Below are positions 1 to 64,000 of a stretch of DNA of 64,000 nt, one piece after another. Every line of letters begins with the position of its first letter. Within the stretch, counting starts at the first letter, position 1. The position numbers and the translations under genes are program-made. The notes under the pieces were generated by a model. It searched no databases, had not been told where the DNA came from, and saw nothing but the letters and a program-made list of their open reading frames with translations. This stretch comes from Kalmusia sp. IMI 367209 (lineage: Eukaryota > Ascomycota > Dothideomycetes > Pleosporales > Didymosphaeriaceae): contig JAPEUQ010000002.1 in the NCBI GenBank assembly GCA_027946365.1, positions 2,294,001 through 2,358,000 on the forward strand, written 5' to 3'.

Positions 1-1224
1 CATTGTACCAGATTTGCAGTGGAAGGTGTAACAGCCAAAAAGGATAGTAAATGATAAAATAGTAGTAATTCCTCTCCTACTTTATAACTTAAGAAGGCGT
101 GTAAAAGAGAGTAATATAAAGGGTTTATATAAGTTTATTAAATTAATCTAATAAGATTATCTAAGTAAGGCTTAGCATATACTCTAATTAAAAGTTATTC
201 AACTTAAATAAGAGAGAGGATATAGTATATATATTATCCGTTAAGGATAAGCCTATTATAGTAGTAACTATATTAAGTTATAGTCTTCCCTCCGTTAATA
301 AATTATTATAAATAGTAATCTCTTTATAATATTCTCCTTCTTCTCTACTAAGCTAAGTACGCCGCATAAACTATATAATCTTATATTAATAACTACTATT
401 TATATATTATCTAGCTTCTACTTTATCTATAAAAAAATATATATATCGAAATTAATCTTACTACCTAACTATCTACTACTACCAGTCCTACTATCTTTTC
501 TATAAATAATAACGTATATATTAGAGCCCTTATAGATTCTATATAATATATATATAGAGTTTAATTAGAGATAGCTATATTATATAAAGATTATAGAATT
601 ATTTACCTAGTCTATAAAATACTTAAAAGGTAGTATAAAGAGGGTAGTAGAAGACTCTATATTTAAATATAAAGTAGATGCTTGAGGTATATAAACTAAA
701 GTAAATAGTAATAGTAAACCTAAAGAATATAGATATAGTTACCTCTAATAGATATATAGTACTATTATAGGGATAAGAGCTTTAGGGTATTATACGCTAG
801 AGTAAGTACTAAAGGTGCCGTTCTAGTAATAGAAAATAATAACTAAAGTTTATCTATAAATTATTAGATAATAAGAGCGTTACCTAGATATATAAGATCC
901 TCCTTAGTATAGTAAGGTTAGACTAGGTATACTACTTAAATAGTAATAGTAATAAGGTAGTAGATATCTAAGTTATTATATATAGAATAAGTAAACTTTT
1001 TTTTAAATATAGAGCTTATAGTAGTTTTATATATTTTTAGGTTATAAAGGTGCTTAAGTAAGTAAAGCTTAAGCTATTATAAAATTAAATAGCTATATAG
1101 ACTAGATTTAGTCGCTAGATTAAAGTGACTATTAATAAAGTCTATATTAACATTAAATATAAAAGGATTTAGAAGATTTTAAAAAGATAACTAATACTAT
1201 TCTAAGGGAACTAGTATTACGGCC
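1..1224 (-). repeat. Unclassified interspersed repeat U, copy 1
   Basis: This AT-rich stretch is the reverse complement of 47427-48660. Matching landmarks include the end motif AGGGAACTAGT..CGGCC (1206-1224 here, reverse-complemented at 47427-47445) and the shared segment around 830-980. No terminal inverted repeat or LTR is visible. All frames carry many stop codons, consistent with RIP. I could not assign it to a family. The first 40 or so bases are less AT-rich than what follows, so the left edge may be just outside U. A non-LTR retrotransposon or a decayed DNA transposon are both possible. Confidence 0.5.
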
Positions 1225-1663
1225 TTCTTATTCTATTTTAGATAATATTCCTACCTTATATAATAATAATAATAATAATAATAAGTATTTAGTTAATTAA
1301 AAGATATAGTTCTAGTAAATAGATAAAAATAATAAATAAACTTTTATAAAGCTTTTTTAATTAGTTAAAGCTAGACTTAAATAATTATAAGCTATAAACT
1401 TTATAGTAGATAAAGATAATACTATACTATAAAAATTATAAAGAAAATCTTAATTATTTTAAAATTCTTAGTCTCAATTACTAGAAATAGTAAGATAGTA
1501 AAATAGTAATATTACTATTTTTCTTAATAGTAAATAGTAATAGTAAATAGTAATATATAAAATAGTAATATAGTAATAGTAATATAGTAAGATCTTACTA
1601 ATACTATATAGTAATACTAAGTAATACTAAGTAATATTTAATTACTATTTTTTTGTAACACTG
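1225..1663. mobile_element. Right end of a hAT element (left part cut by U1 and the window edge)
   Basis: The segment ends in TTTTGTAACACTG, the inverted form of the CAGTGTTGCAAA start of the other hAT elements here, and is rich in AGTAAT/AGTAATACT subterminal repeats like theirs. The left half is missing or outside the window because U1 occupies 1-1224. A (TAA)n microsatellite lies at about 1258-1283. No coding potential is seen. Confidence 0.55.
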
Positions 1664-1841
1664 TCTTATACCATAGAATATATAGGATCCTATAGTATAG
1701 TTATATAATATTAGCTAACTATAAGCTATCCTATAGCTTAGCGTGGGATATTATAGAATATTACTTAATTATAGTAAGTAAGGGTCGTCATAAGTAACTA
1801 ATTCTTATATGGGATCCTAAATTCTAATACTTCGCTAGTAT
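1664..1841 (-). repeat. Fragment of Gypsy-Y LTR
   Basis: The stretch matches, in reverse complement, the first half of the LTR at 17841-18227. Shared landmarks are the ATAGGATCCTATAG-type block, the TATAGCTTAGCGTGGGATATTATAGAATATTACTTAATTATA-like region, and the GGATCCTAAATTCTAATA end. It abuts the hAT end on the left and a transposase relic on the right, so it is a scrap left by nested insertion. Boundaries are approximate. Confidence 0.5.
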
Positions 1842-3047
1842 TACGCTCTCTACCTATCCTCTTAGTAATTAAGTCCTGTACTTCCCTAACTATTAGGGTC
1901 TCCTCTATCTAAATATATTTATATTTTCTTAATTAATATTTTATAAGCTTATTAATTATACTTTATATATATGTCTACCCCTCTTATAATAATACTATAT
2001 TATATATAATCTACTACGCGTCTTTACTTAACTATCTAATCTTTTTATCTAATAAATTTATAAAGGACCTAGGATAGTTTTAGATTCTCTATTAAATAAA
2101 TATAGACTATACTTTAATTTTATATATATTATATAGTATCTACGCCTTCTATATACCCTATATTAGTAATAATAGTGTTAAAGTTTATAACCTTATATTA
2201 AGCTTTAATAGAATAGCTTCTAGATTATATAAAACTAGTCTAGTATCTCTAAAGTCTATCTTAATATTTTCTACTATTAAAGATTATTTAAAAGCTAGCT
2301 TAAATGCTTAGAGAAAGGTTTCCTTACTAATAAAATATATATAGTTATATACTAAGGCTAAGATCTAGTCACTATATCTACACTTTAATAACACGAAGTA
2401 ACTAATATTAAGAGGCTATAGTAAATATAATAAATATAGAGATATATAGTAAAGAATAATATTCTTCTCTTTATAAAAATTCTAAAATTTAAGTAAGCTA
2501 TAGCTCTTATATCTATTAATTATAAATAGTTAATATATATCTATAACGTTTACCTTTATATACTTATTAAAGTGCTCTAACTAGGTAAAAGTAAACTAGT
2601 TATTTATCTAGCTATTAGGACTTACTTTAAGGACCTAATTACGTAGTAGGTCTTTAAACTATATATTAATAAGCACGCTACCCATAAAGATAATAAAGGG
2701 TAGAAGTAGATAATCTATAACTTTAATATCTTAGATAATAATAATCTACTTATAGTTACCTAGCTAAATATCTTCTTTTTCTAACTATTTCTAAACTAGT
2801 AATAATCGTTTATAATAAAATCTTATCTATTATAAACCTAGTTTTATTAAAGTTATAAATATTATTATTTATAATCCTCTATTTCTATTTTATCTCTTAT
2901 ATTAAGTTAAACTAGCGCTAGATGGCCATAGGATCTTCATAGACAGCTTACTAATAGTTATATAGATAGTTCTAATACTTTTAGAGCTTAGAAGTCTACT
3001 TAATAAAGTTATTAACTTAGTTTTTACTAATAGGGTTACTATCTATC
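1842..3047 (-). pseudogene. Fot1/pogo-type transposase relic
   Basis: This region is the reverse complement of about 43850-45130, the body of the Fot1-type element at 43489-45330. The alignment runs from TTCGCTAGTATTACGCTCTC near 1842 to the AATAGGGTTACTA block near 3035. Its own terminal inverted repeats are absent. The reading frame is full of stops. It is cut on the right by the Copia element at 3048. Related elements encode a DDE_1 transposase that moves the DNA by cut-and-paste into TA sites. Confidence rests on the comparison inside this window. Confidence 0.55.
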
Positions 3048-3393
3048 ATAGATATAAGGCTCTAAGTTAAACTTTAAGTAACGGAACGATTATAATCGAA
3101 AAATCCTAATAATCTAAAATACTAAACGCTTAGAGTTTTATAATTAAAAGATTTTATAATTTATAAATTCTATCTATTTAGCTTATATTTTTATGTAGTA
3201 ATCTAATCAATTCACTTATTAAAAAATAGTAATCTAATATTAACTTTATAGTTATAAGCCTAGCGTTTTAGGATATAAAAAAGTTCTCTCTATATACTTT
3301 AGACGTTAAGGATTACTATATTTCTTTATTACTCTAATCTTAAAGATTCTAATTAACTCTTTTATTTATAAAAATAACTAATGTGGCGATTCC
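3048..3393 (+). repeat. Left LTR of the Copia-type element
   Basis: It aligns along its length with 4663-5007. Both copies start with ATAGATATAAGGCTCTAAG and share the AAATACTAAACGCTTAGAG block and the TAGTAATCTRATCAATTCRC block. Part of the latter also resembles the solo LTR at 46923-47142, so the two families are related. Exact ends are uncertain by a few bases. Confidence 0.65.
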
Positions 3394-4662
3394 GTTTATC
3401 CTCTACTATTTTCTAGGACCTTACCTTTTATATTAATATAGTATTGAAAGCTCGTTTAAAGAAGATAAGGATCTAGTATCTTAGCTTAAATAATATACTA
3501 TATATAGGAACTATAGAATAGAGTATTATTTTAGCTAAGCTAAGTTATAAATATAACCTTATATTTTTAGAATATAAACTAATCCTCTACTATCTATTAA
3601 TAATAAATATAAGGCGATCAGCTAAACGCTAAATAATATATAATATATTAAAAATAAATAGTAAAAAGCTTTAGTATTAATACTCTAGTCATCTAGATCT
3701 AAAAGTATTAAAAGCCTTAGTCTATAGTATATATAACGTACGAATTAAAGGGATTATATAATTAAACTATAAATATTACGTAACTATCTATACTATATAG
3801 ATAATCTTAAGATAACTAAAGAAAAGATTATCTAGATCTTTTATAGGATCTTCTAAAATCTATTTAATATATCTATAGAACGATTGAATGAGAACTAGTT
3901 ATTAATTATAAAAGAAGAGTTTAGTAGGAAGATCTATAATAATAACCTCTAAGTAAAAATAATTATAGAAATTATAATAATAATTAAAAGTTTTATAAAT
4001 ATATTATAATAAAATATAAGTTTATTATTATTATAATCTACTAAGATAATAATACTATAATACTATTATAAAAGGAGATTAAGATATAAGATCTAGGTAA
4101 AATAAAAGGTATAGAGATTAATTAACTATCATCTTATATATATAAGCTAAATGGTACGCCGGAAAGAGTAGAATAAGAAATTATAATAAAAGCTATTAAA
4201 ATAAGAATAGAAGTAAATCTTTCTATTAAACTATAGCCTAAGATTATAGATATAATAGTATAGCTTTATAGAATAAATATTTTTATTACTTATAGCCTTT
4301 AATCTCTAAACGAAGTACTAGATAGTTAATTTTAATAATATTTTTAATATTATAAGTCTATAACTATAAGAACTATAATAACTAATCTATATCTAGACTA
4401 AAGTAGAATCTTTATCTATAACTATTATATATATCCTTTAAATAGGGAGCGCGCAGTAGGGCGTAATAGATAAGGATTTTAAAGTAAATCTAAGAGCTTA
4501 TATTAGATATCTAATAGAATATAGAGCTTTTAATATCTATAAAATATAGATTCTAATACTTAATTAGATAATTATAATATATAACGTTACGTTTAATAAA
4601 AATCTATTCTATAAAGAGACTTCTAATAAGGAGATTCTAAAAGAAGAAATAGAGAAGATATT

Positions 4663-5007
4663 ATAGATATAAGGCTCTAAGTCGAACTTTAAGTAACGAA
4701 ATAATCACGATTTAAAAAAATCCTAATAATCTAAAATACTAAACGCTTAGAGTTTTATAATTAAAAGATCTTATAATCTATAAATTCTATTTATCTGGCT
4801 TATATTTTTATATAGTAATCTGATCAATTCGCTTACTAAAAATAATAATCTAATATTAACTTTATAGTTATAAGCCTAGCTTTAGGATATAGGAAAGTTT
4901 TCTCTATATACTTTAGATATTAAGGATTACTATATTTCTTTACCACTCTAATCTTAAAGATCCCAGATTAATTCTTCTATTTATAAAAATAACTAATATA
5001 GTAATCC
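4663..5007 (+). repeat. Right LTR of the Copia-type element
   Basis: Direct repeat of 3048-3393, almost equal in length. The differences are dominated by C/T and G/A changes, as expected if RIP acted on two initially identical LTRs. Confidence 0.65.
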
Positions 5008-5315
5008 TAGTAGGAAAGTATTAGCTTATAGATTATATAAGCTAGCCCTACTAGTACGTATAGCTCCAATTCTACGCTAAAAACTATAGAGTATAAAATT
5101 AAGTAGACTTAGACATTTATAACGCTAAAATAATTAATAATATAATACTAGTATATCTAAGTTAATTAATAAACGCCTCTAATAAGTAGCTAAAAAGTTA
5201 TAATCTTAAGCTTACTAAGTATAAATTATAAATGACGGAATAGTTAATATTTATATTAAGAGTATAAAATATCTAGAACTAGGTCTATACTATAGTATCT
5301 CTAATCTCCTTATAT
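5008..5315. other. AT-rich stretch without recognisable feature
   Basis: About 300 bp between the Copia element and the repeat at 5316. No open frame, terminal repeat or match to other parts of the window was seen. Confidence 0.4.
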
Positions 5316-5442
5316 TATAGGCTAGCCCTAGAAGTATTATGTTGTAGGTGCTAATTGAAAGGTATGAATTCTAGCTAAGGTAGAAAAAGGGGAAAAAGGA
5401 GAGGTTCTCCACTTAAGTAGATGTTCTCTCCTTACTAATCCT
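5316..5442. repeat. Putative Gypsy-Z terminal repeat, low-coordinate copy
   Basis: A 127 bp direct repeat of 41357-41483, nearly identical and sharing GCTAGYCCTAGAAGTATTAT, GGTATGAATTCTAGCTAAGG and TTCTCTCCTTACTAA. Here it lies against the 3' (low-coordinate) end of Gypsy-Z copy A. The partner lies at the 5' end of copy B. That position suggests LTR sequence, but canonical TG..CA ends are not clear. Confidence 0.5.
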
Positions 5443-8400
5443 TTACTAAGGCTAGGGCGTAGCTCTAGCCTATTATATATCCTCCTTATCTTCTCTTAAA
5501 TTGTATAATATTATTCTTAAATCACTTACTATTATCCCTTCTTTTTCTTTAATATTTACTTTTTATAGTATTTATTACTCTTTTATACTAGTGTATAAGC
5601 TTATTTACCGTGGCGTTTGTTTCTTTTACCTTAGTATACTTAGTATTATCTATCTAGCTAGATTTCTTACTATTATTTTATTATACTAGTATATAAACTT
5701 ATTTATTATAGTATTCTTTATCTTTATCTTAGTGTACGTAGTATTATCCGTCTAATTATATCTTTTACCCTTTTTATTATTATGGTGGTATATTATCTTA
5801 TTTTATTATAATATTCCTCTTTTCCCTTAGTTATTTATAACGTTATCTAAGTAATTATATATCTACCTTATATATCTTTTTATTTTATAGGTGTGTTGTG
5901 ATTCGTTACGTTATTATTATAGATAATAATTAAGTTATTATAGTACTATATTTAAAGCGTTAGGATGTCCCTCTATTCTATTAACTTTCTCTTTCTTCTT
6001 TTTACTATATCCTTTTTATATTTTCTCTAGTTTCTTATCTTCTTTAATCTCTTTTTAACTACTTCGTTTTATATTAGTTTTATCTCTATACTATAAAGTT
6101 TCCTCTTTTATTCTATCTCTTAGTTCTTTTACTAGTCTTTTTACTTTTTCTAGTCCTACTTTACTTTATATTAGATCTCTAGTATTATAGTTTCTTCCCG
6201 CCCTTTAGGTAATCTAAATAGGCTTACTAATAGTACTACTTTAGTAGGTCTTAGGGGTTATAGTAGTGGTAATGAGGATAATAATCTAGATTAATCTAAA
6301 TACTATATTTATCTACTCTACTCTTATAAGCTTAATACTAATAACTCTCTAGATAAACTCTTTAATTATATTTCTATAAAAGGTGAGCCTCCGTCAGTTC
6401 TAAGTTACCTATAAAGTAGTATAAGATCTCTATAGTTATAAAGCCTATCTTAGGTATTACGTCTATAAAGTAAATCTTCTAGCGAATCTATAGGGTTATA
6501 CTTAAAATTATTTAATATTCTAGTCTAGTGATAGAGCCTATCTTTAATCTAGTTATTTTACTTCTACTTCATTTTATCCTTATTTCTTTTTAGTACTCTA
6601 TATTATCTATTTTATCTACTAGCTATTTGACGAAGCGGCGTCGTATTATATAAAAGTTAATTTTATAAGGATAGCTTTAAAGAGGAATTTATTAATACTA
6701 TATCTAGTAATCTTTATACTAAGTATATTAGTCGTTTAAAAGCGCCGGGACATTTAAGTAAATATTCTTATTTCTAGGCTATAGTATTATACTAATAATT
6801 CTAGTTATAAGTTATTATAGAGTAAATCCTATAAAGTTTATTATATCTCTAAGGCTACTTACCATTATAATTTAGAGATGTATATTAATTCTCTAGAATT
6901 ATATCACATTCTTCAATAGTGGTTAGAGTATATATATCTATTCTAATATAATAATAACGCTTATATTATTAAATATAGTATTATTAATACTAATTCTTTA
7001 TAATCTACTAAAGATACTTTACCCGTTTTTATACTTAAGTTTTATGAGTATTTACGTTAATATAATACTTACCTTAATACGACTTTATACAATCCTCTTT
7101 TTAGCTAAATCCTAGGTTTTCCTTAGGTCTATATACCTTATTCTAGTCACTCTACGTCTTCTATTAATAATTTACCTAGTAGTATTTTAACTATACCATC
7201 TCTTACTATTATGCTAACTTAAAATTATAGTAATTAGAATTATAATATAGCCTACTTTACCTAAGTATTATAGGTTAGATGTATAATATCTCCTAGTAAC
7301 TATATTATACTAATAAGGATATAAACTAGTATATAGATAAGATTATATATATCTAGTTATAAACTATAATTATTTTATTCAGTCTAATGAATTACCTTAA
7401 GGTGGCGCTAATAAATCTATAAATTAAGGGCGTATTAGAGGTACCGCGCCCTTATCTTATCCTTAATCTATCTTATTCTTATATTACTTTAGTATATTCC
7501 TAAATTATTATTATAATAATTATACTTTACATATATTCTTCTAGTTATTATTATAACTATTATACTTTTTAAGTTAGTGTCTCTATAGCTTTACTTTAGT
7601 TTCTTTAATGATTAGGTAGGTATCTTTATTATTATTTTTAGAGTAGATACCCTCTTCGGTTCGTAGTTATATAAATACTAAGTTAGTTCTTTATTATATT
7701 TTAATATTTCTATTATAATATTATAGTATATTACTTTAATCTTTTCTTTAGGCCGTTATTATTTTAGGCGTCCTCTATAGGGTTTTAAACTAGTCTAGCC
7801 TGCTTCCGTATCTACTATATTATTAAGTAGAACTTATATTAATATAGTCTATTCTAACTATTTTACTAGAGTTTATTAGCCTCCTCTTTATATATTTTAT
7901 ATTTTAAGTATTTTCTCTATCTCCTGTTTATATAGGTCTGGATCTTCCTCCTCTAGTCCTAGAGTTAGATCTAGTTATAGATTATATTATATCTAGCTTA
8001 GAAGTAGGTCAGTTACGGCCTACTCTAAAGATCTATATATATAATTTTATAGAGGTTTTTAGGAAGGTCTAGTATTATTATAAATAGTAAAAATATATCT
8101 ACTACTATATATTTTATTTAAAGTTAGTTTAACTTTTTTAAATTAGTTTATTTTAATATTACGTATAAAGAACTAGACCTTATTACCTTTTAGAATTATT
8201 TTACTAGTCTATAGAAGGAGTCTATCCACTCTATAGTTCATTATTAAGTAAATATAATTATAGCTTAGACTAATACTATTTTCTATTTTAGGTAGTTAAG
8301 AAACTGAACTACTTATTCTATAGATATATAGTGGGATTTATCTTCTATAGGGATATATTTAAGTAGGTCTATATAGTATCTATTTAGTAGTAGTATTAAA

Positions 8401-10170
8401 GATATCCTAGTAACACTAAAATTCTAATTATTAAGTATAAGTTAGTAGACTAAAAGGCATTCTATCTAGTTATCTTATTTAAAGTTTACTATTATTTATA
8501 AAACTATTTATATTTCTTAGTTTAAACGCTCCGTGCCGCCATTAGTCTAGGGTAGTAGGTGGTAGATAATAGCTATTTAATATCTACTTTTTTTATAGAG
8601 TATAGTTTAGAATTTTCCTAATTAATCTAATTCTCTATTAGTAATAATTAAGCTAGGAATCTATAGAATTACTACTATATATCTTAGAAGTATTCTATGT
8701 AATCTTTAGTCTTTATTAATTTTATTATCTCTAGCTATATAAATTTGGACAGCCGGTCCGTTATTATAAATAGATAATATAGGGTTATGATAAAGGTATA
8801 TAATAGATTTATTATAAAATCTATAGAGATCTAGGACTAATATTGGTTCATGATTAGGAGTAGCTATAGTAGTCCCTATTACTTTCTATAGTTAATATAT
8901 ACTCTAAAGTAGTAATAGTTCTATATATATTTTATTATATCTTATAATATATTATCCTAGTAGTAGTCCTATTATAGTAGCTTAAATATTATATTCTTTT
9001 CTAGATAGCCGGCTATTATTAATTTATACGCCCTCTAGATTAGAGTAGTGGTTAGAGGTTTCCATTTAGGGACCTAGAGTACTCCTCTCTAGAGTATATT
9101 CTTATATATATTAATTATATAATTACTAATCTAGCGTTACGTTTTTATAGCTAAAGGAAAGATATAGTCTCCTATAAATATTATTTTATATTAAATATAA
9201 TACCTATCGTCCATTATTATAGCCCTATTCTATAGTTATTAAAAGTGAGTATTAGTAAAGAGTTAGGTTCTATATAACCTAGCTTACTTTAAGTTTTTAC
9301 TATATAAACGTAAATAATTTATAGATATATAAGTAGTTCTTTAGTTTATTCTCTACGTCCTCCATTCTATTCTCGTTAGCTTAGGGCGTCTAGTTATTCT
9401 ACTTATAAGCTAGACGGTATTAGAGGTAATATTAAAAGTAGATAGTATTTCTAATTATTAATATTATCTTTTACTTAATTTATAGATACGTGTAAAGTAT
9501 TCTAGATTCTTATAGTCTATAAGAATTATAAATGGGTCCTATACGCTAATAAGTTCTAGTTTCACACTACTATATATTATATTATAGTGAGTAGTTCTTT
9601 ATTATAAATTATATAGTTCTATTATACTTATATAAGGCTAGCCGAATGGTAGGTAACTAGATATTAAATCCTTTTTTCTAATTAAGATAGATAATCCTTT
9701 ATTATTCTTCTAGAGTAGTCCGCCTTTAGTCTTATATTCTTTTTAGGATCCTAGAGTACTAGGACTGGCCCTATAATAAATACTATCTTAAGGACGTAGA
9801 AAACTTTATCCTCCCTTTCTATTTAATGGAATGGGGTATCCTTTTTATAAAATAATAAGTAGTTCTATTAATTTAGTAAAGTTCTATAGAAAGTTATAAT
9901 AAAAGTTTATAAATTTAATAAAGCGTTAGACTCCTTATATTATTATAGAGTATTTTTATAGTTATATAACTTAAATCTTTTAGGTCTAGGCGGATGGAGT
10001 CTCCGCCATTATAATATAGTTAAGGTACTTAACTTCCTTTATAATAAACTTATACTTTATTAGATCTAGATTAAGATCTATTTTATAGAGCTATAAAGGA
10101 CTTTCCAAACGTATTTTTAGTATTCTAGTAATAACTTCTCTATATAGATTAGAATATTATCTAGATATAC
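5443..10170 (-). mobile_element. Gypsy-Z copy A, partial Ty3/Gypsy retrotransposon
   Basis: This copy aligns without interruption to the pieces of copy B (18228-19229, 22254-23255, 29244-31985). The minus strand carries a degraded pol. The reverse transcriptase active-site region (YLDDIL type) begins at the right edge, and the integrase lies leftwards, with the VTDRLSK-like core near 8745-8790. Stops are everywhere. The copy ends inside the reverse transcriptase, where the hAT element at 10171 begins, and does not resume beyond that element. It is valuable as the empty-site reference for the insertions in copy B: 6428-6435 for the hAT at 19230, and 7434-7441 for the element at 23256. Confidence 0.7.
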
Positions 10171-11212
10171 CAGTGTTATAAATTTTTAGTAATTACTATA
10201 TAATTAAGATAATTACTAACTTAATTACTAAATCTTAAAATATAATTAGTGTTAGTAATTAGTAATTAAAATTTTTAAAATATAATTAGTAATTAGTAAT
10301 TAGTAATTATCTTAATTATATAGTAATTACTAAATTACTAAATTAGTAATTAAGACTAAAAATATTAAGATAATTAGGTTTTTTTATAAATTTTTAAATT
10401 ATAGTACTATCTTTATCGACTATAAAGTTATAGCTAATATATATAAAAACCTAGCTTATTATAATAAAATATATTAATTATCTAATTATATAAAGAGTTT
10501 TTTTATACTATAATCTAAAACGTCTAGTATATAAATAAAATTACTTTATATTTTAGCTATACTAGTATTATATAGTATATATAAGTTAATCTATTACTAT
10601 AAATAGTAAAGTAGTATAAGATTTAATAAAAATATACTATATAAATAGTAATTAAAATAGTATATAATATCTAAAATATAGATATTATAGAGTACTTTTA
10701 TATAGTTTAAATATAATTTAAATTATAGTACTTACTTATTTAGATATTAAGTTATTTTAATTTTAAAAACTACTACTTTTATAGATAACTCTAAAGAGAC
10801 ATAGAATACTTTTATAAAAAGTATATACTAAAACTAGTATTATAAATAATATAATAAATCTATTTTATATATCTAAAATAATACTTTAGATTAAGCTATA
10901 ATCTATTAGAATTAGTATAATAGTATAACTAGTTAGCTAGAAACTTAATATAATTAAAAAGACTATCCTAAGTATATATCTTCTAAAGACTACTTTAAGA
11001 TACTTTTTAAAAATAATCGAAAACTACTAACTAGAAGTGTTAATTTAATTAGTAAAAATATACTAGTAGGTGATATTAAATATAGTTCTTAGTATAATTT
11101 ATATTATATAAAAATTTTAGTAATTACTCAATTAGATAAGCCAAAATAATTTTTTTAAAAGTTTAAATTTTACTAAACGTTACAATCTAGGGAATGATTA
11201 ATTTTAAAAAAG
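10171..11212 (+). repeat. Left inverted arm of hAT-1
   Basis: Reverse complement of about 15010-16047. Shared blocks include the terminal AGTAATTACTATATAATTAAG run, TAAAACGTCTAGTATATAAA near 10515, and CTAGGGAATGATTAA near 11190. The same arm sequence also makes up most of the shorter hAT at 19230-22245. Confidence 0.8.
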
Positions 11213-12234
11213 TAAAAAAGTAAAAAAGAAAAAGAAAAATAGAGAAAAGTAGTTAACATAATAAAAATAGTAAAAATAATAAAAATAATAAAAGAAAATA
11301 AACTAAAATATAATACTTTAGTCTATATCCATTTTAGATTCCTTCTCTTCTTCTTTTAAGTTTATAGAATCCTCCTTACTATTATCTTTTATAATAATAG
11401 CTATATTATTATCTTTATTACTAGTCTTTCTCTTCTCTTTATAGAGACTAATTTCTTCTAGTGAGTAATAGTCTTTATTAAGAAAATTAATAGTATTAAG
11501 AAAATAAAGATCCTCTTTTAAGAAGAAATCTTTATTATTTTTATAGTCCTCTTTATTAAAGACTTTATCTTTAATAAAGACGACCTCTTTATTATTAATT
11601 ATATTCTTAGCTTTAAAGCTATTAATTAAATCTATAGGACATTAGTATTTATAAAATATAATAAAGTAATACTTACTATAATCTTTAAATAAAATACTTA
11701 AATAGAGTAAATAAGTATTTATTCTTTTAAGAATAGCTCGTTCTTTAGTATTAGGAGTATATAATAGATCTTTATAGTCTAGATCTATTTTATTCTCTTA
11801 ATAAGATCTAGAAATATATTAGTTAGTAATTAATTTATAAAAGATAAAAACTTACTTAAAGTAATTTTAAACTTATTAATATTATAGTACTTAAGCCGTT
11901 TTAAATAGTAAACTATTCTTAAAATATTTAAATATTCTATAATAGTACTATTAGAGCTATCCTTTTAAATTTATTAATTAGAGCTTTTATAGTAGAATCT
12001 ATTTTAGTAGATTTAACTACTAAACTTCTATTAATAGAAGTTCGAATAATATCTTGCGTAGTAAGGCTAGATATAGTAATAAATAGTAGATAACGTAGTA
12101 AATAACGTAGTAGATAGTATAATAGATAAAATACTAAGTAACTTAATAAGTTAAGTTAATAAAAATAATATAGATAATAATAAAGAATTTATATACTACT
12201 TCTATTTTTAAAGATTATTAATTATAAATTGAAA

Positions 12235-12551
12235 ATGGATTTAAACTATAGTAAAGTCCGTATAATTAATAAGAAATGGATTTAAACTATCGTTAAGTCC
12301 GTATATTTAATTAAAAATGGATTTAAACTATAGTAAAGTCCGTATAATTAATAAGAAATGGATTTAAACTATAGTAAAGTCCGTATAATTAATAAGAAAT
12401 GGATTTAAACTATAATTAAGTCCGTGTATTTAATAAGAAATGGATTTAAACTATAGTAAAGTCCGTATAATTAATAAGAAATGGATTTAAACTATAGTAA
12501 AGTCCGTGTATTTAATTTAAAACGGATTTAAACTATACTAAAGTCCGTAAT
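12235..12551. repeat. Eight-copy 41-bp tandem repeat upstream of the hAT-1 transposase
   Basis: Units start at 12235, 12276, 12317, 12358, 12399, 12440, 12481 and 12522, exactly 41 bp apart. The core is ATGGATTTAAACTATAGTAA followed by AGTCCGTATAATTAATAAGA. Each unit holds an imperfect inverted repeat (GGATTTA..TAAAGTCC). The array ends about 140 bp before the transposase start codon. Transposase binding or promoter function is possible but inferred only from position. Confidence 0.85.
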
Positions 12552-12688
12552 AAATTTATAATAAAGACTTTAAACTTTTTTAAGTTAAGAATATAAATAT
12601 AATACTTCATAACTAGTAAAAGTAAAAGTAAAAGTCTTTTAAATTATTTACTATACTATCTATCTATCTTTATCTATCTTTTTATAAC

Positions 12689-14850
12689 ATGGGTTCTAAA
12701 ATTAATTTTACTAAAGAGGATTTAAAAAGTCCTAATTTAGAATTACCTCCTATAACTAAATTAGCTAAGGTTTTTAGTACTAAACAATTTAAATTAGAAG
12801 TTCTACCTTATATAGATAATGAAACTAGAAAGTTTAGAGCTAGTTGTAATTTATGTGAATATAAAAAAATTAGTACTTGGCCTTTTAATACTACTAATTT
12901 ATATAGTCATTTTAAACATAAACATTTTACTTATTTAGAACCTAATTTAGATGAAAATAGTTCTAATTTAGATGATAATAGTAGTATAAATACTATTAAT
13001 AATTATTTTAGTAATTCTAGTAGTAGTAATCTTATAAGAAAAAGACCTAGTTTTATACTATTTAATAAAGAAGAATATAAAAACTACTTATTACAATTTA
13101 TTATTAATAATAATTTACCTTTTAGTTTAATAGATAGTCCTAGTTTTAAAAATTTATTAAAATATATAAAAGACGATTTGCCTACTATTAGTAGAGAAAC
13201 TATAAGAAATGAATTAACTATTTTATATAATAGAGAAACTGCTAAACTAAAGAATAAAATTAAAAGTAATAATAGTAAATTTTCTATTACATTAGATGAA
13301 TGGAAATCTAGTAATAATTTAGATTTTCTAGCTATTACTCTACATTTTTATAATAATAAATTTCAACTAGAAACTTATTTAATAGGATTTGAGGATTTAA
13401 ATAATCTAGATAGTTATAATAGTAGTAATCTTTATTCTATTTTAGAAAAGGTCTTATTAAATTATAAATTAAGTGATAAATTATTAGGAGTAACTAGAGA
13501 TAATGCTACTCTATTAATAGTACTATAGAACTTTTAAAAGATAATTTTAGATTTAAATTTAATAATAATATAGTAGATATTAAATGTTTCGCCCATATTT
13601 TAAATTTAATTAGTAATACCTTTTTAGATTATATATTTTTAATATAAATACTACTAAGAAGTTTAATACTAATATTAATAATATAATAGAAATTTACGAA
13701 ATAAGAAGAACTAATTTAAATATTAATAAAATACTAGAAGATACTAAAGCTATACCTATAACTATAAGAAATTATATAACTAAATTTAAAAATAATCACT
13801 ATCTTAAGAATAATTTTAGAACTACAGTAAAAGAAAAAAATAGTAATACTAATCATAAAGGAGTAGAAAACTTAATAAAGGATAATTTAACTAGATGGTT
13901 ATCTACTTATAATATGATAGAAAGATTTCTTTATTTTAAAGATGAAATTACTACTATTACTAATAAAGTTAATAATTTAGATAATATTAGAAAGAAAAAT
14001 ATAAATTTAGAGCCTAAAATACTAGAAAAGGATTGGGTTTATTTAGAACAAATTAGAACTATTTTAGAAATTTTTAGAAAGCCTACTATAAAGCTACAAA
14101 CTATAAATTATTCTAATAACTATTTTACTATTATTTATATTACTAAATTATATAATAGTCTAGAGTCATTCTATTTAAAAACTTATAATAATCCTTTTAT
14201 TAACGCCGGTTTAAAAGAAGCTAAAAAGAAACTTTTAGAATACTATCCTATTTTAGATAATAATATAGATAAACTAAAAGACTTATATTTAATAACTATC
14301 TTAAATCCACAATTTAAATTAGATATATTTAAAAATTTAAATTATAGTAATGAAATTATAAGTAGTATAAAAGATTATTTTATAGAAATTTATAATGAAT
14401 ATAAAGATATTTATAAAGATAATATTATAGATACTACTTTTAATAATACTACTATTAATTTAGATATAAATAATAGTAGTAGTGATGATGAATTATATAT
14501 AACTAGTAATAATATTAATACTTTAGTAATAGAAAACGAGCTAGAATTATATTTAAATGAGGCTAGAGTACCTAAAGATATTAATATAGAAGACTATTAT
14601 AATTCTAATAAAACTAGATTTCCTATAATATATAGAATAGCTAAAGACTACTTAGCTATTCTATCTACTTCTAATGCTAGTGAATCTACTTTTCTAAAGT
14701 AGGTGATATAGTTACTAAAAAAAAGAAATAGACTATTACCTAGTACTATTAAAAACTTATAATTTTAAAAGATAGAAATATAGTAGAAGATGAAGAAGAA
14801 GAGATTAACGATAATAAATTACTAAGTAAAAAAAAATAATAGATCTAGAA
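12689..14850 (+). pseudogene. hAT transposase with BED zinc finger, broken by small indels
   Basis: The first open piece (12689-13528, 279 codons) has a BED-type zinc finger near residues 52-75 (CNLC..HFKHKH) and then the N-terminal half of the hAT catalytic domain, with a TLDEWKS stretch and TRDNAT near its end. A small CT insertion near 13506 shifts the frame. Downstream, CFAHILNL is readable in another frame (about 13587-13610). The second open piece (13914-14702, 262 codons) includes the region after TRWLSTYN, an LNPQFKLDIF stretch, and the C-terminal hAT dimerisation region (STSNASES). The copy at 46400-47240 has five T where this one has four (near 14694), and seven A where this one has eight (near 14722). 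The sequence is very Asn/Lys/Ile-rich. The open pieces lack the C-to-T stop codons that riddle neighbouring elements. Confidence 0.8.
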
Positions 14851-15009
14851 ATAAAGGTAAACAAAGGGCTACTAGTAATAATACTATAATAGATTTAGAA
14901 GAAGTAGAATTAGAAAATAGAACTACTACTAGTATTACTAGTTATAGTAGTATTAGTAGTGGTAGTAACTATAGTATATAGTTTAGAAATTATCTTAAGT
15001 TTTTTTATA

Positions 15010-16047
15010 TTTTAAAGTTAACGATTCCCTAGATTATAACATGTAGTAAAATTCTACTTTTAAAAAAATTAATTATAGCTTACCTAATTAAGTACTTAAT
15101 ATAATTCTTATATAATATAAGTCGTATTAAGAACCTTATTATTTTCAATCTACTAGCGTACTTTTAGTAATCCAATTACGACTTTTAATTAATAGTTTTC
15201 GATATATTTTAGAAAGTGTCTTAAAGTAGCCTTTAGAAGATACTTACTAAAGTAGTCTTTTAATTATATTAAGTTTCTAGCTAACTAGTTATACTATTAT
15301 ACTAATTCTAATAGACTATAGCTTAATCTAAAGTATTATTTTAGATATATAAAATAGATTTATTATATTATTTATAATACTAGTTTTAGTATATACTTTT
15401 TATAAAAGTATTCTATGTCTCTTTAGAGTTATCTATAAAAGTAGTAGTTTTTAAAATTAAAATAACTTAATATCTAAATAAGTAAGTACTATAATTTAAA
15501 TTATATTTAAACTATATAAAAGTACTCTATAATATCTATATTTTAGATATTATATACTATTTTAATTACTATTTATATAGTATATTTTATTAAATCTTAT
15601 ACTACTTTACTATTTATAGTAATAGATTAACTTATATATACTATATAATACTAGTATAGCTAAAATATAAAGTAATTTTATTTATATACTAGACGTTTTA
15701 GATTATAGTATAAAAAAACTCTTTATATAATTAGATAATTAATATATTTTATTATAATAAGCTAGGTTTTTATATATATTAGCTATAACTTTTATAGTCG
15801 ATAAAGATAGTACTATAATTTAAAAATTTATAAAAAAACCTAATTATCTTAATATTTTTAGTCTTAATTACTAATTTAGTAATTTAGTAATTACTATATA
15901 ATTAAGATAATTACTAATTACTAATTACTAATTATATTTTAAAAAATTTTAATTACTAATTACTAACACTAATTATATTTTAAGATTTAGTAATTAAGTT
16001 AGTAATTATATTAATTATATAGTAATTACTAAAAATTTATAACACTA
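15010..16047 (-). repeat. Right inverted arm of hAT-1
   Basis: Reverse complement of 10171-11212 and close to the right part of the hAT at 19230-22245 (21455-22245). The final base is A rather than the G expected from CACTG, a RIP-type change. Confidence 0.8.
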
Positions 16048-17840
16048 TATAAAACTAATCTAACGAAACTATACTTTTAGAGGAATAAAAGAGGCTATAA
16101 TTAAATATATTTAAAAATATATAGACTATTAAAAAATAAGCATACTATATATACTAAGTATAGAGAAATATAAGTAATTAAGATACTAATAATACTTTAG
16201 AAAGATATCTTAATAGACTTTATAATAGGACTACCCTCGTTAAAAGACCTGTAATAGGAATAAAACATGACGCTATACTAGTTATAATAGATAGATTTAC
16301 TAAATACGTTAAGTTACTCTTATATATAACTAAGATAACCGCTAAAGAACTAGGGTTCTTACTCCTAGATTAATATATTAGACACTATAGAATACTAAAG
16401 ATAATAATTAGTAATAGAGATAAGCTATTTATATTTAACTATTAGATAACCCTAATAGTACTTATTGGAATAAAACGGAAACTGTCAATAGCATATCATC
16501 TATAAATAGATGAATAAATAGAAAGAATAAATTAAATAATAGAAATATACCTTAGAATATACTATAATAAAATAAAAAATAACTAAATCTCCTTACTATT
16601 AATAGTATAACTAGCACATAATAATAATATATTAGTAATAATAAGAATAACACCGTATTACGTAAACTATAGAACATACCTATATCTTTTCAATTGAATA
16701 ATACCAACACAAGTAAAAATAGAAAAAGTAATATAGAATATAGAAAGTATAAAATAAATATATATAGAACTATAATAAAACCTTCTCATAAAACAGCAAT
16801 AAAGCATCTCCTATATTAATAAAAAATGAAAAAAGGCACCTTAGCTAAAGAAGGGGATAAAGCATATCTACTAATAAAGAACTTAAAAACGTAAAAATAA
16901 AAATATAAGAAACTAAATTATATTAAAGTTAGACTATTTTTTATATTAGAATAAGTATTACTCATAAACTACAAACTAGAACTACTATAAGATATAAGAA
17001 TATATCTAGTATTCTATATATCACTATTAAAACCCACTAACGATAATATACTAGTTAAAATAACCTTCTATTACTAACTAGAGGAAGAAACTAAATTTAA
17101 AGTAGAAGTACTCCTTAATTATTAAAAAATTAAAAGAAATAACTAAGTTCTATAAGAATAATTAGTTAAGTAGAAAAACTACCTATATTCCGAAAATATA
17201 TGGGAACTAAAAAGAACTTTAATAAAACTATAAACCACTCCTTAATAAAGTAAAAAAGAACCTATTAAATAGAAAATTAAGAAATGGGCTCTGAAGTACT
17301 AGGATCTAAAGAAGAAGAATAAGTTAACTAGTCTAGGCTAAGGACCTAGATATTAAACTATTCTCTAACTAAATATCCTGCCTTAAGGACTCTAGTCCTT
17401 CTAGATATTTAATATCCTCTACAAACCTTATAGATTTTACTAATAACTAAGATTTATATTCTTTTAGGAATCGTCTCTACTTTATTAAACGACTCCTCTT
17501 AGTATAAGCTGCCTAAAGAGTAGCTATTATAGCTTCTTTCTTAGTAGTAGCTACTTCCTCTAATTTTTCTAGACGCTTAACCTCGTTATCTATTTAGGAA
17601 AAATTGAGAACTATTAGTTCTATAGGCTCGTATTTCATAATACTATTCTTATAATAATTCCTACACTAGACCTTTAAAGATGACATTTTACATAGCTAAC
17701 CTTTCTTAATATAATACTAATAAGTAACTATAGTAATCTAACTAATTATATTTATTTAATTTTTAATAGAATAATAATAATAGATATTTTAGGAGGATAT
17801 AAGTTATTGCATAAGGATATATACTAAAAGGAGGGGATAA
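16048..17840 (+). pseudogene. Gypsy-Y pol 3' part: integrase and C-terminal region
   Basis: On the plus strand the frame reads as a Ty3/Gypsy integrase core. An ILVIIDRFTKYVK-like stretch lies near 16270-16310. The region equivalent to YHPQTDGQTER lies near 16490-16530, where Gln codons have become TAA or TAG. A stretch around 16980-17240 resembles the C-terminal integrase and chromodomain part of fungal Gypsy elements. The 5' portion (gag, protease, RT) is absent, because the element starts abruptly at the right edge of hAT-1. A purine-rich tract (about 17826-17838) just before the LTR fits a polypurine tract. Confidence 0.7.
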
Positions 17841-18227
17841 TATTAGGATCTAGAATCTTATATAGGGATTAGCTACTTATAACGACCCTTACCCTATTAT
17901 AATTAAGTAATATTCTATAATATCCTACGCGCTAAGCTATAGGATGGCTTATGGTTAGCTGACATTACGTAACTATATTATAGGATCCCACATGTTTTAC
18001 GGTATGAGATAATATAGAACTATAGAATCTATAGGATAATATATATATATAACCTTAAGCGTGAGAACTCCTAGTTTTCGTATTCAACCTAAGTTATAAC
18101 CTTAAAATAAATTAGTAATCTATCTTTTAGATTCTCTAATCTTTTATCTACCTTCTCTAACTATACTCTTGCCTGAGAACCAACCACTAACCTCTTAGGA
18201 CTAGCTACCCCGAGTTAGGCTTTAACA
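17841..18227 (+). repeat. 3' LTR of Gypsy-Y
   Basis: It starts TATTAGGATCTAG (TG to TA by RIP) directly after the polypurine tract and ends ..GGCTTTAACA. A reverse-complement piece of the same LTR is at 1664-1841. The LTR abuts the low-coordinate end of Gypsy-Z copy B. Confidence 0.65.
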
Positions 18228-19229
18228 CCTTACTAATCCCTTACTAAGGCTAGGGCGTAGCCTTAGCCTAATATATATCCTCCTTATCTTCTCTTAAATT
18301 ATATAATATTATTCTTAAATTACTTACTATTATCCCTTCTTTTCTTTAATATTTATTTTTATAGTATTTATTACTCCTTTATACTAGTGTATAAGCTTAT
18401 TTATTATAGCGTTCATTTTTTTATCTTAGTATATTTAGTATTATCTATCTAACTAAGTCTCTTACTATTATTCTATTATACTAGTATATAAGTTTATTTA
18501 CTACAGTATTCTTTATCTTTACCTTAGTATATATAGTATTATTTATTTAATTACGTCTTTACCCTTTTTATTACTATAGTGGTGTATTATCTTATTTTAT
18601 TATAATATTTCTCTCTTTTCTTAGTTATTTATAACGTTGTCTAAGCGATTATATATCTATCTTATATATTTTTAATTTTATAGGTATGTTATAATCTGTT
18701 ACGTTATTATTATAAATAATAATTAAGTTATTATAGTACTATATTTAAGGTATTAAGGCGTCTCTCTACTTTACTAACTTTCTTCTTCTTTTTCTTATTA
18801 TACCCTTTTATATTTTCTTTAGTTCCTTACCTTCTTTAATCTATCTCTCTAACTATTTTATCTTATGTCGGTTCTATTTCTATACTATAAAGTTCTCTTT
18901 TCTATTTTATCTTTTAGCTCTTTTACTAGTTTTTACTTTCTCTAGTCCTACTTTACTTTATATTTAGACCTCTAGTGCTATAGTTTCTTCCCACCCTTTA
19001 GGTAATCTAAATAGGCTTATTAATAGTATTACTTTAGTAGGTCTTAGGGGTTATAGTAGTAGTAATAAGGATAATAATCTAAATTAGTTTAGGCGCTATA
19101 TCTATCCACTCTACTCTTATAAGTTTAATACTAATAACTCTCTAGATAAACTCTTTAATTATATTTTTATAGAAGGTGAGCCTCCGTCTAGTTCTAAGTT
19201 ATCTATAGAGTAGTATAAGGTCTCTATAG

Positions 19230-22200
19230 CAGTGTTGCAAAATTTAGTAATTAAATATTACTTAGTATTACTTAGTATTACTAAATAGTATTACTAAGCA
19301 AATACTAATTACTAATTACTAATTACTAAATTCTTAATTACTAATTACTAAAACTAACTACTAAATGAAAATTTAGTAATTATATAGTAATTACTAAATT
19401 ACTAAATTAGTAATTAAGTCTAAAAATTCTAGAATTATTAGATTTCTTTTATAATTATTATAGTATAGTACTATCTTTATCGACTATAAAGTTTATAGCT
19501 TATAATTATTAAAGTCTAGTTTAAAATAATTAAAAGAAGTTTTTAGATTATTCTATTTATCTTTTCTAAATATATTTACCAGGATTATACTTTTAATGAG
19601 TTAATATTTATTATTATTACTATATTTAGTAGAAATATTATAAATAATAGAGTAATAAGATAGATTTCTATTATAAAGTTCTAAGAGGCTAAGATTTTTA
19701 ATAAAAGTATAGTGTATAAATAGATTCTATAATAATATACTATATCTAAAATATAAAAGTTATAAAGTACTTTTATATAGTTAAAATATAATTTAAATTA
19801 TAGTACTTACCTATTTAGATATTAAGTTATTTTAATTTTAAAAACTACTACTTTTATAAATAACTCTAAGGGACGTAGAATAGTTTTATAAAAAGTATAT
19901 ACTAAAACTAGTATTATAAATAAAATAATAAATCTATTTTATATATCTAAAATAGTACTTTAGATTAAGCTATAATCTATTAGAATTAGTATAATAGTAT
20001 AACTAGTCAGCTAGAAACTTAATATAATTAAAAAGACTACTTTAGTAAGTATCTTCTAAAGGCTACTTTAAGACACTTTCTAAAATATATCGAAAACTAT
20101 TAACTAAAAGTCGTAATTCGATTACTAAACATACGCTAGTAAATAGAAAATAATAAAGTTCTTAACGCGACTTATATTATATAAGAATTATAATAATTAT
20201 CTAATTAGTCTACTATTTTCTTTTATTATTTTTATTATTTTACTGTTTTTATTATGTTAACTACTTTTCTCTATTTTCTTTTTCTTTTTACTTTTTTACT
20301 TTTTTAAAATTAATCATTCCCTAGATTGTAACGTTTAGTAAAATTTAAACTTTTTAAAAAAATTATTTTGGCTTATCTAATTGAGTAATTACTATAATTT
20401 TTATATAATATAAATTATACTAAGAACTATATTTAATATTACCTACTAGTATATTTTTACTAATTAAATTAATACTTCTAGTTAGTAGTTTTCGATTATT
20501 TTTAAAAAGTATCTTAAAGTAGTCTTTAGAAGATACGTACTTAGGATAACGTGTTTCATAAGCGAGTCGCCAACCCAAGCGAGTCGCCAACGTGATTTAT
20601 ACTAGAAAATTAAAGATCTAGAGCTTTATATCTCTAAATATAATTAATAAAAATTTCTAGAATTTTAACTAGTAGTAGCTATATATATTAGCTTTAGATT
20701 TTTTAAATTCTAACTTAGTAGCTACTATATTACGTAAGTTATATTAGCTTAAAACTATAAAGTACTAAAATCTACCTTTTCTTAGATAACTCTACTATAG
20801 TAAGATATAATAATCTAAAATTTAAACTAGTAGTAACTATATATATAAATTCTAAACTTTATAAGTTTTAACTTAGTAACTATTATATTACGTAAGCTAT
20901 ATTAGCTTAAAGCTACTAAGTACTAAAATCTACTTTTTTCTTAGATAACTCTACTATAGTAAGGTATAATAATCTAAAATTTTATATATAATATAATTCT
21001 TATATAAACTATAGTATATTAAAGTTATATATAAATTAGTAACTCTATAGAGAAGTTATTAGAAAATAAGCTAAACTCGCTTAAATTTTCTAATCCTAGT
21101 AACTACTACTTTCTTTATACTTAGCTTTTAATAATTACATAAAAGAGTATTTTATATATAAAAATATAATATTTAATTTATAAATTTATAGCTCTACTAG
21201 TACTATAGATACTAAAGAAACTAAGAATTTTTAAAAAGATTTTTAAGCTAGTATAGCTTACGTAATAAATTAGCTACTAAGTTAAAACTTATAGAATCTA
21301 GAAAATATATAGATAACTACTACTAGTTAAAATTTTAGAAATTTTTATTAATTAGATTTAGAGATATAGAGCTCTAGACTTTTGATTTTCTAGTATAAAA
21401 TCGCGTTGGCGACTCGCTTGGGTTGGCGACTCGCTTATGAAACACGTTAGTCTTTTTTAATTATATTAAGTTTCTAGCTAACTAGTTATACTATTATACT
21501 AATTCTAATAGATTATAGCTTAATCTAAAGTACTATTTTAGATATATAAAATAGATTTATTATATTATTTATAATACTAGTTTTAGTATATACTTTTTAT
21601 AAAAGTATTCTATGTCCCTTTAGAGTTATCTATAAAAGTAGTAGTTTTAAAAATTAAAATAACTTAATATCTAAATAAGTAAGTACTATAATTTAAATTA
21701 TATTTAAACTATATAAAGTACTCTATAATATCTATATTTTAGATATTATATACTATTTTAATTACTATTCATATAGTATATTTTTATTAAATCTTATACT
21801 ACTTTACTATTTATAGTAATAGATTAACTTATATATACTATATAATACTAGTATAGCTAAAATATAAAGTAATTTTATTTATATACTAGACGTTTTAGAT
21901 TATAGTATAAAAAAAAACTCTTTATATAATTAGATAACTAATATATTTTATTATAATAAGCTAGGTTTTTATATATATTAGCTATAACTTTTATAGTCAA
22001 TAAAGATAGTACTATAATTTAAAAATTTATAAAAAAACCTAATTATCTTAATATTTTTAGTCTTAATTACTAATTTAGTAATTTAGTAATTACTATATAA
22101 TTAAGATAATTACTAATTACTAATTACTAATTATATTTTAAAAATTTTAATTACTAATTACTAACACTAATTATATTTTAAGATTTAGTAATTAAGTTAG

Positions 22201-22245
22201 TAATTATCTTAATTATATAGTAATTACTATATATTTGCAACACTG
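19230..22245. mobile_element. Non-autonomous fold-back hAT (hAT-2) with perfect 8-bp target duplication
   Basis: It starts CAGTGTTGCAAAATTTAG and ends ..ATTTGCAACACTG, flanked by CTCTATAG at 19222-19229 and 22246-22253. The same site is unoccupied in Gypsy-Z copy A (6428-6435), which proves the insertion. It consists almost only of the two inverted arms of hAT-1 joined together. The transposase and the 41-bp array are missing, so it would need transposase supplied from elsewhere. Without the nested MITE (20549-21447) it is about 2.1 kb. Confidence 0.88.
20549..21447. mobile_element. Fot1/Tc1-type MITE with long inverted arms, TA target duplication
   Basis: The ends are ACGTGTTTCATAAGCGAGTC and its inverted form, with a second internal GCGAGTCGCCAAC motif in each end. 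It is flanked by TA at 20547-20548 and 21448-21449. The uninterrupted sequence (ACTTAGGATAGTCTTT, in reverse complement near 10970-10985 in hAT-1) has a single TA. Inversion extends about 200 bp inwards, and internal direct repeats lie at about 20670-20810 and 20820-20970. There is no transposase. The terminal repeats match those of the 1.8 kb Fot1-type element at 43489-45330. Confidence 0.85.
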
Positions 22246-23255
22246 CTCTATAGTTATAAAGTCTATCTTAGGTATTATATTTATAAAGTAAATCTTCTAG
22301 TAAATTTATAGAGTTATATCTAAGATTATTTAATACTTTAGTCTAGTAATAGAGTCTATTTTTAATCTAGTTACTTTACTTCTACCCTATTCTATCTTTT
22401 TTTTTTAATACTCTACGCTATCCGCTCTATCTACTAGCTATTTAATGAAGCGGCGTCATATCGCGTAGAAATTAATCTTATAAGGGATAGCTTTAAGAGG
22501 AATTTATTAATACTATATTTAGTAATCTTTATACTAAGTATATTAGTCATTTAAAGCGCGTTAAGATATTTAAGTAAGTATTTTTATTTCTGGGCTATAG
22601 TGTTATATTAATGATTCTAGTTATAAGTTATTATAGGGTAAGTTCTATAAGGCTTATTATATCTTTAAGGTTACTTATTATTATAATTTAGAAATATATA
22701 TTAATTCTTTAGAATTACATCGCGTTCTTTAATAGTGGTTAGAGTATATATATCTATTTTAATATAATAATAATATTTATATTATTAAATATAATATTAT
22801 TAATACTAATCTTTTATAATCTACTAAGGATACTTTACCTATTTTTATATCTAAGTTTTATAAGTATTTACGTTAATATAATACTTACCTTAATATAGCT
22901 TTATATAATCCCCTTTCTAGCTAAACCTAGATTCTTTCTAGATTTATATACCCCGTTCCGCCACTCCGCGCCTTCTACTAATAATTTACTTAGTGGCGTT
23001 CTAACTATATTATCTCTTACTATTATACTAGTTTAAAATTATAGCGATTAGAATTATAATATAACCTACTTTATTTAGATATTATAAGTTAAATATATAA
23101 TGTCTCCTAGTAGCTATATTATACTAATAAGAATATAAACTAGCGTATAGATAAGGTTATATATACTTAGTTATAAACTATAATTATTTTATCTAGTCTA
23201 GTAGATCACCTTAGGGTGGCGTTAGTAAATCTATAAATTAAGGGTATATTAGAGA

Positions 23256-23450
23256 TAGACTGGCAAATGGGTTAGGGTTAATCATAGATAGATTAGGGTT
23301 GAGTTAGCTATTACTAAGCATTGGGTATAGGTTAGGGTTGAGTCATATGAACCTTAGATATAGGTTAAGGTTAGATTATATAGACTCTAGGTGTAGGTTA
23401 GGGTTAGGTCATATAGACCTTAGGTATAGGTTAGATTAAGGGTTCCTATC
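23256..23450 (+). repeat. Left terminal/subterminal repeat region of T1 with TTAGGGTT-like motifs
   Basis: After the terminal TAGACTGGCAAATGGG there are about eight GGTTAGGGTT or GGTATAGGTTAGGGTT-like motifs spaced irregularly over some 190 bp. The mirror set (CCTAACCCTAACCT) is at about 29080-29235. Clustered short motifs just inside the ends are typical transposase-binding regions of hAT elements. The likeness to telomere repeats is noted but the spacing is irregular. Confidence 0.7.
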
Positions 23451-23899
23451 TAGGTTAGATTTATATAACGGTAATTTATATTAATATTTTATATAATTCT
23501 ATTACTAGAAAGTATATTTAGGGAAACGTCTATAACTTTTATAGAATACTCTACTAGCGGAAGTCAGAGATATGAATTATTTATTTATAATAGCTATTAA
23601 ACACGGTAATGTAAAGGAGGTTAAACCCTTTAATATTTACGTGGTTGGAGTATTTACTCCCTATTTATACTAGGAATATATATAATATCTTCCTACTCTA
23701 TAATCTCTTCTTATTTATAACCTCTTTCCTCTCTGTAATCTCTTCCTCCTCACTATACTACTATCTATATAATCTAAATAGATTAAAAGCTATAAAAGAT
23801 TATTTACTTTATTATAAGGTACTAGGTTATCCTCTATAATAATATATTGCTCCTTCTCTTAAAAAATTATATACTTAAAAATATGATCTACTAAATTCT

Positions 23900-26050
23900 C
23901 TAGACTAAAAGATGGTGTCTCCAATCTCTAATTATATCTCTTATAATATTAAAAATATACTTAATACTTACTATAGTAATCTAAATAGGTAGAATATCTT
24001 TTATAATTTAGGTAAGATAAGGATAAGTATCCTTATTTACTTTCTATCACTGTAAAATATCAAAAGATTCACCTATAATAATATAAGATATACTTAGATA
24101 AGCTTTTCTTTCTAATATATTACCCTTACTCTTCTTTTATATATGTTAAGCTAGTACCCTAGTTTTGGCTAGATACTAAAATACTACTTAACTATAATTA
24201 GTTTAAGGATGGGGCTTCCAGAACTACTCTATACCTAATAATTATCTAGGATAGATAGTTAGACTAGAGTAAAATCTCTAGTTTCTTTATTATTATAGTA
24301 ATTAAGGTATTGAAGAAATTATTAACGATAGTTATATTTATTCTAAGCTTTCTAAGTATTATCCTATAGATAGTATTAGTATTACTATAATAAATAGCTA
24401 TAATAATAATACCTTATATACTATAAGCTTTATGTTAGATTAAGAATAGTTACGTAGTTAAATAAGAAGCCCCACTCTATATCTATTTTTAAATAGTACT
24501 TACTTAGTTTAGCTTATCCTTTTCTAGCTATAGCTTTTACTACTATTAGTCACTTTATATTATCTCTATTCTCTAAATCTTTACTAAGCTCTTCCATCAT
24601 CTTATCTAAAAAATTAAAGTTAATTATATATAAGCTAGATATATTAGATCTATAGTTTTTAGTTCTAACTTAAAGAGTTGATTGTATCCTTAACCTCTTT
24701 AGTATAGCTGTGATAAGCTTAAGGTGGTGCTACTTAGTATGAGATAGTTAAAGTCATTTAAGGTTATAGAAATCTACCTCCGCGTTATTATTATTACTAG
24801 TAGCCCTAGTAATATAAGGAGTCATTTTTAAGTTAATTTCTTATTTAAGCTGTTTATTAATATATAACTAGAACTTAACTACGCGATCATACATATCAAA
24901 CGTCGAATTCTAATAAGTTCTTATATCTTATATAATAGAGAGACGTTCTTTTAGTAGTAGGGATTACTAAGTAATAATAAAACGTTTAAAATATTATAGG
25001 GATTAATTAATCACTTTATATATTACCTAAAGCTAGCCATAACTTAGTCTATAATAAATATCTATAATAAAAAGCTAGTTTACCTTCTAAAGAGAATTTG
25101 GTATTAAAATTTCTAATTAAATCTTATTTATATAGCGCTATTATAGATTCTCTTTAACCTCTAGCTTATTAGGAGTTGCTAGCTTAAGATGCTGAATGAT
25201 ATCCTGGATAACCAGATTAATAATATAAGCGAGGCATAGAACCGTATTTTTAGTAGAATCTTAATTAATATCTTCTTCTTATAGTTAAGTTTAGATAGTA
25301 TAAGCTAGTGTTTTATTATTACTAGTATTATTATATATAATAGCTAGAAGTTGCTACTTAGTATTCGTATTAGATAGAACCTATAGTACTTCTAATACTA
25401 TAGAAGTACCTATATAGCTTCTATAAATTGAGATAAATTAAATAGCTTCTTATAAAATTCCTAGTTATTATTAATATAATACCCTTTACTGTAAGAAAGC
25501 TAAGATGGTTTCTTATAGACTAAGTATCTAAGGTAATTAAGATCTTCGTAGTTTTATAAAGATTATAAAGTAGAAAAGCTTTAGCTATTTTAATTTAATT
25601 TTAGAATATTAACTATAATTTATAACGGCTCATTATTATAGTATTAAGCCTAAGGTATTAAAGGAAGCGTTGAAAGGATGGCCTCTCTACTATTTAGAAA
25701 GACTAGTTATTATCTATTATTATCTATATAAGTTTATTCTCATAGGTCATAGGAGAATATAATGAGACTAGTGTTATAGTATTTTAATAATATAGAGGCT
25801 GGACCATAGGTATAGATAACTAAATATATATAGGAGTTAGAGTCTCCTTATAAGATTAAGTATTAAGGTGATTTATAAGATGCTTAGTTCTAATTATTTT
25901 AACTATTAGATGTTAAAGTACAAATCCGTAATTAAGATAGAATATATATAGGTAACTATCTATATACTATATGGCCTCTTTAAATTGGGTCTAGATTTGG
26001 CTAAAATGAGAGGTTGAATTCCACTATAAATTATGAGTTAAAGGATCCGT
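23900..26050 (-). pseudogene. hAT transposase relic of T1
   Basis: In one minus-strand frame several hAT transposase landmarks lie in order. A region equivalent to CxAHIINLVVQD is at 25204-25250, readable as CLAYIINLVIQD. Some 100 codons later, DIRTxWNSTFDMxDRVVK is at about 24871-24930. Stops in between are mostly TAA or TAG at likely Gln or Trp positions. The catalytic RNase H-like fold and the C-terminal dimerisation region could not be followed to the end, so both borders are approximate. This family moves DNA by cut-and-paste in the nucleus. Confidence 0.65.
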
Positions 26051-26539
26051 AGCCTATATAGTTTACTCTATTACTTATTTTATATAGAACAATTTCGCTT
26101 TATTCCTTATTATATTCGTTATTTATAGATGGATATTTAATTAATATTAGGGTACTCTAAGTTCCCCTCTAATAATTTAGGGGCGCTTAATTAGAATTAA
26201 TTAAGGATAGGTAGAAACTGTGGGGATTAAAGTAGATGTCATAAATAGAATAGATAAGAATAGTAGTATAATAAAAGATATAATAAAACTAAAAAGTTAT
26301 AAAATATATTAGTAGCCTAAGAGGGTTTAATGCGTATATTTCCATTCATAACTATAAGATAGGGTGTAGGGCTTATGATATTCTAGTACGTCTGTTTACA
26401 TTCTAAGTACATTCTATAATAAGTGAGTATTAAAATCATAAATGATATATTTATATTCTAAGTAAATAATCTATAATTATTAGCTATATTAACTATTACT
26501 AGCTAATTACAGTTAAGCAGAGTGTTAAAACTTAACTAA

Positions 26540-27802
26540 GATCTACCTTTTAATATTTAAGTATTTATTCTATAGTAGACTCTAATACTTAATCGTCTTT
26601 ATTAGAAAACCCCTTAAAATCTATAAAGCCCTTAAACTTCTCCTTACTATTATTATTATCCTCATCCTTATCTTTATTAATAGAGGTTTTATATTCATCA
26701 TCCCCTCATTATACGTAGCGTTAATCTTAGAGTTATAGTTAACTTCTTCTTTATACTTATTACTCTTATTACTAAGAATATATGGCAAATTGCTTTTAAG
26801 CGTAATATCTTCTCTCCTAGATATATACTTAAGAATAGATGTAGGCTTATAACGTCTAGTGTAATTAGTATATAAGCGTAATAAAAGAATATAATAAACT
26901 TATTACTAGTCCTTATCTATTATTATAGCTAACTCTTCTTTAGTAAAACTATTTATAAATTATTGCTAATTAGTTTTAGTCTTTTTACTTTTAAATATAT
27001 TACTTTTAAGCTTTACTAAGTCGTCTTTATAGATATTTTATATAATTTTCTTAAGGGTATCGCTTTAGATCTATAGAGTCATAACTCTCTATAGCCTTAA
27101 AGTTATCTATTAGGAGAGCTTTTACTAGTCTAGGCTAGTTTCTCTAGGGATTTATAGTACTGCCTAAGGGAAACTTTATAATTAAGCTTCTCCCATTTCT
27201 GGTGGACTCATTATAGCTAAGCTACTAGCTATTCACCTACACCTTATAAGTATAAATATATAATAAATTACTATTATAATTTACTATTCTTCTAATTCTA
27301 AAAGCGCTAATCTAAAAGCTTCTTCTATTCTATCTTAAGATAGTTTTCTTTATATCCTTAGATAGAGAAGTATATATATCTTATTTTTAAGTCTCTTCTT
27401 AAGTATACTTTTGGTAGAACGATTAGTAGTATTAGTGCTCTTAATAGCCTTAATCTCTCTATTATATAGAGTAGCTTAATCTCTTTACTAAACAGCATAA
27501 GCACTATTACTAAGTATACCCTTAAATAGTACTAATAAATTTATAGAACGACCTTTTGAGAACCGCTCTATCTATATAGTAAGAGGATATAATCGATTTC
27601 TTACTCTTTAGAAGTAAAACCCTATATAAATTAGTTTATACTATAATAATAAACTAGAATAAATATCTCTATAAGCTTATCCTACTTATTATAGTTATAT
27701 CCAGCTGGTATCTTACACTTAATACTAGGTAGTAAACCCTTAGGACGATCTAGATAATTAGTCTCTTTAATAGGCTCTTATTTAATAGGTGGAGACTTCA
27801 TT
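26540..27802 (-). pseudogene. Second reading frame of T1, unrecognised
   Basis: An ATG at 27800-27802 opens a minus-strand frame beginning MKSPPIK, with a GYNYNKxDKLIEIF-like stretch some 35 codons in. RIP-type stops appear soon after. The remainder has Lys/Ile/Leu-rich segments typical of decayed coding sequence. It lies upstream of the transposase in the same orientation, so it could be an N-terminal DNA-binding exon of the transposase or a separate protein. I do not recognise a domain with confidence. Confidence 0.35.
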
Positions 27803-28317
27803 GCGTAGAAACTATAATAAAGGTATATAGTAACTTATAGAGTAATCCTATAAAAGTACGATAGTAGAAGATAGGTAGAAGAAAGTTAATAGGGGACTAA
27901 CTATAAATATAGTTAAGTGAGATTTAGTAGCCTATGTATAACGCTAGCACGGTATAATAATAATAAATAATAATAATTATATATTACATATATATATATA
28001 GCAACTAAAAAAGTCGTATTACTATAGTAAGAGTATTAATTAAAAGCGTATCTTAAGCTCTTTCCTATATGAATTATCACGGAAATTTATCACGGAGTTA
28101 TTATAATATACGCTAATAGAGTTTATAAATTAACTTATCTAACTTTTATATTTTCTTTTTATCTTTACTTTCTCCCTTTATTTTTATTTTCTTACTTTTA
28201 TATTTACCGTTATATAACTATTACCTTAGTGACTAAACTTCTACTTTCTACTTCTACTTTTTACTTCTATTTTTAATTGCTCTAACTTTTATCGCTGCTC
28301 TATAAACTCTATCTATA
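27803..28317. promoter_or_regulatory. Divergent intergenic region with CT-rich leader before the H3-like gene
   Basis: About 515 bp separate the start codons of the minus-strand frame and the plus-strand H3-like gene. The last 180 bp (about 28140-28317) are pyrimidine-rich on the plus strand, with repeated CTTCTACTTT and TTTTATCTTTAC motifs. This is typical of leaders and core promoters of strongly expressed fungal genes. Function is inferred. Confidence 0.4.
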
Positions 28318-28731
28318 ATGGCTAGATCTAAATAAGTTACTACTAAAAAGCCTCACCATAAGCTAGTAACTAGTGGAAAAAACTCTAAGAAAAATTTAGC
28401 TAATAAGGCTACGCGCGAGAAGATCACTAGTAATATAAAGAAAAAGCGGCACTTTAAGCTAGATAATAAGTTATTATAGCTTCTAATTATATTCTTAAGC
28501 TAATAGAATATAGCGGTGGCGCTTAGAGAGATTAGGTAATATTAAAAAACTATAGAGCTATTTATTTATAAGCTTCTATTCTTACGTCTTGTTTATGAGC
28601 TAGTTTATACCTATAAGCTAGACTTACGCATCTAGGCTTCTATACTAAGTACTCTTTAAGAAGCTACTGAGGCGTTTATGGTTGGATATCTTAAAGGTAT
28701 ATACCTCTAATCAGTATATTAACTATTAAGT
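28318..28731 (+). pseudogene. Histone H3-like gene carried by T1, RIP-damaged
   Basis: The frame from the ATG at 28318 reads MARSK, a stop in place of the Q of the H3 MARTKQ start, then a basic tail. GKNSKKNLANKATREK aligns with the H3 tail segment GKAPRKQLATKAARK (residues 13-27), keeping counterparts of K4, K9, K18 and K23. After an extra 15-20 codons, VALREIR starts the histone fold (28513). It is followed by KTIELFIYKL, FLRLVYELV, YKLDLRI, a stop at the conserved Gln of FQSSA, and EATEAFMVG. These correspond in order to alpha-N, alpha-1, loop 1 and alpha-2 of H3. Loop 1 has the length of canonical H3, not of centromeric CenH3. Six of the stops are TAA or TAG, several at H3 Gln positions (CAA/CAG to TAA/TAG). 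The extreme C-terminus may continue near 28814-28860 (SVTTKD-like) but is uncertain. It cannot now make a full protein. Confidence 0.8.
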
Positions 28732-29079
28732 AAATATTTATTTTCCTAGACTACTAAATAAATACAATCTATATAAAGAGGGTTATAATTTAGATTAAAG
28801 ATTCTTATTTAGTAAAGCGTTACTACTAAAGATACTATATCCTATACGTTCTATTAAATTAAGGAGAAAACCTATTAGGAGTAGTAGTTATAGGTCATAA
28901 AGCTTTAGTAGTAATAAATCTGAGTTATACTGTTATAATTAACTATAATAAATACGTGATAGTTAATATTACCTAGCTACCCTAGTATCTACCTTAATAA
29001 TAATCATAATTAAAAAAACGACTAAGACGTAAATAGAAATATATTAATTAATTATGATTACTCAGACCCTAGACATAAC

Positions 29080-29235
29080 CATATACCTAACCCTAACCTA
29101 ACCCTGATTTTAGTAACCTAACCCTAACCTATATCTATTACTAGCGCTAAATTAATGGGTTTAGGTATAGGTTAGGTTAGGGTCTTATATAATCTAACCT
29201 AACCTTAACCTAACCTATACCCATTTGCCAGTCTA
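29080..29235 (-). repeat. Right terminal/subterminal repeat region of T1
   Basis: Mirror of 23256-23450. CCTAACCCTAACCT-like motifs are grouped in the last 155 bp and end in CCCATTTGCCAGTCTA. Confidence 0.7.
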
Positions 29236-32200
29236 ATTAGAGATACTATACTCTTATTTTATTCTTAGTCTACCTCATCCTTATATTATTTTAATATATC
29301 CTTAAAATTATTATTATAATGATTATACTTTATTATTATATTCTTTTAATTATTATTATAACTATTATACTCTTTAAGCTAATATCTTTATAGCTTTACT
29401 TTAGTTTCTTTAGTGGTTAGGTGGGTATCTTTATTATTATCCTTAAAGTAGATACCCTCTTTAGTTTATAGTTATATAAATGCTAAGTTAATTCCTTATT
29501 ACGTTTTAATATTTCTATTATAATATTATAATATATTACTTTAATCTTCTCTTTAAGCTATTATTATTCTAAGCGTCCCTCTATAGGGTTTAAACTAATT
29601 TAGCGCTTCCGTGTCTACTATATTATTAAGTAGGATCTATATTAACGTAATCTATTTTAACTATTTTACTAGAACTTATTAGTCTCCTTCTTATATATCT
29701 TATATTTTAAGTATCTCCTTTATCTCCCTATTTATATAGGTCTAGATCTTCCTTCTCTAGTCTTAAAGTTAGGTCTAGTTATAGATTATATTATATCTAG
29801 CTTAAAAGTAGGTTAGTTATAGCCTACTCTAGAAGATCTATATATATAGTTTTATAGAGGTTTCTAGGAAGGTCTAGTATTACTATAAATAGTAAGGATA
29901 TATCTACTACTATATATTTTACCTAAAGCTAGTTTAACTTTTTCTTAAGCTAGTTTATTTTAATATTATATATAAAGAACTAGACTTTATTATCTTTTTA
30001 AAATTATTCTACTAGTCTATAGGAGGAGTCTATCCATTCTATAATTCATTATTAAGTAAATATAATTATAACTTAGGCTAATACTATTCTCTATTTTAGG
30101 TAGTTAAGAAACTAGACCACTTATTCTATAGATATATAATGGGATTTATCTTTTATAGAGATATATTTAAGTAGGTCTATATGATATCCGTTTAGTAGTA
30201 GTGTTAGAGACATTCTAGTAATACTAGAATTCTAGTTATTAAGTATAAGTTAGTAGGCTAAAGGCATTCTATCTAGTTATCTTATTTAAAGTTTACTATT
30301 ATTTATAGAATTATTTATATCTTTTAGTTTAAACGCTTCGTGCCGCCATTAGTCTAGAGGTAGTAGATAGTAAATAATAGCTATTTAGTATCTACTTTTT
30401 ATAGAGTATAGTCTAGAATTTTCCTAATTAGTCTAATCCTCTATTAGTAATAATTAAACTAGAGAACCTATAGAATTATTACTATACGTCTTAAAAGTAT
30501 TTTATATAATCTTTAACCTTTATTAATTTTATTATCTCTAACTATATGAATTTGGACAGCCGGTCCGTTATTATAAGTAGATAATATAGGGTTATAGTAG
30601 AGGTGTATAGTAAATCTACTATAAAGTCTATAGAGATCTAGGACTAATATTAGTCTATGATTAAGAATAACTATAGTAGTCCTTATTACTTTTTATAGTT
30701 AATATATACTTTAAAATAGTAATAGTTCTATATATATTTTACTATATCCTATAATATATTATCCTAGTAATAGTTTTATTATAGTAGCTTAAATATTATA
30801 TTCTTTTTTAAGTAGCTAATTATTATTAATTCATATACCCTTTAGATTAGAGTAATGATTAGAGGTTCCTATTTAGAAATCTAGAGTATTCCTCTCTAGA
30901 GTATATTCCTATATATATTAATTATATAGTTATTAATCTAGCGTTACGTTTTTATAACTAGGGGAAGGTATAGTTTTTATAAATACTATTTTATATTAGA
31001 TATAATACCTATCGTCCGTTATTACGGTCCTATCCTATAGTTATTAAAAATGGGTATTAGTAAAGAATTAGGTTCTATATAGTCTAGCTCACTCTTGAGT
31101 TTTTATTATATAAACGTAGATAATTTATAAATATATAAGTAGTCCTTTAATTTATTCTCTACGTCCTCTATTTTATTCTTATTAATTTAGGGCGTCTAGT
31201 TATTCTATTTATAAGCTAGGGTAGTATTAGAGATAGTATTAAAAAGTAAATAATATTTCTAACTATTAATATTATCTTTACTTAATTTATAAATATATAT
31301 AAAGTATTCTAGGTTCTTATAATCTATAAGGATTATAAATAGGTTCTATATACTAATAAGTTCTAGTTTCTATACTACTATATATTATACTATAGTAAGT
31401 AGTTCTTTATTATAGATTATATAGTTCTATTATATTTATATAAGGCTAGCTAAATGGTAGGTAACTAGATACTAAATCCCTTCTTCTAATTAAGATAGAT
31501 AATTTTTATTATCCTTCTAGAGTAATCTACCTCTAGTCTTATATCCTTTTAGGGTCCTAGAGTACTAGGACTGGCCTCATAATAAATACTATCTTAAGGA
31601 CGTAGAAAGCTTTATCCTTCCTTTCTATTTAATAGAACAGGGTATCCTTTTTATAAGATAATAGAGTAGTTCTACTAATTTAATAAAATTCTATAAAAAA
31701 TTATAATAGAAGTTTATAAATCTAATAAAGTATTAGACTTCTTATATTATTATAGGGTATTTCTATAGTTATATGGCTTAAATCTTTTTAGGGTCTAGGC
31801 GGATGGAGTCTCCTACTATTATAATATAGTTAAGGTACTTAACTTTCTTTATAAGTAAATTTATATTTTATTAAGTTTAAATTAAGGCCTACTTCGTGGA
31901 GCTGTTAAAGGATTTTCTAGATATATTTCTAGTATTCTAATAATAACCCCTCTATATAAATTAAAATATTATCTAGGTATACTATATATATAGTATCTAG
32001 GATTCTTTTAAGGATTCTATTAATATATTATTAAAACGTGGTAAGAGCTCCCGTAAGCCTAAATAGAATAATTAACTATTTAAATAGACTAAACTAGGTC
32101 TAGAATACTATTCTATACTTCTTCCCCTTAGCTATATAGAGTTTATAAAATATTACTTAAATATTTATTTTAGTAAACCACCTCACTTTAAAGAGTATTT

Positions 32201-34093
32201 ATAGTATCTCTTTAATAAATAAAAGTAAATAGTAGTCTAGTTCTAAGATTATATTAAATTTATAATAATTAATATATAGTTATTATTTTTTTAAGCTTAG
32301 GTATAAGTAGGACCAGCGCCTCTATGAGGAGGAAGAGACCCATATCTAGCCCTTATTTATTAGCTTTATAAGTTATTTCTATAGCTCCGTTAGTTATTCT
32401 CTTAACATGCTATAGAGGGGACCTATAGTAAAAATAGTATAGACCTATCTATCTCTACTTTTAGGTGGATGTGATAGTTAGATTATCCTTAATATAAAGA
32501 TAGGCTAAAGGCCTTCTCTTTATTAAATAAATTCTAGAATATTACTAGCTCTAGTAGTAGACGTTATCTATCCTTAATAAGTTTAGAGTTTAGTAGGGGT
32601 CCCTATATCTAGCGCCTAGGGGTAGGAGGATAGTTAGTATATTAGTAATATTTTAAATTAACGTTAGGGTAAGTTTATTTTAGTATAGTTTCTCCTTTAG
32701 GTTTAGGTTAAGCTTATAGTCTACGTCCTTAAGGATATCTTAATATAGAGATCTTTTTATTAAGGTATTAATATTTAGAACTATAAGTCCTCCTGCTACT
32801 CTAATTTAGATCTCTCTCTTATAGATATTTATTACTAACTAAAACTAATCTAGCTATAAAAGCCTAATATTAAGTCTTTATATAATTCTAATATTATATA
32901 TATATATAATATTTAACATTATTCTATAATATTATAGAGGATTATAACTATCTTTATAATTTTAGTTTAGGTAGTACCCTAGCTATCTATTCTAGTATCT
33001 AGGGGAATTACTATATATTCTATAGTAAGTATCTCTATTATCTCCGGACTAATTACTACGAAGTACTTATATTCTATATTAATTAAAATATTTATATAAT
33101 AGATGTCCCTAAAAATACTAATATAGTAGATAGGGGATTATTTATTCTTATTATAGTTCTTATTACCTAGACTATTAGGCGTATCTTAATTACACCTCTA
33201 TTAAATAATTATTTATAGACCCTTATACTAGTATTAGTCTGGGGCTAGTCTTTTTCTAATAGAGGGCTTTCCTTTTTAGTAAGGGTAATTAGCTATAATA
33301 TTATTATATTAAGGTATACGCGGAATCGGTAGCCCTCTTATTTATAATATATATATACGCCTACTTTCCATTACTATTAGAATAGCGCCTCTAATACCTA
33401 ATTATCTTATAGCTTAGCTATATTATTTATATGGCGTATACGTATTATTTTTACTAATATAATAGTAGTTATTATAGTATTCTATTATAATCCCTTATTA
33501 AGTTATATATAAAGTTATAGTATACTTATTAGGTTTAAATCTTCTTCTCTAGTAACTCTATTTTTATATTAGTAATAATTTAAGAGTATCCTATAATAAG
33601 TTTAGTATATATATCCCTTAGAATATTATAGTTTAGTATAATCTACTTAATATTAAAATATATAATATATCTAAGCTTTTATATCTTTTTTAGGTCTAAC
33701 TAAAAGATTCTATCTACCTTAACTATTATATACTTAAGGTGGATATAGAATTCTAAGAATAGTTTATAATTTCCTTATATAATATTATTTAAATATATTT
33801 TAATCTTTTATTAGACATGTTTATTTATGTATATAAAGGTTAGATATTTAAGAAATTTAACTAGATTAAATTTATCCTCCTCTCTATTATTCTTATAGAA
33901 TATTAATACTATTATCTATAGATCTTTATTAAGGTATTCCTATATAGCGTCTACTAATTTTTATAGTTCCTAATATAAACTATATTAGCCCTAAACTTAT
34001 ATTCTATTATAACTTTTTAGACGCCAAATTACGCTTTTATACCCTTAAATTTACTTAGAATTAGTAGGACTTTTGTTAGATTAAATATAGTAG

Positions 34094-34267
34094 CGAGTAT
34101 TCCTTAAGTAATAATAAGATTAAAATCTATCTTCTACCCTCTATCTTCCTCCGCGTTTTAAGGGGTATTATGCTAGTGCGTTCCTAGCGCCTCGCCTACG
34201 TAGTACTCTTAGTAAGGAACCATTATATAATTATATTATTACGGGATTACGCACTTTACTCCTTATA
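34094..34267 (-). repeat. Left (3') LTR of Gypsy-R
   Basis: It aligns with 40786-40956. Shared blocks are TTAAGTAATAATAAGATTAA, CGCGTTTTAAGGGGT and TTACGGGATTACGCACTTTA. On the minus strand the LTR starts T(G/A)TAAGGAGTAAAGTGCG. Confidence 0.75.
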
Positions 34268-34530
34268 ACTATCCTCTCTTATTAATAACTATTTTAGTTA
34301 CTCGTAATTTACTCTCTACGTAATAAATTTATAATATTATAATAGGTAATACTATCGCCTTACTATTACTCTATAATAAGATAGTCACTATATCTATTAC
34401 TATAGTAAAGTAGAGGCTACGAAATTACTATTATTATTAGGATAATAATAGTGAGGAGAGAAATATATATATATCTTTAAGCCCTCTACTACTTCTATCT
34501 CTTTTTTTTCTCTTTAGCTTAAATTTATTA

Positions 34531-35740
34531 TTAACTTTCTATGTCTTACTATTACTACTATATTATCTAATCCTTTTTTATTTATCGCTATAGCCTTATT
34601 ATCTCTAGATACTTCTATTATAGGCCCGCTCTTTAATTATACTTCGTTATTACTAATTCTTTATATAGACTCTCTCCTATTATCTTATCTTAGAGATAAA
34701 ACTTTAGTAGCCTTACTATCTCTACTATTTAAAGCGTATTAGCGCTAAAGAATAGAGTATAACGCTCCTCCTCTATAAAAAGTATATATATTACGTAAAC
34801 TTATATAAACCTTATAAACCTATCCCTATTAATTTTATAAAAGAGGTAAATACTCTACTCTATACTACTAAGGTTTTTATATTTTCTAGTAGTAATAACA
34901 CCGTTACGCGTAGAACTCTCCTAGACTCTTATAAAGACTATAAGGTCCTAGTAGAAGATACCTTATAAAAGGAGGTAAAATAGGGTAGTATCTATAAGCT
35001 AATTAGAGTAGAGGTTATCCTCCTTTAGATAGATATAACTAACCATTTTACTACTACTACTAAGGGTATTTTAGATATCTTCTACTTTTTAATATATTCT
35101 TTTTTCTTTTTATTAGGCGTTTTATTATCGTTTTAACATTAAGTAGTCTAGGTAGGCGCCTCTTAGCTTTATTAATATATAAACTAATCCTTTATCTACT
35201 ATCTCTATATTATCTCTATTTTACTCCCTATTATCCCTTTATTAAACGCCGTTAAACTGCTACTTTAGAAGAAAACTTACTTCTTTTTATTAACTTTAAG
35301 TAGCAGCTCTATTAATTTATAATTAAATAACGCTGACTCACCGCTAGAGAAACCTAAAGAAGGAGAGGTAGATTAGGGGATAATAGTTATCTTAAGTCTA
35401 ACCCCTATACTCTATTCTACCCCCTATTCTATCCCTATCTAGACCCCTATATTTCCGCCCTTTTTTTACTCCTTTCTTAGTAGTATACTACGTTAGGATT
35501 AGTACCTTAATAAGTCCTTATAGGTGGGCGCCGCTTATAAAGCTATCACTTCTATAAGAAAGTAAAAGCGTAGTAATAGTATACTATCTATAGAGTATAC
35601 TAGAAAGGCCTCCTCTACTAGCTAGTAAAAGAAGAAGAAGAAGGATTTAGTACCCCTAGCTCTAGTGCCTAAGACCCCGGCTCCCACTAGTGGTAAGGGT
35701 AAAAATAAGGATAAAAATAAAGATAAGACTAAGGCCTAAA
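34531..35740 (+). pseudogene. Plus-strand reading frame inside Gypsy-R, antisense to its pol
   Basis: Between the 3' end of pol and the 3' LTR, the plus strand looks more coding-like than the minus strand. There is a long stop-poor stretch with KYIYYVNLYKPYKPIPINF and TRRTLLDSYKDYKVLVEDT (about 34780-34970). A basic tail ends in a GKGKNKDKNKDKTKA-like run just before a stop near 35740. The frame changes at least once. I do not recognise a family. It could be an accessory gene of the retrotransposon or a relic of an older insertion. Confidence 0.35.
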
Positions 35741-38700
35741 TTATCTTATAGCATAGCTACTTCTAGTTTCTCTAAACGCGTAATATTTATATAATAAGAT
35801 TAACGTTATTATAATAATCTTTGGACCTTATTAAAAATAAAATTTTATATCTTCCTATTCTTTTTCTAATTAAACTATAATATTAGTTTACTATTAATAT
35901 CTTCTTTAGATACCTATTAGTTAAATTCTTCTATCTAGTCTTTCTATTTAACTAAGTACTATATCACTCCCTTTATTTTTCTTTTATCTAATAGCTGGTT
36001 AACTTTATATTATTCCTCTTACTCCTCACTATTATTAAGGTTAATAGAGTTAAGAGATTTAGGTTATCTTTAGCCTTTTCCAATATGGCTTTAGTACTAA
36101 GTGTAAAATATAGGTGAATCCTTAAACCTAGCGGTAAGTAGAGCCTATAAGCCTATTTATTTATAGATTCTATTATTAAAAACGGCCTAATATATCGCGG
36201 AGATAGTTTTTACTTAGATACTATAGCTTTAAGTTCTTAGTTAATAATAGAACTTACTTATTTATTTTAAACACTTATAGCTTATATTTTTATTATAGTA
36301 TCGTTTTTAGGCTTCTACTATAGTAGCCTACTATTCTTCTAGTTTCTAGTAGTTTTCTTCTAGACGACTCATCTATTTTATAATAAAGGGATATTAGGTT
36401 ATACTATTATTTTATAGTTAAGTCATGGTGAAACCTATAGTACGTAAAGAATAGAGAGTAGTACCCTATAATTATATTTTTAAATTATTATATACGAACT
36501 CTGTTAAGGATAGTAGATATAGCTAGTTCTTTTTAATCCTCTAATATATATATTTATAGATATTATTCTAGGGTTTAGTTCTATTATTCTATCTACTTAT
36601 TAATTTATAAATAGAAGGTAATACTTAATCATCACTTCATCTTTATTATAAAGTAGAACTCTAACTAAAATATTAATATAAATATAGATCCTTTATCTAA
36701 TACTACGCCTTTTAGAAATCTAAAAAATCTAATAATCTAGTCTATAAAGATATTACTTAGGCTAGCTACGTTTATATCTTTTATTATAGGAGATAGTATA
36801 TTATCTTAATATAGTAATTAACTACCATAAGGATTATATTATAGACGTAGCTATGGCGCCTACTTAGTAGTAGTCCTATGATAAAATCTATAATTAGCTC
36901 TTACTATAGTCCTATAGGTATAAGTAGTAAGTTAAGCTTCCTATAGGGTGCTGCTTTAGTACTTTATCCTTAAGTATACTATATAGAGTTAATATATCCT
37001 TTATTATAGTCTCTATATTTAGCTAGAAGTACTAATGGTCTATTAGTTCTAGGGTCTTTACTTACCTAAAGTAGTCTACTAGTAAGTTATTATAACTATT
37101 TTATAGGATTTCCGCCCTAAGCGCTAGCTTATTTAGCTTTATATCCCTATTTCCGTAGAGTAGTATATCTTTCTCTCTAGCTTCTACTATTCTAACTATC
37201 TACCTCTACCTACCTTTATAGTAATGGGGTAATAATATTAATATATTTCTACGCTATAAATATATTAGAAGCTTATAACTTTTAGATTAGTTCTAGGAGT
37301 AATTTACCTAGTAACTTATATACTTATTAAGTCTTTAGGGCCTCTTAAGCCTACTATCTAGTTATCTACCTTAATACTAATATAGTATTAACTTTTAATA
37401 ACTCTTAGACTAGCTTTTAGTTATTTCTAATTCCTCTTTAGGCATTACTATACTAGTTATCTCTCCTATCCTTATTAGGATTAGACTATAAAAAGTCTAT
37501 ACTAGTTATTTTAACTTTATCTTCTATTATCGGTTCTAGGGCCCTTAGAAATATAGACTAGTATTCTTTTAGTTTTAGTAGACTCTATAATATTAGGAGT
37601 ATATTTCTATCTAGAGGTACTATCTCTTTATCTATATCTATTAGTCGTCTCAACGATCTATCTATAAAGTTAGTCTTTCCTATTCTATACTTTATTTTAA
37701 AGTTATATGCTACTAAAAAAACTATCTATCTAATCTATCTATATGATAGGGCTTTTATTCCTATAAAGCCACGTAAGTTGTTATAGTCTATAAGGATTTC
37801 TAGGGTATATATTAGCCTTTTAATATAGTAACGCTAGTACTTTATTACCTCTATAATAGCTACTAGTTCTAAATTATATATATAGTAATTACCCTCTACC
37901 GGCGTTAGCTTTCTTAACTAGAATATAATAGGGTATTAATTCCTATTTTTACCTTTTATAAGAAGATTCCTACTAGTCTATAGATTAAGGCGTCTATTTT
38001 TAGGCGTAAGGGTAATATAGGATTATAATATTATAGAAGTAGTACTATTAAAAGATATTATATAGTTAACGCTTCGTCTTCTTAATATCTATAGTTTATC
38101 TAAAGGAGTTCTATTTCTTTTCTTCTTTTGAGCCTTTTAGTAGATCCGTAATAGGCTTTATAATAAAGGAGAACCCTTAATAAATCATTTATAAAAGTTT
38201 ATAAAGCCTATAAATATTTAAATATCCTTAATAGACTTAATCTTTAGTTAAATAACTATTATTTCTACTTAGCTTTAATCTATCTACACGCCATTAAGTC
38301 GTATGATAAACCTAGGAATTTAATCTAATTAGTCCTAAAGATATACTTCTTTAGGTTTATAAATAGGCTATATTATTATAGCCTCTTAAGGACTTTTTCT
38401 ACGTACTCTTAGTGATTTTCCCCTTTTTTAAAAGATAAGGATATCGTTTAGATAGACTACGTAAAATATATTAGTATACCTAGCTAGTATATAGTTAATA
38501 TAGCCTTAAAAAGTTACTGGGGCGTTAGTGAGGCTAAAAGATATTACTATATACTTAAAGTAATTATATTATATATAAAAATACTATCTTCTATTTATTA
38601 CCTTATTAGATTTATATTTAGTAATAGATATCCTTTAGGTCTAGCTTTATGAAGCGTACTAAGCTTAATAGCCTATCTAGTATTTTACTAATTAATAATA

Positions 38701-40785
38701 AGGCTAGCTAGTTCTTTCTAGTAACTTTATTTAAGCCTCTATAGTCTACGTAGAGTCTTAGTATACTATTCTTTTTAGGGATAAATAGTACTAGGGCCCC
38801 TATTAGGCTAGTATTTTTTTAAATCTAATCTCGCTTCTTTACTTTCGCTATATAGTCACGTAGGGTCTCTAGTTCTTTTGGGGATAAGTTATATAGTAGT
38901 CTAAAGATATAGAGGTGTTTTCTTCTAATTCTATTATATAATTAATATACTAGTATTCTAGTAGCGTTTTAGTAGTATTCTTATTTATAATATCTTTAAA
39001 ATCCTTGATACTTTAGATAGTATAGTTAAGTCTTTATTTTTCCTTCTATTTCTCTTATATTACTAACTACTATGGCGTATACCTCTATTTAGTCTTTTAT
39101 TAATTCTATAAACTTAGCGGTATTCTCTATTTAAAGTATTATCTTTTTAATTTTCTAGCGCTACCTTATCACGCTATAGTTAAGGAGAACGTTTCCCTCT
39201 ATTAAAGCTAGTATTTCTAGAGTTACTAGATTTACGTAGTTAGGTACTCTATAAATTATAATAATTATTTAGTATAGTACGTCCTAGCTATCCTTTACAC
39301 TCACGGTTACTTAGTAGGCATAGTAGCTTCTTACTAGTATAGAGTTTACTATCTTTAAGAAGGATAATACTATATTTATAATTTTTATTAAATATAACTC
39401 TACTATTAGTTTTTTATTAATGGTATTCACTATTACTTTAGAGTTAAGTAAGAGGTATATTATCTACTTCTTATCTTTACTATCTTAAATTATTCCTTCT
39501 ATTTAAAAACGCCCTTACTTATATATATCTATAAGGGTAGACGTCTCTTCTAGGCTTACCTTTTTTATATTAATAATATTAACGCCTATAGTAGGAGCTT
39601 TAGATTAGCTTAACTTACTATGTTTCGCCTAGTAGTTCCTTTTCTAGTATTCTATTTTTCTATAGTATTTATATTAATCCCTTAAAAGTATTAAGTCTAT
39701 TATTCTATCTCGCTACGTTATTGGGATAGTAATGTTTCGATAGGGTTATATTAATATATCTTTTTATAGTATTATAAGCTTTACGCTAGTATTATAACTT
39801 AGTATTTATTATAGTGTTACTATTATGGCGCTAGATCCTTATAAGTTATCTTCTAGAGTAATTATATACTCTACTAGCTTCTTTCGCGTTTTTAGAAAAT
39901 TATTATAGTTAGCTATTATTATTTATAGTTCTTATCGTAGCTTACTATATAGATATATAATAAGGTACTTCTATTTATAAGTAGGGCTAATCTAGTTCTC
40001 TAGCGTAGCTAGATGAGCTATAAATTTATTTACTAATTAGTCCTTTCTCTACGTGGCCTATTAGTATTATATAGTTATTTATAGTTTATAATTAATAGGG
40101 CTCTTTATCTAATTAAGTAAGAAGCTTATTATCTATTACTAATCTAGTATTTTAGCGTCACTTTTAAGTTTACGCTATAGTTATAGCTAATATAGTATTA
40201 GCTCTAAGAATTATAGTATAAACGTGATCTATTAATCTTTAATTATAAATATCTAAGGATCTAGCCTAAACATTGATCTATACTTAGGTCTTAAAGTTAT
40301 AGTATTTCCTAATATTCTACCCCTTAAAGATAGGGATTAGTTTAATCTTTAGACTTTAATAGGGTAGCTCTATTATATCGTTATATAGCCGCCATTATTA
40401 TAATAGATACTTATATTTATTACTATTTATTATCTTTAGTATAGGGGCTATAGATACGCTTTATACGCTGCCCTCTAGCGTAAAGTTAGAGTACTAGCCT
40501 ATACTTTCTATCTATAATTTTAGCTTTTAAAACGTAAATCTCTTTTTAGCTTTACTAGCTTATTTTAACGCCACTTAAGCCTTATTAGTTATTCTTATAG
40601 GGAATAGACTCTTCTATTAGCTTTATCTCTAGCTTATTTTTATTTATTTATATATAGTCTTTAGTAGGTTCTTTATAATACTCTATTAATATATCTACGT
40701 TTCTCCGGCGTTTCTGTTACGAGGATACTAAGCCGCTATTCTATAAGATAGAGAGATTTTAAAATTATTAGGATTAATATAGTAG

Positions 40786-40956
40786 TGGGTATTTCTTAAG
40801 TAATAATAAGATTAAAATCTATCTTCTACCCTCTATCTTCCCCGCGTTTTAAGGGGTGTTATGCTAGCGTGTTCGAAGCGTCGCATACGCGGTGCTCTTG
40901 GTAAGAAACCATTACGTAATTATATTATTACGGGATTACGCACTTTACTCCTTACA
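40786..40956 (-). repeat. Right (5') LTR of Gypsy-R
   Basis: Partner of 34094-34267, less mutated than it. It starts TGGGTATTTC and ends ACTCCTTACA on the plus strand, giving TG..CA ends. Confidence 0.75.
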
Positions 40957-41356
40957 ACTTTCTAGTGGACCGGCGCTATAATAATAGAAGTATAATTTTA
41001 AAAAGATATTATAGAAAAGTAGAATAGTTACTAGTTTAAGATTATTAGGTGTTAACGTTAGTAATGGTGTAGGGGCGTAGAATATAGAGATTATAGAGAG
41101 TATATATCTCTAAGGCTAAAGGGTATTTAGTACTAGTTTATATAGTTCTTTATTTTAGGCTTATAGCGTATTAATCTAGGCGCGATCTTCTTCTTATTAG
41201 ATATAATTTTTTCTCCCTTATAGTATTAAAGACTTAAAGCTAGATAAGTAGCTTACTAAGTTAATATTTTATTTAAGATATTCTAGATTCTCTTTTTACT
41301 TTAACCCTTAACCCTTTTTTAAAGTTCCTTTTCTAAAAGGACTAAAATTTAATATT

Positions 41357-41483
41357 ATAGACTAGCCCTAGAAGTATTATATTATAGATACTAATTAAAA
41401 GGTATGAATTCTAGCTAAGGTAGAAAAGGGGAAAAGGAGAGGTTTTCCACTTAAGTAGATGTTCTCTCCTTACTAACTTATTC
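41357..41483. repeat. Putative Gypsy-Z terminal repeat, high-coordinate copy
   Basis: Direct repeat of 5316-5442. It lies at the 5' end of Gypsy-Z copy B and is followed by unrelated sequence (CTTATTCAAGG), which marks the outer border of Gypsy-Z. Confidence 0.5.
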
Positions 41484-42923
41484 AAGGTTATGTAGCCTCT
41501 AGCTCCATTATATATAGTAATTATAGTAGAATTTAATCTAAAATTCTTTAGTATAATATAGTAGACGTATTTCTAAATATCTATATTATAGTAGAAAATC
41601 TAGTACTCTATAAGCTTCTAGATAGTTTTAAAAGCTAGAAAATATATAAAACTTAATAGAATTTTATATAACTTAAAAGATTCGCTACTCCTTTAGTATA
41701 AGGAGTTCTCAGGTATACTTAAAGCTAAAAGACTTAGTATATTAAAAAAGAACTATATTTATTCTTTAATAAGGAATAAAGGATTTTAGTAATTTTCTAT
41801 ATAGATAATATTTATCACGTTACTAAATATAGTAGTGTAGCTTTAACTATAGGAAATTAATAGTAGATTATAGGATAGATGAATTACTAACGGACGGAGC
41901 AAGTTAGCTTTTCTAATATATAGCCCCATTATCATATAATAGGTCTAGATAGCACCCAATAACGCTAGATAGCGCTTACTAAGTACTATAGACCTTGATA
42001 TATAATAATATTCTTCTTTTTTTAAGAAAGATATAAGTTTAGAAGCTTAAGTAATATAAAATTAAATTAAAAAAATATAAGATAGAGTAATAAGAATCTA
42101 TTAAGTAGTTTTTAGAGGTATACGTTATAAGAGATTAAGAATATAGAATAATTACCCTAATATATAATATCTATATTAATAAAATTATAAAATAGTTTAA
42201 GTTAAATACTAGTAAAAGTTTTCTAGCTATATCCTTATTATTAGAAGAGTTTAGAAAATATTTTAGAGAAGTAATAAAGAGAGATATTAAGAACTATTAA
42301 AAATATATTAGATTAGTACTTTATATAATAATTATAATATAACTAGACGTTACTTTTATAGTATTAAAACTCTTACACTTTCTTATAAATTTAGGCCTAG
42401 AATACCTTATAGTAGTAGATTATATAATTACTTTTCTATATAGAATATACTAGAAATCTATTTAATATAAAGGGTATAATAACTCTAATCTATTAATTTA
42501 TAGAAATATCTTATTTATAGATAATCTAGAGACTAGATAATCTTTTATAAATATATTATTATACTATTTAGAGGACTAATCTTATAGAAAGTAGCTTACT
42601 AAAGTATAATAATAATATTTATAATAAAAGTAAAGCTTCTAGCTTTAGAGTATATAAATAAGGAAGTAATAACTCTAAAGCGCCTCTTTTATAAATTTAC
42701 CCTAGACTTAAAAGATATATAGAATTTTCTATAATAATAAATAGATAATTAGGCTTATTATAGAAAAAATAAATATATAACTATACGTCTATACTATATT
42801 AATATTTAGAATATATGGCTATAATAAGAGTATATAAAGGAATCTTTAAAGTTTTCTATCTACCTATAAATAATATACTAGTAGATAGGCTTATTAAACT
42901 ATTAATAAAATAGTAGTTTATAT
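41484..42923. other. AT-rich unclassified stretch, probably an old transposon
   Basis: About 1.4 kb with no usable reading frame. A 75-bp part (41810-41885) is present inverted at 49340-49415, on the other side of hAT-3, so this is a repeated family. No LTRs, terminal repeats or protein motifs could be named. Confidence 0.4.
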
Positions 42924-43140
42924 TAGTGTTATAAATTTTTAGTAATTAGTATTACTTAGTATTACTTAGTATTACTAAATAGTATTAGTAAGTAATTACT
43001 TAGTTACTAATATATTTAGTAATTCATAGTTACTAATTACTAATTACTAATTACTAACGAGAAAATTTAGTAATACTATAATTACTTAGTTACTAATTAG
43101 TAACTAAGATTAAAAATAGTAGAAATATATAAGAGAAATA

Positions 43141-43346
43141 TAGATATACGTTTATAATATATTATATTATACTATAGTTATAAGATAAATATAGATATAG
43201 CGTTTATAATATATTATATTATACTATAGTTATAAGATAAATATAGATATAGCGTTTATAATATATTATATTATACTATAGTTATAAGATAAATATAGAT
43301 ATAGCGTTTATAATATATTATATTATACTATAGTTATAAGATAAAT
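43141..43346. repeat. Four-copy 52-bp tandem repeat
   Basis: Units begin at 43141, 43192, 43244 and 43296 (51, 52 and 52 bp apart) and are almost identical. They contain TAGATATAGCGTTTATAATA and TATACTATAGTTATAAGATA. The array lies in the left arm of hAT-3. One further unit-like stretch lies inverted near 49075-49130 in the right arm. Confidence 0.85.
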
Positions 43347-43488
43347 AGTTATTTAGACTATTTAAGCTATTAAAGTCGTGTTTTTAATTTTAAGATTATA
43401 AAATTAGTAGTAACTACTATAAATACTATTATAATTTAACGTAGAACTATACTTTACTATAATTATATATAAATTATATATAAAACTA

Positions 43489-45330
43489 ACGTGTTTCATA
43501 AGTAAGTCGTCAACCCAAGTGAGTCGTTAACGCTAAACTAGTATACTACCTACGCGTAATAATCGCGTAATGTCTTAACTATAATAAACCTAAAAGACTT
43601 ATACTAAAGTTAATATATAGTTTACTATTTTTAATATTAAAGCGCAACGCGTTCGAAGTAAAAATTAAGCTATAAATATATATAATATATCTTAAAGAAC
43701 TCTTATTAACTAATACGCTGGGAAGCGCATATAACGCGACTATAAAGTGAACTTAAAGCGCCTAATAAAACTAGAAGAGGAGGCTATAGTCTAAAGGGTA
43801 ATTAAGCTATCTAAATAAGATCTTACGCCTCTAAGGTCCTACGTATAAGAAATAGTAGATAGACTCCTTAGATTATAAGGTAGTAACCCTATTAGTAAAA
43901 CTAGATTAATAACTTTATTAAGTAGACTTCTAAGCTCTAGAAGTACTAGAGTTATCTATATAACTATTAGTAAGCTATCTATGAAGATTTTATAACTATC
44001 TAGTACTAGTTTAACTTAATATAGAAGACGAAATAGAAATAGGAGATTATAAATAATAATATCTATAATTTTAATAAGACTAGGTTTATAATAGGTAAGA
44101 TTTTATTATAGATAGTTATTACTAGTTTAGAAGTAGCTAGAAGAAAGAAGATAATTTAGTTTAGGTAACTATAAGTAGATTACTATCATCTAAGGCGTTA
44201 AAGTTATAGATTATCTACTTCTACCCTTTATTATCTTTACGGGCAGCGTGCTTATTAACGTATAATTTAAAGACCTACCACGTAATTAGGTTCTTAAAGT
44301 AAGCCCTAATAATTAGATAAATAACTAGCTTACTTTTACCTAGTTAGAGTACTTTAATAAGTATATAAAGGTAAACGCTATAGGTATATACTAACTACTT
44401 ATAATTAATGGGTATAAGAGCTATAGCTACTTAAATTCTAGGATCTTTATAAAAAGAAGAATATTATCCTTTACTATATACCTCTATATTTATTATATCT
44501 ACTATAGCCTCTTGATATTAGTTACTTTATACTATTAAAGCGTAGGTATGGCGATTAGATCTTAGCCTTAGTATATAACTATATATATTTTATTAGTAAG
44601 GAAACCTTCCTCTAAGTATTTAAACTAACTTTTAAATAATCTTTAATAGTAGAGAATATTAAAGTAGACTTTAGAGGTGCTAGACTAGTTCTATATAACC
44701 TAGAAGCTATTCTATTAAAGCTTAATATAAGGTTATAGACTCTAGCACTATTATTACTAATATAGGGCGTATAGAGGCGTAGATACCATGTAATATATAT
44801 AAAATTAAAGTATAATTTATACTTATTTAATAAAGGATCTAAAACTATTCTAGGTCCTTTATAAATTTATTAGATAAAAAGATTAGATAGTTAAGTAAAG
44901 ACGCGTAGTAGATTATACATAATATAATATTATTATAGGAGGGGTAGACGCATATATAAAGTATAATTAATAAGCTTATAAAGTATTAATTAAGAAAACG
45001 TAAATATATTTAGATAGAGGAGACCCTAATAGTTTATAAAGTATAGGACTTAATTACTAAAAGGATAGGTGGGGAGCGTGATACTGGCGAAGGGCCTACG
45101 CGTAAGATATATAGTATAAGATACTATAGGCGTTATAGTAAGAAAGGATATAACTCCCATACCTATAAGGTAGAAATAAATAATGCTGAGGATAGCGACG
45201 AGTCTAAAGAATAGATTAGTTTACTAGATTTTTAATATATATATTATACGTTACGATATTATTATGTAGATAATGTACTAGTTTAGTATTAGTGACTCGC
45301 TTGGGTTAACGACTCGCTTATGAAACACGT
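43489..45330 (+). mobile_element. Fot1/pogo-type (Tc1-mariner) element, 1.84 kb, RIP-degraded
   Basis: The ends are ACGTGTTTCATAAGTAAGTC and its inverted form GACTCGCTTATGAAACACGT, flanked by TA on both sides (43487-43488 and 45331-45332). In the middle (about 44300-44600) the plus strand reads as a degraded DDE_1 transposase. A WLEHFNKYTK-like stretch is followed by LLIINGYKSYSY, equivalent to the LLxxDGHxSH motif holding the second catalytic Asp. Size, TA duplication and motif order fit Fot1-like elements. The MITE at 20549-21447 and the relic at 1842-3047 belong to the same family. Confidence 0.8.
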
Positions 45331-46399
45331 TATACTAATAACTTATTAATAAATAAAAATAATTTGAATAATTATATAAAATGATAATATTCTACTATAG
45401 AAGATAAATATCTTAGCTATCTATAGATAGATAGTAATACTAAAGATTTAAAATTACTAGTTATAAAGTTTAATTTAAATATTATAATTAAAATAACTAT
45501 TATAATGAGATAAATAGTTTAAACTCATCTTAGAATAGTAGAAATTATTTAAAATAGTTAGTTAAATATCTAGAAAATAATTTATTAAAAACGCTATTTT
45601 CTATTACTAGCTATGAACGTATAAAAGTCTATTTAGTAGTTCTAATAGAAAATACTAGTTATAGTAATAATTTATAATATTATAACTATAATAATTAATA
45701 AAAGCTATAGAGTTCTATATAACTATAATAATTTAATTAAAATTACTAAAATAACTTAATTGAATAATAAGAAAATAATTTATTTAAAAAAATATCAATC
45801 TTAACAACGAGTCATAAGCGTAGTCAATAACTATAAAAACGAAAAACACTAGCTATAAAATCTAATATAAATAGTATAACTGAGTTATTTTATATTACTA
45901 TCGTAGGACTTTAGCGCGGCCCTAATATTGCTGAAATTTTCTAGATTATATAATCTAAAGGGTAGAAAATAATTTTTAAAACTAAAAAATTTAACTACCT
46001 CTATAAGTAGCTTAGTAGTTGACTTTTTAAAAATAGAATAACTAGACTATTTTAAGTTATAAAAGATTATAGAATCTAAATACTTTATATTTATATATAA
46101 TAAAAATAGAATATAGAATTTTATATATAAAGAAACCCATATAAGATTAGATAAAAAAATAGTTTTCTATATAATTACTACTTATACTTTATCTTTTTTA
46201 CTATTTTATCTTTTCTCTATTTTCTAATTATACTTTCTAATTATATAAACTATAATTAGTACTATTAGTACTATTATAACTAGTAATACTAGTAGTTAAT
46301 TTATCTTCTAATTCATCTTCTTCTAAATCTATTATAGTATTATTACTAGTAGTAGCTACTTATTTTCCTTTATTTCTTCTAGATCTTTTATTTTTTTAA

Positions 46400-46788
46400 A
46401 TAATAGTTTATTATTATTAATTTCTTCTTCTTTATCTTCTACTATATTTCTATCTTTTAATATAATAAGTTTTTTTAATAGTACTAGATAATAGTCTATT
46501 TCTTTTTTTAGTAACTATATCACCTACTTTAGAAAAAGTAGATTCACTAGCATTAGAAGTAGATAAAATAGCTAAATAGTCTTTAGCTATTCTATATATA
46601 ATAGGAAATCTAGTTTTATTAGAATTATAATAGTCTTTTATATTAATATCTTTAGGAACTCTAGTTTTAGTTAAATAAAGCTCTAGCTTATTTTTTATTA
46701 TTAAATTATTAATATTATTACTAGTAATATATAATTCATCATCACTACTATTATTATTTAAATCTAAATTTAAATCTAAATTTATAGA

Positions 46789-46824
<36 letters not shown>

Positions 46825-47240
46825 AATACTAGAATTATAAAATTCTTTATATTTATTATAGATTTCTATAAAATAATCTTTTATATCGTTAATAATTATA
46901 GGACTATAGTCTAATTTATTAATGTTAAGGAAATGAGGCTCTATTAAGTACTATAGACTAAGCGTCATTTTTTAGATCATAAAACCTGTAACCCCTAAGT
47001 TTAAAGCGTTATATAGAGCTTAAAATATTTTATTCTAAGCTCTTATATATATACTAGCTAGATAGGTAATCTTTTTTATATAGTAATCTAATTAATTCGC
47101 TTACTAAATTATAGTAATTTCTAGCTTACTTATTCCTCCACAATTAAATATATCTAATTTAAATTAAGGATTAAGAATAGTAATAAGATATAAATCTTTT
47201 AATTTTTCTATATTAACTACACTTATAACTAGCTATTAAA
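46400..47240 (-). pseudogene. C-terminal half of hAT transposase in hAT-3, split by a solo LTR
   Basis: On the minus strand, DKLKDLYLITILNP (47190-47235) is followed, after the solo LTR, by DIKDYFIEIYNKYK (about 46850-46890) and a poly-Asn tract from a (TTA)n microsatellite (46788-46822). Then come SSDDELYITSNNIN and the dimerisation region STSNASESTFSKVGDIVTKK (about 46500-46570). The frame is open across the junction region where the hAT-1 copy has compensating indels. The N-terminal half, including the BED finger, is missing. Confidence 0.75.
46923..47142. repeat. Solo LTR, 220 bp, with 5-bp target duplication ATTAA
   Basis: It starts TGTTAAGGAAATGAGG and ends ATTCCTCCACA (TG..CA), flanked by ATTAA at 46918-46922 and 47143-47147. 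It interrupts the hAT-3 transposase. The intact sequence in hAT-1 (about 14325-14340) has no insertion. A block TATATAGTAATCTAATTAAT..TTCGCTTACTAAA resembles the Copia LTRs at 3048 and 4663, so it is probably a relative of that family left after LTR-LTR recombination. Confidence 0.85.
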
Positions 47241-47426
47241 ATTAGTTTTTTTAAAAAATTAATTTTGATAGCTAAATTAAGTATTTTAAGTAATTTTAAT
47301 TAAATTATTATATTTATATAAAATTCTCCTACTTTTATTAATTACTATAATTATAATATTTTAAATTAATACTATAATTAGTATTTTCTATTAGAACTAC
47401 TAACTATACTTCTTATATATTTATAC

Positions 47427-48657
47427 GGCCGCACTAGTTCCCTTGAAATAGTATTAATTACCTTTTTTAAAATCTTTTAAATCCTTTTATATTTAATATT
47501 AGTATAGACTTTATTAATAATCGCTCTAACCCAGCGACTAAATCTAGTCTATATAGCTATCTACTATATAATAGCTTAAGCTTTTTTACTTATACACCGT
47601 AAATAAAATAACATACTATAAGCTCTATATCTAAAAAAAAAAAAAAGTTTACTTATTTTATATATAGTAATCTAGATTTCTATCGCCTTATTACTATCCT
47701 TTATACTACGTGCTTAGGTCAACCTCACTACGCTATGAAAGATCTTACGTATCTAGGTAACACTCTCGTTACCTATTAACTTAAAGATAAACTCTTAGTT
47801 ATTACTATCTAATACTAGGATACTAGTATCTATCTAGTTTATAACCTTTTAGAGCTCCTCTTTCTATAATACTATTATCTATCTACTATTATTTCTCTTT
47901 TAAGGCTTACTATCGTTACCTAGTTTAATTTATAAACCTACAGCGCTTTACTAATACTTAAGTATATATACTACTAGTAACTTCCTTCGACTATCCTACG
48001 TACTCTTAAGACCTTCTTATTATAGTTATCTTTAGTAATCTTAGACTAGACTTACTATCTATAATATATAATATCTATAAGGGCTTTAGCGTATACCTTA
48101 TCATTTATAGGATAGATAATAGGATTATAGATAATAGATTTAAATGGTTTAGTAAGGTCGATTCTAATATAAAAATTATTTATAGATATAATAAAATCTA
48201 GATAATATATTAGTAATAGTCATTTATATAAGATCGCGTAGCGTATCTAGCCTAGAGAAAAAGAGAATATATTAGTAAGGCGGATATTAACGTTATAGTT
48301 AGTAAAGCGGAGAGATAATAATTACTATTTATAATAATCTTAATAAATAGTAACTCATTATAACTACCACTATAATAAGAAGTCATTATTAAAAGATAGT
48401 ACGCGTACTATATCCTTTCTTTAATAAATTGAACGATTTTTAATTAGAGTATACGCTAAGCCTCGCTTTATAATCTAGCGTGATGATCTTATAATCTAAT
48501 CTAATAATCTAATAAGTCTAGTAGAAATATAATATCTTTACTATTAATATCTTTTAAAACGCCTTTTAAGTTAGAAAAGTAGAAGGAACCACTACTATCT
48601 TTTTAGTTTACTATCCTTTATACTACGTATAATCTTTTGATGATTAAAATATATATA
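47427..48657 (+). repeat. Unclassified interspersed repeat U, copy 2
   Basis: Reverse complement of 1-1224. It starts GGCCGCACTAGTTCCC. Both sides carry ATATATTTATAC (ending at 47426 and 48669), a possible target duplication of up to 12 bp. The other hAT-3 arm (about 45590-45640) gives the uninterrupted sequence. No terminal inverted repeat or LTR is present. An internal repeat TTACTATCCTTTATACTACG occurs near 47691 and 48609. Coding content is too decayed to name. Confidence 0.55.
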
Positions 48658-49337
48658 ATATATTTATACTTAGTTATAGAAAGTAGCGTTTTTAATTAAT
48701 TATTTTCTAGGTATTAAATTATATAATTTAAATAATCTTAATTATATTAAGATTAATCTAGACTATACTTTTAGTTATAGTAGTTAATCTTATTATACTA
48801 TCTATATTAGACTTTATAACTAGTACTTCTCGTTTTTAGTATTAGTATATAGTAATAAATAGTTAATAAACTTATCTTATATAGTAAAATATTAGTATAT
48901 TACTTTATTATTTATATTATTTCTATCTATTAGTAGAATTTTATTAATAATATTTAGTAAACTATAGTTTTACTATAAATTATTATAGTTTTTATATAAG
49001 TTACTATTGATTTTATATTCTTAAAAACAAAAATATAACTTAAATAACTTAAATAGTCTAAATATCTATATATCTTAAAACTATAGTATAATATAATATA
49101 TTATAAACGCTATATTTATATTTTTCTTATATATTTCTACTATTTTTAATCTTAGTTACTAATTAGTAACTGAGTAATTACTTAGTATTACTAAGTCAGT
49201 TACTAATTACTAATTACTAATTATATTTATTAAAAATCTCAGTTACTAATTACTAACTCAGTTACTATAAGATAAATTAGTAACTGAGTAATTAGTTACT
49301 AATATTATATAGTAATTACTAAAAATTTGCAACACTG

Positions 49338-49490
49338 TTCTATAATCTACTATTAATTTCCTATAGTTAAAGCTATACTACTATATTTAATAACGTGACA
49401 CTAGTCTAGATAATATATTTAGTTATAGAATAAAAAAAAATTTATAATATAAATAAGTGTTAAATTCTAGTATAAAGAGATTGTAATATG
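49338..49490. other. Right flank of hAT-3 and border of the AT-rich block
   Basis: The first 75 bp or so are an inverted copy of 41810-41885. After an A-run (about 49432-49441), base composition changes within some 50 bp to that of normal genes. The first host stop codon is at 49498. Confidence 0.6.
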
Positions 49491-49497
49491 ACCTACA

Positions 49498-50605
49498 TTA
49501 TGAAATCTGAAATAATGGCTCCCCTAAGAGTTCAGTATTAATTTTACCATACCCATTACCAGGTAGCGAGGAAGGTGTATGCCGGCCATCCGCTTCCATA
49601 CGGGGAACATCAGCTATCATTGGATTCGTCCACTCTGTGTAGCAATCAACAGCGCCTAGCCGATCTACACGTGTGGAGGCGCCTAATTGAAGATTTTGTG
49701 CGGTTGTCAAAGCACAGCCCCAAGTGTCGTCAACGTTGACCGTCATCTCAAGTGCAACAGCTGCATCGCGTAGAATTCGTGCCTTAGTGATTCCTCCTAC
49801 GCGCGATAGCTTGATATTCACCCCTGTGATGCCCGCTTCGTGAGCTGCAATGAGGTCCGCCATTGTGAAGATACACTCGTCAACGATGACCGGTAGCCCC
49901 GTAAGACGTGCCACTCTCGCGCAGTCAGAAAGTGATCGGCATGGTTGTTCCAAGGGAATAGTAATGTCTGGCCCAAGAGCGCGGGCATAGGTAAGCGCTT
50001 GAGATAGGCTCCAATTAGCGTTGGCATCTGCGAAAATAAACACACCCTCCGGAAGTGCGTCATGAATAGCTCTAATCCGACGAGCGTCGACGAGCGGGTT
50101 ATCTCCGATCTTCAACTGCATAGCTGTCACTCCTTTATCAAGTTCAGTCTTGGCCTTCTGAACAGCGGCAGGAATATCCGCAAACCCAACGATTGCGAAT
50201 GCGGGTGGTCTTTCAGTGAGACATCCACCGAGTAGAACATGAGTTGGCAACCCCGCCGCTTTGCCCAGAATGTCCCAACACGCGATGTCGATAATAGATT
50301 TGGCCGCTATGCCAGATAGCATTGCTCGATCCAACTTTGCGCTGATTACTGCGGGGAGACCGCGGATCGAGACCAAGGATTTGTGGGCCGAGTTCCTTGA
50401 GAGCAGCAAGCTCCCCAGTAAAAGTACTGGGCAGGTAATCGCTACCAAGAGGGGCGTTCTCGGCCCAGCCCTCATGTTTGGTATCTGTACGGATTCTAAT
50501 CACAATAGACGGATGGCCGGCGCTCGTCCGACCGCCAGACATCGAGTAGGTGCCATGACTGTAGTTGGCTGTGTAGCTGTAGACTGTGATATCCGTGATC
50601 CGCAT
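49498..50605 (-). pseudogene. Enolase-superfamily dehydratase, cis-3-hydroxy-L-proline dehydratase-like, one-base frameshift
   Basis: The N-terminal frame (ATG at 50605) reads MRITDITVYSYTANYS, then MSGGRTSAGHPS and APLGSDYLPS, the capping domain of the MR/MLE branch of the enolase superfamily. After LGLDPRS the reading continues in another frame, from PAVISAKLDRAML to the stop at 49498. The switch sits at a run of four C on the coding strand (50353-50356). Removing one base would restore about 368 residues, the normal family length. The barrel keeps the metal ligands (FADANANW, LEQPC, VDEC) and Lys in QLKIG and NIKLSRVGG. The MSGGR and PLGxxYLP motifs suggest the hydroxyproline dehydratase/proline-betaine epimerase clade, which makes delta1-pyrroline-2-carboxylate from cis-3-hydroxyproline. 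A sequencing error in the C run is the alternative to a true pseudogene. Confidence 0.8.
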
Positions 50606-51117
50606 TTTCCCTGTTGTCTCCCAGTCAGTGACTTGGCGTCAATCGCATGGGAGTCCTGAGAAATACCTTGCACCGCAATCAACGAAGCGTGAATTTGTTG
50701 ACTTTTGGTAGTTCATCGCATGCAAGTTCATATAGGTATATATGTAGATAGCGCACCATGTAGCGGGGTATCGCGACCGAAGATCGGATCGGTTCCGAAG
50801 CCGTAGCGTGTTCTTAGTTCTGCATCCGCCGGATAATAGCGAATAATTGCGTCCGTGCTAAGAAAGCCTTGCGGAGTTCTGATAACATGTCCCCTAGCAG
50901 TTCGGATAACATCACGAGGAGAGCGGATCTGGAGATGCGCAAGGTGACATATCTCGCGAAGCTTACATAGTTAGGGGTGTCACTTGCTCCAATAAGCCCG
51001 CAATACATCACTCCTAGGAGAATACACACGCGAATAGTGCTTTCAAGCAATGCTTAGTGCAACTACAAGACCACAAAGACGATGTATGGTAGCAAGACTG
51101 TCGGCTCGAACTGCCAT
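50606..51117. other. Intergenic region between the dehydratase and the reductase gene
   Basis: About 510 bp holding the presumed promoter of the dehydratase and the 3' region of the reductase. Short open frames on both strands look incidental. No tRNA or repeat was seen. Confidence 0.5.
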
Positions 51118-52278
51118 TCAGAAGCCAGTAACCAGAGTTCCGAGCTTCTTCTTCTTTGCAAGAGCCAGAATCATGTTACCAGCAGCAAGGTCAGTTACGC
51201 TAACACCAATGCTCTTATATACAACCAGCCCTTCTGCGAGCCATGTGGCTGTATCCTTCGTTAAAGTTCCACTGCGTTCATAGGAAAGGACTTTTCCAAT
51301 CTCCAGCGTCTGTGCCTTATCCAGACCACTCTGAACGAGTTCACCAGAGTGAGTCAGGGCATTCTCCGCATCATCGACCAGCACGGCTCCCACTAGGCCT
51401 TTTGTGACATTCGATCCATCTGCACTTGCAGCATGTCGAAGGATGTCTGGATCTACTTCGATCATATCGGGCTGCCATGAACCGACTGCGGTAATTAAAG
51501 GGTAGGTTTTTTGTCTGTTTTCCAGCAGCAAAGATTGTAGTGAAAACAGCGGTTTTTGCGAAGGTGATGTGCAGAAGATTACATCGGCCCTTGAGAGCAG
51601 AGGCAGCAGTTGCTCCTGATCTCTCGGCAGGGAGGAATTTAGAGAGTTGAACCTGCATGGTGACCGCCATCGCGATTGGTTTTCCTCATTGACGGTTTGG
51701 ATCAGCTTCATTGCTCGAGCTTCCGAACGATTCACAATGGTGATGGACGAGATATCCGGTCCACGAAGTGCGAGGGCAAGTCGGCAGTGCCACAACGCTT
51801 GCTTCCCCGCACCAAACACCAAAACACGGCCAGTATGTAGTCGCTGACTGTATGGGATCATTGCACTGAGTGAGGTGCGATATCCAGTAACTTCTTCTGC
51901 ATTCAGAAGACCGGTGGGAATTCCTGATCGATCACAAAGGGCTAAGATGCCGTGCAGCGGAAGTTGTTGGCTTTGTTTTGCTGAACCCGATACATCTTCC
52001 TGTCGATAATGGGCCACCGACACTCCGGGGTTTGCAGCAGGATGGACGATGATCTTCGTACCCACAGTCGTGGGAGATGTGAACGGCCTGAAAAGGGTCT
52101 TCTGGCCGTCAGGCCGGTTGATAACACCCGGACTGGGTTGATACTGGCGTTCCGTTTCCCCAGAGTAGGCTATTAAACAGTCTTCAAGCTCCTTTTGAAA
52201 GTTTCCAATCTCTTCCCTGGATAGATCCAGTAGTAAGCTCTTGATTGGGCCATCTCCAAGGACGATAAACTCGGTCAT
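51118..52278 (-). CDS. Ornithine cyclodeaminase/mu-crystallin family protein, possible delta1-pyrroline-2-carboxylate reductase
   Basis: A single open frame of 386 codons starts at ATG 52278, the usual length for this family. Residues 64-80 (RPFTSPTTVGTKIIVHP) hold the substrate-binding Arg and Lys region. Residues 115-141 (CDRSGIPTGLLNAEEVTGYR) form the conserved dimer/active-site strand. VFGAGKQA (154-161) is the dinucleotide-binding loop of the Rossmann domain. VTDLAAGN near 361-368 has the conserved Asp. The family includes ornithine cyclodeaminase, ketimine reductases and delta1-pyrroline-2-carboxylate reductases using NAD(P)H. The neighbouring dehydratase makes a pyrroline-2-carboxylate reductase giving L-proline the best guess, by inference. 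It is intact although the neighbour is broken. Confidence 0.88.
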   Translation of the reverse strand: MTEFIVLGDGPIKSLLLDLSREEIGNFQKELEDCLIAYSGETERQYQPSPGVINRPDGQKTLFRPFTSPTTVGTKIIVHPAANPGVSVAHYRQEDVSGSAKQSQQLPLHGILALCDRSGIPTGLLNAEEVTGYRTSLSAMIPYSQRLHTGRVLVFGAGKQALWHCRLALALRGPDISSITIVNRSEARAMKLIQTVNEENQSRWRSPCRFNSLNSSLPRDQEQLLPLLSRADVIFCTSPSQKPLFSLQSLLLENRQKTYPLITAVGSWQPDMIEVDPDILRHAASADGSNVTKGLVGAVLVDDAENALTHSGELVQSGLDKAQTLEIGKVLSYERSGTLTKDTATWLAEGLVVYKSIGVSVTDLAAGNMILALAKKKKLGTLVTGF

Positions 52279-54199
52279 TGTCAGTATGAAGTACTAGACA
52301 ATGGTTGTAGTGTATGATTGTGCTCGGTGTAGTTTAGGGTACTTTGTGGCGAACGGGCGCGGCGAAGTACGGTTTAATTCAAGATTTAGCAGCTGCTGGA
52401 GTCCACAACAAGCTCGCGATACATGCAAATGCGCCGATAAGGATGCAAAAACAAACAGGTCGTATGGGTATTCTACTTAAGCTCAATGTGCTCGGTAGCT
52501 TCGAGATGCAAGCCTATTTTACAGCAAGGGGCGTTGTGCAGTTATGTGTGGAATATCGGCTTTGGGTCCGAGGCTTAGCGTGGTTTTGCTCTACAAATGT
52601 CGTATCTAGACATCGGGCCCACCTCCGGGTGGTTGATCTTCGGAACCCCCGTAACAGTATCCCAACAATTACCCGAGTGATTTCGTAGCCCATCTGGCGG
52701 ATAAAGTATGAAAATCTTGCTCTTACGATTACACAATACAAAGCTCTACTAGATCGGATGGATTCGTGCTAATGCTACTCTAGTCGAGATTATCGTAAAG
52801 TCTTACGACTTTATCCACACAAAATCCAGTGAAGTGCCAAAGCTTCCAGGTCACGGCGTTGTCAATCAAGGTTGTTAACTCATCGGACTCTGAGAGAAAC
52901 AGGCTAACACGACCGAAGATGAAGCTCTCCGAAATGCCCCATAAGAATAATGAGTACCGAGAGGCGGAGAGGTTGAGAAAGCAGACTATTGAGCACCTCG
53001 CCGATCCTTCAAATGAAGCTGAAGAACAAGGTGGAACAGTTGACATTGACAAACTTGTGCCTTAGATTGATCGGTGATTATTCTGTTGATAACCGATCAA
53101 GTTTGGCCTGGAGTCTCTTGTTGCATCTCTCCTCGTAGTGTTCATGAAGCTTTTGGGACCAGACTACCATTTTAGTGGACTGCAACTGTAGCGTGGAATC
53201 AAGCGAGGAATAAAAGCATGCCGCTTTTTTTTTGGTCTGAGGGGGCATGCAAGGATGCAGCTGACGGAGGCGTCCCTCAATCCCCTGTAGAGTGTTAGCA
53301 GGCTGAAACATTGGCGAATTCCAAACACGGGGGCAGTTTGGTCGATGATGCTAGAGTAGACGACATATCGAAATAGCATGAGCTGAGATTATGTTGGTCG
53401 GATGTTGTGCAGCCAGATGTGAAAACGACATGAATAGATTCACGAGATATAAAATGCAGGATAGCTGTAGGCCAAAGGTTCTCCTATCATAAAGTGCACT
53501 ATATAGATATGACCAAGACGGGTATTCCCTCGATCCAATCCTCTCAGCAAAGGAAAAAAAAAGTCTGACACTGGCTCACATAGGCAAAAGCGCGAATGCA
53601 GAAGAGGTAGGGAGTTCATTCTCAAGATGAAAAAGGAAGCCCGATCCCATAAGCCGAGGAGAGCAAATGTGAGAAGAATAGCTCTGACAATTCCCATACT
53701 TTTGTGTCGCAAACATTCCAGTCGCCCGTTGCGGTGGCGGCGCTCCCTCTGCGGGATTCCACGCAGAGTGAGCGGACCATACTATCCGTCTGTATGCTGA
53801 TTTGATTGGCGGAGATGTTTCCCAGCCGCATCGTCAGTCACAAGATGGTTGGCTGTGCCAATTCCAAAAGTACTCCAAAACTCCGCGGCCCCTGAGAGAC
53901 CAAATGCTTCCATTGCTTCAAGCGAAAACGCCGATCCCATGCCGACGCCTATGACTGGGATTTCTATCAGTTCGTGGTGGTGGACGCGGAGGGGCTCGTA
54001 AGAGGGGGGAAGGGTCGACGGAGGCTGCGTCGTAATTCGTTAATATAAAGGGAATGAGTAGTCGAGGAACGCTCAAGACATGCGCGGACAGCTCTGCGCC
54101 GTCTGAAGAGAACATGCCGTAAACTCCGGAAACACACACACACACACACACTCACACGCACACACACGCACAAGTCTGGCACAACCAAGGCCAATTGAA
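52279..54199. other. 1.9 kb without a recognisable gene
   Basis: The region holds the promoter of the reductase gene (near 52279) and the 3' side of ras2. Two small convergent frames are the only coding-like stretches. The plus frame 52829-53065 ends in a charged segment (NNEYREAERLRKQ..), and the minus frame 53078-53311 ends KLHEHYEERCNKRLQAK. Neither has a recognised domain, and they could be chance or exon relics. A (CA)n tract lies at about 54131-54172, just downstream of ras2. Confidence 0.4.
54131..54172. repeat. (CA)n microsatellite 3' of ras2
   Basis: Some ten uninterrupted CA dinucleotides followed by imperfect CA units, 30-70 bp beyond the ras2 stop codon and so likely in its 3' untranslated region. 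Confidence 0.85.
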
Positions 54200-54974
54200 T
54201 CAGAGGATGACGCATTTGGGGCGCTTGTCGCGCGGGCCAGGGCGTGCCCTGCGGGTCTTGTCGCCGTTGGCAGCGCGGACGGGGCTAGGTCGGACATGTG
54301 TACGGTCGCGCGGCTTCTCACGGGTTGAGCCTTGGTGTCGTTGCTTGCGTAGCTGACGCACCACTTCGAAAAAGGCCTTCTCGACGTTGACGCAGTTCTT
54401 GGCGGATGCCTCGACGAAGTCACAGCCCAGCTCCTTGGCCAGGGCGCTCCCTTCCTGCGTCGACACCTCACGCTCGGTTACACGGTCGCACTTGTTGCCC
54501 ACCAACATGACGGGCGCGCTGCCAAAGGCAGAGCCGAGCGAGGAAGCGGTCAAGGGTGAGCCGGGGTAGGTGGGCGAGCCCGACAGTGATGACTCCTTGA
54601 CACGCTGGATCTGATTGTGGAAGCGCTGGATGCGAGCAAAGGACGAGCGCGACGAGATGCTGTAGACGAGGACGAAGCCCTCGCCGTCGCGTATCCACTG
54701 GTCGCGCAATGCGATGTATTCCTCCTGGCCGGCTGTGTCGAGCACCTCCAGCATGCACGACTGGCCATCGATCTGCACCTGCTTGCGGTACGAATCCTCG
54801 ATGGTCGGGTCATACGTCTCCACGAAGTGGTTCAGGCAGAGCTGCGATGGAGGGTTAGCGGTGCAACGGTAAAGGAGCGGGCGGCCACGCGCTCACCTGG
54901 ATGGTCAAGGCCGTCTTGCCCACGCCGCCGTCGCCCAGCACGACCAGCTTGTACAGAGTCATCTTCCCCGCCAT
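54200..54974 (-). CDS. ras2: Ras-type small GTPase, Ras2-like
   Basis: Two exons, 54897-54974 (26 codons) and 54200-54841, joined across an intron of 55 bp with GTGAGC donor and CAG acceptor, give 239 residues. The P-loop GDGGVGKT is at residues 14-21, effector loop YDPTIEDSY at 36-44, DTAGQEE at 61-67, NKCD near 140, and an EASAKN motif further on. The protein ends CVIL, a CAAX prenylation box whose final Leu favours geranylgeranylation. An insert rich in Ser/Pro/Gly before the NKxD motif is typical of fungal Ras2 proteins. Asp follows Gly14 in the P-loop, as in fungal Ras2. Residue 69, just after the switch II EEY, is Ile (ATC), where Ser or Thr is usual. The protein is expected at the plasma membrane, controlling growth and morphogenesis signalling. 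Confidence 0.95.
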
Positions 54975-55699
54975 GATGCCGGCGTCGCTCGGGACTGAGC
55001 TGGCGGGTTCGGAGAGGTTGGAGATCGGGGCAGTGAGTGTCGTTCGTTTGGAAAGCGGCGGACGGGCTGACCAGCGTTCAGCTTACGCCGGCTGGCAGGG
55101 TCGGGGAGGGTGGGCGAGGCGCAGAGGGGCCCGGCCGGTGGACCAGAGCGTGTCTTGGGCGAAGCACAGGCTGTTGCGTGTCGCTCGCAAGACTCGACGG
55201 GGCGGGGAGCGGCGCACAGGGTAGCACACGGCGAGGTCGCTCGGGCGGCCGGTGCAGAGCGAGCGAGAGGACCGGCAGCGCGCGTCGGGCTCGGCAGCGT
55301 CGAGGTTCGATGGGGAGGGGGAGGGTGTGTGTGCAGATGGGGTGCAGGCGGTGCGGACAGGCAGACAGACAGGCGGACAGGCAGTCAGGCAGGCAAGCAG
55401 TGGTCGAGCAAGGCGGGTTGGGTTGGGGTGGGCAGGATGGTGTGCGTGGGTGTGCGAGCGAGCTGGGAGGAGTTCTGGCTCTGGACACTGGCAAGCGGAG
55501 GATGCCAGAGAGAGTCTGGGTCAGGGTGCAGCCGGGGCGGGTGGCTCGTGTGCCCACGTGAAAACGACGGCGACTATGACAGCGTCTCGGGGCAGCGTCG
55601 CATCAACGCGGGATTCCAGCGTGGAGCGTGGGGTGCAGGGCGTGTGCGTGTGCGCGGGCGTGGGCGGGTGCGGGAGCAGAAGAAGCAGAAGAGGAAGAG

Positions 55700-55729
55700 G
55701 AAGAAGAAGAAGAAGAAGAAGAAGAAGAA
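55700..55729. repeat. (AAG)n microsatellite
   Basis: About ten AAG units followed by AACAAGAACAAGAAG, within the ras2 upstream region. Confidence 0.85.
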
Positions 55730-56050
55730 CAAGAACAAGAAGAAAAGCAACGCTTTTTCGCTGGCGACGTCTGTGGACAGCGGGAGGGCATTTGACTGAA
55801 CGGGGGGGCGCTCTGCGTCTGGCTGGGCGGGTCGCCAGAGGGCAGCCCTTTCGCCCAAGGCTCTCACTAGTCTACAGTAGCAACAAACACCAACAGGCTC
55901 GGGAGTCTGCACGTCGGGCCACGGACGGCCTGCCCAGCAGCGCAGCGAGAACAGCGCAGCCGTCGACGGGTCCTTGGTGAAGAAGGGCGGGAGGCGTCCT
56001 GTCCTGTCCTGAACTGTCCAGTCCTGTTCAGCCAGCATCACGACCAGCAG

Positions 56051-56104
56051 CAGCATCAGGTCCAGCATCAGGTCCAGCATCAGGTCCAGCAGCAGCAGCA
56101 GCGC
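56051..56104. repeat. 12-bp tandem repeat CAGCATCAGGTC and (CAG)n
   Basis: Three exact CAGCATCAGGTC units followed by a run of CAG trinucleotides. It lies in the gene-free region upstream of ras2. Confidence 0.85.
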
Positions 56105-56250
56105 CGTGCGACGTCGCCTGCGCTCGCCGTGCGTCGGAAGGCCGCCGTCGACGAGTCCGCAGGCGCAGCGACAGGGCGAACGAGGGCCCCCGCCGGCCAG
56201 ACTCCATGGGCGGGCTGGCCACAGACGCCCTGGCCCTGCCGCCGCTGTGG

Positions 56251-56261
56251 AGAGAGAGAGA

Positions 56262-56302
<41 letters not shown>
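56251..56302. repeat. Compound (GA)n(CA)n microsatellite
   Basis: About six AG units lead directly into about twenty uninterrupted AC units. Confidence 0.9.
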
Positions 56303-56305
<3 letters not shown>

Positions 56306-57633
56306 GAGGCCCAAAGATATCGACATGTCGGTGCAACCCCTTCGGACACGTATCGCCAGGCTGCTGCGCCCGGCCCGTTTGGGAGCTGCTTGTCGAGCTC
56401 CGCTGGGGGCGCGCTGGCCGCGTCTCTGGGCCGCAGCGTCTGCATCTGGCGTCTCGTCTGCATGCAAGATCAAATACATGCGCGCGCGCGCGCTGTCCCA
56501 GGCACGGCGGATGCAATGGGCGCACCGCGGAGCAGCTGCCGCCAGCCATGCCCCACAGCGCTCGACCAAAGCTCCCAGACAAGCATCGCGGTTTCAAACT
56601 GTGCCCAAACCGGTGTCCGTCTGCGCGGAACCGCTTCCCACTGCCGCGTGCGGGCCTGCGCCGCTTCGAGTTGGCGCGCCGCCCCCTACCAACGAGCGCC
56701 TAATGTTCTGCGTGAGGCCGAACGGGAACGTATGCTTGATAGCGGCTGCTCTCCATGCCACTCGACGGTCCATGGGGGCGACGGGGTGCGGGAAGAGGTC
56801 GACGGCTGGCGGGCTCCGTCTTGCGGACTGTAGGCTGGGGATGCTCTCTCTCTCTCTTAGGCATGTCGTTTTGTTTTGTTCTTTTCTCTCTTCTTCTCTC
56901 TGACGAGTGGGACGCGTGCTCCGTTCGGCTGGCCTGCGCTAAATAGCCGCGACTCCGCGACGTCGAACGACATGCCGCTTTTAGGGGTGGAGAGGGAAGG
57001 GAGAGGTGAAGAGAGAGAGAAGCGAGAGCGAGCGCGATGGCAGTTCGCTGGCGTCTGTTGGCGCGCGCCCACCCACCCTTCTGGCACCTGCAGCCACCTC
57101 GCAGCACCGAGCGGCCACGTGACGAGCCCGTCCGCCCACCAGCCGCCTGGGATGGATGCCGACGTCTGCGCGACGGTCGAGCCCCGTCGACGGGCGCGCG
57201 TTGGCTATGGCGATGCTTGCGTGCTGCTGTCCGCTGCTGGCCACGTTCACGGGGAGCGGGCCGTCGCGATCTGATCCAGACGGGCGACGGGGAGGGGGAA
57301 CGTCACCAATTCAACCGCTCTGCTCGCCCGCCTGCTGCATGTTCGCATGCGCGCCGAATCACAGACGGCAGGTGGATCGTCCACCGTCCGTCAGTCTGAC
57401 ATGCAGCGAGCGAGAAAAATTCCGGGTTGACGTTGGGCGGTGCTTCTGCATGTCGTGATGGCACACGCGCACCATGCACCACCCAAGCACCACAGAACCT
57501 CAGCCACCAGCCGACTCGACGGGATTTTGCAGATGCAGCTCCCAATAATCACATACAACATCACATCACGACCGCCTCCAGACCATGATCCCACGGTGAC
57601 TGCACACGGGGTGTGACAAATTGACGAACCCGA

Positions 57634-59920
57634 CTACAGCTTCGCCCTCGCCTCGGCCGGCTTATGCACATCCTTCCCTTTGAGCCTGAAGTACTCCTTC
57701 ACCTTGGACCTGGCCACCTCAACGGCCTCCCGATCCTCGATCGTCGTGGGCACCGCCACCTCTTTGTCCATCTGATCATGGGTGGCATTCTCAATCAGCT
57801 CGCGCAGCACCCGCCGGAGCGTCTTGCCGCTGCGCGTCTTGGGTATCATGCCTTTACCCTGGATCATGCCTCCTAAGCTTGCAATGGCACCTATCTGCTC
57901 ACGCACCAGCTTCTGCACCTCTTTGAAGAGGACATCGTCTGGCACCGCTGCCCCTGGGTGCTGGTGGGTAGAGAGCGTGACAAAGGCGAAGGGGAGATGG
58001 CCTTTCAACTGATCCGGGATGCCCACCACGGCAGCTTCAGCAATCTCCGGATGGCTTGTAATGGCCTGCTCTATCGCGCCTTTTTTGTTTTTGGTTGGTT
58101 AGTTCGGTTCAGGTTCAGGTTCAGGTTCAGGTTCAGGTTCGGGCTTCGGTGGAAAGGGACATACCAGTGCTGAATCGATGGGCTGCAACGTTTAAAATAT
58201 CATCTGATCTCGACATGATGGAGATGTATCCGTCCTTGTCAATCATCCCTGCATCGCCCGTGTCGACCCATTTTCCCTCGAATCTCTTGAGATAGCTCCG
58301 GTAAAATCGCTCTTCGTCATCCCACAGTGTGGTAAAGGCCGTTGGTGCAAGTGGAATCGCCATGACAATGTTGCCCATTTGACCACGTTTGACCTCGTGG
58401 CCATCATCGTCCACCACTCGGACATCGAAGCCCGGCATAGGTTTCCCAGCAGACCCTGGCTTGATTGCCAATGCCGTTTCCCGGTCCCGTGTAGCAAAAT
58501 TCTCGCCTGCCGTTGCACTGAGTGCCACGCCGGAGATGGGCGATCCAGATTCCGAAGACCACCAATTGTCTACCACCACAGCCCCCTCGGCGCAATGCTT
58601 TCGAAGCAGCTTCTGATATATCTCTACGATGCTTGGTTCGCTCCTCTCACCGGCCAGGAACAGCGCTCGCAGTGACTTGAGTCCACCCCGCTCACCAAAT
58701 GTCTTCTCGAAATGTTCGTTGTCGGGGTCTTCGCGACGTATAGCTCGTAGTGCTGTAGGTGCTGTGAACATGGTCGTGACTTTGTATTCTTCGATGATCC
58801 GCCAAAACGTGCTGGCGTCTGGGGTTCCAACAGGTTTCCCCTCAAACAGCACCGTTGTGGCCCCAATGAGCAGTGGAGCATATACAATATACGAGTGACC
58901 AACGACCCATCCAATATCGCTTGCGGTAAAAATAACATCACCAGGGCCGTGTATTCCTACACGGTCAGCTTGTGTCCAATGCTTCGACGGCCCTTCCGGT
59001 TTACTTACCAAAGAGATACTTGATGGAGAGGTTCAACCCGACAGCATGCCCCCCAGCTGTTCGTACTACGCCTTTTGGCAGACCAGTCGTGCCTTTTTCG
59101 ACGTTAGCAATCAGCACACCAAGGCTATATTCATTGACTCACCAGAGGTGTATATGATATACAGTCCATCTTCGCTATTGACAGGTACGGCATCAGCCTT
59201 AAGTCCTCTGTTTTTCGCGCTCTTCACAAGGCGTTGCCAGTTCCGCTGCCCATTCTCTTTCACTATCGGATCCCATCGCAATTCGTCTCGTTGCCAAACA
59301 ATAGTTTTATAGGGCTTAAAGGTAGACCTTTTCTCGGCTTCTTCGATCAAATCCTTGTATCCTATAGGACCTTTGGCCCCTTCAATCCCGCAGGATGCGG
59401 TCATGATTGCTTTCGGGCGCGATGCCTCAATCCGTTGGGCCAGGGCAGCAGGTGCGAATCCTCCAAAGACGACCGCATGAATCGCACCGAGGCGTGCGAT
59501 AGCGAGCATGGCAAAGAGCGCCGCAGGAATCATCGGCATGTAGATCAGAACGACGTCCCCCTTTTTGACGCCTTCCTCCCTGAGAACACCCGCCAAAGTT
59601 TCCACTTCATCGAGGAGCTGCTTATACGTAAAATGCGCCTTGGCTCCTGTCACTGGGCTGTCCCAATATATGGCCATGTTGTTTCCGTTACCGTTCTTGA
59701 CATGACGATCCACGCAATTGTACGTTGTAGAGATTTGCCCCCCTGGGAACCAAGTCCAATGGTCATGTGTGACCCCGCTCTTCAGTGTCTTTTTGCCCGT
59801 ATGGAAGGTCTCCTTGGGTTGTTTGTGCCAGTGGACGTTCTTGGCTTGCATATCCCAAAAGGCTTTTGGGTTCGCCGTTGCCTCGTCATACACACGATCT
59901 TGCGCATGTTTAGGGGCCAT
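57634..59920 (-). CDS. Short-chain acyl-CoA synthetase, ACSS3/propionyl-CoA synthetase type, with PTS1 ending
   Basis: Four exons (59143-59920, 59009-59092, 58165-58956, 57634-58079) joined at GT-AG introns give 699 residues. The first ATG of the frame is at 59920. It activates a short-chain acid with ATP and CoA through an acyl-adenylate. The phosphate-binding signature YTSGTTGLPKG spans the first splice junction (residues 257-267). Other landmarks are GPGDVIFTASDIGWVVGHSY, NWWSSESGSP, a TGDAG motif and the catalytic Lys in PKTRSGK (about residue 637). The SCGIE motif near residue 185 and IYMPMIPAA favour the propionyl-CoA synthetase/ACSS3 branch over acetyl-CoA synthetase. The protein ends ARAKL. 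AKL is an accepted peroxisomal targeting signal, so a peroxisomal location is likely. Intron 3 contains a TTCAGG repeat. Confidence 0.93.
58108..58140. repeat. TTCAGG hexamer repeat in acyl-CoA synthetase intron 3
   Basis: Five and a half TTCAGG units lie within the 85-bp third intron (58080-58164), between the donor GTATGT and the AACTAACC branch-like sequence. The intron is longer than introns 1 and 2 (about 50 bp). Confidence 0.85.
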
Positions 59921-61359
59921 GATGCCGTTTGGGCCAACCCACTGTTGGTTCTCTTGCTCTGCCTGCGTGGTCTGGGGCTAGCCGTGTGCTCGTCTCTTTC
60001 CTCTGACGATTTCAAGTCTGGACAGAGCCTTTCTTGGCTACAGAGAACAGATGAGATGGAACAGTTACAGGGCTCAAAGGAGATGGGGTGGGTGAAGTGG
60101 CGATAGTAATACCACGAGATGACGAACAGAAGTACTGCTTTGCGTTGGTGTCCTTTATTCGTTACGTTGCCGTGATTGGTTTGCTGATACAACTCCACTT
60201 CAAGACCTGGACATCTAGACATCAACTGTGAGCAGCAGGGGCCGTGTGAAAGGGGAACCTTGGCTGTGCTTTCAGAGCTGTATTATATGTGCAGCGTCGG
60301 ATCGGTGCTCTAGCCGAGGGAGTGGTTCGGGGTTGGGGAAGAGTAAAGCGCCGGGGCCTACCGGTAACCCCGCGTCGCGCTAACTTGACTTGGTCAGCTT
60401 CCCCATAAACATTCTCTATCAGCAGGACCGCCCATTTGCCTTCTCGGCGTTCAAATGGTGCTCAATCCTGGTTTCCAAATATGTTTGCAGGTATGAGAAG
60501 TGGGTAGCAAGTCCCGCATCTTCGAAGATGCATCCACGGTAGTCGCTGCCAGTAGAGGCTTCTAATACTAGACTGTTCGAAAGGCTGAACCGCGACCGTG
60601 TCTGCATAGTATCTTGTTGAATCTGTGCTATTATATTCATGCATCTCTTTCTTTGTATAACGTGAGTTTCCGGGCCACGTGCGATTTTGTTGAATGTCTC
60701 GATTTATTTGCTCTAACTGGGTGGACCCATCGAGATCGGGGGATTTATACTACCTTCGATTCAGATTGTGTAGATGTTACCTCCAAGTATCACTTTCTCT
60801 GCCGGTGTGAGTATAATTCATGGCCATAGCCGGAAAGATGCGCATTTTGTAGGTGGGAATGCGATCGTCTTAGGTCGGGCCGATGGACGTGTCGAGCGAC
60901 TTGCAATACCCCCATCAATCTTCGCACTTCAGTACTTTTCGCTAGGGAAAAAATAGGTGATGATATTTTACGTATATGTGGGATTACTATATGTAAGTTT
61001 GGTCCGATTTTGTTAAGGTGACTGGGAGTGGTGATTTTTTAAAATGTTTGAAGTATGTTGTTGTCTAATAAAACCATCCATACCATTTGACCTCAACGTT
61101 AATGCGCAGAGATTACGATATCCTAAAATATACAAACGTAGTACATGAATACCCAATGGGTCACTTCAAAGGCTAAAACTTTATTTGTTACACCTACTAG
61201 GGTCATCCCAAGAATGGTTATTCGTATAGATAGGACGAGCACTGCACGCAACCAAGCGCCACGGGATCGAACCCACAAACATGAGATGTCCATATCTAAG
61301 TAACAACATCAATAGGGAAATATTAAAATTATTGTGATGCACTGCTAGTCCCAGGCCGA
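59921..61359. other. 1.4 kb intergenic region, no gene recognised
   Basis: The region holds the acyl-CoA synthetase promoter and the 3' side of the dehalogenase gene. A 73-codon minus-strand frame (60419-60640) has ordinary amino acid composition but no domain. From about 60960 to 61340 the sequence is somewhat AT-richer, without repeats that match the left block. A tRNA-like GGTTCGATCC on the minus strand near 61262 does not fold as a tRNA. Confidence 0.45.
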
Positions 61360-62253
61360 TCAGCTCAATCGTTTTGATGTCTCCCCGGCAATGTCTACAC
61401 CCAGTTTCTCGGCCACCGTGATGAAACCCCGACTGCCCTCGTCACGGCTTACCCAAATGTCTACCCAGCCCTCCTCCTTCGCCCTCTCGACGTCTTCTGC
61501 TGACCAATCCTCCTCACCGGGTCTCTCAACGTAGATCGTATGCAATCCATTGGACTTCGCTGCCTGCAGATCGTTCAAGTGCGCTGCCACCATGGCACAC
61601 TCCCGAGGCTGAAGACCCAACTTCTCTGCAGCACCCAGATAAACAGTGGGAGAAGGCTTGTAAGAACCGAATAGCTCGGCGCTCAGAATGTGCGTAAATT
61701 CCATGTTCCCGTGCGCCTTGAGGTCAGACAACAAGGACACGTTACCATTGGATAGTGTGGCAGTCCCTGCACGGAGTCAGCCATGGCGAAGACCACGCGG
61801 CACGCATCGTAGCAGAGTCGGCATACAGGACAATCGATTGAGCAGCATGATGCCGCGGCCCGAGTCCGACCACGGGTCTAGCCGATGCCAAACCAGACTC
61901 AGCGTGCGCACCTCTTCATCGGAAAACAATCCATCCAGTCCCCACTCGACCAGCAGCTCTCTGAGTGACTCGAGGTGGTGTTCGTCCACCGACTTCCAAG
62001 GTATGCTTGGGTCGGCAGCCAACCTGTGTGTAAAGATCTTGTAAGCGTTCCGCCACTGCTGCGCAAAGGCACCCCAGTCCGCAACCGTCATCTCAGAGGC
62101 CTTTGCTCGGACGGTCGACGCAAGAGAAGCGGCTGCTGAATTGAGGGATGCATGCGCCTGCGCATCCAAGGCTCGCGTTACGGTTGTGCGCCAGTCGACG
62201 CACGTGCCGAAGACGTCGAAGAAGAGTGCTCTTGGTGACGTTTGTAGAGCCAT
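61360..62253 (-). CDS. HAD-superfamily hydrolase, 2-haloacid dehalogenase type II-like
   Basis: Two exons (61827-62253 and 61360-61766) separated by a 60-bp GT..CAG intron (GTATGC donor, GCTGAC branch-like sequence) give 277 residues. Motif I is FFDVFGTCVDW with the nucleophile Asp13. Motif II is TLSNGN just after the splice junction. Motif III is Lys179 in GSYKPSP. Motif IV is VAAHLNDLQAAKSNG near residues 202-216. These match type II (S)-2-haloacid dehalogenases, which hydrolyse the carbon-halogen bond of 2-haloalkanoic acids. Many fungal homologues have unknown natural substrates. I chose the ATG at 62253 (context CAACATGGC, directly before motif I). An in-frame ATG at 62439 would add a 62-residue Ser/Thr/Arg-rich extension resembling a mitochondrial presequence. 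Confidence 0.88.
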
Positions 62254-63785
<1,532 letters not shown>

Positions 63786-64000
63786 TGTGATGGAAAGTTT
63801 GGAGGGGGGAGTGAAGAAAGTGGGAGTGTGTTGTTTAGTTGGATGTGGGGTGGAAGCGCGTGAGTGGGCTGCGAGATGATGATGGAGTTTGTCGACAGCG
63901 GGCGCGTGGTGATATTTAGAGAGGCGAGGGCGCGCGCCAGATCACAGCGGGCCCGTGCGCAGGCTCAGATCAGCGCGGGCAGTTTTGGTTTTGCGCCAAG
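63786..64000 (-). promoter_or_regulatory. Upstream region of histone H4
   Basis: The sequence before the H4 start codon is GC-rich on the far side and has a CT-rich coding-strand tract near the ATG. In many ascomycetes H4 is divergently paired with H3, so the region may be a shared promoter with the partner beyond the window. No partner start is visible inside it. Confidence 0.4.

Follow-up and report, generated by a model that had tools for sequence, protein, structure and literature searches.

We found that a 64,000-nt stretch of the Kalmusia sp. IMI 367209 genome, referred to here as the window, most probably (roughly three chances in four) carries a three-gene hAT transposon of the Pyrenophora tritici-repentis kind, in a copy killed by RIP. 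The element encodes a transposase, a central protein with an acidic tail, and a histone H3 variant, H3L, which under this reading is a spliced gene that has long belonged to the element itself. Histones are normally fixed genes of the host; if a transposon lineage has retained an H3 of its own along with a conserved partner, it would provide a natural test of the ability of mobile elements to shape chromatin of their own. The window corresponds to C12:2294001-2358000 in an assembly of 42.8 Mb and 30 contigs.

The AT-rich part of the window is the site of the hAT element, the limits of which are given below.

23248-23255, unstranded: left 8-bp target duplication, ATTAGAGA, an exact match to 29236-29243
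23256-29235, unstranded: whole hAT element, 5,980 bp, one of 15 full-length copies, defined by exact ends, genome-wide end pairs and copy-to-copy alignment
23256-23271, plus strand: left terminal inverted repeat, 16 bp, TAGACTGGCAAATGGG, exact
29220-29235, minus strand: right terminal inverted repeat, 16 bp, TAGACTGGCAAATGGG inverted, exact
29236-29243, unstranded: right 8-bp target duplication, ATTAGAGA, identical to the left copy

The first-pass annotation of this DNA had described a hAT-like transposon with exact terminal inverted repeats and 8-bp target duplications, and both parts of that description held: the 16-bp ends are exact, the flanking 8-mers are identical, and a Dimer_Tnp_hAT domain was detected at an E value of 1.2e-18 in another copy (L011). 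Short terminal inverted repeats, as expected of a hAT element, are found in the window copy and in the copies across the genome. The 8-bp target duplication matches at 8/8 positions in 10 of the 15 full-length copies, the window copy included, and at 7/8 in one, while no match was seen in four (L009, L011, L017 and L019). These four all lie less than 15 kb from a contig end, a position that would suit copies spread by recombination and not by transposition. Among all element insertions, 10 of 22 lie less than 21 kb from a contig end against an expected share of 2.9% (binomial 2.3e-10), the 21-kb limit having been chosen after the data were seen. The contigs may end in repeats at which the assembly broke; a search for a telomere-repeat pattern, which passes over simple repeats, had 0 matches. 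Runs like CCCAACCCAACC adjoin the inverted ends (at the ends of L022 and at window positions 29080-29235) and may be subterminal repeats bound by the transposase; RIP converts runs of this type into telomere-like CCTAACCCTAACC. The sequence of the element ends was not found in the literature searched.

A pattern search with the end sequence gave 37 matches genome-wide, 32 of them exact and five with one mismatch. Thirty of these ends delimit 15 full-length copies, each 5.95-6.0 kb long (L009-L023, with the window copy as L015), and seven are unpaired. Thirteen of the 15 align end to end with the window copy; the alignments of L021 and L022 fall short of the last 15 bases at one end, which reflects the cutting of the copies. 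The H3L segment is present in every full-length copy (15/15), RIPed and barely RIPed alike. A one-off insertion of H3 is thereby ruled out, and copies with the same ends and no H3 segment, which the first pass had named as the observation that would speak against it, did not turn up. H3L was also seen within about 6 kb of five of the seven unpaired ends (L024, L026, L028, and L032 and L043 on C26); in the 6 kb next to the other two, at C10:9506 (L025) and C17:18002 (L027), it was not found.

These copies carry different loads of RIP. GC is 26-31% in four of them (L012, L013, L016 and the window copy) and 38-40% in the other 11, which we call barely RIPed. Using as reference the base common to at least seven of nine barely mutated copies, we counted 839 substitutions in the window copy, 827 of which are C>T or G>A; CpA sites were changed at 523 of 661 positions and CpT sites at 58 of 907. 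The window copy has been mutated by RIP, as the first-pass annotation had proposed. More heavily RIPed copies are also present: one on C13 (L050) keeps pieces of the transposase, the central gene and H3L in the same order, and three stretches with weak or odd matches (C13, C20) appear to be copies of this family with heavy RIP. More divergent element families, sought in the genome for dN/dS analysis, were not found. We infer at least two rounds of spread. Three full-length copies lie within 21 kb at C29:1549823-1570492, of which L021 and L022 are lightly RIPed and L020 hardly.

The structure of the H3L gene was read from the barely RIPed copies and mapped to the window.

28318-28465, plus strand: H3L exon 1, from the N-terminal tail to KPG (barely RIPed copies, mapping to the window)
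28466-28513, plus strand: H3L intron 1, 48 nt (barely RIPed copies, with a GTAAGT donor and a GATATAG acceptor)
28514-28696, plus strand: H3L exon 2, VALREIR to GYLE (barely RIPed copies, mapping; PF00125 match)
28697-28749, plus strand: H3L intron 2, 53 nt (barely RIPed copies, mapping)
28750-28862, plus strand: H3L exon 3 with the stop, DCQMNAIHAKRVTIQ... in the intact copy (barely RIPed copies, mapping)

The window frame at 28318-28731 begins MARSK. Translated with X at its stops, it matched PF00125 at an E value of 8.6e-7 (29.7 bits against a cut-off of 26.4) and solved H3 chains at a best E value of 9.8e-15, ruling out a chance open frame and bearing out the H3-like plus-strand frame that had been proposed; the absence of a histone HMM match, which the first pass had said would tell against it, did not come about. 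The gene start it gave was right, but its end was not, since 28731 falls inside intron 2 and exon 3 reaches 28862. Likewise, the supposed insertion of 15-20 codons before VALREIR is in fact the 48-nt intron 1. Its placing of the stops at Gln positions was correct, as each of the eight exon stops of the window copy corresponds to a Gln codon of the intact copy; over the 147 codons, the window copy differs from the intact one by these eight stops, 39 other residue changes and six silent changes.

The intact copy is L032 on C26, beside an unpaired element end. Its H3L of 147 aa has no stop or frameshift and reached 112.4 bits against PF00125 (cut-off 26.4). It is the one intact H3L among the 12 barely RIPed rows read, the other 11 having indels or a stop; some of the indels, in single-base runs, may be assembly errors. 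The N-terminal tail of H3L here is altered: H3 position 9 is followed by six extra residues, and E stands in place of K27. Of the other four H3L rows, described below, all have K27 and three have K9. Both the altered tail and the damaged rows, even with some perhaps being assembly errors, are points in favour of the main rival reading, in which an H3 gene or transcript, not the present one of the host, was caught between hAT ends in the distant past and has been copied along since then as passive cargo, functionless and drifting. An intact frame with a complete histone fold in one copy, and a gene structure that is spliced, are harder to reconcile with such cargo.

We also considered a recent capture of the host's own H3 by the element, given that both genes are H3 and that only about 34 kb separate the window copy from the H3-H4 pair of the host. 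The host H3 starts about 0.4 kb past the window (C12:2358446), and the host H4 is at window positions 63350-63650 on the minus strand; this nearness is probably a coincidence. The introns of the host H3, read by hand, are in the R8 codon and just after VTI, whereas those of H3L are at PG^T and E^D. Moreover, H3L is only about 61% identical to the host H3 over residues 15-131, and it also occurs in the older, heavily RIPed copies.

Two protein searches with H3L, in each of which about 8,000 proteins were scored and the best 120 listed, brought up mainly ordinary and fused H3; the Pyrenophora H3L was in neither list of 120. Four outside rows (P0045 from Paraphoma, and P0053, P0055 and P0059) have EDC..NAIHA.RVTIQ.KDS.LA..YY in common with H3L; they were chosen for this signature and stand as H3-like proteins, not assigned to transposons. 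A tree was built from these five H3L rows, 15 H3 rows and the host CenH3 as the one CenH3 row. The five H3L rows fell on one side of a branch with 99/97 support, apart from H3 and from the host CenH3. With rows chosen for their signature and with long CenH3 and H3L branches, the tree shows a separation of H3L from H3 but says little on branching order. H3L does not qualify as a canonical H3, given this split and 16 H3 positions at which the H3L set and the H3 set have no residue in common, nor as CenH3, since it did not group with the host CenH3 (one row, long branches). Among these 16 positions, C/A110 is replaced by N and L/I130 by Y in all five rows, and L103 by Y or F; positions 110 and 130 lie at the H3:H3' contact.

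On this evidence, H3L is not a recent copy of the host H3, because its introns lie elsewhere and it groups separately; recent host capture was rejected on the intron sites and the tree, and we regard it as highly improbable. The passive capture of a host H3, which the first-pass annotation had called the simpler explanation, is a poor fit to the host gene, with different intron sites and a grouping outside ordinary H3. An older capture of H3 from another source may still be compatible with the data. The H3 core is maintained in all five H3L rows, which speaks against the cargo reading, and a gene long kept by the element is more likely than passive cargo.

Two further genes lie in the element, to the left of H3L.

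23825-26168, minus strand: hAT transposase region, RIPed, with the C-terminal Dimer_Tnp_hAT at left (outer limits of tblastn pieces, from the transposase of other copies)
27801-27667, 27621-27285, 27242-26904 and 26855-26589, minus strand: central gene, four exons, RIPed (mapped from the intact copy L023)
27802-28317, unstranded: gap of 516 bp separating the central gene from H3L, the two starting head to head (from the coordinates)

Dimer_Tnp_hAT (PF05699) reached 67.1 bits in L011 and 65.6 bits in L023 against a cut-off of 21.4, while the RNase-H-like fold domain PF14372 reached 21.5 bits against a cut-off of 27. The transposase is 53% identical over 316 positions to P0136 of Pyrenophora tritici-repentis, a protein in which a central-protein part is joined to a hAT-dimerisation part, resembling Manning's chimera (PMC3538342). 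The central gene is intact in the full-length copy L023 and encodes 359 aa. Its C-terminus is acidic: 34 acidic residues and one basic residue are found among the final 62. A protein search gave 16 relatives at 39-52% identity (50% to Pyrenophora proteins), 13 of them from Pyrenophora (three species), Bipolaris, Alternaria, Boeremia and Parastagonospora, with P0132 as the Parastagonospora nodorum relative. No Pfam family above cut-off and no PDB sequence match was obtained for the central protein. When a modelled Pyrenophora relative (mean pLDDT 68.7) was used for a fold search, six matches came up, none credible (best E 6.6), so that no known histone chaperone family or fold was recognised by the Pfam, PDB sequence and fold searches; a scan of viral contigs gave no relatives. 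P0134 and P0135, two of the relatives, carry about 16 extra residues at the site of the second central-gene intron (KS^AEWL), as if the intron had been translated, and this intron site may be conserved.

We propose, as a tentative model, the following working of the element. The transposase would cut and paste the element, leaving the 8-bp duplications. H3L and the central gene, which start head to head, would be expressed together from the 516-bp gap, a possible shared promoter. H3L would pair with host H4 and form nucleosomes of its own, and the acidic central protein would escort it, a role that is a guess from its acidic tail and its H3L neighbour. H3L chromatin on or near the element would then be harder to silence, favouring transposition. 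We hold this functional step to be possible though doubtful. The loss of K27 is confined to H3L here, so an escape from silencing is not supported across the clade, which counts against the anti-silencing step. Alternatively, for this step, H3L might compete with or poison ordinary H3 nucleosomes across the host genome, loosening silencing everywhere; the complete histone fold with changed residues in its C-terminal half would suit such an action, while a cost to the host would be expected from it, and we judge it quite unlikely.

Elements of this kind are known. The first-pass annotation knew of no standard hAT that encodes a histone, a statement contradicted by papers of 2013 (PMC3538342, the first report of H3L-carrying hAT elements) and 2019 (PMC6710886). 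In Pyrenophora tritici-repentis, a 5.6-kb hAT element was described with a transposase, a 'central ORF' and H3L between inverted ends (Manning 2013, PMC3538342). The element here has the same three genes between its ends, at 5.98 kb, and its companions are 53% (transposase) and 50% (central protein) identical to Pyrenophora proteins. The Pyrenophora H3L is described as having an N-tail insertion and as being neither H3 nor CenH3, and ESTs were reported for it (PMC3538342). The insertion agrees with the H3L here, the likeness of the two H3L genes resting on architecture and the published description. The host is different, many copies here are RIPed, and the 2.3-kb chimeric short form was not seen among the 15 paired copies here. 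Manning suggested drift of H3L (PMC3538342), which counts against a functional H3L and lends weight to the cargo reading, as does the interpretation of the Mycosphaerellaceae case as a captured transcript by Dhillon (PMC6710886). That the three genes match the Pyrenophora set even though the companions are only 53% and 50% identical argues the other way, and we consider passive cargo unlikely. The barely RIPed copies, with H3L intact in one and the central gene in another, make the question of 2013, whether H3L is a functional histone, testable.

RIPed H3-carrying hATs were also described in Pseudocercospora fijiensis and five other Mycosphaerellaceae (Dhillon 2019, PMC6710886). These have in common with the element here the hAT type, the 8-bp duplications, the H3-like sequence and RIP. 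They are about 9.5 kb long, carry one or two H3 copies read as intronless, and a dimerisation domain was not found in the published analysis, whereas the H3L here has two introns in elements of 5.95-6.0 kb; the intronless, 9.5-kb type is thus not the one in the window. Dhillon read the Mycosphaerellaceae H3 as a captured intronless transcript or retrocopy, and put a 16-residue insertion in the second H3 copy down to mutation (PMC6710886). Compared by length alone, these 16 residues equal the 48 nt of intron 1 here. No likeness of those elements to the Pyrenophora one was reported (PMC6710886). In the literature searched, no paper on the element in further species, or on an intron reading of that insertion, was found by title or abstract. 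We suggest, with considerable reserve, that a chromatin kit has travelled with this hAT lineage for a long time, made up of an H3 variant that forms nucleosomes of its own (N110 and Y130 in all five rows) and a matching acidic head-to-head partner, and that the Mycosphaerellaceae 'retrocopies' may be the same ancient H3L, with the 16-residue insertion an unspliced intron and not a mutation. The intron finding could help to settle whether the H3-hATs published so far have a single origin.

After deRIP, repeat R25 of Parastagonospora (Stagonospora) nodorum matched H3; it also matched a DNA transposon weakly (Hane and Oliver 2010, PMC3017866). Compared by description only, it resembles the element here as a RIPed repeat with H3, and differs in being classed as an endogenous gene region in that paper (PMC3017866). 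Fungal DNA transposons with TET/JBP dioxygenases, some of them hAT, likewise carry a gene for chromatin or DNA marks; theirs is a DNA methylation enzyme, not a histone, and they occur in other fungal groups (PMC12730594). Taken together, the feature in the window is of a known kind, to which the analysis adds the gene structure of H3L, intact copies, a separate H3 clade and a conserved central partner.
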